Shown here: positions 1-50,094 of the stretch, piece after piece
How positions within the stretch are numbered: position 1 is the stretch's first letter
How the letters are laid out: every line of letters starts with the position of its first letter
DNA from: Aromatoleum toluolicum
Lineage (GTDB): Bacteria > Pseudomonadota > Gammaproteobacteria > Burkholderiales > Rhodocyclaceae
Assembly: GCF_012911005.2 (NCBI RefSeq)
Contig: NZ_WTVS01000043.1
Span: forward strand, 1 to 50,094
Direction: 5' to 3'
DNA: 50,094 nt
The notes under the pieces: model-generated
The model's database searches: none
Seen by the model: the letters and a program-made list of their open reading frames with translations, nothing else
Told to the model about the DNA's origin: nothing
Made by a program: the position numbers and the translations under genes

Positions 1-1267
1 CTGTGGGGGCCTCCGGGCGGGGGATCACGCGGCCGTCGGACATGGCCGCGATCTCGTCTTCGCCGACCGGTACGAGCGTATCGCCGAAGTGGACATCCAC
101 GGGAAGGCGCATGAATTCGCCTACCGGGCCGTCGGCGGGGCCCGCGGACTCGCCGTCGGCCAGCAATGCCAGCAGCGACAGGCGGTAGGAGGCGGGCGCG
201 AAGCCGCCGCCGGCCACCACGGTGTGCAGCGGGGCGGAGGCGGGCAGGATGTCGAGTCGCCGTGCAAAGTGTTCGAGCAGCGCGAGATCGTCCTGCTCGG
301 GCGCGGCGTTCACCGCGGCGGCGTCCGGGGGCGGCAGTGCGGTGTCGGTTTCGCGGGCGCGGACTTCGTCGGAGAGCACGCTTTCGGCGCGGTCGATGAG
401 CTCGTGGCCGCCCGCGAGCAGCGGCAGCTCGGGCACCACGAGGAGCGCGCCTTCGGCGAAGGCCGCGAAGGCAGCGGCGTCGAGTCCGCGTAACCACGCC
501 GTCACGTCGGACGACGAGATGCCCGATGCGCCCAGGGTGACGCGCTGCGCCTCGATCTTGTTGAGCGCGCGCTGGAAGCTGGCGTCGGCACGCGCGAGCC
601 GGGACTGGGCGAGGCCGATGCGCTGTGCGATGCGCGCGATCTCGAAATCGACTTCGGGGTCGGCCAGCAGGCTCTTGAGAATCTCGGTACCGCGCCCGAG
701 CCAGCGCTCGTTGGCGGAAAGGCGGCGGCGTGCGCCGAGGATCTGGAACTCCGAGCCGGAGGCGATCGCCTCCTCGAAGTGCCAGGTGAGGTCGTTGAGC
801 TTGGACAGCAGGTGGCCGAGCGCTTCGGGCGTGACGCTGCCGACCGCCTGCAGGCCGGCGAGCTGGGCGGTGAGGAAACCCAGCTCCGCGTCCTCTTCGG
901 CCGAGAAGCGCAGCAGCATGGCGATGGCCGCCACGGCGTTGCGGCCGAGGTCCGAGAGGTGGTAGTTGCCGTCGTCCGCGTAGGCGAGGAGCTGGTTGTC
1001 GCGCAGGCGCTTCAGGACGGTTTCGAGCTTCACCGGGTCGAGGTAGGTGAAGCGCGCGCGCAGGGCATCGGGCGACCAGCGCGGCGTTTCCGCCTCCTGA
1101 CCGATCTCGCGCAGCACCAGCAGGCGCAGCAAGACCTCGGCCTCGGAGCCGCGGAACAGCGTGATGAAGGCGTCGATCAGCGGTCGCGCCGCTACGAGCG
1201 GCGCGAGTTCCGGCACGTCGTCCGCGGCAACGCCGGGGGCGAGAAAATCGGCAAGCTCAGGCGTCAT
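1..1267 (-). CDS. Uncharacterised protein, C-terminus cut by window edge
   Basis: An open minus-strand frame starts at the ATG at 1267 and runs off the window edge, giving about 422 visible residues (N-terminus MTPELADFLAPG). It begins 21 bases after the prfB stop in the same direction, so the two are probably cotranscribed. The first ~100 residues are helical and rich in Leu and Arg, with a 'LRDNQLLAYADDGNYHLSDLGRN' type pattern (written here only as an approximate region, residues ~85-105) that resembles a winged-helix motif. The middle is a long helical stretch and the later part is Ala/Asp/Glu-rich. I do not recognise the family. A DNA-associated winged-helix protein is possible but is only inference. 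The plus-strand frames over this gene are its antisense shadows. Confidence 0.7.
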   Translation of the reverse strand, partial: MTPELADFLAPGVAADDVPELAPLVAARPLIDAFITLFRGSEAEVLLRLLVLREIGQEAETPRWSPDALRARFTYLDPVKLETVLKRLRDNQLLAYADDGNYHLSDLGRNAVAAIAMLLRFSAEEDAELGFLTAQLAGLQAVGSVTPEALGHLLSKLNDLTWHFEEAIASGSEFQILGARRRLSANERWLGRGTEILKSLLADPEVDFEIARIAQRIGLAQSRLARADASFQRALNKIEAQRVTLGASGISSSDVTAWLRGLDAAAFAAFAEGALLVVPELPLLAGGHELIDRAESVLSDEVRARETDTALPPPDAAAVNAAPEQDDLALLEHFARRLDILPASAPLHTVVAGGGFAPASYRLSLLALLADGESAGPADGPVGEFMRLPVDVHFGDTLVPVGEDEIAAMSDGRVIPRPEAPT

Positions 1268-1288
1268 GCGTGCGCAGGGGCAGGGCGG

Positions 1289-2393
1289 TCAAACACCCTG
1301 CTTGAGGCTCGCCGCGATGAAGTCGTCCAGGTCGCCGTCGAGCACGCCCTGGGTGTTGCCGACTTCGTAGTTGGTGCGCAGATCCTTGATGCGCGACTGG
1401 TCGAGCACGTAGGAGCGGATCTGGTGGCCCCAGCCGATGTCGCTCTTGGAGTCTTCCAGTTTCTGCTGCTCGGCCTGGCGCTTGCGCAGTTCCAGTTCGT
1501 ACAGGCGGGCCTTCAGCATTGACATCGCTTCGGCCTTGTTCTTGTGCTGCGAGCGGTCGTTCTGGCACTGCACGACGACGCCGGTGGGCTCGTGCGTGAT
1601 GCGCACCGCGGAGTCGGTCTTGTTGATGTGCTGACCGCCGGCGCCGGACGCGCGGTAGGTGTCGATGCGCAGGTCGGCCGGATTGATGTCGATCTCGATC
1701 GAGTCGTCGACTTCCGGATACACGAACACCGACGAGAAGCTGGTGTGGCGGCGCGCGTTGGAGTCGAACGGACTCTTGCGCACGAGGCGGTGGATGCCGG
1801 TCTCGGTGCGCAGGAAACCGTATGCATAGTCCCCGCTGACCTTTATCGTGGCGCCCTTGATGCCGGCGACTTCGCCCTCGGACTCTTCCATGAGCTCGAC
1901 CGCGAAACCCTTGCGCTCGCAGTAGCGCAGATACATGCGTTCGAGCATGCCTGCCCAGTCCTGGGCTTCGGTACCGCCGGCGCCGGCCTGGATTTCGATG
2001 AAGCAGGAATTCGGGTCCATCGGATTCGAGAACATCCGGCGGAACTCGAGTGCGTGCACCTTCGCTTCGAGCGGGGCGAGGTCGCCTTCGACGGCGTTCA
2101 GGGTGTCCTCGTCGTCCTCGGCCTGAGCGAGTTCGAACAGGTCCTTGAGGTCGATCGACGATTGCTCGATGTCGCGCAGGTTGATGACGATATCGTCGAG
2201 TTGACGTTTTTCCTTGCCGAGTTCCTGAGCCTTCTCGGCATTGTTCCAGACGGCCGGATCTTCCAGCGCGCGGGTTACTTCTTCGAGTTTCGACGCCTTT
2301 TCATCGTAGTCAAAGATACCTCCGAAGTTCGCGACCGCGGGCCTGCAGGTCGTCTAGTTTCAGGGCGAGGGCATTGATGCGTTCTGCTTCCAT
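1289..2393 (-). CDS. prfB: Peptide chain release factor 2 (programmed +1 frameshift)
   Basis: RF2 recognises UGA and UAA stop codons and triggers peptide release. The gene is in two frames: codons 1-27 from the ATG at 2393 end at an in-frame UGA (2312-2310), and the remaining 340 codons continue in the +1 frame from 2311, giving a 367-residue product, the usual RF2 length. The stop-codon recognition tripeptide SPF (in [11 protein letters not shown]) and the peptidyl-hydrolysis GGQ motif (in [13 protein letters not shown]) are both present. A single-frame annotation would give only a truncated 256-residue protein starting at an internal Met near 2059. The gene is followed after 21 bases by the uncharacterised gene on the same strand. 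Confidence 0.97.
2310..2323 (-). promoter_or_regulatory. prfB +1 frameshift site
   Basis: On the minus strand the sequence reads GGAGGTATCTTTGAC. It contains an internal Shine-Dalgarno-like GGAGG (2323-2319), a short spacer, then the slippery codon CUU followed by UGA C. This is the same arrangement as the autoregulatory frameshift of E. coli prfB: when RF2 is scarce, ribosomes pause at UGA, shift +1 and make full-length RF2. Confidence 0.95.
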
Positions 2394-2488
2394 GGCGGGG
2401 CTCCGGGCGATTCTGGGAAACCCGTAAGTATACCCCGATCGGATCGCGCCGCGCGCTTGCCCGAGGGCGAGGTCTTTCGTGTGAGCCC

Positions 2489-2520
2489 AAAAACAACGGC
2501 GACCCGCGGGTCGCCGTTGT
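2489..2520 (-). terminator. Rho-independent terminator of ompW
   Basis: A perfect inverted repeat, ACAACGGCGACCC / GGGTCGCCGTTGT (2493-2520), lies 20 bases beyond the ompW stop. On the minus strand it is followed by a run of five T residues, the classic intrinsic terminator shape. It separates ompW from prfB. Confidence 0.85.
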
Positions 2521-2540
2521 GTGTGCCGGGGAGGGCCGGA

Positions 2541-3218
2541 TCAGAACTTGTAGCCGACGCCAACCATGTACACCCACGGATCGATCTCGACGCTGACCTT
2601 GACCTTCCCGAGCACGGGGTGCCGCGCGGTGGCATGACTGTCGATGCCGATACGCCACACGGCCGCATTCAGCACAATCCGGTCGGTCAGCATGTAGTCG
2701 ATACCGGCCTGCAGGGCGAGCCCCCACGAGTCCTCGCGATCGAGGTGGGAAAAGCCCTGTGCCTTGCGCCCGTCCGTCAGGTCTTCATTGAAGAAGGTCG
2801 TGTAGTTGATGCCGGCGCCGACGTACGGCTGCCACTTCGAGCTGGAGTCCATCGGGAAGTACTGCAGCGTAACGGTCGGCGGCAGTTGCTCGATGGTGGC
2901 GAGCCTGCCGTTGAGACCCGCGGGCAGTCCCTTGACGCTGACGCTGTGCTTGAACGGGGTGGCTGCGAGCAATTCGACGCCGACATGGTCGGTCAGCATG
3001 TAGCCGAACGTCAGGCCGAGCTGGGTATCGTCGCTCACCGTGGCATTCGAACCCGCGATCTTGCCGGTGGCGCTGGACGAGACGTCGGACCCGCCCATTT
3101 CCGGGGCTACCCGCGCCGCACCTGCGCGGACGACGAAGTCTCCCGCCTTGTAGGCGTGTGCAAAGGGGCTTGCAGTGCCCAGGGCGAGCAGGGAGGCGAT
3201 GACGAGCGATTTTTTCAT
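2541..3218 (-). CDS. ompW: OmpW-family outer membrane protein
   Basis: This is a 225-residue OmpW-type eight-stranded beta-barrel of the outer membrane. It has a Sec signal peptide (MKKSLVIASLLALGTASPFAHA, cleavage after AHA at ~22), the mature start YKAGDFVVRAGAARV, the family segments TVTLQYFP and YVGAGINYT, and a terminal aromatic residue (GVGYKF) typical of outer membrane proteins. Length is normal. A good ribosome site (AGAGGAG) precedes the ATG at 3218. A terminator follows the gene and an FNR-type palindrome lies ~100 bases upstream, fitting the oxygen-dependent control known for ompW in enterobacteria. The transported substrate cannot be told from sequence. Confidence 0.93.
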   Translation of the reverse strand: MKKSLVIASLLALGTASPFAHAYKAGDFVVRAGAARVAPEMGGSDVSSSATGKIAGSNATVSDDTQLGLTFGYMLTDHVGVELLAATPFKHSVSVKGLPAGLNGRLATIEQLPPTVTLQYFPMDSSSKWQPYVGAGINYTTFFNEDLTDGRKAQGFSHLDREDSWGLALQAGIDYMLTDRIVLNAAVWRIGIDSHATARHPVLGKVKVSVEIDPWVYMVGVGYKF

Positions 3219-3558
3219 GAGCTACTCCTCTTGCATGACGCGAATGAATTGTGGGGCATATTACCCACTTTTCGGGCGTGGCTATGTGCATTGCACAAAA
3301 ATTTCACTCATGTTTGACGAAAGTCAAAAAAAGCCCGTAATGGAATTGTGGGATCTATCCATCCGGGGTTAATGCAGGCAGGCCGCTGGTTTCCAGCCGG
3401 CTCCCAGCTGACCGACATCCGCTGTTCGCTGATCGACCGATCTCGTTGGCTGAACGCATGGCGCAACCTTGCCCGCTTTTGCTGCAGTGCGGCAAAGATT
3501 GCGGTGATGCAGATGCCGTACGGACGCAGGTCCGCGAGCAGGAGCAATCCGCCACGGT
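3219..3558. other. Intergenic region between ompW and GNAT gene
   Basis: This 340-base divergent spacer holds the ompW ribosome site, its probable promoter and the FNR-type box at 3314-3327. The part from ~3360 to 3558 holds a short GCTGG-ttt-CCAGC hairpin (about 3383-3395). I see no convincing gene or other signal; the frames here lack ribosome sites and recognisable products. Confidence 0.5.
3314..3327 (-). promoter_or_regulatory. FNR/AcpR-type box upstream of ompW
   Basis: TTGACGAAAGTCAA is a perfect TTGAC-N4-GTCAA palindrome, close to the FNR consensus TTGAT-N4-ATCAA. Its centre (3320.5) lies ~102 bases upstream of the ompW start. A class II position would put transcription start near 3279, with a possible weak -10 (CATAGC) near 3286-3281. 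The box is seen directly; its use by ompW is inferred. Confidence 0.6.
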
Positions 3559-4107
3559 ATGATGGTTATCCGTCCGAAACGAACGTCCGAGAAAATACAC
3601 GTGTCCATCGAAGTCATTCGTGCCGACTATCACGACCCCATTCATGCGAATGCCATTGTCGAGCTGCTGGACGCCTATGCGCGCGATCCGATGGGGGGCG
3701 GCGAGGCCTTGCCGGCCGAGGTCAAGGAAAGGGTCGTGCGCGAGCTTGCGCGCCTGCCGCATGCCTTCAGCCTGATCGCCTACGAGAATGGCGTCGCGGT
3801 AGGGCTGGCGAATTGCTTCGAAGCGTTCTCCACCTTCGCCGCAAGGCCGCTGGTCAACATCCACGATTTCGTCGTTCTCGCGGTGTACCGCGGACGTGGC
3901 GTCAGCCAGCATCTGCTGGAGGCGGTGGAAGCCGCGGCCAGGGAGCGGGGATGCTGCAAGCTCACGCTGGAGGTTCTCAGCGGGAATGAAGCGGCGCGGG
4001 CGGCTTATGCGAAGTTCGGTTTTCGCGATTACACGCTCGATGTGCGCGCTGGCAGTGCGCTGTTCTGGCAGAAGCCGCTTGGGAATCACCCGATCCCTAT
4101 CGCCTGA
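3559..4107 (+). CDS. GNAT-family N-acetyltransferase
   Basis: This probable acetyl-CoA-dependent N-acetyltransferase has up to 182 residues. The acetyl-CoA binding motif A appears as DFVVLAVYRGRGVSQHLLEA (R-G-R-G-V loop, residues ~103-122), followed by the typical 'EVLSGNEAARAAYAKFGF' motif-B region (~138-155). The start is uncertain: ATG codons at 3559 and 3562 have no clear ribosome site, and a GTG at 3601 would give a 168-residue protein starting SIEVIRADY, similar to where GNAT domains normally begin. The substrate is unknown. The gene is convergent with the PAP2 gene. Confidence 0.85.
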   Translation: MMVIRPKRTSEKIHVSIEVIRADYHDPIHANAIVELLDAYARDPMGGGEALPAEVKERVVRELARLPHAFSLIAYENGVAVGLANCFEAFSTFAARPLVNIHDFVVLAVYRGRGVSQHLLEAVEAAARERGCCKLTLEVLSGNEAARAAYAKFGFRDYTLDVRAGSALFWQKPLGNHPIPIA

Positions 4108-4146
4108 AGCACGATGACGCCGCGCGGGATTGGCGGCGCCGCACCC

Positions 4147-4842
4147 TCAGAGCTCCTTCGGGGCCATCCGCGCCACATGCCGCAGCGAAGGCAGCGCGAA
4201 GGCCAAGCCGACAAGGACGCCGGCGATGACATCGAGCACGACATGCTGGCGCGTGGCGATCGTCGACCACACAATTGCCGCGCAGAGCAGGGCGTTTCCC
4301 CAGCGCAGCGCCGCCGGCGCCCCCACCGCCCGGGCGATGCGCTCGAGCCACAACGCCGTGAATACCGACGAGGCGACGTGCAGCGACGGGCAGGCGTTGC
4401 CGGCCGCGTCCACATTCTTGATCGCGGCCAGCTGCGGGTACGCCGACCAGTCGATGCCCGCTGGCGGCACCGACGTCGGAAGCAGCCAGTAAATGCCGAG
4501 GCAGAACAGGCACATCGCCGAGATCCATGCGCCGAACCAGAGCAGCGGGCGCAGGCTGCCAATGAAGGCGGGTGGGAGCGAGACATATGCCCACAAGCTT
4601 GCGTAAACCGGAAACGCGGCGGCGGAGAAGGGGATCCATTCATCGACGACGAGGCGGGGCATCATCGTCGGGGCCGTCAGCGGATGGCGGAGCACCGTGA
4701 AATAGCCCCAGAAGAACAGCACCATGAAAGTCATGGTGCCCGCCGCCTTGAGCGGCCAGAGAATGGCGAAACGGACAGCCAGCTGGCGGAACCAGGCGAG
4801 GCGAGGCGCCGCGACCAGCGGCAGGGCGGAGGGTGTCGGCAT
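4147..4842 (-). CDS. PAP2-superfamily membrane phosphatase
   Basis: This 231-residue polytopic membrane protein has about six hydrophobic segments. The PAP2 phosphatase signature is in the C-terminal half: CPSLHVASS (motif 2, with its His) and TRQHVVLDVIAG (motif 3, His and Asp). These make up the catalytic site of lipid phosphatases and of related phosphotransferases of the inositol-phosphorylceramide synthase type. It probably removes phosphate from, or transfers a phosphorylated headgroup to, a membrane lipid. Substrate is not determined. It is divergent from the acyl carrier protein gene with a 93-base spacer. Confidence 0.85.
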   Translation of the reverse strand: MPTPSALPLVAAPRLAWFRQLAVRFAILWPLKAAGTMTFMVLFFWGYFTVLRHPLTAPTMMPRLVVDEWIPFSAAAFPVYASLWAYVSLPPAFIGSLRPLLWFGAWISAMCLFCLGIYWLLPTSVPPAGIDWSAYPQLAAIKNVDAAGNACPSLHVASSVFTALWLERIARAVGAPAALRWGNALLCAAIVWSTIATRQHVVLDVIAGVLVGLAFALPSLRHVARMAPKEL

Positions 4843-4935
4843 GGCCGCCGGATAGTATCAAACATCGGTGAACACACCGGAAATGCCCGACGAATCTATC
4901 GTGAAACATTTGATTTCATATAAAATTCGCGCCCT

Positions 4936-5178
4936 ATGAATTCAATTGCACTTATTCGCGAATTTCTCGACGAACGCCTCGGCGTTGCGTCCGAAAAGGT
5001 GGTTGCAGACGCGCTGTTGGTCGACCTCGGCGTCGACTCGCTGATGATGCTCGAACTGATGTTCGCGTTCGAGGACCGCTTCGGGATCAAGGTCCCGAAC
5101 GAGCTCGAAAATCCGAACAGTGTGGGCGACATGGTGGCCGCCATGGATGGCCTGATCACCACAACGAACGCGAGCTGA
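4936..5178 (+). CDS. Acyl carrier protein
   Basis: This is an 80-residue stand-alone acyl carrier protein. The phosphopantetheine attachment site is Ser35 in the motif LGVDSLMMLEL. Helix II continues as FAFEDRFGIKVPNE, as in AcpP-like carriers. It ends three bases before the ketosynthase start, so the two are surely cotranscribed and probably work as partners. An AT-rich stretch (TTGATTTCATATAAAATT, around 4910-4927) immediately upstream may hold the promoter. It is probably a specialised carrier rather than the housekeeping AcpP, because no fab genes other than a ketosynthase are nearby. Confidence 0.92.
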   Translation: MNSIALIREFLDERLGVASEKVVADALLVDLGVDSLMMLELMFAFEDRFGIKVPNELENPNSVGDMVAAMDGLITTTNAS

Positions 5179-5181
5179 GTC

Positions 5182-6435
5182 ATGGTCCGGCGTCGGGTTG
5201 CGATTACGGGCCTCGGTCTGGCCAGCCCCTACGGCGGCGATCTGGCGGATTTCTTCACCCGGCTGTGCGCCGGCGAATCGGCGGTCCGCCACCTGCTCAC
5301 GGACGACCAGCCGCGGCCCTTGTCGATTCCGTTCGTCGCGTGTCCGGGCTTCGATGCCGATGCCGCGCTCGGCAAGCCCCTGGCCGCGATGATGGACCGT
5401 TTCGCCCAGCTCGGCATGGCGGCCGCCTTCAATGCATGGGACGCCGCCGGCCTCGTGCGCACGGCCGGCGACGAATCGCGCGACGACTGGGGCGTGTCCT
5501 GGGGCACCGCGCTCGGCGGCACCCTCGCGTATGAAAAGGGCTACCGTGAACTGTGGCAGCGGGGCCGCGAACGCCTGTCGCCGCTCTCGGTGCTGCTCGG
5601 CATGAACAACGCCGCCAACGCCCACATCTCGATCCAGCTGGGTTTGGGCGGCGTCAGCACCAGCCACACCGTCGCCTGCGCGTCCTCGGCCGTGGCGATC
5701 GGCGAAGCCTTCCGCCGCGTCCGCTCGGGCGAGGCGACGATCATGGTCACCGGCGGCTCCGACGTGCCACAGGCCTACGGCGTCGCGCGCGCCTGGGAAG
5801 CCCTGCGCGTCATGGCCCCCGGCGACGCCGAAACCTCGCCCGCAGCCTGCCGCCCCTTCGCCGCCGACCGCCGCGGCCTCGTCCTCGGTGAAGGCGGGGC
5901 CGCGCTGGTCCTCGAGGATCGGGATCACGCCCTTGCCCGGGGCGCGACCATCCACGGCGAGATCGTCGGCTACGGCGCGAGCTGCGACCACAGCCACCTC
6001 GTGCGTCCCGAGGCTGCCGGCCAGATCCGCGCGCTGCAGGCGGCGCTCGCCGACGCCGGGCTGGCCGCGGACGACATCGACTACATCAACGCCCACGGAA
6101 CGGCCACCGCCGAAGGCGACCCGGTGGAGGTCGCGGCGCTGAGAACCGTGTTCGGCGAGCGCGCGAAAACGCTGCCGGTCAGCGCCACGAAGTCGATGCA
6201 CGGCCACCTGCTCGGTGCCGCCGGCGCCATCGAGGCGATCGCCTCCGTGCTCGCACTGCGCGACGACGTCCTGCCGCCCACCGTCAACCTCGCCGACAAT
6301 CTGGATCCCGCCTGTAGCGGCGTCGAACACCTGACCGTCGCCCGGCAAGGCGCGGCGCCGCGCGCTGCGCTGTCGAATTCCTTCGCCTTCGGCGGCAGCA
6401 ACGCAGTCCTCGTCTTCCGCGCCGTCCGACAGTAA
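5182..6435 (+). CDS. Beta-ketoacyl-ACP synthase (FabF/KAS II-like)
   Basis: This 417-residue condensing enzyme of the thiolase fold would elongate an acyl chain on the adjacent carrier protein with malonyl-ACP. The catalytic triad is complete: Cys166 in VACASSAVAIG, His305 in NAHGTATAEGD and His342 in KSMHGHLLGAAGA, with Lys337. The C-terminal SNSFAFGGSNAVLVF glycine-rich loop is also present. Length is normal for FabF. It is distinct from a housekeeping FabF in being paired only with an ACP and a downstream methyltransferase, so it may serve a specialised lipid or polyketide. The product cannot be named from sequence. Confidence 0.9.
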   Translation: MVRRRVAITGLGLASPYGGDLADFFTRLCAGESAVRHLLTDDQPRPLSIPFVACPGFDADAALGKPLAAMMDRFAQLGMAAAFNAWDAAGLVRTAGDESRDDWGVSWGTALGGTLAYEKGYRELWQRGRERLSPLSVLLGMNNAANAHISIQLGLGGVSTSHTVACASSAVAIGEAFRRVRSGEATIMVTGGSDVPQAYGVARAWEALRVMAPGDAETSPAACRPFAADRRGLVLGEGGAALVLEDRDHALARGATIHGEIVGYGASCDHSHLVRPEAAGQIRALQAALADAGLAADDIDYINAHGTATAEGDPVEVAALRTVFGERAKTLPVSATKSMHGHLLGAAGAIEAIASVLALRDDVLPPTVNLADNLDPACSGVEHLTVARQGAAPRAALSNSFAFGGSNAVLVFRAVRQ

Positions 6436-6468
6436 GGCAGGAAGATCCGCCGTTTTGCCGGAGAACCC

Positions 6469-7014
6469 ATGAGCCTGCCCATCGCCAACCTGCCGCTGAT
6501 GCTCACCGGCACCGCAGGCCTGCTGTGGTTCTCGCGCAAGCCGCTGCGCAATCCCGGCAGCCACGGCTTCTACCGCTTCTTCGCCTGGGAAACGATCCTC
6601 GCGCTGGCCGTTCTCAACCGCGAATCAACCGGCGATCAGCTGATTTCCGAAACCCTGCTGCAATTGAGCCTGCTGCCGCTGGTCTTCGGCTTTATCGCCC
6701 TGCGTCGTCGCGGCAAGCGCGACGCAACCCGGCGCGAGGACAGCTCCCTCTACGGTTGGGAAAAGACCACTGAACTCATTACCGGCGGCATCTTCGGCCT
6801 GATCCGCCACCCGATGTACAGCGCGCTTCTCGCCCTCGACTGGGGCATGTTCTTCCGCGCCGCGAGTTGGCCGGCGTTTGCGCTCGCGCTGTTCGGCAGC
6901 GCCTGTGTACTGCTGACCGCGCGGGCCGACGAAAAGGAATGCATCGCCTATTTCGGCCAGGCCTATATCGACTACATGCGAGGCACGCGCCGCTTCATCC
7001 CGTGGCTGTTCTGA
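6469..7014 (+). CDS. ICMT/PEMT-like membrane methyltransferase
   Basis: This 181-residue membrane protein has about four hydrophobic segments. The C-terminal half carries the isoprenylcysteine carboxyl methyltransferase / phospholipid methyltransferase signature GLIRHPMYSALLALDWG, followed by the acidic segment ADEKECIAYFGQAYIDYM that binds S-adenosylmethionine in this superfamily. The ATG at 6469 has a ribosome site (GGAGAA). It lies 33 bases after the ketosynthase gene and is probably in its operon, hinting at methylation of a lipid made by the ACP/ketosynthase pair. That link is inference only. Confidence 0.8.
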   Translation: MSLPIANLPLMLTGTAGLLWFSRKPLRNPGSHGFYRFFAWETILALAVLNRESTGDQLISETLLQLSLLPLVFGFIALRRRGKRDATRREDSSLYGWEKTTELITGGIFGLIRHPMYSALLALDWGMFFRAASWPAFALALFGSACVLLTARADEKECIAYFGQAYIDYMRGTRRFIPWLF

Positions 7015-7160
7015 ACGGGGAATCGACAATGCGGAGGAGGGGCCGCTCGCACCGCGCGGCAGGGCGCCGCGGCGTTCAGGCCAGAATCTGCACGCGGCCG
7101 CTTCATGACAACGGGCAAATGTGATAATTGGGCCAAACGATTCTCGTGATCAGGCCGGAC

Positions 7161-9266
7161 ATGACCGAAAAAGTTGCCGCACCCCTCGGTGAGCTCGTGG
7201 CGGGTTGCCGCTCGCAGATGGAAAACGACCTCTGCGAGTTGTTCGAGGAACTGGGGCCCCTGCTGACTCAGATGGCGACCGCGCGCGGCAATACCAGCCG
7301 CGACCGCGCCGAGAGCAGAGCCGCCGCGTCGCTCAAGCTGGCCCTTCCGACACATTGGGAGAAGGTGGCCGCGTCCCTCAGGGCCAATCTCGCGGCGCGC
7401 GCCGTGGAAGCGACTAAGTCGGGCTATGGCCTGGCCGACCAGGAGAACCTGCGTCTGTTGAGCGCAGCGGAGGAATCCGTCCAGCTGGCAATGCGCGAGG
7501 TGCTGGATCGCGTGACCCTGGCCTGCCGCGACGAGACCAAGCCGCTTGAGCGGCGAATCAATTACCTCGTCCTGCGCAGGGCCATGCAGCCTGGTGACAA
7601 GACCTTCAATGTCTCGGCGCTGTGGTCCTGCATCGAGGCGGCCTGCGTCGAGGTCACGACCGACACGGGTCCGCTCATCCTGTTGCTGCAATTGATCGGC
7701 GACCAGATGGCCATAGAGATGCCGCAACTCTATCGGGTGGTCAACGAGGCGATGATCGAGGCCGATATCCTGCCGTCGCTCAAGCGCAGTTACCGGGACA
7801 CTATCCCGGTTGACGCCCACGAGGTGGCGGAGGAATCCACCAGGGTGGCAAGCGCCCTGGACCGCCTGGTCGAAGCGCGCACCAAGGAGACGGGCGCCAG
7901 GGAGATGCCCAAGTCGGGGACTGCCAGCCAAGAACTGTTCAACTCCCTGAAGACCCTGCAGGCGGCGCCCGTGGCGGGAACGCCCGGCACGCACACCAAC
8001 GTCGTGCGCATGGTGCGCGACAGCGGCGCCGCGCGCGACGTGAAGCCGCTTGAGGCGGTGACGCTCGACATCGTCGTCAAGCTGTTCGACCTGATTTTCA
8101 GCGATCCCAACGTCTCGGATGGCATCAAGGCGCTGGTGGCCCGCCTGCAGACGACGGTGCTGCAGGCCGCCATGCTGAACCAGCGCTTCTTCGCCGACCG
8201 CGGCCACCCCGCGCGACTCTTCCTCGACAGCCTTTCGGTGGTCGCCGTGCGCTGGGGCAAGGTTGTTAACGCCGAGGACCCGTTTTATCTGAAGCTCTCC
8301 GAGCTGGTCGACAAGGTGCAGAGCACCTACGACGGCGACATGGCGGTGTTCGAATCGGCCAACGCCGAGTTGGACGCCTTCCTCTCCGAGTGCGAGGAAC
8401 GCGACGAGCTGCAGAACCGCGCGCTGGCCGACGCGGTGCTCGCCCGCGAGGAGGAAATGCGTCTCAGACGCGAGGCCCAGGCACGGGCGCAGAAGTTGGC
8501 GGATGCCTGCATCGCCCGCGTGCTGGTGCCGGAGGCGCCGTTGGAGATCGAGGAGTTCCTCCGCAGCTACTGGCGCGACGTCGTGCAGAGCCGTATCTCG
8601 CAGTCCGGCGAGGAAGGTGCGCCGACCGCCGCGGCCATTCAGGTCGCGACCGATCTGCTGTGGTCGGTAACGCCGAAGCAACGCGCGGGGGAGCAGCAGC
8701 GGCAGGCCGCTTCGCTGCCGACACTGCTGAGCGAGATCAACGTCGGTTTCGACGAGATTGGTTCGGCGCCCACCGAGCGCAAGGCCTTTTTGGACACGCT
8801 GCTCGACCTGCAACTCGCTGCCATGCGGGCGAAGAAGCCCGGCGCCGCCAAGGCGGCAAAGGTCGTGAAGGCGCGGCCGCGCGTCGCCGGGCCGACCCTG
8901 CAGGTCAGCCATGCGACGGACATCGGTGTCCGCGTCCAGGACATCTCGCTACCGGTCAGCGACAGCCTCGACGGGGAAAACGCACCGGATCGTGCGGACC
9001 TCCGCCGCGTGCGTCAGCTGGTGCGAGGCGACTGGGTGGACTTCACCACGGCGGGACAAACCCGCCGCGAGCGACTGACGTGGATCAACCGCAGCCGCAC
9101 GCTCTTCCTGTTCAGCAACAGCGCCTCGCCCTGTGCAATATCGATCACGCCGGAAGCGCTGGCCGTGCGACTGAAGAACGGCACGGCGCAGATCGTGAAG
9201 CTCGACCGGCCGATCTTCGAGCGGGCCATCCATGGCGCCATCAAGTCGCTCGACCAGCGACCCTGA
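7161..9266 (+). CDS. DUF1631-family protein
   Basis: This is a large (about 701-residue) cytosolic, mostly helical protein that matches what I recall of DUF1631. The C-terminal segment, 'RGDWVDFTTAGQTRRERLTW' followed by a hydrophobic 'FLFSN' strand, is a small beta-rich domain characteristic of the family and PilZ-like in outline. No catalytic motif is evident. The ATG at 7161 (MTEKVAAPLGEL) is preferred over an upstream TTG at 7128. The C-terminus is convergent with the methionine aminopeptidase gene (39-base gap). The role is unknown; a regulatory or nucleotide-binding role is conceivable but not shown by sequence. Confidence 0.75.
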   Translation: MTEKVAAPLGELVAGCRSQMENDLCELFEELGPLLTQMATARGNTSRDRAESRAAASLKLALPTHWEKVAASLRANLAARAVEATKSGYGLADQENLRLLSAAEESVQLAMREVLDRVTLACRDETKPLERRINYLVLRRAMQPGDKTFNVSALWSCIEAACVEVTTDTGPLILLLQLIGDQMAIEMPQLYRVVNEAMIEADILPSLKRSYRDTIPVDAHEVAEESTRVASALDRLVEARTKETGAREMPKSGTASQELFNSLKTLQAAPVAGTPGTHTNVVRMVRDSGAARDVKPLEAVTLDIVVKLFDLIFSDPNVSDGIKALVARLQTTVLQAAMLNQRFFADRGHPARLFLDSLSVVAVRWGKVVNAEDPFYLKLSELVDKVQSTYDGDMAVFESANAELDAFLSECEERDELQNRALADAVLAREEEMRLRREAQARAQKLADACIARVLVPEAPLEIEEFLRSYWRDVVQSRISQSGEEGAPTAAAIQVATDLLWSVTPKQRAGEQQRQAASLPTLLSEINVGFDEIGSAPTERKAFLDTLLDLQLAAMRAKKPGAAKAAKVVKARPRVAGPTLQVSHATDIGVRVQDISLPVSDSLDGENAPDRADLRRVRQLVRGDWVDFTTAGQTRRERLTWINRSRTLFLFSNSASPCAISITPEALAVRLKNGTAQIVKLDRPIFERAIHGAIKSLDQRP

Positions 9267-9305
9267 GCACGAATTCAGTAGCCGCTTTCGTCCAGAACCA
9301 TGCGC

Positions 9306-10133
9306 TCAAAGTGCTTGTGCCGGCACAAGAGCTGCCGCCTCGATAGCCGGATAGTCCCCATACCCCTCCGGCCAAGGTGTAAGAATCTCGAACCCGTCCG
9401 CCGTCACCGCCACCATGTGCTCCCACTGCGCCGACAGCGAATGGTCCTTGGTGACCACGGTCCAGCCGTCGCCCAGTTCGCGGGTTTCGGGGCGGCCGGC
9501 GTTGATCATGGGCTCGATCGTGAACACCATGCCGGGTTCGAGCGTGAGTCCGGCGCCGGGGCGGCCGTAGTGGAGGACTTGCGGTTCGTCGTGATACACA
9601 TCGCCGATGCCGTGGCCGCAATACTCGCGCACGACGGTGAAGCCTTCGCGGTGGGCGACGGTCTGGATCGCGTGGCCGATATCGCCGAGCGTGGCGCCGG
9701 GGCGGACGGCGAGGATGCCGGCGCGCATGGCTTCGTAGGTGGTCCGGACGAGGCGTCTGGCGAGGACGCCGGGCTTGCCGACAAAGTACATGCGGCTGCT
9801 GTCGCCGAACCAGCCGTCCTTGATCACCGCGACGTCGATGTTGAGGATGTCGCCGCTGCTCAGGCGCTTCGCGGACGGAATGCCGTGGCAGACGACGTGA
9901 TTGGCCGAGGCACAGATCGTCTTCGGGTAGCCGTGATAGCCGATGTTCGCCGGAATGGCCTGCTGCACGTTGACGATGTAGTCGTGGCAGATGCGGTCGA
10001 GTTCGTCGGTGGTGACGCCGGCCCGGACGTGTTCTCCGATCATGCGCAGGACGTCGGCGGCCAGCGCGCCCGCGCGGCGTGCCATGGCGATCTCGGCCTG
10101 CGAGCGGATCGGGACCTGCTGCTTCCTTGCCAT
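9306..10133 (-). CDS. map: Type I methionine aminopeptidase
   Basis: This 275-residue M24 metallopeptidase removes the initiator methionine from nascent proteins. The five metal ligands are visible: Asp100 (LNIDVAV), Asp111 (WFGDSSRM), His174 (CGHGIGD), Glu207 (FTIEPMI) and Glu238 (SAQWEHMVAV), plus His83 (VVCHGIP). The ATG at 10133 overlaps the stop codon of the ParD-like gene by one base (TGATG), implying translational coupling. The C-terminus is longer than in E. coli Map by a short tail ending AALVPAQAL. It is probably a second map paralogue rather than the essential copy, since map usually sits beside rpsB/tsf, which are not seen here. Confidence 0.95.
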   Translation of the reverse strand: MARKQQVPIRSQAEIAMARRAGALAADVLRMIGEHVRAGVTTDELDRICHDYIVNVQQAIPANIGYHGYPKTICASANHVVCHGIPSAKRLSSGDILNIDVAVIKDGWFGDSSRMYFVGKPGVLARRLVRTTYEAMRAGILAVRPGATLGDIGHAIQTVAHREGFTVVREYCGHGIGDVYHDEPQVLHYGRPGAGLTLEPGMVFTIEPMINAGRPETRELGDGWTVVTKDHSLSAQWEHMVAVTADGFEILTPWPEGYGDYPAIEAAALVPAQAL

Positions 10134-10366
10134 CAGGCCACCTTGCTCAGATTCGTCAGCGGGGAGGGCGCTGCGGGTGCGTCGTGCGCCTCTTCCTCCT
10201 GGATCAGGATCTGGCAGATTTCGCTGTAGCGTAGGGTCGGATTGAGCTCTGCGAGCATCCCGACGCGCAGCCAATGTTCGGCCTGGCTGTTGATGGAGCG
10301 GCTGAGCGCGCCGCTCGTCCGGCGCAGGGCTTCATGCATCTGCTCCGAGATCTTGACGATTCCCAC
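10133..10366 (-). CDS. ParD-like antitoxin-family protein
   Basis: This 77-residue protein starts GIVKISEQMHEALRRTSGAL and continues SRSINSQAEHWLRVG, the ribbon-helix-helix pattern of the ParD-like family (a beta strand followed by two helices). Such proteins bind DNA as dimers and act as antitoxins or repressors. The GTG start at 10366 is chosen because the family begins 'M-G-I-V-K-I' and AGGGTGACC lies just upstream. It is coupled to map by a one-base overlap; no ParE/RelE toxin is nearby, so the aminopeptidase sits in the position a toxin would occupy. Confidence 0.8.
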   Translation of the reverse strand: MGIVKISEQMHEALRRTSGALSRSINSQAEHWLRVGMLAELNPTLRYSEICQILIQEEEAHDAPAAPSPLTNLSKVA

Positions 10367-10376
10367 AAGGTCACCC

Positions 10377-10408
10377 TATGTACGGTCTGTATATGCTCCG
10401 TATATTAT
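10377..10408 (-). promoter_or_regulatory. AT-rich direct repeats upstream of ParD-like gene (candidate operator)
   Basis: Read on the minus strand, this stretch has two ATATAC units 11 bases apart (ATATACGGAGC then ATATACAGACC), followed by GTACAT. The repeats lie 11-42 bases upstream of the ParD-like GTG in an otherwise GC-rich region. They could contain the promoter -10 element and serve as an operator for the ribbon-helix-helix protein. This is inference from position and repeat structure. Confidence 0.4.
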
Positions 10409-10524
10409 CATTGCCCGAAAACACGCGGCCAATATCGTGGTTTACATAATACCAATTATGGCGGTTTCAGATGGTTCGCCAGATCGATTCAAACAGTCTC
10501 GAACCGGCACGATCTTCGTTGCCC

Positions 10525-12765
10525 CTAATGGACTCCCTTGACCTCGTCGCCGCCCGCCAGGTCAAGCGGACGCCCCTGGTCGGGCTGGCGATAATCGCAC
10601 ACGCCGTCGGGAAAGATCTGTTCGAGTTGTGACTGGTACGGACGCATGTCCACCGGCCCGTACACGCCACCGTCGAGCGCGGCCGACACGGTCTGCAAGG
10701 CGCACTTGAAGCGGTCGCCGGTGATCCCGTCGCCGGCAACCATGCGCGAGTTGCTGTAGATCGGATAGGCGCGCATGCAGGCGCCCGTGGGACGCTGGTT
10801 CCAGTTGCCGTCCCAGACCCGGTCGCCCTTGAACATGACCCGGCCGCGAGCGTCGAAACAGCGGTCGCTGGCCGTCCCGGGGCGAACCTGCGCCCACGAC
10901 AGCTCGGGACGCGCGCGTTTCGCGCGCAGCCACTGGTCGATCGCGGCGAAGGCCCGCGGTGTCGGGTCGTAGGCCTTGTCACTCACCCAGATCGCCTGAT
11001 TCCCCGCATCGCCCTGGGCCGCGATCATCCGCGCCCGTGCGGAGAACGATGCCGCCGTGTGGTGCATGTCCAGCTCGGCTTCGAGGTACAGGCGCTCGTC
11101 GATGACCGGAATGTCGATGCGACCGAGGAAGACCTGGCCCGAACGATACGCAGCTGCGATCGCTTCGAGGTCGCCTGCGAAGCGCGGCGCCGGACGAGTT
11201 CGCTCGGCGCCGAGGTTGATGTTGTGGGCGCTCCAGGGTGAAAAGGCGCTCAGCTCGCTCTCGCCGCCGTCGATCAGCCAATAATGCTCGCGCTGCATGT
11301 CTGCAGGCGGCTTCCAGCTGCCGATACGGGCGTTCAGCCGCAGGAACTGCTTCGGGGTGATCCGCTTGTTCTGCAGCGCCCCGAGGCCGTATTGCACGCC
11401 CACGTTGTCCCACGGAATGCGCGCGTAGCCCCGCGCGTCGGTGCCGAAGAAACGCTTCAGATCCTCGAAGTAACTCCAGCGCACCTGCTCGAAAACGTCG
11501 CGCGTTAGATGCGATTCGAAATGCGCGAACCGTGGATTCAGGACGAGCGGCGTAAGGCCTCGCCAGCCCACCACGCATTCCGTGTCGCCTTTACGTTCGG
11601 GCACCGATTCGCCGCGCATCATGAAGGCCACGCGGGTCGTGACCTCGATCTTCATCAGACCGCCCGAACTTTCATGGCGATTGCTGGCATTGAAGCCTTC
11701 GATCCAGCGTCGGTGTTCGGCCTTGCGCCAGGCGCGATTGTTGCCGTCTGTGACGTCGAAGTAATACTCGAGCAGTTCGCAGTCGAACACCGGGATCGTC
11801 TGCGTGATCATGTCCGGGTACGAATACTGGGCAATCGCCGCGTCGATTAGACCCGGGCGGTTCTGCGCGAGGAGATATTGCTGGATCGCGCCGCCCGAAG
11901 CGCCCACGCCCACCGTGTAGTCGGGCTCGCCGTACAGCGCGACGAACTGCTGTTTGACGCGCAGTGCGGTGTCCTCCGCGAGCCAGATGTCGAAGTGGTT
12001 CCGGCTCGTCGTTCCGGTCGATGCGACGACCGCGTAGCCCTGCGCAAGCTGTTCGCGGCGGTCGTCGAGAACGGCCTTCACGCTCGCCCTGCCCTGTCGA
12101 TGACCGATTCCTACGCCTCCATAGAACTGGTAGATCAGGCGCCGGTTCCAGCGGTCGGCGGCGGGAGCGTCGATGAGCTCGCGCGCGCCCTTGAGCGCCG
12201 CGATGAGGTAGATGAAGCGATTGATCGTACCCATCTCGACACGCACGATGAAGGGTACGCGGGCGCCATTGACGGTGATCGTATCGACGTCCTCCGACTC
12301 GCCGTTCCAACGTGCAAAATGCTTCGCGCCCACCGGCTTGTAGAAGTACCAGGCTTTCGTCGGCGCCAGACAGTCCTTGCTGAAGGCCGCTGACTTGCGC
12401 GTGCCGTCCGTGGCGGCTTCGGTGGAATCGACCGGCGTCCCTATCCCCTCGGAATTGTCCGCGAGTGGAACCCCCAGGCCCGACTTTGCGGTGTCGCAGA
12501 TGAAGGGATATTGCTTCGGCCCGGCAAAAAGGGGCTCGGCCGGGCCGACCTGGCCGAGCATGATGGGAAAGCGGAAGATTTCGGCCGGCCGTTCGAGGCG
12601 CGAGGGATGCGGTCCCGCATAGGGTTCCGTGGGCGCCCCGGCGTCATAGCCCGGCGGCAGGCCGACGACTTGGCGCTGGCCAAGTTGTCCGCGCCCGTCA
12701 GACTGGCCCCCGACGGCGAATCCGACAAGGATCAGCCCCGGCCACAGCCATCTTCTTCCCTTCAT
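10525..12765 (-). CDS. Large exported alpha/beta-hydrolase-like protein (DUF6351-like)
   Basis: This 746-residue protein begins with KGRRWLWPGLILVGFAVGG, a probable signal peptide or anchor. A nucleophile-elbow-like motif, VGVGASGGAIQQYLLAQ (GxSxG), in the first half points to a serine hydrolase fold. It is followed by a long region rich in aromatic residues and several well-spaced Cys, fitting a secreted enzyme. I associate the overall architecture with the DUF6351 family, whose substrate is not established. The ATG at 12765 (AGGGTG upstream) is preferred to a GTG at 12774. An esterase or polymer depolymerase role is possible but unproven. The gene is divergent from the JAMM peptidase gene. 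Confidence 0.7.
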   Translation of the reverse strand: MKGRRWLWPGLILVGFAVGGQSDGRGQLGQRQVVGLPPGYDAGAPTEPYAGPHPSRLERPAEIFRFPIMLGQVGPAEPLFAGPKQYPFICDTAKSGLGVPLADNSEGIGTPVDSTEAATDGTRKSAAFSKDCLAPTKAWYFYKPVGAKHFARWNGESEDVDTITVNGARVPFIVRVEMGTINRFIYLIAALKGARELIDAPAADRWNRRLIYQFYGGVGIGHRQGRASVKAVLDDRREQLAQGYAVVASTGTTSRNHFDIWLAEDTALRVKQQFVALYGEPDYTVGVGASGGAIQQYLLAQNRPGLIDAAIAQYSYPDMITQTIPVFDCELLEYYFDVTDGNNRAWRKAEHRRWIEGFNASNRHESSGGLMKIEVTTRVAFMMRGESVPERKGDTECVVGWRGLTPLVLNPRFAHFESHLTRDVFEQVRWSYFEDLKRFFGTDARGYARIPWDNVGVQYGLGALQNKRITPKQFLRLNARIGSWKPPADMQREHYWLIDGGESELSAFSPWSAHNINLGAERTRPAPRFAGDLEAIAAAYRSGQVFLGRIDIPVIDERLYLEAELDMHHTAASFSARARMIAAQGDAGNQAIWVSDKAYDPTPRAFAAIDQWLRAKRARPELSWAQVRPGTASDRCFDARGRVMFKGDRVWDGNWNQRPTGACMRAYPIYSNSRMVAGDGITGDRFKCALQTVSAALDGGVYGPVDMRPYQSQLEQIFPDGVCDYRQPDQGRPLDLAGGDEVKGVH

Positions 12766-12978
12766 TATTGGCACCCTGCTGCGTATCCCGTCCGGCGGAG
12801 CCGTCCATGATTTATGTATAGATCACGGCTGGCCGGCTGCAACGCACGACGCCTCGGAACGAGCACCCGATGGAAATTTGCGTCTTCGGGGCCGCTTATG
12901 CGAACTCCGGCCGCCCGATCGCATTCCAAAGTAGACGAATTTAGTCGGTTATTGGATTTTGTGACCAAGGGCTCGCCC

Positions 12979-13395
12979 ATGACGACCTTGCGACTGCCGT
13001 CCCCTCTGCGCGACACCATCATTGCTGCGGCGCAGACGGGCTATCCCGACGAGGTGTGCGGACTCCTGCTGGGGCGCCAGGACCCGGATGTCGTGACCGT
13101 GTGCGCGGTCCATCCCGCTCGCAACGTGCACCCGGATCGCACCGCGGACCGTTTCCTGATCGAGCCGCAGGATTATCTCGACGCCGAATACGCGGCCGCC
13201 GCCGATGGGCTGCAGGTGGTCGGCGTGTGGCATTCCCATCCCGACCATCCGCCCCGGCCGTCCGATACCGATCGCGAATTCGCGTGGGCGGGCTGGTCCT
13301 ATCCGATCGTCTCGGTCAACGGCGGCGTCGCCACCGAGTTGCGATCGTGGCGGTTGGAGGGCGAAACGTTCGGCGAAGAGGAGGTGCTGCCATGA
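12979..13395 (+). CDS. JAMM/Mov34 metallopeptidase (Mec+-like)
   Basis: This 138-residue stand-alone JAMM domain is a zinc isopeptidase/peptidase. All motif residues are present: Glu25 (DEVCGLLLG), then His85-x-His87 and, after seven residues, Ser95-x2-Asp98 in VWHSHPDHPPRPSDTD. Bacterial relatives (Mec+, QbsD, HcyD) cleave amino acids or tails from the C-terminus of ThiS-like sulfur carriers. The start at 12979 is chosen because the fold begins here; the upstream extension is unlike the family. The stop overlaps the next start by four bases (ATGA), so the peptidase and the carrier fusion protein are translationally coupled. Confidence 0.92.
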   Translation: MTTLRLPSPLRDTIIAAAQTGYPDEVCGLLLGRQDPDVVTVCAVHPARNVHPDRTADRFLIEPQDYLDAEYAAAADGLQVVGVWHSHPDHPPRPSDTDREFAWAGWSYPIVSVNGGVATELRSWRLEGETFGEEEVLP

Positions 13396-14843
13396 GCCGC
13401 GTCATCGTTCGCATTCCGACTCCGTTGCGTTCCTACACCGGCGGCGCCGACGAAGTCGAGGTCGAGGCCGCCACGGTCGGCGAGGCGCTGCACGCCCTCG
13501 CCCGTCGCCACGAAGGACTGCTGTCACGCGTATGTGCGGCGGATGGCTCGCTGCGTCCCTTCGTCAATGTCTACCTCGGCGCGGACAACGTGCGCGATCT
13601 GGGCGGACTCGCCGCCGCCCTGCCGCATGACGGCGCCGTGCTCGCGATCGTTCCGGCCGTCGCCGGTGGCGCCGGCGGCGCGCGCGAGCGACGGATCGCG
13701 GAACTCAAGGCGAGCGTGCCCGAGGTCAGTCCGCGCGAAGCCTTCGCCCAGCAGGCGCAGGGCGCCGCGCTGATCGACGTGCGCGAGGCGGACGAGATCG
13801 CCCAGGGCAGTCCCCGCGACGCATTCCGCCTCGGTCGCGGCTTTCTCGAACTGCGCGTGGAGGAGGCCATCCCCGATACCGACCGGCCGCTGCTGGTGAT
13901 GTGCGGCGGAGGTGTCCGCTCGCTGTTTGCGGCCGAGGACCTGCAGCGGCTCGGCTATCGCAAGGTCGCGTCTGTGGCGGGCGGCTTCTCGCGCTGGAAG
14001 GCCGAAGGCCTGCCCTTCGAGACCCCGCGCGGCCTCGATCCGCACGCGCGCGAACGCTATGCGCGGCACCTGACGATGCCGGAAGTCGGCGAAGCCGGAC
14101 AGCGGCGCCTGCTGGACAGCCGCGTGCTGCTGATAGGCGCCGGCGGTCTCGGTTCGCCGGCGGCCCTGTACCTCGCCGCGGCCGGCGTCGGCACGCTGGG
14201 CATCGTCGACCACGACGTCGTCGATCGCTCCAACCTGCAGCGGCAGATCCTGCACAACGACGAGCGCATCGGCCAGCGCAAGGTCGACTCCGCGCGCCGC
14301 ACGCTGCAGGGTCTCAACCCGTCCGTGAATGTCGCGACCTACGCCGAGCGCCTGACCTCGGCCAACGTCGAACGCATCCTCGAAGGCTACGAGGTGGTCG
14401 TGGACGGGTCGGACAACTTCCCCACCCGCTACCTCGTCAACGACGCCTGCGTGCGCCTGCAGATCCCTTGCGTACATGGCTCGGTGTACCGCTTCGAAGG
14501 GCAGGTAACGGTGTTCTGGCCGCGTTACCCGGCGCGCCGCGGCCCGTGCTATCGCTGTCTCTATCCCGAACCGCCCCCCGCCGAGTTCGCACCCTCGTGC
14601 GCCGACGCGGGCGTGCTCGGCGTGCTGCCCGGCGTCGTGGGGCTGCTCGAAGCGGTCGAGACGATCAAGCTGCTGCTGGATCTGGGCGACCCGCTGGTCG
14701 GGCGGCTGCTGCATTACGACGCCTTGCGCGCACGCTTCGACGAATACCGCCTCGCCGCGAATCCCGACTGCGCCCTGTGCGCCGAAGGGCGTGCGTTCCC
14801 GGGCTACGTCGACTACGAAGCGTTCTGCGCGACGGCCGCGTAA
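13392..14843 (+). CDS. ThiS/MoaD-like carrier–rhodanese–ThiF/MoeB fusion protein
   Basis: This 483-residue protein joins three sulfur-transfer modules. Residues 1-~96 are a ubiquitin-like ThiS/MoaD domain ending in two Ala-Gly-Gly sequences (91-93, 94-96). Residues ~113-212 are a rhodanese domain with active-site Cys171 in MCGGGVRS. Residues ~215-470 are a ThiF/MoeB-type activating enzyme, starting ERYARHLTMPEVG, with ATP-binding GAGGLGS (249-255), zinc Cys pairs 386/389 and 460/463, and Cys403. The enzyme part should adenylate the carrier's C-terminal Gly and the rhodanese should supply sulfur. In a fusion, however, the di-glycine is internal, so the carrier must be released first, plausibly by the coupled JAMM peptidase. 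A frameshift artefact is unlikely because the frame is continuous. Confidence 0.93.
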   Translation: MSRVIVRIPTPLRSYTGGADEVEVEAATVGEALHALARRHEGLLSRVCAADGSLRPFVNVYLGADNVRDLGGLAAALPHDGAVLAIVPAVAGGAGGARERRIAELKASVPEVSPREAFAQQAQGAALIDVREADEIAQGSPRDAFRLGRGFLELRVEEAIPDTDRPLLVMCGGGVRSLFAAEDLQRLGYRKVASVAGGFSRWKAEGLPFETPRGLDPHARERYARHLTMPEVGEAGQRRLLDSRVLLIGAGGLGSPAALYLAAAGVGTLGIVDHDVVDRSNLQRQILHNDERIGQRKVDSARRTLQGLNPSVNVATYAERLTSANVERILEGYEVVVDGSDNFPTRYLVNDACVRLQIPCVHGSVYRFEGQVTVFWPRYPARRGPCYRCLYPEPPPAEFAPSCADAGVLGVLPGVVGLLEAVETIKLLLDLGDPLVGRLLHYDALRARFDEYRLAANPDCALCAEGRAFPGYVDYEAFCATAA

Positions 14844-14866
14844 GCGTGCCGCAATGGAAGACGGTC

Positions 14867-15805
14867 ATGGCAGCGATCCCGATCCGCGAATCCGCCCTGC
14901 TCTCCGGCGTCGGACATGTCCCGCTGGTCGAGATCCACGCCGCCCGCGAGCTGGCGCCGGCTTGCCGCGTGTTCGCCACCCTCGAAGGCGTGAATCCCGG
15001 TGGCTCGATCAAGGACCGCCCGGTCGTGCGCATGTTGATGAAGGCCCTTCAGACCGGCCGCCTCGATGGCGGACGGCGGCTGCTCGATTCGTCTTCCGGC
15101 AATGCGGGAATCTCGTACGCCCTGTACGGCGCGGCGCTGGGCGTGCCGGTCACCCTGGTCGTGCCGGGCAATGCCAGCCGCGAACGCCTCGACCGCATCC
15201 GCGCCAGCGGCGCCGAACTGATCCTCACCGATCCGCTGGAAGGCTACGACTTCGCGGTAGCGGAAGCACGCCGCCTCGCGCGCGATCACCCCGAGCGCTA
15301 CTGGTACAGCAACCAGTATTCGAACCCGGAGAACTGGCGCGCACATTACGACACCACTGGCCTGGAACTGCTGCGGGGCGTCGTGGCCAGCACCGGGAAA
15401 CCGCCGGATGCCTTCGTTGCTGGCATCGGCACCGGCGGCACGCTCACGGGCGTCGCGCGCCGGCTCAAGGAAGCCCATCCGGCCACGATCGTGATCGCGG
15501 CGATCCCCGACGAATTCCCCGGCATCGAGGGCCTCAAGCCGCTCGGTCATCCGGGCGACATGGTGCCGGCGATTCTCGACGAGAGCCTGATCGACCGTCG
15601 CCTGCCGGTGCGCATGGAAGACGCGATCCCGATGTGCCGGAAGCTCGCGAAGACCGGCCTGTTCGTCGGCCCGTCGGCCGGTGCGCTGGTGCATGTCGCA
15701 TGCCAGGTCGCGGCCGAGGACGGCTTGCGCTGCATCGCGACGGTGCTGCCCGACACCGGCGAGCGCTATGTGTCGACCGGACTCTGGGCTTGCGAGGACG
15801 GGTGA
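14867..15805 (+). CDS. cysM: Cysteine synthase B-like PLP enzyme
   Basis: This 312-residue fold-type II PLP enzyme has the cofactor lysine Lys49 in VNPGGSIKDRP, the substrate loop SSSGNAGISYA and the phosphate-binding glycine loop GIGTGGTLTG. It would form cysteine from O-acetylserine or O-phosphoserine. Its place right behind the carrier/rhodanese/activating-enzyme fusion suggests that it uses a protein thiocarboxylate as sulfur donor, as mycobacterial CysM does with CysO. That donor choice is inference from context. The ATG at 14867 is used; a GTG at 14846 would add seven residues. Confidence 0.9.
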   Translation: MAAIPIRESALLSGVGHVPLVEIHAARELAPACRVFATLEGVNPGGSIKDRPVVRMLMKALQTGRLDGGRRLLDSSSGNAGISYALYGAALGVPVTLVVPGNASRERLDRIRASGAELILTDPLEGYDFAVAEARRLARDHPERYWYSNQYSNPENWRAHYDTTGLELLRGVVASTGKPPDAFVAGIGTGGTLTGVARRLKEAHPATIVIAAIPDEFPGIEGLKPLGHPGDMVPAILDESLIDRRLPVRMEDAIPMCRKLAKTGLFVGPSAGALVHVACQVAAEDGLRCIATVLPDTGERYVSTGLWACEDG

Positions 15806-15852
15806 CAGGGTAACGGGAACCACAGGGAGCAACGAATGCATGGAGGTGTGCG

Positions 15853-16512
15853 ATGGCACTGCGACTAGGCGACGATGCACCGGACTTCACGGCGGAAACG
15901 ACGCAGGGAACGATCCGGTTTCACGAGTGGATCGGGGATGGGTGGGCGATCCTGTTCTCGCATCCGAAGGACTTCACCCCCGTCTGCACCACGGAACTGG
16001 GTTATATGGCGGGACTCAAGGAGGAATTCGACAAGCGCAATACCAAGATCATCGGCCTGAGCGTGGACAGCGTCAGCGACCACGACCGCTGGTCGAAGGA
16101 TATCGAGGAGACTCAGGGGCACCGCGTCAATTACCCGCTGATCGGGGATCCGGAGCTCAAGGTGGCCAAGCTCTACGACATGATCCACCCGAACGCCAGC
16201 GGCAGCGCGCAGGACCGCACGGCGCAGGACAACCTGACGGTGCGCTCGGTGTTCGTGGTCGGGCCGGACAAGAAGATCAAGCTGATGCTCACCTACCCCA
16301 TGAGCACCGGCCGCAACTTCGATGAAGTGCTGCGCGTGCTGGACTCGATCCAGCTCACGGCCAAGTATAAGGTGGCGACGCCGGTCAACTGGAAGGCGGG
16401 CGAGGACGTGATCATCGTGCCGTCGGTTTCCGACGCGGAAGCGAAGACCCGCTTCCCGGACGGCTGGAAGGCTCCCAAGCCCTACCTGCGCATCGTTCCT
16501 CAGCCCAAGTAG
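15853..16512 (+). CDS. 1-Cys peroxiredoxin (Prx6-like)
   Basis: This 219-residue peroxidase reduces hydrogen and alkyl peroxides. The peroxidatic Cys45 sits in the motif DFTPVCTTE, and the long C-terminal domain (from ~150, with VNWKAGEDVIIVPSV) is typical of the Prx6 group. No resolving cysteine is evident. A good ribosome site (GGAGGTG) precedes the ATG at 15853. It lies 47 bases after cysM and may be cotranscribed with the sulfur-transfer genes, which would fit thiol or redox metabolism. Confidence 0.95.
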   Translation: MALRLGDDAPDFTAETTQGTIRFHEWIGDGWAILFSHPKDFTPVCTTELGYMAGLKEEFDKRNTKIIGLSVDSVSDHDRWSKDIEETQGHRVNYPLIGDPELKVAKLYDMIHPNASGSAQDRTAQDNLTVRSVFVVGPDKKIKLMLTYPMSTGRNFDEVLRVLDSIQLTAKYKVATPVNWKAGEDVIIVPSVSDAEAKTRFPDGWKAPKPYLRIVPQPK

Positions 16513-16607
16513 CAAGTAACAGTGGCGAATACGTGGCCGGCTCTTGCGGTCTGTCAGGGCGGTGCTCTATACCGGGAATAGCCAGTCCTGAAGCCGAGGA
16601 GCCGATC

Positions 16608-17036
16608 ATGCCAAGAAAAGCCATAGCTCACGAGTCCCCGCCTCCACCGCCGGTCGAGCCTGCACCCGATGAATCGCGCGCGACGTGGCCATTTGCCGAC
16701 TTAACGGCGGCCTGGATGGGGATGCCATGGTTCGACCTGTGGATGCAGTCATGGGCAACGTGGCTCGGACAGCACGGCCCGGAGGGGGCTCCGACGCGTG
16801 CTTCCGGGCGCACCCGCTCGAAACGCCCGGAGCGTCGGCATGCAGAACTCCCATGGGTTCCCAAGATCGAGTCGACGGTCATTCCCTTCTGCCGTTCGGA
16901 AGATGAACCTGGGACCGAGGCGACAAAGTTGTCGATGCGCGTGCACGTGCCGATATTGCCCTGGATGGGCGGCAGCAACGTGATCTCAATCGATACCGTA
17001 ATGCCCCACGGACCGGACAAGAAGCACGACGACTGA
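16608..17036 (+). CDS. Hypothetical Trp-rich protein
   Basis: This 142-residue protein is unrecognised. It has a Pro-rich N-terminus (ESPPPPPVEPAPDES), a Trp/Met-rich amphipathic segment (WMGMPWFDLWMQSWATWLG, ~40-60), a basic stretch, and a C-terminal beta-like segment with VPILPWMGGSNVISID. No signal peptide or catalytic motif is seen. The ATG at 16608 is preferred because GAGGAG lies just upstream; an earlier start at 16533 would add 25 residues of unlikely composition. A hairpin follows the gene. Confidence 0.6.
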   Translation: MPRKAIAHESPPPPPVEPAPDESRATWPFADLTAAWMGMPWFDLWMQSWATWLGQHGPEGAPTRASGRTRSKRPERRHAELPWVPKIESTVIPFCRSEDEPGTEATKLSMRVHVPILPWMGGSNVISIDTVMPHGPDKKHDD

Positions 17037-17069
17037 GCGGATACGTTGCCTTCCTCCTCGCCCAGTATT

Positions 17070-17100
17070 CCCGCCGCAGTCGCAATCGACGCGCGGCGGG
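17070..17100 (+). terminator. Probable terminator hairpin
   Basis: CCCGCCGC (17070-17077) pairs with GCGGCGGG (17093-17100), and an inner GTCG-CAAT-CGAC extends the stem. The trailing bases, TTATCATC, are only moderately T-rich. It lies 34 bases after the hypothetical gene and before the lemA start region. Confidence 0.45.
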
Positions 17101-17199
17101 TTATCATCACTCCCGCATATCGGGTGTCGCGGCAGCTATAGGCTGCGCGCGGCGCACTGAGCCGCCTGGTGCGGCTGACCTGATCCTTGGGAGTGTGAC

Positions 17200-17820
17200 G
17201 TGTCGAGATCCTTCTTGCGCCGCCTTGCATCGGCCGCCGTTGTCGCAGCCGCGCTGAGCACTGCGGGCTGCGGCTACAACGATTTCCAGCGCCTTGACGA
17301 GCAAAGCAAGGCTGCCTGGGCCGAGGTCCTGAACCAGTATCAGCGACGCGCCGACCTGATTCCCAACCTCGTCGCGACCGTCAAGGGCGAGGCGAACTTT
17401 GAACAGGAAACGCTCACACGGGTGATCGAGGCACGCGCGAAAGCGACCTCGATCCAGCTCACCCCCGAAATGCTCGCCGACCCGCAGGCGATGGAACGCT
17501 TCCAGCAGGCTCAGGGCCAGTTGGGCAGCGCCCTGTCGCGCCTGCTCGTCGTCGCCGAGAATTACCCGAACCTGAAGGCCAACCAGGCTTTCCAGGATCT
17601 GCGCGTGCAGCTCGAAGGCACCGAGAACCGCATCACCGTTGCGCGCAACGGCTACATCAAGACCGTGCAGGAATACAACGTCCTTGCCCGCAGCTTTCCG
17701 ACGAATCTGACGGCGATGGTGTTCAGCTACGCACCCAAGGCAGGATTCACCGTCACGAACGAGCAGGAGATCTCGCGGCCCCCGGCAGTGGAATTCGGCG
17801 GTGGCGCACCCAAGCGCTGA
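17200..17820 (+). CDS. LemA-family lipoprotein
   Basis: This 206-residue protein has a lipoprotein signal ending in the lipobox LSTAGC (Cys25), followed by YNDFQRLDEQSKAAWAEV and the LemA hallmark NQYQRRADLIPNLVATVKG. The rest is a helical bundle with NRITVARNGYI and a YNVLARSFPTNL segment. It is anchored in the membrane and its molecular role is not settled. The GTG start at 17200 follows GGGAG. It is the first gene of a lemA-TPM-TPM cluster, a common bacterial arrangement. Confidence 0.93.
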   Translation: MSRSFLRRLASAAVVAAALSTAGCGYNDFQRLDEQSKAAWAEVLNQYQRRADLIPNLVATVKGEANFEQETLTRVIEARAKATSIQLTPEMLADPQAMERFQQAQGQLGSALSRLLVVAENYPNLKANQAFQDLRVQLEGTENRITVARNGYIKTVQEYNVLARSFPTNLTAMVFSYAPKAGFTVTNEQEISRPPAVEFGGGAPKR

Positions 17821-17841
17821 CGTGCTCAGTCCCCTGCCCTG

Positions 17842-18762
17842 ATGCCGGCCGTCGCCCGTCCCATGCTTGCGCTCGAATACGCCTTGCGCCTGGCGATGTG
17901 CGCCCTTGCACTGCTGCTGTGGCCGGGCGCCGCAAGCGCACAGGAACTGATCCCGGTTCCCCAGCTGACGGCACGCGTCATCGACCAGTCGGGAACGCTG
18001 TCGTCCGCCGAGCGGCAGGCGCTCGAAGACAAGCTCGCCCGATTCGAAACCGAGCGCGGCAGCCAGCTTGTCGTCCTGATCGTGCCGACGACGGCGCCTG
18101 AGGACATCGCCGCCTTCGCGTATCGCGTCGCGGCGGAGTGGAAGATCGGCCGGCGCGACGTCGGCGACGGACTCCTGTTGGTGGTCGCGAAGGATGACCG
18201 GCGCGTGCGCATCGAGGTCGCACGCGCGCTCGAAGGCGCGGTGCCGGATCTTGCCGCCTTCCACATCATCGACCGCGCCATCACGCCCGCCTTCCGCGAA
18301 GGCCGTTTCGCCGCAGGTATCGACGCCGGAGTCGAGGCGCTGATGGCACGCATCCGCGGCGAAAACCTCGCACTGCCCGAGCCTGAACCCGACGCCCGCG
18401 CCTCGCGCGGTTTCGGCTCGCTGCAGGACATCGCCGTCTTCCTCATGTTCGGCGTACCCATCGTCGGCGGCATGCTCTCTGCGGTCCTGGGACGCAAGCT
18501 CGGCGCACTGGCAACCGGAGGCGTCTTCGGTCTACTCGCGAAATTCCTGCTCGGCAGCTTCGTGCTGGGCATCATCGTCGCCGTCCTCGCCATCATTTTC
18601 GTCTTCGTGCTCGGCACCGGCGGCGGCGGACGCGGGGGCCGCGGCGGGCCCGGCGGACCGATCATCTTTGGCGGCGGAGGACGAGGCGGCTTCGGCGGCG
18701 GCGGTTTCGGCTCGGGTGGCGGCGGAAGTTTCGGCGGTGGAGGCGCGTCCGGGCGATGGTAG
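17842..18762 (+). CDS. TPM-domain membrane protein (YgcG-like)
   Basis: This 306-residue protein has a signal peptide (cleavage near ASAQ), then a TPM domain (~35-170) with VIDQSGTLSSAERQALEDKL and the DVGDGLLLVVAKDDRRVRIEV region. Two or three transmembrane helices (~195-265) follow, and the tail is very Gly-rich (GGGGRGG, FGGGGFGSGGG), as in the YgcG family. It sits 21 bases after the lemA-type gene, its usual partner. Exact function is unknown; related TPM domains have been linked to photosystem repair and acid phosphatase activity in plants. Confidence 0.9.
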   Translation: MPAVARPMLALEYALRLAMCALALLLWPGAASAQELIPVPQLTARVIDQSGTLSSAERQALEDKLARFETERGSQLVVLIVPTTAPEDIAAFAYRVAAEWKIGRRDVGDGLLLVVAKDDRRVRIEVARALEGAVPDLAAFHIIDRAITPAFREGRFAAGIDAGVEALMARIRGENLALPEPEPDARASRGFGSLQDIAVFLMFGVPIVGGMLSAVLGRKLGALATGGVFGLLAKFLLGSFVLGIIVAVLAIIFVFVLGTGGGGRGGRGGPGGPIIFGGGGRGGFGGGGFGSGGGGSFGGGGASGRW

Positions 18763-18793
18763 CAAAGATCAATCCGGCAACCGGGGGACGTCG

Positions 18794-19333
18794 ATGAGCG
18801 CCCTCGCCCGTCTCGTCCGCCACCTTTGGCTGGATGCCGGCGATGCCCGACGGGCCGTCGGGCAGGACGCACTGCAGCGCCTCGAGGCGCGCGTGCGCGA
18901 AAGCGAACTGCAACACACCGGCGAGATCTGCCTGTGCGTCGAGGCGAGCCTTCCGTTGAGCTATCTGTGGCGCCACCTCAAGGGGGCTCCGATCGCCACC
19001 GTCGTGCGGGAACGTGCCGTGACGCAGTTCGGCAAACTGCGCGTGTGGGACACCGAACTCAACAACGGCGTCCTGATCTACCTGCAGCTCGCGGAACACC
19101 GCATCGAAATCGTGGCCGACCGTGCCGTGGCGCGGAACGTGAGCGACGCCGAGTGGCAGCGCATGATCGCCGAGGCCACGCCCGAATTCAGGGCCGGCCG
19201 CTACGAGGAAGGCTTGGGGCGCGCGATCGACGCCGTCAGCGCGGTTCTACGCTCCGCCTTTCCCGCGACGGATACCGGCGACGACGGCAGCGGACAAGTG
19301 AACGAACTGCCGAACCGGCCCATCCTGCGCTGA
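18794..19333 (+). CDS. Second TPM-domain protein
   Basis: This 179-residue cytosolic protein carries a TPM domain without signal peptide or glycine-rich tail. Recognisable parts are GEICLCVEASLP and the FGKLRVWDTELNNGVLIYLQLAEHRIEIVADR segment (cited as a region, ~80-112), with VSDAEWQRMI after it. It starts at the ATG at 18794, 31 bases after the first TPM gene. Its last 98 bases overlap the 3' end of the convergent DUF423 gene. Confidence 0.88.
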   Translation: MSALARLVRHLWLDAGDARRAVGQDALQRLEARVRESELQHTGEICLCVEASLPLSYLWRHLKGAPIATVVRERAVTQFGKLRVWDTELNNGVLIYLQLAEHRIEIVADRAVARNVSDAEWQRMIAEATPEFRAGRYEEGLGRAIDAVSAVLRSAFPATDTGDDGSGQVNELPNRPILR

Positions 19334-19712
19334 CCGCCCCCCTCCGCTGCGCCACCTCCCCGCGCAGCGCCCGCCATGCGAGCAGCAGCCAGCCGGCGAT
19401 CAGCAGCGTGCCGCCGATCGGGGTGATCATCCCCAGCACGCGCCATCCGCTCAGCGCCATCACGTACAGGCTGCCCGAAAACACGAGGGTGCCGAGCACG
19501 AGCAGGATCGCCGCGGGGCCCGTATGCGGCAAGCGCCAGGCGCCGAGCGCGAGGAGCCCGGTCGCGTGCCACATCTGGTACTGCACGGCTGTGTTCCACC
19601 ATCCGAGTTCTGCGGCGCCGAGCACGTTGCGCAGGCCGTGTGCGCCGAAAGCACCCAGGGCAACGCCCAGGCCCGCGAGCAGGCTGCCTGCAATCAGGAT
19701 GAATCGATTCAT
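19236..19712 (-). CDS. DUF423-family membrane protein with extended tail
   Basis: This 158-residue protein starts MNRFILIAGSLLAGLGVALG and has four hydrophobic helices with the family landmarks GAFGAHGLR and YQMWHATGLLALG. DUF423 proteins are usually ~120-130 residues. Here about 30 extra residues (low-complexity, Arg-rich) are read from the antisense of the TPM gene, probably by loss of the original stop. The function of the family is unknown. Confidence 0.85.
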   Translation of the reverse strand: MNRFILIAGSLLAGLGVALGAFGAHGLRNVLGAAELGWWNTAVQYQMWHATGLLALGAWRLPHTGPAAILLVLGTLVFSGSLYVMALSGWRVLGMITPIGGTLLIAGWLLLAWRALRGEVAQRRGAVSAGWAGSAVRSLVRCRRRRYPSRERRSVEPR

Positions 19713-20048
19713 GGTTGGGTAAGAAGTCGGGTTTCCGCACGGCAAGCGCCGCGCGGCAGAGCGCTGACCGCAGCGAAAGCGTCGGGCAGGCTTGAGACCG
19801 ATAGTGTCCGCTGCCGTACCCGACGGTGCAATGGCCCACCGCGACGCGGCCTGCCACACCCCCCGGCGCGTGACCCGATGCGCCGGTTGCGACGACAGGA
19901 CCGCTGTCAGGCAAGCCTTGGGCAGACGTGATCGCGGCCGAAGCTTACAAAAATGTAATTCACCGGTCAGTGTTCTGTTCGTCCGGCGCAAGCATCATCG
20001 CCCCCATCATCCACGCCTGCGCGGATTGCCCGCGTTCGCCCCGACCTC
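19713..20048. other. Divergent intergenic region before efflux operon
   Basis: This 336-base spacer separates the DUF423 gene (minus) from the efflux operon (plus). It contains the TTACA-N4-TGTAA palindrome at 19945-19958 but no credible gene. I could not place -35/-10 boxes with confidence. Confidence 0.5.
19945..19958 (+). promoter_or_regulatory. TTACA-N4-TGTAA palindrome before efflux operon
   Basis: TTACAAAAATGTAA is a perfect palindrome with a 4-base spacer, 91 bases upstream of the outer membrane factor gene. It resembles sites of heavy-metal response regulators of the CopR/CzcR/IrlR type. No two-component regulator gene lies in the window, so the regulator would be encoded elsewhere. 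Confidence 0.5.
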
Positions 20049-21323
20049 ATGCCAGTTCGATCCGCCCTTTCCTCTCCCCGGAGCGCCCGAGGCCGCACGA
20101 GCCGCCTGCGCTGGGGCATGCTGATCGTGCTCGGCATTTCGTCCTCGCTGGCTGCCCAGCAGCCGGATTCCCGCCCCGGAGGCGATGGCTCCGTCACGAT
20201 CCGCGCCGTCGTCGCGGCCGCATGGCAGCGCAGCGCCGCGTCGCGTGCGACCGAGGCGCGGCGTGAGCTCGCGGACGCACGACGCGACGCAGCCGGCGGC
20301 TGGACGGCGGCTCCACCCAGTCTCACCCTGGTACACAGTTCTGATCGCCTGAACCGCAACGACGGCATGCGCGAAGTCGAGGCCGAACTCGAAGTGCCGC
20401 TGCGCACGCCCGGCGTGCGTGCCGCGGGTGCGGCAACGGCCGAGGCGGAAGCCGCGGCGTTCGAAGGCGACCTCGCGGCGGCACGGCTTCGCGTTGCCGC
20501 CGAGGTGCGCGAGGCCGTATGGTCGCTGCGGTTGGCCCGCAACGAACTCGACGCGAACGAACGCCGCGTCGCGCAGACGGAAGCGCTCGCCGCGGACGTC
20601 GAACGCCGCGTTCGTGCCGGCGATCTGGCTCGTGTCGATGCCAACACTGCACACGCGGCCGTGCTGGTCGCGAAGGCGGCCCTGGCCGAGGTGGTGGCGC
20701 GCGTACGACGCGAGCAAGGGCTCTACGAGGCGCTGACCGGTGTCGTGCAGGTGCCCGCAGATACGGAGTTGCCCCCCGCAACGGGCGACCTCGATGCCCA
20801 TCCGGTGTTGATCGCGGCGCGCGGCACGGCAGACCTGGCACGCGCCCGGTTGCACGAGGCGGGCACTGCGACGCGCGACAGCCCGGAGCTGATCCTCGGC
20901 ATGAAGCGCGAGCGCGGCGACTTTGGCGAGCGCTACGCGAACACGACGAGTGTCGGCGTGCGTCTGCCCTTCGGTTCCGATGCTCGCAACCGGCCCCTGA
21001 TCGGCGCGGCGAACGCGGAACTCATCGAGGCCGAGACGACGGCCACGCTGCAGCACGAGCGCCTGAACGCCGAGGTCGAGGCGGCCCGTGCCGAAGTCGA
21101 GCAGGCCAGACAAGCCGAGACCTTTGCCGCCGAGCGGGCCCGACTTGCCGCCGACAGCCGGCAACTCCTGGTCAAGGCGTTCGAACTCGGACAGATCGAC
21201 CTTCCCGCGCGGCTGCGTGCGGAAAACGAAGCATTCGACGCCGAGCTCGCGCTCGGCCGCGCGCGTCTCGAATCCGGCCGCGCGGCATCCCGACTGAAAC
21301 AAGCCTACGGATTGCTTCCATGA
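20049..21323 (+). CDS. CzcC/TolC-like outer membrane efflux protein
   Basis: This 424-residue protein belongs to the outer membrane factor family that forms the exit duct of RND pumps. It has an N-terminal hydrophobic signal (LIVLGISSSLAAQ, ~25-37). Long Ala/Glu/Arg-rich coiled-coil helices make up most of the sequence, and a second repeat begins near 'HPVLIAARGTADLARARL', as in TolC-like proteins. The C-terminal AFELGQIDLPARLRAENE segment is typical of CzcC. It is the first gene of the efflux operon and its stop overlaps the next start by four bases (ATGA). Confidence 0.85.
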   Translation: MPVRSALSSPRSARGRTSRLRWGMLIVLGISSSLAAQQPDSRPGGDGSVTIRAVVAAAWQRSAASRATEARRELADARRDAAGGWTAAPPSLTLVHSSDRLNRNDGMREVEAELEVPLRTPGVRAAGAATAEAEAAAFEGDLAAARLRVAAEVREAVWSLRLARNELDANERRVAQTEALAADVERRVRAGDLARVDANTAHAAVLVAKAALAEVVARVRREQGLYEALTGVVQVPADTELPPATGDLDAHPVLIAARGTADLARARLHEAGTATRDSPELILGMKRERGDFGERYANTTSVGVRLPFGSDARNRPLIGAANAELIEAETTATLQHERLNAEVEAARAEVEQARQAETFAAERARLAADSRQLLVKAFELGQIDLPARLRAENEAFDAELALGRARLESGRAASRLKQAYGLLP

Positions 21324-21883
21324 ACCCCGTATATCATCGCTTCACGCGACGCCTTCGATGGCTGGCCATCGCAGGTACGGTCATCTTTGCGACGCCCGTG
21401 CTCGCCGGCCCGGGGCACGACGGCGGACACGACCATGACGAGGTGCAGCCCGTCGCATCCGGCCCTGCGGTCCCGCGCTTCGAGGCGCACTCGGAGCTGT
21501 TCGAGGTGGTCGGCGTCGTTTCGCGCGGTGCACTAACGCTCACACTCGACCGCTACGCGAGCAACGAGCCTGTCCCGGATGCCCGGATCGAGCTCGAGTC
21601 GGGCGGATTTAAGGCGCAGGGCGAATACGTTCCCGAACGCCAGTCATATCGATTCGCGTCCGAGCCGTTTGCCACCCCGGGGAGCTATCCGGTGACGCTG
21701 ACGATCACGGCCGGCGACGATGTCGATCTTCTCGCCGCGGACCTCGTCGTGCCGCAACTCGAGACCGCGCCCGCCGCCGCAGCGGCTCGCGCTTCGAACG
21801 GCATCTTGTGGTGGGGCGCCGGCGGTGCTGCCGCGCTGCTTGCACTCACCCTCGGCCTGCGTCGTCGTCGCCCGGCGTCCTGA
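21320..21883 (+). CDS. Exported His-rich membrane-anchored protein of efflux operon
   Basis: This 187-residue protein has a signal peptide ending VLAG and a mature N-terminus GPGHDGGHDHDE, a likely metal-binding His cluster. A beta-rich periplasmic domain follows, with ESGGFKAQGEYVPERQSYRF and PGSYPVTLTITAGDDVDLL. The C-terminus has one transmembrane helix (ILWWGAGGAAALLALTLGL) and a short basic tail. It could bind metal ions in the periplasm and pass them to the pump. It is not a standard czc/cus component; I know no firm family name. Confidence 0.8.
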   Translation: MNPVYHRFTRRLRWLAIAGTVIFATPVLAGPGHDGGHDHDEVQPVASGPAVPRFEAHSELFEVVGVVSRGALTLTLDRYASNEPVPDARIELESGGFKAQGEYVPERQSYRFASEPFATPGSYPVTLTITAGDDVDLLAADLVVPQLETAPAAAAARASNGILWWGAGGAAALLALTLGLRRRRPAS

Positions 21884-21902
21884 GAACAGCTCGTATAAAA
21901 AC

Positions 21903-23057
21903 ATGAAAAACTTTCCCCGAACTTCGCCCGGCCGTGCAATTCCGACCTGGCTGATGCTCCCCTTTCTCGCAGTCGCCCTCGCCGCCCCCGCCTTCGCGGG
22001 GCCGGGCCATGACGGTGGCCACGACCACGACGAAATGCCCGTCGTGACCAACCCCGATGCGCCCAAACGCCTGCCCGACGGCTCGGTGTTCCTGCCCAAG
22101 CTTTCGCAGCGCCAGCTCGACGTCCGCACCGTCGTCGCCGAACCGCAGTCCCTGCCCCGGACCTGGCAGTGGGTCGGCAAGGTCGTCATGGATCCCAACG
22201 CCGGCGGCAAGGTGCAGCCGACCATCGAAGGCCGCGTCGAAGCCGGCCCGCGCGGCTTGCCGGTGCTCGGTCAGGCGGTGCGCAAGGGGGAGGTGCTCGC
22301 GCACGTTCGCGCGTCTGCCAACCCGATCGAGCGCGCCGCTCAGCAGGCGCAGGCGGCCGAATTGCGCGCCAGTCTGGATACCGCGAAGAAGCAACTTGCC
22401 CGCCTGCAGGAGCTGGAAGGCAGCGTGCCGCGCAAGGAGATCGAGGCCGCGCAGACCGAAGTCCGTAGCCAGGGAGAGCGCCTCGCCGCGGTCGCAGGCA
22501 GCCTGAACACGGCGGAGGCGCTCGTCGCCCCGGTGTCGGGCGTCATCGCCGCGAGCAATGTCGTCGCCGGCCAGGTCGTGGACGCACGTGAAGTGCTGTT
22601 CGAGATCATCGACCCCGCTCGCCTGCAGGTCGAAGCCATCGCGCATGACGCGACCCAGGCGGACGGCGTCGCGCAGGCCTCCGCATCCGTCGATGGCGGC
22701 CGCACCGCCTTCCCGCTGACATGGGTCGGCGCGGGCCGGGCGCTGCGCGAACAGAGCCTGCCGGTGCTGTTCCGCACCGTCGCGGGCAAGACGCCGCCGC
22801 TCGCCGTCGGGCAGCCGCTGCAGGTCATCGTGCAGACGCACGAGCAGATCACCGGCATCCCTGTGCCCGCCGCCGCGCTGGTGAAGAATCCTGCGAACCA
22901 GGAGATCGTCTGGGTCCATCGCTCCGCCGAACGCTTCGTGCCGCGTACCGTGCGCCAGCATCCGCTCGATGGCGCGACCGTCACCATCACCGATGGGCTT
23001 GCCGCCGGCGACCGGGTCGTCGTGCAGGGCGCCGCCCTCGTGAACCAGGTGCGCTGA
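21903..23057 (+). CDS. RND efflux periplasmic adaptor subunit (HlyD/CusB-like)
   Basis: This 384-residue membrane fusion protein has a signal peptide ending AFAG and a mature start of GPGHDGGHDHDE, the same His-rich sequence as the preceding protein. A barrel-sandwich domain (PTIEGRVEAGPRGLPVLGQAV, ~95-120), a coiled-coil hairpin (~130-195), the returning lipoyl half (VAPVSGVIAASNVVAGQVV) and beta-barrel segments follow. It links the RND pump to the outer membrane factor. The start at 21903 is chosen because the signal peptide begins here. Confidence 0.92.
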   Translation: MKNFPRTSPGRAIPTWLMLPFLAVALAAPAFAGPGHDGGHDHDEMPVVTNPDAPKRLPDGSVFLPKLSQRQLDVRTVVAEPQSLPRTWQWVGKVVMDPNAGGKVQPTIEGRVEAGPRGLPVLGQAVRKGEVLAHVRASANPIERAAQQAQAAELRASLDTAKKQLARLQELEGSVPRKEIEAAQTEVRSQGERLAAVAGSLNTAEALVAPVSGVIAASNVVAGQVVDAREVLFEIIDPARLQVEAIAHDATQADGVAQASASVDGGRTAFPLTWVGAGRALREQSLPVLFRTVAGKTPPLAVGQPLQVIVQTHEQITGIPVPAAALVKNPANQEIVWVHRSAERFVPRTVRQHPLDGATVTITDGLAAGDRVVVQGAALVNQVR

Positions 23058-23066
23058 GGACGACTC

Positions 23067-26000
23067 ATGTTCGACTGGCTCGTCAATCAGTCCCTGCGCA
23101 ACCGCCTGCTGGTGCTCGCGCTCGCCGCGGTGATGATGCTCTACGGCGGCATGACGCTGGTGCGCACGCCGGTCGACGTCTTCCCCGACCTCAACCGCCC
23201 GCAGGTCACGCTGCAGGTCGAAGCCGGCGGCATGGCGCCGGAGGAAGTAGAACAGCTCATCACGATCCCGCTCGAAGTCTCGATGAGCGGCCTGCCCGGC
23301 GTGAGCGCGGTACGCTCCGTGTCCTCGGTGGGTCTCGCTTTCGTGTATGTGAGCTTCGACTGGGGCGTCGACATCTACCGCGCGCGGCAGATGGTGAACG
23401 AGCGCTTCACCACGGTGCGCGACCAGCTGCCCGCCGGCATCGAACACGCCGCGATGGGGCCGATCAGCTCGATCATGGGCGAAATCCTGCTGATCGCGAT
23501 CCCGATCGATCCGGCGAAGATCGACCCGATGGCCACGCGCGAATACGCCGATTTCGTGCTGCGCCCGCGCCTGCTGTCGGTCCCCGGCGTCGCACAGGCG
23601 ATCCCCATCGGCGGCGAGGTGCGGCAGTACCAGGTGCAACCTGACACCGCGCGCATGGCCGCGCTGGGCGTCACCATCGACGACATCGCGGCTGCGCTGA
23701 AAGGCTTTTCCGCCAACACCAGCGGCGGCTTCCTCGAACTCAATGCGCGCGAATACCTGATCCGCCACATCGGCCACACCACCCGCCTCGCGGATCTCGA
23801 ACGCCTGCCGGTCGCCGCCCGCGACGGTCGCAGCATTCTGCTCAAGCAGGTCGCCGCGGTCAGCTTCGCGCCCGCGATCAAGCGCGGCGATGCCGGCTTC
23901 AACGGCCAGCCGGCGGTGATCCTGTCGGTGCAGAAGCAGCCCGACGCCGACACCGTGAAGCTCACGCGCGAGATCGAATCCGCGCTCGACGAGCTGAAGA
24001 AGTCCCTGCCCACCGGCATGGACGCGCCGCGCGTGACCTTCCGCCAGGCCAACTTCATCGAATCGTCGATCGGCAACCTGCAGGGCAAGCTCGTCGCCGC
24101 CTCGGCCATCGTCGCGGTGGTGCTCTACCTCTTCCTCGCCAACCTGCGCACGACGCTGATCTCGCTCGTCGCGATCCCGGCCTCCATCCTCACGACCGTG
24201 CTGGTGTTCCGCTACTTCGGCATGTCGATCAACACGATGACGCTCGGCGGACTGGCGATCGCGATCGGCGAGCTCGTCGATGACGCGGTCGTCGGCGTCG
24301 AGAACGTGCTGCGGCGACTCAAGCAGGAGCGTCGGCGCGGCGCCGACGGCCACGCCCGCCTGAACCCGCTCGAACTGATCGGCAAGGCCACGCTGGAAGT
24401 GCGCTCCGCGATCGTGTACGCGACCTTCATCATCGTGCTCGTGTTCGTGCCCCTGTTCGCGTTGCCCGGTATCGAAGGGCGTCTCTTCATGCCGCTGGGC
24501 ATCGCCTACATCACCTCCATCCTCGCCTCGATGCTGGTGTCCGTGACGCTCACGCCGGTGATGGCTTATTACCTCCTGCCGCGCATGAAGAGCCTGGACC
24601 ACGGCGACACGCGGCTTGTGCAATGGCTCAAGGGGCGCTACGCCGCGGCGCTGGAATGGAGCTTCGACCACGCCCGCACGCTGCTCGCCGCCGCGGCCGT
24701 CGCGGTCGCTGCCGCGCTGGCGCTGGTGCCCTTCTTCCCGACGACCTTCCTGCCCCCCTTCAACGAAGGCACGGTGCTGGTTGGCCTGCGCCTGAACCCG
24801 GGCACCACGCTCACCGAGTCGGTACGCATCGCGACACAGGCCGAGCACCTCATCCGCGAGGTGCCGGAAGTGGTGCACGTCGGTCGCCGCTCGGGCCGCG
24901 CCGAGATGGACGAACATGCCGAGGGCGTGCATTCGTCGGAGCTGGACATCGCATTGCGTCCCGGCGAACGCCCGCTCGACGCCGTGTATGCCGACATCCG
25001 CGCACGCCTCGCAAGCCTGCCGGCGGCGATCGGCATCGGCCAGCCGATCAGCCATCGCATCGACCACCTGCTCTCCGGCGTGCGTGCGCAGATCGCGATC
25101 AAGGTTTTCGGCGACGACCTCGACACGCTGCGCGCCCAGGCCGATGCCCTGCGCGGTCGCCTCGCCGGCATCGAGGGCCTGGCCGACCTGGAGATCGAAA
25201 AGCAGGTGCTCACGCCGCAGATCAAGGTGCGCGTCGATTTCGACGCCGCCGAGGCCTACGGCCTGCCGCCGTCGAAGCTGCTCGAGGAGCTGACGATGCT
25301 GGTCGACGGCGAACGCATCGCGCAGGTCATCGAAGGCAACCGCCGCTTCAACCTGGTGCTGCGCCTGCCCGACACGGCACGCTCGGTGGACGGCCTCGCC
25401 AACGTCCTCATCGACACGCCGAACGGTCGCGTGCCGCTATCGAAGCTCGCGCGCATCGACGAATCCGACGGCCCCAACCAGATCAGCCGCGATGACGGCA
25501 AACGGCGCATCGTGCTGTCCGCCAACGCGTCGCAACGCCCGCTGTCGGACGTCATTGCCGATATCCGCAAGGTCATCGCCGATACGCCGCTGCCGGAAGG
25601 CTACTTCATCGACCTGGGCGGCCAGTTCGAGGCGCAGGAAGAATCCAGCCGCCTGATCGGCCTGCTGTCGCTGGTCTCCGCCGCGATGGTGTTCCTCGTC
25701 CTCTACAGCCGCTACAAGAGCACCGCGCTCGCCCTGATGATCATGGCCAACATCCCCCTCGCGCTGGTCGGCTCGGTGATCGGCCTGTGGCTGTCCGGTC
25801 AGCCGCTGTCGGTCGCGGCGCTGATCGGCTTCATCACGCTCGCGGGCATCTCGACGCGCAACGGCATCCTCAAGGTCAGTCACTACATCAACCTGTGCGC
25901 CTTCGAGGACGAAAAATTCGACCGCCACATGCTCGTGCGCGGCTCGCTCGAACGGCTGACGCCGGTGCTGATGACCGCGCTCGTCGCCGCCTTCGCGCTC

Positions 26001-26186
26001 GCCCCGCTGTTGTTCGAGGCCGAACAACCGGGCACCGAGATCCTGCATCCGGTCGCAGTGGTGATCTTCTCGGGCCTGATCAGCTCGACGCTGCTCGATA
26101 CCTTCGTGACGCCCGCAATGGTCTGGATCTTCGGGCGCAAGCCGATGGAGCGTCTCGTCGCCGATTCCGGCGGCGAGGCGTATTGA
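23067..26186 (+). CDS. RND efflux pump, heavy-metal-efflux type
   Basis: This 1039-residue inner membrane proton antiporter has about 12 transmembrane helices and two large periplasmic loops. The N-terminus FDWLVNQSLRNRLLVLAL and PVDVFPDLNRPQV fit the CzcA/CusA branch. In helix 4 the proton-relay Asp pair is Asp405/Asp406 (GELVDDAVVGVENVLRRL). The N- and C-halves show the usual internal duplication (SIVAVVLYLFLANLRT versus AAMVFLVLYSRYKS). Gene context (His-rich partners) supports metal export, but the substrate metal is not identifiable. The long minus-strand frame across it is an antisense shadow. Confidence 0.93.
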   Translation: MFDWLVNQSLRNRLLVLALAAVMMLYGGMTLVRTPVDVFPDLNRPQVTLQVEAGGMAPEEVEQLITIPLEVSMSGLPGVSAVRSVSSVGLAFVYVSFDWGVDIYRARQMVNERFTTVRDQLPAGIEHAAMGPISSIMGEILLIAIPIDPAKIDPMATREYADFVLRPRLLSVPGVAQAIPIGGEVRQYQVQPDTARMAALGVTIDDIAAALKGFSANTSGGFLELNAREYLIRHIGHTTRLADLERLPVAARDGRSILLKQVAAVSFAPAIKRGDAGFNGQPAVILSVQKQPDADTVKLTREIESALDELKKSLPTGMDAPRVTFRQANFIESSIGNLQGKLVAASAIVAVVLYLFLANLRTTLISLVAIPASILTTVLVFRYFGMSINTMTLGGLAIAIGELVDDAVVGVENVLRRLKQERRRGADGHARLNPLELIGKATLEVRSAIVYATFIIVLVFVPLFALPGIEGRLFMPLGIAYITSILASMLVSVTLTPVMAYYLLPRMKSLDHGDTRLVQWLKGRYAAALEWSFDHARTLLAAAAVAVAAALALVPFFPTTFLPPFNEGTVLVGLRLNPGTTLTESVRIATQAEHLIREVPEVVHVGRRSGRAEMDEHAEGVHSSELDIALRPGERPLDAVYADIRARLASLPAAIGIGQPISHRIDHLLSGVRAQIAIKVFGDDLDTLRAQADALRGRLAGIEGLADLEIEKQVLTPQIKVRVDFDAAEAYGLPPSKLLEELTMLVDGERIAQVIEGNRRFNLVLRLPDTARSVDGLANVLIDTPNGRVPLSKLARIDESDGPNQISRDDGKRRIVLSANASQRPLSDVIADIRKVIADTPLPEGYFIDLGGQFEAQEESSRLIGLLSLVSAAMVFLVLYSRYKSTALALMIMANIPLALVGSVIGLWLSGQPLSVAALIGFITLAGISTRNGILKVSHYINLCAFEDEKFDRHMLVRGSLERLTPVLMTALVAAFALAPLLFEAEQPGTEILHPVAVVIFSGLISSTLLDTFVTPAMVWIFGRKPMERLVADSGGEAY

Positions 26187-26236
26187 ACGATCTTTCCACC
26201 TTATCCGTCCCAGCATCGACACCAATGGAGAAACCG

Positions 26237-26617
26237 ATGAAATCCCTCAACGCCTTGGTCGCCGCCCTCGCGATCCTGTCCGCGCCCGCCGTCTTCGCCG
26301 GCGCCGGTCACGACCTGACACCCCGGCACGGCGGTGCCGTCGTCGAGGTCAAGGATGTCGTGTATGAACTGGTCGCGACGCCCGATGGCCTGACGCTCTA
26401 TCTGGACGATCACGGCCGGAAGGTCGACACGACCGGCGGCACGGCGAAAGTCACGCTGCTGAACGGCGCCGAGAAATCCGAGGCCACCCTCGCCGCGGCC
26501 GGCGACAACAAGCTCGAAGCGAAGGGCGCGTTCAAGGTCGGCTCCGGCACCAAGGCGGTGGCGGTGGTCACGCTCGCCGGCAAGGCGCCGGCGACAGCGC
26601 GGTTTTCGATCAAGTAG
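26237..26617 (+). CDS. Small exported protein of efflux operon
   Basis: This 126-residue protein has a signal peptide (KSLNALVAALAILSAPAVFAG) and a mature N-terminus GAGHDLTPRHGG, again with GxGHD after the cleavage site. A compact beta-rich domain with VVYELVATPDGLTLYLDDHG and a TLLNGAEKSEATL segment follows. It is probably periplasmic and possibly metal binding. The ATG at 26237 has GGAGAAA just upstream, so it is preferred to the ATG at 26225. It is the last gene of the operon, followed by a hairpin. Confidence 0.8.
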   Translation: MKSLNALVAALAILSAPAVFAGAGHDLTPRHGGAVVEVKDVVYELVATPDGLTLYLDDHGRKVDTTGGTAKVTLLNGAEKSEATLAAAGDNKLEAKGAFKVGSGTKAVAVVTLAGKAPATARFSIK

Positions 26618-26630
26618 TCTGTCGCCCGGG

Positions 26631-26656
26631 CGCCCGCCCCGACGACGGGGCGGGCG
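26631..26656. terminator. Bidirectional-type hairpin between efflux operon and bzdK
   Basis: CGCCCGCCCC (26631-26640) pairs perfectly with GGGGCGGGCG (26647-26656) around a GACGAC loop. It lies 13 bases after the efflux operon and 12 bases before the 3' end of bzdK. There is no clear T tract on either strand, but the position between convergent operons fits termination. Confidence 0.55.
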
Positions 26657-26668
26657 TTCGCCGCAGTC

Positions 26669-28027
26669 TTACTCGGTCACGACACCCATTTCGCCAGCAA
26701 AGGCGAGCGGATCCTCTTCTTCGGGCGCGTGGAATGCGCTGCGCGAGATCAGCGAGACCGCGAATGCCGCGATGGCGCCGGGGATCGCGAAGAACAGGAA
26801 GTTGAAGTGCAGCGGCATCGCCATCGCCAGCAGCGTGCCGCCGACGATGGGTCCGAGGATCGCGCCGCTGCGTCCGACGCCCGAGGCCCAGCCGATGCCG
26901 GTCGAGCGGATCGCCATCGGATAGAACTGCGCCGCATACGCGTACAGCAGGATCTGCGAACCGATGGTGGTCGCGCCGGCCAGCGCGACGAGGATGTACA
27001 GAACCTCGGTCGGGCTCTTGTAGCCGAGCAGGCTGATCGATACAGATCCAATGACGAAGAAGACCATCAGCACCGTCTTCAGGTGCAGGCGATCCGCGAC
27101 GACCCCGCCTCCCACCGCGCCAAAGATGGCACCGAGGTTCAGCACCAGCAGGAAGGACAGGCTCGAACCGAGACCGTAGCCCGCCTGCGTCATCAGCTTC
27201 GGTAGCCACGATGCCAGCGCGTAGACCATCAGCAGACACATGAAGAAAGCCACCCAGAACATCATCGTGCTGAGCGCGCGACCGTGCTTGAACAGTGCCA
27301 CGAGGGGAGCGTGGCCGGTGTTTCCGGTCGGGAAATCATAGCGGTCCCCGGGCTGCGGAACGAAGCTCCCTTCGACGTGCGACAGCAGGATGGCTGCCTC
27401 CTGGTCGCGTTTCGCGTGCAGCAGAAAGCCGATGGATTCCGGCAGCAGGTAATAGATCACGGGAAGCAGTAGTAACGGCAACCCCGCGACGAAGAACACC
27501 GACGACCAACCGTACGCCGGGATCAGATACATGCCCAGCCCCGCCGACAGCATGCCGCCCACCGAATAGCCGCTGAACATGATCGCGACGAGCGTGGTGC
27601 GCAGTTTCTTCGGCGCGTACTCGGTCATCAGGGCGACGACGTTGGGCATCACGCCTCCTATCCCCAGTCCCGCCAGGAAGCGACAGACCGCGAACTCGGT
27701 GACGTCGCGCGCGAAGCCGTTGAGGAAGGTGAACAGGCTGAAGAGGATCACGCACACCGCGATCACCTTCTTGCGCCCGAAGCGGTCGGACATCGGACCG
27801 AACACCAGTGCGCCGAACATCATGCCGAACAGCGCGTAGCTGCCGAGGGTGCCGGCCTGGATCGGCGTCAGGCCCCACTCCTTCATCAGCACCGGCAGCA
27901 CGACTCCGTAGATCACGAGATCGTAGCCGTCGAAGATGATGATCAGGGCACACAAGAACAGGACTTGCCAGTGGAAGCGATTGAATTTCGCCCCGTCGAT
28001 CAGTTTATGTACATCGATATTTCTCAT
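26669..28027 (-). CDS. bzdK: MFS aromatic acid:proton symporter (benzoate permease)
   Basis: This 452-residue major facilitator has 12 hydrophobic helices and the AAHS (aromatic acid) family marks: FDGYDLVIYGVVLPVLMKEW in helix 1, which supplies the DGYD acidic motif, and the loop 2-3 signature FGPMSDRFGRKKVI. Length is normal. In Azoarcus sp. CIB the benzoate locus includes an MFS permease of this kind, so benzoate uptake is likely. It follows the ABC transporter genes on the same strand with a 73-base gap that contains a GGCTCC-TTGT-GGAGCC hairpin (28064-28079). Confidence 0.88.
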   Translation of the reverse strand: MRNIDVHKLIDGAKFNRFHWQVLFLCALIIIFDGYDLVIYGVVLPVLMKEWGLTPIQAGTLGSYALFGMMFGALVFGPMSDRFGRKKVIAVCVILFSLFTFLNGFARDVTEFAVCRFLAGLGIGGVMPNVVALMTEYAPKKLRTTLVAIMFSGYSVGGMLSAGLGMYLIPAYGWSSVFFVAGLPLLLLPVIYYLLPESIGFLLHAKRDQEAAILLSHVEGSFVPQPGDRYDFPTGNTGHAPLVALFKHGRALSTMMFWVAFFMCLLMVYALASWLPKLMTQAGYGLGSSLSFLLVLNLGAIFGAVGGGVVADRLHLKTVLMVFFVIGSVSISLLGYKSPTEVLYILVALAGATTIGSQILLYAYAAQFYPMAIRSTGIGWASGVGRSGAILGPIVGGTLLAMAMPLHFNFLFFAIPGAIAAFAVSLISRSAFHAPEEEDPLAFAGEMGVVTE

Positions 28028-28100
28028 GCTGCCGTGTCTCCTGGTATCGTTTTAATCCCGCAAGGCTCCTTGTGGAGCCACACAGTTCGGTGACGGGCGA

Positions 28101-28817
28101 TCAGCTCACGCCCAGATGTTTATGCAGCAGGTCGGGGTTCGCACGAAGCTCGGCGCTGCTCGCCTCGTGGGCCACCTTGCCCTTCACGAGGATGACGTTG
28201 CGGTCGGAAATCGACGTGACCGCCGCGTGGTTCTTGTCGATGACGACGGTGGCGATGCCGGTGGCACGGATCTGGCGAATGATGAACCAGATCTCCTTGG
28301 CGATCAGCGGCGCGAGCCCCTCCGTCGCCTCGTCGAGGATCAGCAGGTCCGGGTTCGTCATCAGCGCGCGGCCGATCGTCAGCATCTGCTGTTCGCCGCC
28401 CGAGAGCTGGCTGCCGCCGTTGTTGATCCGTTCGCCCAGGCGCGGGAAGGTGTCGAGCACGCGCTGGTAGGTCCAGTCGCGCCGCCCGTCGACGCCCGGT
28501 TTCGCCCCCATGATCAGGTTCTCGCGCACCGTCAGGTTCGGGAAGATCCCCCTGCCCTCGGGCACGTAGGCGATGCCCTTGCGCGCGATGAGATAGGGCC
28601 GCGCGCCCGTCATGGTCTTGCCGCGCACCGCGACGCGGCCGTGGCGCGGGCGCACGTGGCCGAGCATGCTGCGGATCAGCGTGGTCTTGCCCATGCCGTT
28701 GCGGCCCATTAAGCCGACCGTCTCGCCGCGGCTGATGTGGAAATCGATGCCGTGCAGGATGTGGCTGCTGCCATAGAACGCGTGCAGCCCTTCGGCTTCC
28801 AGGAGTACGTCACTCAT
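28101..28817 (-). CDS. Branched-chain-type ABC transporter ATPase (LivF-like)
   Basis: This 238-residue nucleotide-binding protein has Walker A GRNGMGKTTL, the ABC signature LSGGEQQM and Walker B DLLILDEATEG, with the H-loop Ile/Val 'VVIDKNHAA'. It is the LivF type by length and by the short C-terminus ending HKHLGVS. It forms the energy-coupling pair with the LivG-like protein. The ATG at 28817 overlaps the LivG stop by eight bases; an alternative ATG at 28835 adds six residues. By context it probably powers benzoate or aromatic acid uptake. Confidence 0.92.
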   Translation of the reverse strand: MSDVLLEAEGLHAFYGSSHILHGIDFHISRGETVGLMGRNGMGKTTLIRSMLGHVRPRHGRVAVRGKTMTGARPYLIARKGIAYVPEGRGIFPNLTVRENLIMGAKPGVDGRRDWTYQRVLDTFPRLGERINNGGSQLSGGEQQMLTIGRALMTNPDLLILDEATEGLAPLIAKEIWFIIRQIRATGIATVVIDKNHAAVTSISDRNVILVKGKVAHEASSAELRANPDLLHKHLGVS

Positions 28818-29571
28818 CGTCCGACTCTCCATCACCCAGATAGGCTTCCTGAACCGCGACGCTGTCGCGGATCTGGTCCGGCGGTCCGCTTTCGAGCACC
28901 TGCCCCGCCACCATCACCGTAATCACGTCGGCGACCGCGAACACCGCGTCCATGTCGTGTTCGACGAGCAGGATGGCGTGGTCCGGGGTGAGCTTCTTGA
29001 GCAGCGCCACCATCGACTGCGACTCTTCGGGGCCCATGCCGGCAAGCGGCTCGTCGAGCAGCAGCACCGAGGGCGATGTCGCGAGCACCATCGCGATTTC
29101 CAGTTGCCGCTGCTCGCCGTGGCTCAGCGTCGCCGCAACGACATCGCGCCGCTCGGCAAGCCCGGCCTGCGCGATCGCGCGGTCGGCGGCGTCGCGCAGG
29201 TCGGCGAAAGAAATCGCCTTCGAGAAGATGCGCAGCGCCCGCGGTGCGCGCGACTGCGCGGCGAGGCGACAGTTCTCGAACACCGTGAAGGCGGGAAAGA
29301 TGTTGGTGCGCTGGTAGCTGCGGCCGATGCCGGCGCGCGAGCGCTTGTCCGGGCTCCAGCCCGAGATGTCCTCGCCGCGGTAGAGGATCTGCCCCGCCGA
29401 GGGGGGCAGGTCGCCCGACAACAGGTTGATCAGCGTCGACTTGCCGGCGCCGTTGGGTCCCAGAACGGCATGCAACATGCCTTTGTGCATGTCCAGCGAC
29501 ACGTCCCTGTTCGCATACAGGCCCCCGAATCGGCGCGACATCCCGCGTGCCGAGAGAACGAGCTCAGCCAT
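28810..29571 (-). CDS. Branched-chain-type ABC transporter ATPase (LivG-like)
   Basis: This 253-residue ATPase has Walker A GPNGAGKSTLINLL, the signature LSHGEQRQLEIAM (LSHGE variant common in LivG), Walker B SVLLLDEPLAGM and the switch His in LLVEHDMDAVF. Its start overlaps the LivM-like stop by eight bases, implying coupled translation. It pairs with the LivF-like protein. Confidence 0.92.
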   Translation of the reverse strand: MAELVLSARGMSRRFGGLYANRDVSLDMHKGMLHAVLGPNGAGKSTLINLLSGDLPPSAGQILYRGEDISGWSPDKRSRAGIGRSYQRTNIFPAFTVFENCRLAAQSRAPRALRIFSKAISFADLRDAADRAIAQAGLAERRDVVAATLSHGEQRQLEIAMVLATSPSVLLLDEPLAGMGPEESQSMVALLKKLTPDHAILLVEHDMDAVFAVADVITVMVAGQVLESGPPDQIRDSVAVQEAYLGDGESDDE

Positions 29572-30541
29572 TGCGGTTGCCTCCCCCGATCAGCAGGCCC
29601 TTGAGGCGTTGCGGCAGGCTCGACAGGCCGCCGGGCAGCACCATCACGACGGTAACGATGACGACCCCCATCAGCAGCTGCCAGTGCTTCGTCAGTGCGG
29701 AAAACACCTCCTGCAGCACGACGAATGCAAAGGCTCCGATCGCGGCCCCGTTCAGCGTCCCCATGCCGCCCAGGATCACCATCAGCAGCACGTTTCCCGA
29801 CTGGTGCCAGGAAAGGATTTCCGGCGTGACGAAACCGTACTGGCAGGCGGACAGGAATCCTGCCAGCCCCGCGAGTCCGCCTGCGGTGACGAACCCGGCG
29901 AGCTTGTACAGGAACACCGGAAAGCCGAGCGACAGCATGCGATGCTCGTTGCTCCGGATCCCCGCCAGCGCATGGCCGAGCGGGGAGCGCAACAGCACCC
30001 GTAGGAACACGTAGGCCACGACCAGCAGGACCAGCACGATGTAGTAGAACTGCATCGGCTCGTTGAGGTCGAGCAGCACCTTCTCGCCGATGCGCAGTTC
30101 CGGCTTCACGTTGAGGAAGGCCCCGTCCGAGCCTCCGCCGAGCGGCGTGTCGTGAAACACGAAGTAGATCATCTGCGCGAACGCGAGCGTCACCATGATG
30201 AAGTAGATTCCCTTCGTGCGCAGCACGAAGAGCCCCACGACGAAGGCGACCGCCGCGCCGGTAAGTACCGCTCCCGGCAGGACCAGCAGGAGGTTTCCCG
30301 GATCGTACTTCGGCGACAGCAGCACCACGCTGTAGGCGGCCACGCCGAAGAACGCCGCGTGGCCGAAGCTGACGAGACCGGTGAAGCCGACCAGCAGGTC
30401 CAAGCTCATGGCGAAGATCGCCATGATCATGATCTTCCCGATCAGTTCGTTGTAATAGCTCGAACCAAAGATGGGGAAAAGCGCCAGCATCAGCAGCACG
30501 AGCGGCAGGTAGTTGCGGGATTTCTTGCGCGCGAGCGGCAT
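29564..30541 (-). CDS. Branched-chain-type ABC transporter permease (LivM-like)
   Basis: This 325-residue permease starts MPLARKKSRNYLPLVLLML at 30541. It has about nine hydrophobic segments and the family motifs DLLVGFTGLVSFGHAAFFG and ALAGIRSNEHRMLSLGF (the EAA-like cytoplasmic loop contacting the ATPase). It starts two bases after the LivH-like stop. Upstream in-frame extension to 30691 is antisense-like and is rejected. Confidence 0.93.
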   Translation of the reverse strand: MPLARKKSRNYLPLVLLMLALFPIFGSSYYNELIGKIMIMAIFAMSLDLLVGFTGLVSFGHAAFFGVAAYSVVLLSPKYDPGNLLLVLPGAVLTGAAVAFVVGLFVLRTKGIYFIMVTLAFAQMIYFVFHDTPLGGGSDGAFLNVKPELRIGEKVLLDLNEPMQFYYIVLVLLVVAYVFLRVLLRSPLGHALAGIRSNEHRMLSLGFPVFLYKLAGFVTAGGLAGLAGFLSACQYGFVTPEILSWHQSGNVLLMVILGGMGTLNGAAIGAFAFVVLQEVFSALTKHWQLLMGVVIVTVVMVLPGGLSSLPQRLKGLLIGGGNRNG

Positions 30542-30543
30542 CG

Positions 30544-31410
30544 TCAGATCCTCCGGAAGATGCCTTCGGGCCGCCACAGCAGCACCGCGGCCATCAGCAC
30601 ATACACGGCAAGGCCCGCATAGTCGGGCGCGATGACCTTGCCGAAGGTATCGGCCAGGCCGATCAGCAGCGCGGCGACCAGCGCGCCCCACACCGACCCG
30701 ACGCCACCGATCACGACGACGACGAAGCAGATGATCAGCACCTGGTTGCCCATGCCGGGATACACCGACGACACCGGGGCCGCAAGCATCCCGGCGAAGG
30801 CCGCGAGGGTGACCCCGAGGCCGAACACGATGCGGTAGATCAGGTCGATGTTGATGCCCAGCGCCTGCACCATCTCGCGGTTCGAACTGCCCGCGCGGAT
30901 CATCATCCCGAGGCGCGTGTGGCGGATCAGCCAGTACATCACGATCGCGAGCAGGATGCAGACGGCGGACATGAACAGCCGGTAGACGGGATAGCTCAGC
31001 GTTTCGCTGAGCTGGATCGACGCCGACAGCAGCTCGGGGATCGGCACCCCGTGCACGTCGTCGCCGACGAGCAGGCTGCGCAGCTCCTCGAAGATCAGGA
31101 TCAGGCCGTAGGTCAGCAGGACCTGGTCCAGGTGGTCGCGTTTATACAGCCTGCTGAACAACGCCCACTCGAGCAGGAAGCCGATCAGCACGCTCAACGC
31201 GACGCCCACCACAATCGCGACGAGGAGGTTGCCCGAGAGGGCGGTGAGCGAGAACGCCATGTAGGCGCCCATCATGTAGAAGCTGCCGTGGGCGAGGTTG
31301 ATGATCCCCATGATGCCGAAGATCAGGGTCAGTCCACTGGCCACCAGGAACAACAGCAGTCCGTACTGAAACGAGTTCAGCAACTGGATCAGGAAGGTCG
31401 AGAAATCCAT
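30544..31410 (-). CDS. Branched-chain-type ABC transporter permease (LivH-like)
   Basis: This 288-residue permease starts MDFSTFLIQLLNSFQYGLLL at 31410. Motifs are SGLTLIFGIMGIINLAHGSF and the cytoplasmic loop RAGSSNREMVQALGINIDL. It has about eight transmembrane helices. It lies 179 bases after the solute-binding protein gene, a spacer with a small hairpin. With the LivM, LivG, LivF and binding-protein genes it makes a full ABC importer. Confidence 0.93.
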   Translation of the reverse strand: MDFSTFLIQLLNSFQYGLLLFLVASGLTLIFGIMGIINLAHGSFYMMGAYMAFSLTALSGNLLVAIVVGVALSVLIGFLLEWALFSRLYKRDHLDQVLLTYGLILIFEELRSLLVGDDVHGVPIPELLSASIQLSETLSYPVYRLFMSAVCILLAIVMYWLIRHTRLGMMIRAGSSNREMVQALGINIDLIYRIVFGLGVTLAAFAGMLAAPVSSVYPGMGNQVLIICFVVVVIGGVGSVWGALVAALLIGLADTFGKVIAPDYAGLAVYVLMAAVLLWRPEGIFRRI

Positions 31411-31564
31411 CGCCGTATCCCTCCGGGCGCACCGGGCGCCCGAGTGAAGGTGAAGCGGATCGCGCATTCGCCACCGGGATGGCGAACGCAGGCCGTAGCA
31501 CTGGTGCCGCGCCGACGGGGCTCGTACTGCGCGGGGGCGCCCCCTTTGCTGCACGCCCGCACAA

Positions 31565-31577
31565 GCCCCGCCGGGGC
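31565..31577 (-). terminator. Short hairpin after binding-protein gene
   Basis: GCCCC-GCC-GGGGC forms a small GC-rich hairpin 13 bases beyond the stop of the solute-binding protein gene, with only TTGTG downstream on the minus strand. It could stabilise the upstream mRNA or act as a weak attenuator, which would give the high binding-protein to permease ratio usual for ABC importers. Weak evidence. Confidence 0.3.
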
Positions 31578-31589
31578 AGGCAACCGGGG

Positions 31590-32777
31590 TTACATCCGGC
31601 AGCCGCGCGCCGGATCGGCCAGCGCCTTCGCGGCGACCGAAATAACCTTGTTCTGCTTCGCCTCCACCTTGCGGAGATAGATGTCCTGCACCGGGTTGTG
31701 CGCCTTCGACAGCGTGAAGCGCCCGCGCGGACTGTCGATCGTCGCCTTCTCCATTGCTGCGATCAGCGCCTCGCGCTTCGTGACGTCGCCACCGACGCCG
31801 GCCAGCCCCGCCGCGAACAGCTGCGCCGCATCGTAGCCTTGCACCGAATACACGTCCGGCTGCATCTTGAATGCCATCGCGTAGGCGGAACGGAAGGCCT
31901 TGTCCTTGGCGATGTCGAGGCCGTCGGCGTAGTGCAGTGTGGTCAGGATGCCCTCGGCCGAATCGCCCTGCGCTTCCAGCGTGCCGTCGGTGAGGAAGCC
32001 GGAGCCGTAGAGCGGGATCGTCTTCTTCAGGCCGGCCGCGTCGTAGTCCTTCACGAACTTGACCGCACCGCCACCGGCAAAGAACACGAACACGGCGTCG
32101 GGCTTGAGCGCCGCGATTTCGGTGAGATAGGGCTGGAACTCGACGTTCGGGAACGGCAGGTACATTTCCTTCACGACCTTGCCGCCCGCCTTCTCGAAGG
32201 CTTCCTTGAAGCCCGCGACCGACTGCTCGCCGAAGGAGTACTTCCAGCTCAGCGTGACGACGTTCTTGTGCTTCTTCTCGGCCATCACCTGCCCCATCGC
32301 GTAGGCGGGCTGCCACGCGGAGAAGGAAGTGCGGAAGATGCTGGGCGAACACAGCGGGCCGGTGATCTCGTCCGCGCCGGCATTCGGCACGATCAGCAGC
32401 GTCTTGGTCTCGCGCGCGACGCGGGTCATCGCCAGCGCCACGCCCGAATGCACGGTGCCGATCAGGACGTCGACGTTGTCGCGCTTGATCAGCTTGTTGG
32501 CGTTCTCGGGCGCCTTCGCCGCATCCGACTCGTCATCGACGGTGAAGTACTCGATCTCGCGCCCGCCGAGTTTGCCCCCACCCTGCTCCACGGCGAGCTT
32601 GAACCCGTTGGTGATCGCGGTCCCCAGCGCCGCGTAGGTTCCGGTATAGGGCAGCATCAGCCCGACACGGATCTTGTTTGCGCTTTGGGCGAACAGTGGT
32701 GCGCCGGGCAACGCGAGACCTCCCGCGATACCGGCAGTGGACAGCAGGAAACGACGGCGATTGAATCCTTGCTCCAT
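31590..32777 (-). CDS. ABC transporter solute-binding protein (branched-chain/aromatic type)
   Basis: This 395-residue periplasmic binding protein of the Leu/Ile/Val-binding type has a signal with a twin-arginine-like start, NRRRFLLSTAGIAGGLALPG, cleaving near LFAQ. The mature start KIRVGLMLPYTGTYAALG is typical of type I periplasmic folds, followed by VDVLIGTVHSGVALAM. Related proteins in aromatic-degradation loci bind benzoate or similar acids, which fits its position just after bzdA. The ribosome site is strong (AAAGGAGGAG). Confidence 0.93.
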   Translation of the reverse strand: MEQGFNRRRFLLSTAGIAGGLALPGAPLFAQSANKIRVGLMLPYTGTYAALGTAITNGFKLAVEQGGGKLGGREIEYFTVDDESDAAKAPENANKLIKRDNVDVLIGTVHSGVALAMTRVARETKTLLIVPNAGADEITGPLCSPSIFRTSFSAWQPAYAMGQVMAEKKHKNVVTLSWKYSFGEQSVAGFKEAFEKAGGKVVKEMYLPFPNVEFQPYLTEIAALKPDAVFVFFAGGGAVKFVKDYDAAGLKKTIPLYGSGFLTDGTLEAQGDSAEGILTTLHYADGLDIAKDKAFRSAYAMAFKMQPDVYSVQGYDAAQLFAAGLAGVGGDVTKREALIAAMEKATIDSPRGRFTLSKAHNPVQDIYLRKVEAKQNKVISVAAKALADPARGCRM

Positions 32778-32839
32778 TTCACACTCCTCCTTTGGTTAGG
32801 CCGCTTCGTGCGGCTCTGGTTATGTGCTGGCTGCGGGAT

Positions 32840-34441
32840 CTACGCCCCTGACAGCGAACGCAGCTTGAATCGCTGGATCTTGCCGGTTGCCGTCTTGGGC
32901 AACTCTTCGACGAACTCTAGCCACCGCGGGTACTTGTACGGAGCGAGCTTGCTCTTGACGTGGAGCTTCAACTCGTCGGCGAGATCCGCCGCGGGCATGC
33001 GTCCGGGCTTCAGCACGACGAAGGCCAGCGGCTTGATCAGGCCGTCATCGTCCGCCTTTCCGACCACTGCCGCTTCGAGCACTGCAGCATGCGTGATGAG
33101 CGCCGATTCGACCTCGATCGGCGAGACGTAAATGCCGCCGACCTTGAGCATGTCGTCGTTGCGCCCCGCATACACGTAGTTGCCGTCAGCGTCCTGGCTG
33201 TACTTGTCGCCGCTGCGCGTCCATTGGCCGACGAAGGTCTCGCGGCTCTTGCTGCGGTTGTTCCAGTAGAGCGCCGCGCTGGTGGGACCGCGCACCTGAA
33301 GCTCGCCGGCCTCGCCAGGCGCGACCTCCTCGCCGTCGTCGCCGATCAGGCGCAGCTCGTATCCCGGCACCGGCTTGCCGCTGGTGCCGTAATGGACGTC
33401 CCCCGCACGGTTCGAGAGGAAGATGTGCAGCATCTCGGTCGAACCGAGTCCGTCGAGGATCTCGACGCCGAAATGCTCGGTCCAGCGCTTGCCCACTTCG
33501 GCCGGCAGGGCCTCGCCGGCAGAGGCGCAGCGGCGGATCGACAGCTCCTCGCGCCCGGGGAGCGCCGGGCTCGCCAGCATCGACGCGTACAGCGTCGGCA
33601 CCCCGCAGTAGATCGTCGGCTGGTGCTCGCGCAGCACGCGGAACACCGCATCCGGCGTCGGCCGTTCGGCCATCAGCACGGCGGTGGCGCCCGCGGCGAG
33701 CGGGAAGGTCAGGCCGTTGCCCAGACCGTAGGCGAAGAAGAGCTTCGCCGCCGAGAACACGACATCGTCCTCGCGCACACCCAGGATCGGCGCCGCATAC
33801 AGCTCGTACGTGTTGATCAGGCTGGAGTGCAGGTGCACCGTCCCCTTGGGGGCGCCGGTGGAACCGGACGAATACAGCCAGAAACAGGGATCGTCGCAAC
33901 AGGTCTGGGCCGCCTCGTACGGCGGGCGCGGGGATGCGATGAGTTCGGCGAAATCGAGATGTCCGCCGCGCGTGCCCGCATCGCCGCCCGAGACGACGAC
34001 GTTCTTGACGAACGGGCTGGCTTCGATCGCGCTGGAAAAGGCCGGCAACAGGACCGACGAGACGACCAGGCCGCGCGCGCGGCTGTCGCGCAGCATGTAG
34101 GTGTAATCGGATGCCGTCAGAAGCGTATTGACGGGAATCGGCACGACGCCGGCCTTGATGCAGCCGAGAAAGGCCGTGGGAAAATCAACGGTATCAGTCA
34201 AGCACAGCAGCACCCGCTCTTCCATGCGGATGCCCAGTTCGCCCAAGGCATGCGCGAAGCGGTCGATACGTTCGGCGAGCTGCGCGTAGGTATAGCTTCC
34301 CGCGTGGTCGATCACCGCAGTCTTGCTGCCGCGCCCGGCGCGCAGGTTGCGCTCGATGAGGTCGTGCGCAGCGTTGTACTCGCGCGGGATGGTGATGCGC
34401 GGAGGACTGACACTCTGATCCGCGACGCTGAGTTCTGCCAT
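32840..34441 (-). CDS. bzdA: Benzoate-CoA ligase
   Basis: This 533-residue AMP-forming ligase converts benzoate, ATP and CoA to benzoyl-CoA, the first step of the pathway. The AMP-binding P-loop-like motif is YSSGSTGAPKGTVHLHSS. The adenylate-binding segment is DGLGSTEMLHIFLSN, and the catalytic lysine is in the C-terminal PKTATGKIQRFKLRSL. Length matches benzoate-CoA ligases. The ribosome site GAGGAGGAG precedes the ATG at 34441. It is the last catabolic gene of the operon, 49 bases after bzdZ. Confidence 0.95.
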   Translation of the reverse strand: MAELSVADQSVSPPRITIPREYNAAHDLIERNLRAGRGSKTAVIDHAGSYTYAQLAERIDRFAHALGELGIRMEERVLLCLTDTVDFPTAFLGCIKAGVVPIPVNTLLTASDYTYMLRDSRARGLVVSSVLLPAFSSAIEASPFVKNVVVSGGDAGTRGGHLDFAELIASPRPPYEAAQTCCDDPCFWLYSSGSTGAPKGTVHLHSSLINTYELYAAPILGVREDDVVFSAAKLFFAYGLGNGLTFPLAAGATAVLMAERPTPDAVFRVLREHQPTIYCGVPTLYASMLASPALPGREELSIRRCASAGEALPAEVGKRWTEHFGVEILDGLGSTEMLHIFLSNRAGDVHYGTSGKPVPGYELRLIGDDGEEVAPGEAGELQVRGPTSAALYWNNRSKSRETFVGQWTRSGDKYSQDADGNYVYAGRNDDMLKVGGIYVSPIEVESALITHAAVLEAAVVGKADDDGLIKPLAFVVLKPGRMPAADLADELKLHVKSKLAPYKYPRWLEFVEELPKTATGKIQRFKLRSLSGA

Positions 34442-34490
34442 TTACTCCTCCTCTACTTATGGTTCTTGCTGGCGTGGCGTTGCGGATCTC

Positions 34491-35237
34491 TCAGTGAATC
34501 GTCATTCCGCCATCGGCCGCAAGGATCTGTCCCGTGACATAGCTCGACGCGTCGGATGCGAAGAACACGAACACCGGCGTGATCTCCTCCGGCTCGGCCC
34601 AGCGCCCGAGCGGGATCCGGTCGAGGTACTTTTCCTTGAAGCGATCGTCGGTGCGGATCGTCTCGGTCATCGGCGTGGCCGCTCCCGGCGCGATCGCGTT
34701 CGCGGTGATGTTGTAGCGCGCGAGCTCCTTCGCGGTGCTCTTGGTCATGCCGAGCACACCGGCCTTGGCCGCGCTGTAGTTGATCTGCCCGATCGTGCCG
34801 AGCACGCCGGCTGTAGAAGTCACGTAGATGATGCGGCCGTACTGGCGTTCGATCATGCCGCCGACCACCGCCTGCAGGCAGTTGAACGCACCCGTCAGAT
34901 GCACGGCCAAGACCTGATTCCACTGATCGGGCGTCATCTTGCTGAGCATCGCCGTGCGGGTGATGCCGGCGTTATTGACGAGGATGTCGATGCGGCCCCA
35001 TTCGGCATTGACCCTGGCGGCCATCGCCTCGACCTGCTCGCGATTCGCGACATCACAGGCCACGCCGATCGCCTGACCACCCGCTTCGACGATCTGTGCC
35101 GCGACCCGGTCGGCTGCGGCGAGATTCAGGTCGATGACTGCGACCTTCGCGCCTTCACGCCCGTACGCCTTCGCGACCGCCGCGCCGATGCCCTGCCCCG
35201 CTCCGGTCACGATTGCGACCCTGTCCTTCAACTGCAT
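34491..35237 (-). CDS. bzdZ: Short-chain dehydrogenase BzdZ
   Basis: This 248-residue SDR has the NAD(P)-binding TGAGQGIGAAVA, the NNAG motif (LVNNAGITRT), the catalytic Ser in VTSTAGVLG and Tyr-x3-Lys in INYSAAKAG. The ATG at 35237 with AGGGGAC upstream is preferred to 35258. It sits in the position of bzdZ in the CIB cluster. It probably oxidises a hydroxyacyl-CoA intermediate, but its exact step is less certain than for BzdX. Confidence 0.88.
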   Translation of the reverse strand: MQLKDRVAIVTGAGQGIGAAVAKAYGREGAKVAVIDLNLAAADRVAAQIVEAGGQAIGVACDVANREQVEAMAARVNAEWGRIDILVNNAGITRTAMLSKMTPDQWNQVLAVHLTGAFNCLQAVVGGMIERQYGRIIYVTSTAGVLGTIGQINYSAAKAGVLGMTKSTAKELARYNITANAIAPGAATPMTETIRTDDRFKEKYLDRIPLGRWAEPEEITPVFVFFASDASSYVTGQILAADGGMTIH

Positions 35238-35392
35238 GCAAGTCCCCTTTAACCGCATGGCGGCGATGCACCGCCGGTGAACTGCAAATGCTCCCCCGCT
35301 TCAGAAAAGGCCGGGGTGGAAGGAAAACGGCCAATGCCGCGTCCACCACCCCGGGAAGGGAGAGACCTTATGAAACGTTTGGCGCCCTGGCG

Positions 35393-36523
35393 TCAGGCCT
35401 TCGGCTTCGCCAGCACCTGCTCGGCGAAGTTCTCGTCGAACATCGCGCCTTCGGCGATCAGCTGACGGTACTTGATGAAGTCGATGACGTCCTTGCCGGT
35501 CTGCTTCTTGCTGTCGAACGCTGTGAAACCCAAGTAGGCCTCGTGGTTCATGTTCGCAGCCAGCCAGTGGCGGTTCGCGACCTTGAGCTGATCCCAGAAG
35601 AACTTCTTCTTGCCGCGGATGCCCTCGATCGTCTTGACCAGGCAATGCGGGAACAGGTTCGTGAACTTCCACACCAGCGCATTGACCGCTTCGTCGAGCT
35701 TCGCAAAGTCCGTCGTGCATTGCCCGATCAGCTCCTTCGCTGCCTTCGCCTGCTCCGGGGAGACGGGTTCGCCGTACACCAGCTCGCCGTCGTCGACGTA
35801 GGCGTCGGTGCGCACGAGCGGGTTGCGCACCCACTGGCCATCTTTCTTCAGCACCGGAACGACCTTCGTGACGAGGTTCTTCGCCTTCATCTTGTACGCG
35901 CTCCACGGCTCGCACGAGATGCAGTTGTACATGGCGTCCTCCATGTTCAGCATCCACGGCAGGAAGTCGGTCGAGCCGCCGTCGGGCGCGCTGCCGTGCT
36001 TCGGGCCGGCCTGGCCGAACACCGCCATGTCGGAGGTCACGGTCAGGTCGGTCGCCATGCCGATCTCCTGGCCGCCACCGACGCGCATGCCGTTCACGCG
36101 ACAGATCACCGGCTTCTTGCAGTTCAGGATGCCGTCGACCATGGCATTGAACAGATCCATGTATTCGCCATACTCGTTCGGGCGCTTCGAGTAGTAGCCT
36201 GCATACTCGGCCGTGTTACCGCCGGTGCAGAAGGCCTTGTCACCGACAGCGGTGAACACCGCGGCCACGACCGAGCGGTCCGACGACGCGCGTTGGAAGC
36301 CTGCAATGACCGCCTTGACCATCTCGGTCGTGTAGGAGTTGTACTGCGTCGGGTTGTTCAGGATGATCCAGGCGGCGTACAGGCCCGGGACCTGGTTGCC
36401 CTGCGGATCAGTGACGGGGCGCTTCTCGAAGATCACGGAAGGCGCTTCGGTGCCGAAATGCTCCTCGCCGAGGAGGGCGTGATCCTTGAGGTGGTTGTCG
36501 CGGCGCAGCCAATCGAGTGCCAT
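35393..36523 (-). CDS. bzdY: 6-oxocyclohex-1-ene-1-carbonyl-CoA hydrolase (ring opening)
   Basis: This 376-residue crotonase-superfamily enzyme hydrolytically opens the ring of 6-oxocyclohex-1-ene-1-carbonyl-CoA to 3-hydroxypimelyl-CoA. It starts ALDWLRRDNHLKDHALLGE at 36523 (CAGGAGA upstream). The crotonase oxyanion segments are AVFTAVGDKAFCTGGNTAEY and CRVNGMRVGGGQEIGMATD. The family's long C-terminus (LVKTIEGIRGKKKFFWDQLK) distinguishes it from ordinary enoyl-CoA hydratases, which are ~260 residues. A 155-base gap before bzdZ contains CCGGGGTGG / CCACCCCGG (35311-35319 and 35346-35354). Confidence 0.94.
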   Translation of the reverse strand: MALDWLRRDNHLKDHALLGEEHFGTEAPSVIFEKRPVTDPQGNQVPGLYAAWIILNNPTQYNSYTTEMVKAVIAGFQRASSDRSVVAAVFTAVGDKAFCTGGNTAEYAGYYSKRPNEYGEYMDLFNAMVDGILNCKKPVICRVNGMRVGGGQEIGMATDLTVTSDMAVFGQAGPKHGSAPDGGSTDFLPWMLNMEDAMYNCISCEPWSAYKMKAKNLVTKVVPVLKKDGQWVRNPLVRTDAYVDDGELVYGEPVSPEQAKAAKELIGQCTTDFAKLDEAVNALVWKFTNLFPHCLVKTIEGIRGKKKFFWDQLKVANRHWLAANMNHEAYLGFTAFDSKKQTGKDVIDFIKYRQLIAEGAMFDENFAEQVLAKPKA

Positions 36524-36558
36524 GTGATGTCTCCTGTTTTGTCCAGTGGTGTGCGTGA

Positions 36559-37626
36559 TCAGAAATCGGGCGTCAGGATGACGCGACGCTTGAGCTTGCC
36601 GTGGTGCGCCTCGTCGAACACCTGTTCGATCTGGCTCATCGGGCGGGTTTCGACGAAGGGTCCGAGCTTGATGCGCCCGTCGAGGCACATGTCGCGCACG
36701 GCGGCATAACGATCCGGCGGGCAGCCCCAGGTGCCGATGATCTCCGCATCGAAGGCCATCAGCTTCGACAGCATGTAGTTCGTTTCGGCCGTGCCGTAGC
36801 CGACGATGACGAGCTTGCCGGTGAAGGACAGCAGCGACAGCGCCAGCTCCTGGCCGGGCTTGCTGCCGGTGACCTCGAAGATCTTCCAGCCGTAGTTCGA
36901 CGGCAGGCCGCGCTCCTTGCAGAAGCCCTTGAAGAGCTCCTTGACGTCCTTCGCGCTCTTGTCCTTCGGGTTGATGATGAAGTCGGCACCGAAGTCCTTC
37001 ATCATCGTCAGCTTTTCTTCATTGATGTCGATGCCGATGACGGCCTTCGCGCCCATGCCCTTGGCGGTCTGCACCATGAAGCTGCCGACGCCACCGGCCG
37101 CGCCGACGACGATCACCAGGTCGTCCTTCTTCAGGTCGGCGCGCACGGCGGCCTGGTAAGGCGTCGTCACGGCATCGGCGACCACGGCGAGGTGCTCGAG
37201 CGGCGTGCTGCCGCGGTTCTCGACTACGCACAGGTACTTCGACTGCGCGACGATGTGGCTCGAATACCCGCCATAGATGCCCATCGAGTTGCCCGGCATC
37301 TTCTGGCTGAGACAACGATTCCCGCGGCCGGTCTTGCACAGCTCGCACTCGCCACAGGGGATCACGGCCGGCACGATCACTTCCTTGCCGATCATCGACG
37401 CTTCGCCGCCGATCACGGTGCCCGAGATCTCGTGGCCCAGCGACAGCGGGGGCTTCTGCACCGTCGGCACGCCCATGTAGTAGTAGGACAGATCGGTATG
37501 GCACACGCCGCAGCCGGCAATCTTCACGACGACGTCGCCCGGCCCCAGTTCGGGCATCGGCACGCGGGTCTTCTGCAGCTTGCCCGGCTCGGTCATCTGC
37601 CAGGTATCGATGAATTCAGGAATCAC
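36559..37626 (-). CDS. bzdX: 6-hydroxycyclohex-1-ene-1-carbonyl-CoA dehydrogenase
   Basis: This 355-residue medium-chain zinc alcohol dehydrogenase oxidises the 6-hydroxy intermediate to the ketone with NAD. Catalytic zinc ligands are Cys42 (CGVCHTD) and His65/Glu66 (LSLGHEISG). Structural zinc Cys are 91, 94, 97 and 105 (CGECELCKTGRGNRC). The NAD loop is VGAAGGVGSFMV. The GTG at 37626 (GGGAG upstream) is used because the family begins with IPEFIDTWQM. It is followed closely by bzdY and preceded by the REP-like palindrome. Confidence 0.94.
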   Translation of the reverse strand: MIPEFIDTWQMTEPGKLQKTRVPMPELGPGDVVVKIAGCGVCHTDLSYYYMGVPTVQKPPLSLGHEISGTVIGGEASMIGKEVIVPAVIPCGECELCKTGRGNRCLSQKMPGNSMGIYGGYSSHIVAQSKYLCVVENRGSTPLEHLAVVADAVTTPYQAAVRADLKKDDLVIVVGAAGGVGSFMVQTAKGMGAKAVIGIDINEEKLTMMKDFGADFIINPKDKSAKDVKELFKGFCKERGLPSNYGWKIFEVTGSKPGQELALSLLSFTGKLVIVGYGTAETNYMLSKLMAFDAEIIGTWGCPPDRYAAVRDMCLDGRIKLGPFVETRPMSQIEQVFDEAHHGKLKRRVILTPDF

Positions 37627-37677
37627 GCTTTGTCTCCCTTTAGCTTTCAGTAGTCATGTGAGGCGCTGCGGTTATCT

Positions 37678-37775
37678 CCCTCCCCTTCAAGGGGAGGGCC
37701 GGGGTGGGGATGGGTTTAATGCTTCACCGCAACCTAGACCCATCCCCATCCTGTCCTTCCCCTTGAAGGGGAAGG
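37678..37775. repeat. REP-like nested palindromic element
   Basis: Two near-identical palindromes, CCCTCCCCTT-C-AAGGGGAGGG (37678-37698) and CCTTCCCCTT-G-AAGGGGAAGG (37755-37775), flank a second inverted repeat, GGGGATGGGT (37706-37715) with ACCCATCCCC (37738-37747). The ~98-base unit could fold as a cruciform or long hairpin. It lies between bzdX and bzdW inside the catabolic operon. Its form is that of the dispersed intergenic palindromes (REP/MITE-like) known in many proteobacteria. Confidence 0.8.
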
Positions 37776-37794
37776 AACCTGCTAATCACATTTC

Positions 37795-38574
37795 TCAAGT
37801 ATTCCGCCAAACCGGTTTCCGCTTCTCCAGGAAGGCAGCCAGCCCTTCCTTCGCGTCGTCGGTGTTCATCAGCTCCTTCAGGTAAATGTTCTCCGCGGTG
37901 TCGAGCGCGGCGCCGAAGGGCTTGTCTGCAACGGCACGGATCGTCTTGCGCGTGCTGGCGAGCGCGGCACGGCTCAGGCCCATGAAGGGCGCGACGAAGG
38001 CCTGCACGTCGGCGGCGAAGGTCTCCTTCGCGAACACGCGGTTCACCAGCCCGATCGCCTTCGCCTCGTCGGCGCCGATGTTCTCGCCGCCCAGCAGGAG
38101 TTCCAGCGCACGGGCCGGCGGCACCAGGCGCGGCAGCAGCACCGCGGCGATCGGCGGGAACACCGCGAGCTTGATCTCGGGCTGGCCGAACTTCGCATTG
38201 GAGGCCGCGACGAGCATGTCGCACGCGATCGCGACTTCCATGCCGCCGCCGAGCGCAACGCCATTCACCGCTGCGAGCGTCGGGATCTGCAGCTGCTGCA
38301 TGCGGCGGAAGATGCCGTGGAAGACCTCGATCATGCGGTCGACCTTGTCCGGCGTGTGGTCCGCGACCTCGACGCCGGCGGAGAAGGCCTTCTCGCCCGC
38401 ACCGGTGATCATCAGCAGCTTCACGCTGGTATCGGCCTGGCACAGATCGAGCGCGACGTTCATCTCCTCCATCGTCGGGATGTCGAGGACGTTGAACGGC
38501 GGGCGGTTGATCGTCAGCGTCGCGAGGCCGTCGGCCACGCCGTAGGTGATGAACTGGAATTGCGCTTTACTCAT
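37795..38574 (-). CDS. bzdW: Cyclohexa-1,5-diene-1-carbonyl-CoA hydratase
   Basis: This 259-residue crotonase adds water to the dienoyl-CoA made by benzoyl-CoA reductase, giving 6-hydroxycyclohex-1-ene-1-carbonyl-CoA. Oxyanion-hole segments are MITGAGEKAFSAGVEVADH and AAVNGVALGGGMEVAIACD. Length is normal for the family. GGGGAGA precedes the ATG at 38574. Next step is by BzdX, whose gene follows. Confidence 0.93.
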   Translation of the reverse strand: MSKAQFQFITYGVADGLATLTINRPPFNVLDIPTMEEMNVALDLCQADTSVKLLMITGAGEKAFSAGVEVADHTPDKVDRMIEVFHGIFRRMQQLQIPTLAAVNGVALGGGMEVAIACDMLVAASNAKFGQPEIKLAVFPPIAAVLLPRLVPPARALELLLGGENIGADEAKAIGLVNRVFAKETFAADVQAFVAPFMGLSRAALASTRKTIRAVADKPFGAALDTAENIYLKELMNTDDAKEGLAAFLEKRKPVWRNT

Positions 38575-38619
38575 GGTGTCTCCCCTGGTTCTCGTTCGCT
38601 GTGCGCGTCTTCGGGTGTT

Positions 38620-38802
38620 TCAGTTTTCGTTCTTCATCTGCAGCCGGTAGGGGCAGACCGCGTCACAGTCCGCACAGCACACTTCGCCGTCGCAGCGGAT
38701 GTGCCACAGGTCCGCGCCGCAGTTCGTGCATCGGCACTTGGCCTCGGGCTTGATGGCCGGGCGGAGCTCCTCCGCCGACCAGAAATCGATCACCTGTCCC
38801 AT
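38620..38802 (-). CDS. Small Cys-rich (zinc-ribbon-like) protein
   Basis: This 60-residue ORF lies between bzdV and bzdW, starting 10 bases after the bzdV stop. TGAGGAG just before the ATG at 38802 is a good ribosome site, so it is likely real. It has eight cysteines (23, 25, 28, 37, 42, 43, 46, 50) in CRCTNCGADLWH and CCADCDAVCPYRL, a zinc-ribbon or Fe-S binding pattern. No family is recognised. By position it may help assemble or protect an iron-sulfur enzyme of the pathway; that is inference. Confidence 0.75.
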   Translation of the reverse strand: MGQVIDFWSAEELRPAIKPEAKCRCTNCGADLWHIRCDGEVCCADCDAVCPYRLQMKNEN

Positions 38803-38812
38803 CGCGTGCTCC

Positions 38813-41362
38813 TCAGAACAGGTCGTCCAGCTCGTCCGATCCGCCGCCCGGCATCTTTCCGTACTGCTGCAGGTAGGCCTGGATCATCTGGCTTTCACGC
38901 GAGGTGAAGAGTGCGGCTTCCTCGAACACGAAGTTCGTCGCGTCGCCGCCCCGCTCGAGCTGCTCCATCAAGCCATCGCGGAGGTTCTCCACGCCCTTGA
39001 TCATCAGCACGTTCTTGTCGCCATCGAGCAACTGGAACACGCCCGACTCGGTCGGCACGGAGGCGATCGTCGCCTCGTCGAACTTCAGCGAGGACTCGGG
39101 CGGCAGCACCGCGTCGGCAATCTTCGGCGCGAGGTTGCACTTGAAGCAGCGCGCTGCCTCGGCGCGTGCCGTCGCATCGTCGAAGCCCAGCTCGACCTCG
39201 TCCCAGCCGGTGCGCTGTTCAGGCGCCAGCATGATCGGGTGGAACTTGCGGATCTTGTTGAAGCCTTCCTTGCGCCCGATGTAGGGGCTGGTCTCCCAGC
39301 CGTCACGCAGCAGCACTTCCGAGATGTCGCCGTCGCCGCCGAGCACCACGTCCATCGCGGAGGCCGCGACGCGGCCCTGGGCGACCGACTCGATCAGCGT
39401 CGAAGGTCCGAGCACGCAGTCGCCGCCGGCATACACCTTCGGCCGGCTCGTCAGCATCGAATCCTCGCGCACCGTGATGCGGCCCTTGCGGTCGGTCTCG
39501 ACGCCGAAACCCTCGAAGCGATTCGGGAACTGGCCGATCGCGGCGATCACCAGATCGACGCCCTCGACGACTTCCTCGCCAGTCTCCACCGGCTTGCGGC
39601 GGCCCGACGCATCGGCCTCGCCGAGCGCCATCTTCGCGTACGTGATCTGCAGGCGATAACCGTTGGTGCCCGGCTCGATCTTTTTCGGCGCGAGCAGGTA
39701 GCGGATATTCACGCCCTCCTCCACGCAGCCCTCGAACTCCTCCAGGCGCGCCGGCATTTCCTCGCGGGTGCGGCGATACACCATGTCGACCTCGGCACCG
39801 AAGCGGCGCGACGAACGCGCGTTGTCCGTCGCGACGTTGCCGCCGCCGATCACCGCCACCTTCTTGCCGGTCTGGATACCCTCGGGCGTATTCACAAGGC
39901 CCATCGTCACGGCCTTGAGGTAGGTGGGGCTGTCGACCACGCCGGGCAGGTCGTCACCGGGAATGCCCAGCCTGTCGCCGCCCTGCGCGCCGATACCGAC
40001 GAACACCGCGCCGTAGCCATCGTTGAAGAGCGTATCGACGCTCTCGACCTTGGCACCGTAGCGGAACTCGACACCCAGGGCCGAAACTTCCGCGACTTCG
40101 TTGTCGATGACTTCCGCCGGCACCCGATAGGACGGGATACCGTAGCGCGCCATGCCGCCTGCGGCCGGCTGTGCATCGAAGATGGTCACGCCGTGGCCCT
40201 GCTTGGCGAGGTAGTACGCCACCGTCAGGCCCGCCGGACCGGCGCCGATCACGGCCGCCTTCTTGCCCGTCGCCGGCAGCTTCTTCGCATGCTCGCGCCA
40301 CAGGCCGGTGTCGTTGTCCGCGGCGATGCGCTTGAGATTGCGGATCGACAGCGGATCGTCGAGGTCCTTGCGGCGGCACGCCGATTCGCACATCGCGAAG
40401 CAGGCACGGCCGAGGATGCCCGGGAACGGCAGCCGCTCGCGCACCACGGCGATCGCCTCGCCGTACTTGCCTTCCGCCGCGAGCTGCACGTAGCGCGGCA
40501 CGTCGATGCCCGCCGGGCAGGCATTCTTGCACGGCACCATCGACTCCTCGCGCTTGGCCGGGTCGAGCGTGCGGTCCATCAGTGCCCCCGTCGGGCACAC
40601 CGTCACACAGGCCTGGCAGAAGGTACAGCCGGATTCGATCAGGGTCGGCGCGATGGTGCCGACATAGGTGCGCTTGCCCTGGGGCGTCTCGACTTCCTTC
40701 ACCTCGAGACAGCCCACGCCGCGCACGTCGTTACAGGCGACGAGGCAGCGGCGGCAATCGATGCACAGGTTGTAGTCGCGATCGAAGAACGGCTCGTCCT
40801 TGATGATCGGCAGCTGCGCGGGCTTGTAGGGCGGCGTCGTGTTCGGGATGCCGATGTAGTCGGAAACCTTGCGCAGCTCACAGGACGAGAAGATTGTGCA
40901 GCAGCGTGTCTCCGGCGGGTTGCCGTAGGAGCACTGCGAGCGCGAACAGCCGTCGCGCTGCGGACAGGTGAGGCAGACATGCGGGTGCGGGCCGAGGATC
41001 TTCGCCAGGTTGGCCTGGCGCACTTCCTTGATCGCCGCCGACGTCGTCGTCACGACCATGCCGGCCGTGACGGAGGTCGAACAGGCCTTGGACAGACCGT
41101 CCGTGCCCTCGATTTCGACCATGCACAGGTTGCAGCCGCCCTCGCCCGCGCGGCGCTGGCCGGCCGGGGGAAGATCGGGGTGCGCGCACAGCACCGGAAT
41201 GTACAGGCCCGCGGCAGTCGCCGCATTCAGGACCGACGCGCCCGCCGGTGCCTCGACCTCGACGCCGTCGATGCTCAGCTTCACCGGCGCGCCGTACTCG
41301 GCCATCCCGACCGGCTTGCTCGCGTTCCACCACCTGATTTCCGATGTCTGTACGGCTTCCAT
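38813..41362 (-). CDS. bzdV: Fe-S flavoprotein, putative NAD(P)H:ferredoxin oxidoreductase
   Basis: This 849-residue protein has an N-terminal 2Fe-2S domain (Cys59, 77, 80, 94), a His/Cys cluster site (CLTCPQRDGCSRSQC, ~130-144), two 4Fe-4S sites (CIDCRRCLVAC at 200-210; CTFCQACVTVCPTG at 246-258) and a GltD-like flavin half. FAD binding is VIGAGPAGLTVAYYLAKQG (371-389) and NAD(P) binding is VIGGGNVATDNAR (504-516). It probably regenerates the reduced ferredoxin BzdM that feeds benzoyl-CoA reductase, as proposed for BzdV of strain CIB. The large plus-strand frame over it is a shadow. Confidence 0.9.
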   Translation of the reverse strand: MEAVQTSEIRWWNASKPVGMAEYGAPVKLSIDGVEVEAPAGASVLNAATAAGLYIPVLCAHPDLPPAGQRRAGEGGCNLCMVEIEGTDGLSKACSTSVTAGMVVTTTSAAIKEVRQANLAKILGPHPHVCLTCPQRDGCSRSQCSYGNPPETRCCTIFSSCELRKVSDYIGIPNTTPPYKPAQLPIIKDEPFFDRDYNLCIDCRRCLVACNDVRGVGCLEVKEVETPQGKRTYVGTIAPTLIESGCTFCQACVTVCPTGALMDRTLDPAKREESMVPCKNACPAGIDVPRYVQLAAEGKYGEAIAVVRERLPFPGILGRACFAMCESACRRKDLDDPLSIRNLKRIAADNDTGLWREHAKKLPATGKKAAVIGAGPAGLTVAYYLAKQGHGVTIFDAQPAAGGMARYGIPSYRVPAEVIDNEVAEVSALGVEFRYGAKVESVDTLFNDGYGAVFVGIGAQGGDRLGIPGDDLPGVVDSPTYLKAVTMGLVNTPEGIQTGKKVAVIGGGNVATDNARSSRRFGAEVDMVYRRTREEMPARLEEFEGCVEEGVNIRYLLAPKKIEPGTNGYRLQITYAKMALGEADASGRRKPVETGEEVVEGVDLVIAAIGQFPNRFEGFGVETDRKGRITVREDSMLTSRPKVYAGGDCVLGPSTLIESVAQGRVAASAMDVVLGGDGDISEVLLRDGWETSPYIGRKEGFNKIRKFHPIMLAPEQRTGWDEVELGFDDATARAEAARCFKCNLAPKIADAVLPPESSLKFDEATIASVPTESGVFQLLDGDKNVLMIKGVENLRDGLMEQLERGGDATNFVFEEAALFTSRESQMIQAYLQQYGKMPGGGSDELDDLF

Positions 41363-41419
41363 GTCTCTCTCGTCCTCTATTCTGCGCCGGGCTTCGCGTG
41401 TGCCCGGTCCAAGCCGTTC

Positions 41420-42061
41420 TTAGGCAGCCTGCGCGAGTTGCACGTAGCCGGGGTAGTAGCTCCCCTGGCACGCTCCCGCGCGCACCGCTGCGATGAAACT
41501 CGCCATGTCGGTCACGGGCTGCGAGAACTTCGTCGCGCACCGTCCGACGGCAATCGTCTTGTGGCAATCGCTGCCGCCCAGCGCAGGCAGGGCCATGTGG
41601 CGAGCGGCACTGATTGCCAGGTCGTTGTCGCTGTCGAGATTGCCGCCGTTGTGCGTTTCCACGGCGGCGATCCCGGTGATGTCGAGCAGGCCGTGCAGCA
41701 GGCTCGACACCCCGACCTCGCGGAACGGATGGGCCGGCACGCAGATTCCGCCAATGCTGTTGATGTGCTCGATGACGTCGTTCATCGGGAGGTAGTTGTC
41801 GCGCCCCCAGATGTTCCAGCCGTCATCCTCGACACCGTATGCCAGCATGTGCCCGCGATCGGTTGCGATCTCCACGCCCCGCAGCACCAGGAAACCCTCG
41901 TCGCGCGCCACCTGTTCAACCGGCAGCGACGCTTCGTACGAGTAATGTTCGGTGATGCACACCCCGTCGAGTCCCAGCTCCTTCGCGCGGCGGATCAGAT
42001 CCACCGGCTCGAGCCAGTTGTCGTAGGAATACTTGGTATGGCAATGGCAATCGATCCACAT
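41420..42061 (-). CDS. bzdU: PHP-domain protein BzdU
   Basis: This 213-residue protein of the PHP (polymerase and histidinol phosphatase) metal-dependent hydrolase superfamily starts WIDCHCHTKYSYDNWLEP, with the HxH motif at His6/His8, and continues LDGVCITEHYS. Later His residues (CVPAHPFREVG, ALGGSDCHKTIAVG) complete the likely metal site. It occupies the bzdU position. It has no known step in the pathway; a phosphoesterase role or an accessory role is possible. Confidence 0.85.
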   Translation of the reverse strand: MWIDCHCHTKYSYDNWLEPVDLIRRAKELGLDGVCITEHYSYEASLPVEQVARDEGFLVLRGVEIATDRGHMLAYGVEDDGWNIWGRDNYLPMNDVIEHINSIGGICVPAHPFREVGVSSLLHGLLDITGIAAVETHNGGNLDSDNDLAISAARHMALPALGGSDCHKTIAVGRCATKFSQPVTDMASFIAAVRAGACQGSYYPGYVQLAQAA

Positions 42062-42091
42062 GGGACGGACTCCGTGCGCCGGCTTGGCCGC

Positions 42092-42544
42092 TCAGGAAAC
42101 GCTGTACTCGAGGTTGATGCGCTTGGACGGCGAGAAGCGCTGGCGGGAGAAGAATTTCTCCAGCGCGAAGTCGTCCCAGTTCACCAGCGTGTAAACCTTC
42201 TTCACGCCCGCGGCCTTCATGTTCATCATGAACTGGTCGAGCAGTTCGCTCGCCACGCCGCGGTTCTGGAAGCGCGGATCGACGCCGATCGTGTCGATGG
42301 TCGCGGTCGAATCCGGAATGCCGAACTCGCCGAAATAGATGTCGCCCATCACGAAACCGGCGACCTTGCCGTCGATCTCGCACACCAGCGAGGAATTGAT
42401 ATTGTGCTTCGGGTTCAGGATCGCATCGAGCTTGCGCTCGTAGTAGTCGCGACGGTTCTGCTTTGAACCTGCTGCGTCGATCTCGACGATCGCGTTCAGG
42501 TCTTCCTTCTTCAGCACCCGCATCACACGCTTCTGGTCAGACAT
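42092..42544 (-). CDS. bzdT: GNAT-family acetyltransferase BzdT
   Basis: This 150-residue GNAT has the acetyl-CoA motif TIGVDPRFQNRGVASELLDQ (Q/R-x-x-G-x-A pattern) and a C-terminal LEKFFSRQRFSPSKRI segment. It sits in the bzdT position between bzdU and bzdS. AAAGGAG precedes the ATG at 42544. No catabolic role is assigned; modification of a pathway protein such as the CoA ligase would be a plausible use of a lysine acetyltransferase, but this is only inference. Confidence 0.87.
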   Translation of the reverse strand: MSDQKRVMRVLKKEDLNAIVEIDAAGSKQNRRDYYERKLDAILNPKHNINSSLVCEIDGKVAGFVMGDIYFGEFGIPDSTATIDTIGVDPRFQNRGVASELLDQFMMNMKAAGVKKVYTLVNWDDFALEKFFSRQRFSPSKRINLEYSVS

Positions 42545-42593
42545 TTACCTATCTCCTTTGGTTGGCAGTTGCGCTTTCTTGCGTCACCGCCTC

Positions 42594-42920
42594 TCAGAAC
42601 AGTTCGTCTTCCTGCTGGGGCTTCGCCGAGCGGCGCGTGTATACCGTGCCGATCACCTTCCCCATTTCCTGATCGGTGTCGAGGCAGGTCGTACAGCCAT
42701 CGCCTTCCGTCTTGTAGCTCTCGACGTGCACCTCGAAACCCATGCCCCGGTAAGCCTCGGCGATCTCGGACAAGCGCGGTTCGCCGATCGTCGTCAGCCG
42801 CTTCCAGCCTTCACGCAGCAACCGCTCCTCGACGTCCTCTTCGCGCACGGCGGACGCCAGCTTGATCGGGATCGTCTTCTTCGTGCTCATCGCGGAACCC
42901 TCCGTCATCGCCGGGAACAT
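42594..42920 (-). CDS. bzdS: Small conserved protein BzdS
   Basis: This protein of up to 108 residues has KLASAVREEDVEERLLREGW near the start, YRGMGFEVHVES in the middle and a CTTCLD pair of cysteines. The family is not recognised. Two starts have good ribosome sites: ATG at 42920 (TAAGGAG overlapping the bzdM stop) and ATG at 42890 (GGAGGG); the longer one is listed. It occupies the bzdS position between bzdM and bzdT. Confidence 0.8.
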   Translation of the reverse strand: MFPAMTEGSAMSTKKTIPIKLASAVREEDVEERLLREGWKRLTTIGEPRLSEIAEAYRGMGFEVHVESYKTEGDGCTTCLDTDQEMGKVIGTVYTRRSAKPQQEDELF

Positions 42921-42930
42921 GTTCTTCTCC

Positions 42931-43215
42931 TTACCAGGAATGCTTGATCGCGCCCGGCGTACAGGCGGTGGTACAGGGCAGGCTGGTGTAGCCGCCCGCA
43001 GGCTTGCACCCTGCGCAGTCGTAGGCGAGCGCGCGCGTGCACTCCTTCTTCACCCACGCCACTTCGTCGTCATAGTCGTCGGTGATGATTTCGAACATGT
43101 GCTTGGGGCACGCGGTCAGGCAGGCCCGATCCGCGGCACAGTCGATGCACTTGTCCGTGTCGATGCTGATGTAATACTCGCCGGAACCGTCCTTGTAACC
43201 GTAGTTCGCGATCAT
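42931..43215 (-). CDS. bzdM: Ferredoxin BzdM
   Basis: This 94-residue two-cluster ferredoxin has Cys23-x2-Cys26-x5-Cys32-x3-Cys36 and a second set Cys59, Cys67-x2-Cys70-x10-Cys81-x3-Cys85, a slightly unusual spacing. It is the expected low-potential electron donor for benzoyl-CoA reductase, placed right after the reductase genes. AGGAGG precedes the ATG at 43215. Confidence 0.93.
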   Translation of the reverse strand: MIANYGYKDGSGEYYISIDTDKCIDCAADRACLTACPKHMFEIITDDYDDEVAWVKKECTRALAYDCAGCKPAGGYTSLPCTTACTPGAIKHSW

Positions 43216-43306
43216 GTTCGTCCTCCTGGATTCGTTTGCGCCGCGCCCCGCCGAAACCCGCCATACCTCAGGCGGGTTCCGGCGACGGTCGTGGCCCTGG
43301 CACCAA

Positions 43307-44212
43307 TTACTTGGCGGCCTGCTTCTGCATCAGCGTGTAGCCGAACAGTGCCGCGCCCAGCGCGCCGGCGATCTGGCTGTCGATCTTGGTCTCGACCTGC
43401 TTGATGCCCAGCAGCCGCTCGATCCGCTTCACGACGCCCGGGTTCTTCGCGATGCCGCCGGTGATGAAGAAGCCTTCCTCGACACCGATCCGCTCCAGCA
43501 GGCTCACGACCCGCTCGGCCATCGCCTGGCAGTAAGCCGCGATCACCATGTTCTTGGTGTAGCCGGCCTTCAGCAGACCCAGCGCTTCGGACTTCGCGAA
43601 CACCACGCAGATCGACGACACCGCTTCCGGTTCGGTCTCGACGTCGAAGGAACGCGGGCCCAGTTCGGCGATGGGGATCTGCATCAGGTCGGAGATGACT
43701 TCCATGCCGCGACCGGTACCGGCTGCGCACTTGTCGTTCATCAGGAAGTTGGTGACCTTGCCCTTCTCGTCGCAGTGGATGGCCTTGCAGTCCTGGCCGC
43801 CCATGTCGAGGATGGTGCGCACCTGGTTGCCGCCCATGTAGTTCGCGCCGCGGGCATGGCACGCGATCTCGGTGATCGCCTTGTGGGCGAAGGGCACGTT
43901 CACCCGGCCGTAGCCGGTGCCGACGACATAGTTGATGTCCTCGAGCTTCATGCCGATCTTGTCCATGATGCCCTGCAGGGCGTTCTTGGCCGAGTCCGGC
44001 GAGTTGTTGCCCGTGCGCATGCTGTTGTAGCCATACAGCTCGCCGTCACAGACCAGCACCGCCTGCGAGGACACCGAACCGACGTCGATGCCGCAGGTGA
44101 TGATCTTGGCGTCCTTCCAGTTCTTGGTCTCGTCGAACCAGGTGTTTTCCTGCCAGCGCCAGAATTCCTTCTTCTCGGGGGCGGCGGTGGCGGCAGCAAC
44201 TTCTGCATTCAT
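43307..44212 (-). CDS. bzdQ: Benzoyl-CoA reductase ATPase subunit BzdQ
   Basis: This 301-residue subunit belongs to the BcrA/D-BadF/G ATPase family (ASKHA fold). It has the phosphate-binding ITCGIDVGSVSSQAVLV, the LDMGGQDCKAI loop, the bridging-cluster Cys in NDKCAAGTGRGMEV (a 4Fe-4S cluster is shared between the two ATPase subunits in this family) and TGGIAKNPGVVKR. Together with BzdP it couples ATP hydrolysis to electron transfer into the aromatic ring. AAGGAG precedes the ATG at 44212. Confidence 0.95.
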   Translation of the reverse strand: MNAEVAAATAAPEKKEFWRWQENTWFDETKNWKDAKIITCGIDVGSVSSQAVLVCDGELYGYNSMRTGNNSPDSAKNALQGIMDKIGMKLEDINYVVGTGYGRVNVPFAHKAITEIACHARGANYMGGNQVRTILDMGGQDCKAIHCDEKGKVTNFLMNDKCAAGTGRGMEVISDLMQIPIAELGPRSFDVETEPEAVSSICVVFAKSEALGLLKAGYTKNMVIAAYCQAMAERVVSLLERIGVEEGFFITGGIAKNPGVVKRIERLLGIKQVETKIDSQIAGALGAALFGYTLMQKQAAK

Positions 44213-44250
44213 TTGATCGCTCCTTTATCCGTGTCGTTTCGCGTATCGGT

Positions 44251-45060
44251 TCAGTGCTGGCGTTCGGCCGCAATCAGCGCGCAGCCGATGGCGCTGACGA
44301 ATTCCGGCATTTCGGGCAGCAGCACCTGATCAACGTCCATCGCGCTCTTCAGCGACTGGACGAAACCGGGGTTGTGACCCATGCCACCGATCAGCACGAC
44401 GTTGCCTTCGATGCCGACGCGACGAACCATCGCGCACACCCGGCTCGCCACCGCATCCAGCACCGCCTTGGCGATGTCTTCCTTCGGCGTCGAGGAGTGG
44501 ATCAGCGACACCACTTCGGATTCCGCGAACACCGTGCATTGCGCGTTCATCGGGATGCTCTTGTCGGAGCGCAGGCTGGCTTCGCCGAATTCCTTGAGCG
44601 ACAGCTGCAGCGCGCGGCTCATCGCCTCGGCGAAGGAGCCGGCACCCGCGGCGCACTTCTCGTTACCGGCGAAGTCGATCGCCTTGCCGTCCGGATCGGT
44701 CTTGATGCCGCGACCTTCCTCGGCACCGACGTCCACCACGGTGCGGGCCTGCGGATACATGAACACTGCACCGCGCGCCCCGGCAGTCATCTCGGTGACG
44801 CCTTCGTTGGCGAAGCCGACCTGGCCACGGCCAGCGCCCGTGGCGAAGATCGACTTCACCTGGTCACGGCTCACGCCTGCCTCAGCGAGCGCAGCGCTGA
44901 AGGCGGCTTCGGCAGCCTGGTCGGCGTCAAGATCACCCGGCATCATCAGATGAGCCTTCTTGACCGCGAAGCTCGGCTCCTTGGCACCTTCCACCTTGAT
45001 TTCTTCCAGCAGCACCACCTTGACGCTGCGGGAGCCCATATCGATTCCAGCGGTAATCAT
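44251..45060 (-). CDS. bzdP: Benzoyl-CoA reductase ATPase subunit BzdP
   Basis: This 269-residue partner of BzdQ has the same fold: ITAGIDMGSRSVKVVLLEE, VDVGAEEGRGIKTD, NEKCAAGAGSFAEAM (bridging-cluster Cys) and IGGMGHNPGFVQSL. The ATG at 45060 follows GAGGAG; an in-frame extension to 45114 overlaps the bzdO stop and is not used. Confidence 0.95.
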   Translation of the reverse strand: MITAGIDMGSRSVKVVLLEEIKVEGAKEPSFAVKKAHLMMPGDLDADQAAEAAFSAALAEAGVSRDQVKSIFATGAGRGQVGFANEGVTEMTAGARGAVFMYPQARTVVDVGAEEGRGIKTDPDGKAIDFAGNEKCAAGAGSFAEAMSRALQLSLKEFGEASLRSDKSIPMNAQCTVFAESEVVSLIHSSTPKEDIAKAVLDAVASRVCAMVRRVGIEGNVVLIGGMGHNPGFVQSLKSAMDVDQVLLPEMPEFVSAIGCALIAAERQH

Positions 45061-45088
45061 TCTCGTCTCCTCTTCGCTCTGTTTCAGA

Positions 45089-46420
<1,332 letters not shown>

Positions 46421-47560
46421 TCAGAACAGTTCTTCTTCGCTCAGCGTCTCGAGGAATGCCTCGATGCGGATGCGGAAGGGGCCGATCGGGTTCGTGATGT
46501 CGAACTCGAGGAACAGCGTCGGAATGCCGTTGTCTTCGAGATGACGCTTCAGATCCGGGTAATCGCCCTCGTGCGGATCGCAGAACTTCTGCTGCAGGAA
46601 GATCGCGCCCTGAACGTCGTACTCCTTGGCCAGACCGAGAACGTGGTCGAAGCGGGTGTGGGCCGGGTAATCCTTGGTCGGACAGGCCGGACGATCGCAG
46701 TAGCGCTCGGCGATCGCCTTGATGACATCGCCTTCGGGCTTCGAGGCATTCCAGAAGTAACGGCTGCCGGAGCACTGGTCATCGATGACGATGGTCGCGC
46801 CAACCGACTCCACCATGCCCATGAAGGCGATGTCGTCGTTCTCGGAACCGATGGTCATGAAGCGCGCACCCGTCTTGCGCTCGACCTTGCGGGTCGGCAG
46901 CGCAGCGAGGGTCTTCTTCAGCATCTCGTTGTGCTCGCGCTTGTCGATGAACTGCGCGGTCAGCGATGCGTAAAGCGCCTCGACGCCGGTGACCTTCGGG
47001 TCGGCTTCCTTGCGGTATTCATACAGTTCGCGCAGCAGGCGGCGGTTCTCGTCGCACACGGCGAGCGCGTCGCTCAGCATGGCGTCGGTGATTTCCTTGC
47101 CGATCAGCGTCTGCAGGAACACACGGAAGGACTGCACTTCCTCGTAGTGCGCCTTGCGGGCATGCGGCGACTGGACTTCGTTGGGCATCGGCACGTAGTA
47201 GTCCCACTTCACGGTGGGGACGTGCAGGCGCCACGAACCGAAGGTCTGGCGATACTGGATACACGACTGGGTCAGCGTGACGCCTTCCGCGTAGTCGAAG
47301 CGACCCAGCAGGCCCTGCGCGAGCGAGTCGCGGCAGAACGGGCAGAACATGCCGAAGATGTGCGGCTCGGTCACGTTTTGCGGCTCGTGCGCACCAAGGA
47401 CGCGCACCGGCAGCATGCCGGCCGCGATCAGCAGCTCTTCCGGCGTGTAGGTGCACATCGTTGCCACCACCTGGCCACCTGTCCGCGCCTTCCAGTCGCG
47501 TGCATAATCGTGGCGCTTCTCGTACCAGGTTTTGAACTGGTCGAACAAACCATCGCTCAT
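46421..47560 (-). CDS. bzdN: Benzoyl-CoA reductase subunit BzdN
   Basis: This 379-residue subunit of the BcrC/BadD type is the first gene of the operon. The ATG at 47560 has AGGAGA upstream; a longer frame to 47617 lies in the 5' leader and is rejected. Cys-containing segments include FGMFCPFCRDSLAQG, VIDDQCSGSRYFW and LQQKFCDPHEGDYP, ligands typical of the family's cluster and active site. It pairs with BzdO. The product catalyses ATP-driven two-electron ring reduction with BzdP, BzdQ and ferredoxin. Confidence 0.95.
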   Translation of the reverse strand: MSDGLFDQFKTWYEKRHDYARDWKARTGGQVVATMCTYTPEELLIAAGMLPVRVLGAHEPQNVTEPHIFGMFCPFCRDSLAQGLLGRFDYAEGVTLTQSCIQYRQTFGSWRLHVPTVKWDYYVPMPNEVQSPHARKAHYEEVQSFRVFLQTLIGKEITDAMLSDALAVCDENRRLLRELYEYRKEADPKVTGVEALYASLTAQFIDKREHNEMLKKTLAALPTRKVERKTGARFMTIGSENDDIAFMGMVESVGATIVIDDQCSGSRYFWNASKPEGDVIKAIAERYCDRPACPTKDYPAHTRFDHVLGLAKEYDVQGAIFLQQKFCDPHEGDYPDLKRHLEDNGIPTLFLEFDITNPIGPFRIRIEAFLETLSEEELF

Positions 47561-47644
47561 CGAACTATCTCCTCTGATGTGTTGCGGATCCCGTCCCTGA
47601 GTCCGCCCTTGCTGCATTATTGTGCCTGTACTGCATGATTTCGC

Positions 47645-47685
47645 ATGTTACGCACTGCAGTGCAGGCGATGTTGATCTAAGTCAA
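47645..47685 (-). promoter_or_regulatory. bzdN promoter: FNR/AcpR-type box and -10
   Basis: The minus strand reads TTGACTTAGATCAA at 47685-47672, one base from a perfect FNR palindrome, with centre 47678.5. A -10-like TAACAT lies at 47650-47645. A start near 47637 puts the box at -41.5, the class II activator position, and leaves a leader of ~77 bases. This matches the P(N) promoter of strain CIB, activated by the FNR-like AcpR. The -35 hexamer is poor, as expected for an activator-dependent promoter. Confidence 0.85.
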
Positions 47686-47780
47686 ATGTCGGACACGTTT
47701 GCATGCACTCGATTGCATTTCTTAGGTAGAAACCTGCAACAGCGCTTGCCGCAATGCAGCAACAAATGCATTTTGGTGCA
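47656..47780 (-). promoter_or_regulatory. TGCA-repeat operators for BzdR
   Basis: TGCA occurs at 47656, 47661, 47700, 47704, 47714, 47735, 47755, 47767 and 47777, with further copies at 47613 and 47632 near the start site. Two pairs have the exact TGCA-N6-TGCA spacing (47704/47714 and 47767/47777). BzdR of strain CIB binds TGCA-N6-TGCA repeats and TGCA-containing palindromes around and upstream of P(N); here the upstream cluster lies at about -63 to -143. Confidence 0.8.
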
Positions 47781-48143
47781 TCGCAGCACGCGCTGAAATG
47801 CGAGACCGGGGGAAGCGTGTCCGAGCGGACACGCCTCTCGAACGCTTGGCGCAAAGGGCTTGCAGGTAAAACGGGAATGTCGAGAGAGAAACCGGGAGCG
47901 CGGGATGCAGCATGCTGCACTGCGGAAGCCGCTTTTTCGAAGATATTCGGGGCCGGTTTGCCTTGCTGACTGCTGGCGCGCCTTCGCGCGTTGTTCCGGA
48001 CCCGACGCGCACGAAACTGCATGCGCCAGATGACTCAGGCGGCGATCAGGACGCACCTTTCGCCTACCTTATCGAAGTCCCACCGCAGGGCTTCGACAAG
48101 CTTGGCCCGGCCCGAGTCCTCTTGCCGGATCAGTGATGCACGC

Positions 48144-49040
48144 TCAGCGTGCCAGGACTTCGAGGATGTCCAGGAAGGATTGCTCGACCGTTCGGCCGGA
48201 TGTATCGATGATGGCGTCCGCCTTGCTGTACATGGTCGTCCGGCCAGCCAGGATGCGCTTCAGGTCGTCCATCGCCTCCTGGTTGCCGTGCATGGGGCGG
48301 TAGTCCCCCTGCGCCATGACGCGCGCCATGTGCTCCTCGGGGGATGCGCACAGCCAGATCGTGAAGCACGATGACAGCAGCAGATCGAAGTTGGCCGGCT
48401 CGGACACGATGCTGCCGCCCGCGATCAGCACAAAGGCCTCGTTGTTTGCGACCACCGACTCCAGCCCGCGACGCTCGTAGCGGCGGTATGCCGTCTGGCC
48501 GTACAGCGAAAAGATTTCGGACAGATCGGCCCCGGCTTCCTGTTCGATCACTTTCGCGAGCTCGAGGAAGGGCACCCCGAGGTGCTCGGCCAGCATCGTC
48601 CCCAGCGTGGTTTTCCCCGCCCCGCGCAAGCCGATGAAGGCGATGCGCTGCCTGCGCGCGCTGCGCCCCGACGATTCGAGCTCGTTCTGGAGCAGCCGGC
48701 GCGCCCAGTCATGCGTCTTGGGCGGAAAACGGCTCAGGTACTGGATCAGCAGCGTCAACTCGGGCGACTGCTCCGTCTCCTCGCGCACGAGGTCGACGAT
48801 GGGAAAGCCGAGCCCCTGCGCGATCTGACGCAAGAGGATGATGGAGATATTGCCGTGCCCCGTTTCCAGCTGCGCAAGATAACGCTCCGACACACCGGAC
48901 TGCTGCGCCAGCATCTTGCGTGTCATTCCCCGCTGCGCTCGCAGGTCGCGAATGCGGTCGCCCAACATCAGCAGGTAGTTGTTCTCTTCTAACGACAGGT
49001 CCGGGCGTTTGAGCCGTGATGAGTTCTCGTCGTTGGACAT
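48144..49040 (-). CDS. bzdR: Benzoyl-CoA-responsive repressor BzdR
   Basis: This 298-residue protein, the length I recall for CIB BzdR, has an XRE helix-turn-helix (~25-85; LGDRIRDLRAQRGM, KMLAQQSGVSERYLAQLETG) joined by a linker to a shikimate-kinase-like domain with Walker A GLRGAGKTTL (137-146). The kinase-like part senses benzoyl-CoA, which relieves repression of bzdN. The ATG at 49040 follows AGGGGTAG; a 352-residue frame from 49202 would include promoter sequence and is rejected. Confidence 0.95.
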   Translation of the reverse strand: MSNDENSSRLKRPDLSLEENNYLLMLGDRIRDLRAQRGMTRKMLAQQSGVSERYLAQLETGHGNISIILLRQIAQGLGFPIVDLVREETEQSPELTLLIQYLSRFPPKTHDWARRLLQNELESSGRSARRQRIAFIGLRGAGKTTLGTMLAEHLGVPFLELAKVIEQEAGADLSEIFSLYGQTAYRRYERRGLESVVANNEAFVLIAGGSIVSEPANFDLLLSSCFTIWLCASPEEHMARVMAQGDYRPMHGNQEAMDDLKRILAGRTTMYSKADAIIDTSGRTVEQSFLDILEVLAR

Positions 49041-49079
49041 CGGGCTACCCCTATTTGTGCGGCAGTAAAGTGCCGGTGA

Positions 49080-49085
49080 ATTATA
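49080..49085 (-). promoter_or_regulatory. bzdR promoter -10 element
   Basis: A perfect TATAAT on the minus strand lies 40 bases upstream of the bzdR ATG, placing transcription start near 49074 and a ~33-base leader. No good -35 is seen at 17 bases; TTGCAA at 49111-49106 is 20 bases away. A TGCA lies within it (49107-49110), suggesting possible self-control. Confidence 0.55.
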
Positions 49086-49239
49086 GTGCTCAAGGTTGGG
49101 CGCGATTGCAACATGCGGATGGGTCGCCGGGCATTCGTGGTAACCGCAAAAAGTTGCCCGCGAGTGCTCCCGCGCCGAAGCAGGAGACGCCGGATAATGC
49201 ATATGGCATCATTCATGACTCCACCCGCAAGTGAAAGTC

Positions 49240-49707
49240 ATGAACCGCGGAAAACTGCATAGCCTCGCCGTCGTTGCGACGGTTTCCACCTTCTTCGCGC
49301 CCGCCTGTCCGGCACAGGTGTTCAAGTGCGTGTCCGGCAACGGCCACGCAAGCTATCAGGCACTCCCGTGCGAACACGACGGGGCACACATGGACCTCTC
49401 CGTGCGCGTCCCCGAGCCGGCGGAACAGGCGGCCGCAAGGACCCGGGCACGCAAGGAACAACGGTTCGTCACCGAAATCGAATCCGCCCGGGAAGTCGCG
49501 CAGCGCAGCGCACGCGCCGAGCACAAGCAGCGCGACGCGGAGCGGCAGGCACACGCAGCGCGCTGTGCGAGCTACCAGGAGCGTGCGGAACGGGCCGAGG
49601 CGGACGCCAGACAACACCTGCGGCGAAACCGCTACAAGCGCGATCACGAATTGCGTGCGCGCACGCTGCGGGACCGCTACTTCAGCGAATGTCTCGCGGC
49701 CGATTGA
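49240..49707 (+). CDS. Small exported Arg/Ala-rich protein (DUF4124-like start)
   Basis: This 155-residue protein has a signal peptide (LAVVATVSTFFAPACPAQ), then VFKCVSGNGHASYQALPCE, the Cys-pair pattern of DUF4124-like domains. The rest is a charged helical coiled coil (ARTRARKEQRFVTEIE, RCASYQERAERAEADA). A GTG at 49231 is an alternative start. Function is unknown. It is divergent from bzdR and tail-to-tail with the last gene. Confidence 0.72.
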   Translation: MNRGKLHSLAVVATVSTFFAPACPAQVFKCVSGNGHASYQALPCEHDGAHMDLSVRVPEPAEQAAARTRARKEQRFVTEIESAREVAQRSARAEHKQRDAERQAHAARCASYQERAERAEADARQHLRRNRYKRDHELRARTLRDRYFSECLAAD

Positions 49708-49711
49708 ACGT

Positions 49712-50094
49712 CTACTTGCCCGTCTTTTCCTCGACGATGCGCCAGCTGCCCGCCACGTTATCGAGCACGACGGTCTTCCGGTCAACGGATTTCAGCGTAT
49801 CGCTGCGGTAATCCTGTCGGAATTGCGCCACGGCACGACCACCGTCGACAAGGATCTTCACGTCCGAGAGCTTCACGTCGATCGAAGACGCACCGCCGAT
49901 ACGTTCCCGCCGCAGCGCACGCCATTGCTCCAGCGGGCGACCATCGGCCGGGCGGAAGTCGGCAGCGTAATGGTCCAGATAGGCGTCGATGTTGCGTGCA
50001 GACCATGCGCCGGCCCAGGCATCCAGAGCATTCCGGACTGAGGTCTCGGCGCCTTGCGGATTCGTCGGAGCAGCATTCTCGGCGGCTGGGGCCC
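49712..50094 (-). CDS. C-terminal part of an NTF2-like/Cds6-type protein (partial)
   Basis: The visible 126 residues run from the window edge to the TAG at 49714-49712. They read NALDAWAGAWSARNIDAYLDHY, ADFRPADGRPLEQW and VAGSWRIVEEKTGK, the cone-like NTF2 fold found at the C-terminus of Cds6/L,D-transpeptidase-associated proteins and TPR proteins. The N-terminus lies outside, so the full domain set is unknown. Confidence 0.7.
   Translation of the reverse strand, partial: APAAENAAPTNPQGAETSVRNALDAWAGAWSARNIDAYLDHYAADFRPADGRPLEQWRALRRERIGGASSIDVKLSDVKILVDGGRAVAQFRQDYRSDTLKSVDRKTVVLDNVAGSWRIVEEKTGK

Follow-up and report, generated by a model that had tools for sequence, protein, structure and literature searches.

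Operons that unite a sulfur carrier with a JAMM peptidase have been described before. The survey of Iyer, Burroughs and Aravind (2006; PMC1779556, Table 1 row 4c) lists a kind composed of a ThiS/MoaD protein, a JAB peptidase, a rhodanese-fused E1 and a cysteine synthase, and its text proposes JAMM processing of carriers. A similar set of parts (a carrier, a JAMM peptidase, a cysteine synthase and an E1 that bears a rhodanese) forms the mycobacterial CysO/Mec+/CysM/MoeZR system as presented in PMC3227635. Release of a carrier from a fusion partner is likewise on record: DRJAMM cuts the MoaD-MoaE fusion DR2607 to a C-terminal Gly (PMC8832034), and MoaX works only once it has been cut after its diglycine, by a protease not named in that paper (PMC4326299).

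The locus considered here occupies positions 12979-15805 of a 50,094-nucleotide stretch from Aromatoleum toluolicum (GCF_012911005.2, contig NZ_WTVS01000043.1, positions 1 to 50,094, forward strand; hereafter the window), and all features given below lie on the plus strand. It encodes, in this order, a JAMM/Prok-JAB metallopeptidase of 138 residues (12979..13395; Pfam PF14464 Prok-JAB, E=5e-27), a ThiS/MoaD-rhodanese-ThiF fusion of 483 residues (13392..14843) and a cysteine-synthase-like PLP enzyme of 312 residues (14867..15805; Pfam PALP, E=1e-57). A 1-Cys peroxiredoxin gene identified by Pfam follows 47 bp downstream (15853..16512) and adjoins the operon in all nine other loci of the genus that were examined. 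The first-pass annotation had called the locus a coupled operon with a four-base gene overlap. The overlap is there, as an ATGA shared by the JAMM stop and the fusion start (13392..13395), and the description suits this pair of genes, whereas the fusion and PLP genes are separated by 23 bp without overlap. As in the type 4c operon, carrier, E1, JAB and cysteine synthase occur together and the E1 is fused to a rhodanese. The suspicion that similar fusions had been catalogued in surveys was correct for the kind of operon; the three-module chain itself is not listed in the sections of PMC1779556 consulted, figures aside.

Carrier, sulfur donor and activating enzyme do form a single chain, as first proposed, with Pfam matches to ThiS (residues 6-93), Rhodanese (121-205, E=3e-11) and ThiF (223-461, E=8e-82). 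The carrier module (residues 1-93; 13392..13670) is a beta-grasp domain of CysO/SAMP1 type: among the 60 matches listed, its residues 4-93 align with the solved ThiS/MoaD-type chains 4n6e_B (E=1e-14) and mycobacterial 3dwg_C (E=2e-12), which identifies it as CysO-like, and the SAMP1 model matches it with a score below its cut-off. A linker (residues 94-112; 13671..13727) leads to the rhodanese module (13752..14006), whose loop CGGGVRS contains Cys171, presumably the residue that acts in sulfur transfer. The ThiF/MoeB module (14058..14774) resembles the MoeB structure 1jw9_B (E=2e-54) and contains GAGGLGS at 249, CYRC at 386, Cys403 and a second CxxC motif, CALC, at 460-463; we assume that GAGGLGS, Cys403 and the CxxC pair have their customary roles. 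Together, residues 98-482 cover positions 3-386 of 387 of the rhodanese-ThiF MoeB model NF006444 (PRK08762) at 624.8 bits, against a cut-off of 449; that model has no carrier module, whereas the fusion has one in front. The domain order, initially put forward as the novelty, is therefore that of a curated family, in an operon kind catalogued in 2006.

Elsewhere in the genus, nine genomes encode the same in-frame chain (89-98% identity), as do three genomes of two other genera, which rules out an assembly error as its origin. Within the genus, pN/pS is 0.15 for the carrier, 0.18 for the linker, 0.15 for the rhodanese and 0.10 for the ThiF module; in 6 of 17 genus members no locus of this type was seen. 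Separate production of the rhodanese-ThiF half from an internal start was considered and found no support: the first Met past the diglycine sits at the rhodanese loop, and the GTG codon of Val109 is replaced by an Ile codon at three related loci (L008, L009 and L012). On plasmids, 36 records match the fusion at E<=1e-60, but no match spans as much as 80% of its length.

The carrier diglycine occupies residues 92-93 (13665..13670) and is internal, with 390 residues behind it. A carrier of the CysO/Mec+/CysM pathway ends at its diglycine as translated, which the fusion does not; an internal or blocked diglycine, as found here, is typical of JAMM-processed pro-carriers. Because the diglycine is internal, adenylation would be impossible until the chain is cut, and the 483-residue polypeptide, which the annotation had treated as the working form, would therefore have to be a precursor. 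The structural model places the diglycine in a segment predicted to be flexible, residues 90-95, one of only two with pLDDT below 50. This arrangement recurs in every carrier of this type that was aligned: 33 of 33 sequences (25 distinct end regions), fused or separate, possess GG followed by 1-394 residues, and the positions behind it are variable. By way of control, the eight other typical carriers of the same genome all end exactly at GG.

Across a betaproteobacterial group of several genera, all 18 loci compared share the order JAMM-carrier-rhodanese-ThiF-PLP enzyme, 13 of them fused and five split. The database check suggested by the annotation, for the three-module chain beside JAMM and a cysM-like gene, thus returned 13 fused loci including that of the window. 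In these 13 the carrier invariably ends in PAVAGG, while the residues after it differ between genera. Split operons encode the carrier as a separate protein, and each of the five keeps 2-19 residues after GG; masking of the diglycine persists in fused and split operons alike. Beyond this group, carrier-ThiF-rhodanese fusions with the junction right after GG, and with JAMM and PLP genes adjoining, are found in Elusimicrobia (L118) and Thermoplasmata (L119), and at a further locus (L126), again beside JAMM and PLP genes, a carrier is fused right after GG to another, putatively NIL-like domain. In the f79/f99 family the masked carrier has no adjoining JAMM.

Which enzyme might free the diglycine? 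The JAMM encoded next door has E25, H85, H87, S95 and D98, which we take to be the JAMM signature, so that the genome holds a peptidase of the kind expected for pro-carriers. Its nearest solved chain is 2kcq_A, and the desampylase model matches it with a score below its cut-off. The neighbouring JAMM probably cuts the carrier free after the diglycine.

The association extends well beyond this operon. In a first survey of 86 carriers, all 22 masked ones (11 in which ThiS is fused to ThiG, 10 with a short tail, and the carrier of the window, whose genome was included) belong to genomes with a JAMM, and all 27 carriers of JAMM-less genomes are unmasked. Counted by genome the result is 22/0/3/14, three of 25 JAMM genomes having no masked carrier (Fisher 5e-8); the genomes in the surveys are related, and such values therefore overstate independence. 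A second survey covered other phyla, in genomes reached via relatives of the operon's PLP enzyme, and 27 of the 29 carriers called masked again sit in JAMM genomes. Here eight carriers have a JAMM gene no more than 6 kb away, and all eight are masked (five also in the locus comparison, three new), whereas none of 56 unmasked carriers is so linked. Both surveys combined, 49 of 51 carriers called masked occur in genomes with a Prok-JAB JAMM; exceptions are a ThiS of genome G810 in which just one residue follows GG, and where no JAMM is found at E<=1e-6, and a carrier of G800 (L397) that was called masked and has no diglycine at all. Among the matches listed, ThiS-ThiG in-frame fusions are accompanied by a JAMM in 42 of 45 cases, versus 111 of 254 other genomes, and the three lacking a JAMM match come from genomes that are 57, 69 and 76% complete. 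These counts suggest that bacteria with blocked carriers usually keep a Prok-JAB JAMM.

How might the fused carrier become active? We consider it rather probable that the fusion is a pro-protein that passes through JAMM cleavage, thiocarboxylate formation, carrier-cysteine synthesis by the PLP enzyme and possibly JAMM hydrolysis. The JAMM encoded just upstream would cut after Gly93, a well-supported step that would yield a 93-residue carrier ending in GG and a rhodanese-MoeB enzyme starting at Ala94. Judging from the families involved, the ThiF module would then adenylate the carboxylate so exposed, and sulfane sulfur handed over by the rhodanese cysteine would give the carrier thiocarboxylate. 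The operon's PLP enzyme would join this thiocarboxylate to an activated serine, and the same JAMM may hydrolyse the resulting carrier-cysteine to cysteine, in the manner of mycobacterial Mec+, under conditions, perhaps oxidative, where free sulfide is unsuitable. The new content of this scheme would be its initial cleavage, which frees the masked diglycine: whether a fusion partner or a short tail does the masking, the carrier would depend on a JAMM. By extension, bacterial carriers may fall into free-ended and blocked ones, the latter (joined to their E1, to ThiG, to MoaE or to some further domain, or carrying a short cap) being pro-proteins that share one kind of maturase, a Prok-JAB JAMM whose gene often lies at a distance; we regard the chances of this generalisation as evenly balanced.

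Cysteine is a plausible, if weakly supported, end-product. The PLP enzyme, first named CysM and with Lys49 in GGSIKDRP presumably in its usual role, scores below the curated cut-offs for CysM (TIGR01138; 244.5 versus 394.2 bits), CysK (236.4 versus 350.95) and CysKM (262.7 versus 344.15), and two canonical cysteine synthases, with matches over cut-off, exist elsewhere in the genome. Within the DNA covered per locus, a JAMM or a window-type carrier accompanies 10 of 80 relatives of the enzyme, including 8 of the 18 best, and neither is seen at the other 70, ten of them among the 18 best. A protein-thiocarboxylate cysteine pathway, the annotation's central proposal, thus retains the clustering of its parts and the fit of the nearest relatives, but its PLP enzyme stands outside the curated CysM and CysK families.

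Other readings of the operon deserve weighing. The JAMM might be only a Mec+-like hydrolase of carrier-cysteine, with the fused carrier module a docking domain that is never released and another carrier of the genome as substrate. Mec+ is indeed described as the hydrolase of the CysO-cysteine adduct (PMC3227635), other carriers are present, and some ThiF proteins beside a separate ThiS bear N-terminal Ub-like domains (PMC1779556); yet we hold this to be unlikely, given that PAVAGG is retained whatever follows it, that the constraint on the carrier would be needless for a docking relic, and that split relatives still encode the carrier in the operon. Alternatively, the freed carrier could be joined to target proteins via the E1 and removed by the JAMM, in ubiquitin-like or SAMP-like fashion. 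Thioester-type E1 action and conjugation were predicted for JAB-linked E1 operons (PMC1779556, section 16), the pair HvJAMM1 and SAMP1 is an example (PMC4443979), and the sub-threshold SAMP1 and desampylase matches point the same way. The fixed presence of PLP enzyme and rhodanese module in the 18 loci, together with the lack of any reported E2 domain among six window proteins scanned with Pfam, nevertheless makes protein modification unlikely.

Sulfur might also be loaded for something other than bulk cysteine. In Mycetohabitans, the same rhodanese-ThiF type neighbours a MoaD/ThiS gene together with YcaO, TfuA and a RiPP precursor, and quinolobactin and PDTC clusters use an E1/carrier/JAB core (PMC1779556, section 12). 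Both would fit a thiocarboxylate made for a siderophore- or peptide-type product, in which the PLP enzyme performs a cysteine-like step. However, the few neighbours that were scanned, namely DUF6351, the peroxiredoxin and an M24 peptidase, gave no sign of a biosynthetic cluster, and we think such a specialised product quite improbable. Very doubtful, finally, is a molybdopterin or thiamine enzyme next to which the PLP gene lies by chance. NF006444 bears the name molybdopterin-synthase adenylyltransferase MoeB, and the ThiF module has the two CxxC motifs seen in MoeB-type proteins, but the PLP enzyme is part of the conserved order in 18 of 18 loci, Pfam reported no moa or thi protein besides the fusion among the six window proteins scanned, the genome has nine further ThiS-family matches and other ThiF/MoeB matches, and part of the genus shows no such locus.

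If the pro-protein reading is true, JAMM genes beside bacterial sulfur carriers acquire a plain, testable job, sequence alone would predict which carriers can take up sulfur only after a protease has acted, ThiS-ThiG fusions for thiamine among them, and what Iyer et al. suggested in 2006 becomes countable across genomes. If the wider generalisation holds as well, JAMM would serve as a common switch for sulfur transfer to thiamine, molybdopterin and cysteine, of which the window shows the extreme form, with carrier, sulfur donor and E1 freed from one chain 1:1.

Much of this has precedents, namely the operon kind (2006), the rhodanese-first MoeB family and JAMM cleavage of MoaD-MoaE; what our counts would add is to generalise the processing. 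In type 4c operons the rhodanese is C-terminal to the E1 (PMC1779556), whereas here it precedes ThiF and is itself preceded by the fused carrier. Mycobacteria have a separate carrier gene and an E1 with a C-terminal rhodanese, and their MoeZ/MoeZR mostly lacks the second CxxC and has NYRD as the first (PMC3227635), unlike the single chain described here with both motifs; their pathway also uses CysM, outside whose cut-off our PLP enzyme falls. DR2607 with DRJAMM, and MoaX, share with the fusion an internal diglycine that needs exposure by cleavage, but in both the carrier's partner is MoaE, the product-making subunit, whereas here it is the activating enzyme itself (PMC8832034, PMC4326299). 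Literature searches (ThiG-JAMM, CysO-JAMM and JAMM-rhodanese-CysO-thiocarboxylate) returned no paper on this architecture.

The three open reading frames of the locus lie where the first-pass annotation had placed them: a JAMM peptidase gene (12979-13395; Pfam Prok-JAB), a gene for a 483-residue fusion joining ThiS, Rhodanese and ThiF (Pfam) in a single chain (13392-14843), and a gene for a PLP enzyme (14867-15805; Pfam PALP). The JAMM and fusion genes adjoin and overlap, and a 1-Cys peroxiredoxin gene (15853-16512) comes next after the PLP gene. With 624.8 bits against a cut-off of 449, the rhodanese-ThiF half of the fusion is a member of curated family NF006444, and among the 60 solved chains shown, the carrier has ThiS/MoaD-type matches in 4n6e_B (E=1e-14) and the mycobacterial 3dwg_C (E=2e-12); the best solved-structure match of the JAMM protein is 2kcq_A. 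Divergent from the JAMM gene, on the minus strand, lies a gene for a DUF6351 tannase-like protein (10525-12774), present at six of the nine genus loci examined, the remaining three reaching only about 1.1 kb upstream of JAMM. Downstream on the plus strand, two putative LemA and TPM-domain ORFs (17200-18762) are kept at all three loci with longer flanks.

What the annotation overlooked is the internal position of the carrier's diglycine. By established chemistry, ThiF/MoeB-type enzymes adenylate the carrier on its free C-terminal carboxylate, which belongs to the second glycine (PMC3227635, PMC4326299). Because this glycine is residue 93 of 483 and not a free C-terminus, the fused carrier cannot be charged as translated. 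In an AlphaFold2 model of the fusion (13 sequences; mean pLDDT 83.6, pTM 0.65), only two segments fall under pLDDT 50, namely residues 90-95 around the diglycine and a ThiF loop with Cys403 (402-409); given the former, the diglycine site is predicted to be flexible.

The fusion is real and conserved. It occurs in full in 10 of 17 Aromatoleum genomes, the window's included, at 89-100% identity; one more (G010) carries a split version, and in six the best match is a separate ThiF-type gene. Over nine pairs, each with the window as partner, pN/pS was 0.15 for the carrier, 0.18 for the linker, 0.15 for rhodanese, 0.10 for ThiF and 0.21 for JAMM. At all nine other genus loci examined for linkage, JAMM, fusion, PLP and peroxiredoxin genes stand together. 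Elsewhere, a peroxiredoxin 70% identical lies upstream of JAMM in a betaproteobacterial MAG (L104); none was found in 6.5-7 kb at six other relatives (L072-L077) or in 10.9 kb of another MAG, L103. Outside the genus the fusion is rare: a carrier-rhodanese query against 399 genomes of the order gave matches in 7 (E<=1e-20), four fused (the window's, G156, G387 and G135), two split (G072 and G116) and one with rhodanese only, and among the 63 of 398 genomes matched at phylum level, carrier and rhodanese share one match in the window's genome only. Rhodanese-ThiF genes also occur on plasmids. That of Piscinibacter gummiphilus (L183, 4959-6128), 64% identical to the window's, is near DUF692 and carbamoyltransferase genes, without an annotated carrier. 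A Mycetohabitans rhizoxinica plasmid, pBRH01 (L184, 1-9083), carries a gene pair, MoaD/ThiS and rhodanese-ThiF of the window's type, beside YcaO, TfuA, Nif11-type RiPP precursor and LanM genes; the pair is a candidate source of sulfur for some peptide product.

Is blockage of the diglycine, that is, at least one residue after it, peculiar to fused carriers? Among 18 betaproteobacterial loci with the order JAMM, carrier, rhodanese-ThiF, PLP gene, 13 are fused and five split, and the diglycine is exposed in none. Separate carriers continue past it by 19 residues in G010, where the two glycine codons overlap an AGGAGG stretch ahead of the next gene's ATG, and by 17, 15, 12 and 2 residues in G116, G072, L103 and L104, respectively. 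In L103 (3751-3830), ATA replaces the rhodanese-ThiF ATG of relatives, and the two frames overlap. Separate planctomycete carriers (L113 and L114) extend 3 and 11 residues, with JAMM genes elsewhere in the genome; these relatives have two rhodanese modules ahead of ThiF (L113 3384-4952, L114 1544-3100). Carrier-ThiF-rhodanese fusions adjoin JAMM and PLP genes in Elusimicrobia (L118) and Thermoplasmata (L119), and a Syntrophaceae carrier (L126) is fused to a putative NIL-type-like domain in an operon also holding rhodanese-ThiF, JAMM and PLP genes. Thus, fusions of at least three makes share one point of joining.

In all 33 carriers lined up by similarity to the window's (25 distinct end regions), GG is followed by one residue or more, and all share the motif PxxAGG, by which the end was located with no row dropped; the eight positions after GG are variable (entropy 2.0-2.9 bits, with an end treated as one more symbol). 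Eight of the 33 belong to families f79 and f99, and no JAMM gene was found in the stretch fetched around them. These CysO-like carriers (L080-L087), near a CysK-like gene and a ThiF gene, end in GGC, GGS, GGR, GGG, GGRN or GGQRE. In four f79 genomes (G431, G439, G446, G465) a JAMM gene lies on the carrier's contig, 106-115 kb away.

Across genomes, blocked carriers go with JAMM. In the window's genome, eight of nine ThiS-family carriers (ten matches, one partial left out) end exactly at GG; the window's is the sole blocked one. A survey of 40 phylum genomes including this one, 39 with carriers, gave 86 carriers (92 matches, six short of the model's end left out). Of these, 22 were blocked, 11 as ThiS-ThiG fusions, 10 by a tail of one or two residues, and one being the window's; all 22 were in genomes with JAMM (Prok-JAB, E<=1e-10). 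The 14 genomes without JAMM had 27 carriers, every one unblocked. By genome, blocked carriers occurred in 22 with and 0 without JAMM, and only unblocked ones in 3 with and 14 without (Fisher 5e-8, kinship ignored). A second survey covered 36 genomes, from other phyla by their titles, out of the 80 whose loci had been retrieved via the PLP enzyme; 31 had carriers, 85 in total (87 matches, two partial left out). Here 27 of 29 carriers called blocked were in JAMM genomes (E<=1e-6). One of the other two has no diglycine (G800, L397); the true exception at this threshold has one cysteine after GGG (G810, L388). In JAMM-less genomes 27 of 29 carriers were called unblocked, against 29 of 56 where JAMM is present; by genome, carriers called blocked occurred in 15 with and 2 without JAMM, and only unblocked ones in 1 with and 13 without (Fisher 7e-6, kinship ignored). 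All 8 carriers lying no more than 6 kb from a JAMM gene were blocked, and none of the 56 unblocked carriers is that close to one; since five of the eight were loci already studied, with G788, G789 and G790 new, this survey is only partly independent.

A further count took ThiS-ThiG fusions, which carry an internal GGG (e.g., L277, L296-L302). Among the matches listed for 299 phylum genomes, 45 were in frame without internal stop (14 families); fusions with weaker scores may have escaped this listing, and the count leaves aside partial matches (among them G539, G527 and G535) as well as two matches with one internal stop, G513 and G531, both in JAMM genomes. JAMM was present in 42 of these 45 genomes versus 111 of 254 others (Fisher 7e-11, kinship ignored, two draws of 299 genomes taken as the same set); the three exceptions among the matches listed are 57, 69 and 76% complete. 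Possibly, thiamine synthesis in such genomes depends on JAMM.

Carrier processing as an idea is not new but that of Iyer et al., who predicted thioester-type action and conjugation for JAB-associated E1 enzymes (PMC1779556). As far as searches of open-licence PMC articles show, three things are new: the carrier-rhodanese-ThiF chain adjoining JAMM and PLP genes, the finding that separate carriers are blocked too, and the cross-genome counts tying blocked carriers to JAMM. The locus is ordinary in its parts; what is instructive is a carrier locked inside its own loading enzyme.

How might a locus with the anatomy, conservation and co-occurrence observed here work? Most likely, as we infer for every chemical step, JAMM would cut the fusion after Gly93, ThiF would adenylate the C-terminus thus freed, rhodanese Cys171 would provide the sulfur, and the PLP enzyme would react the resulting carrier thiocarboxylate with an activated serine; hydrolysis of the carrier-cysteine so formed may be a second task of JAMM. 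Cysteine as end-product is the weakest part of the scheme, because two cysteine-synthase matches over cut-off lie elsewhere in the genome, and because a JAMM gene or a carrier of the fusion's type occurs in the fetched DNA of only 10 of the 80 loci reached via the PLP enzyme (both in 7). In some of the rest (G788, G789), a carrier linked to JAMM occurs at another place in the genome. The PLP enzyme itself scores under the curated cut-offs of CysM, CysK and CysKM. For cutting at the carrier's glycine there are described precedents: DRJAMM cuts MoaD-MoaE so as to leave a C-terminal glycine, cPMP being detected in the DRJAMM mutant and not in wild type (PMC8832034), and in MoaX the cut falls between Gly82 and Ser83 and is reported as needed (PMC4326299). 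For the product, the precedent is the described system of CysO, CysM and Mec+ (PMC3227635).
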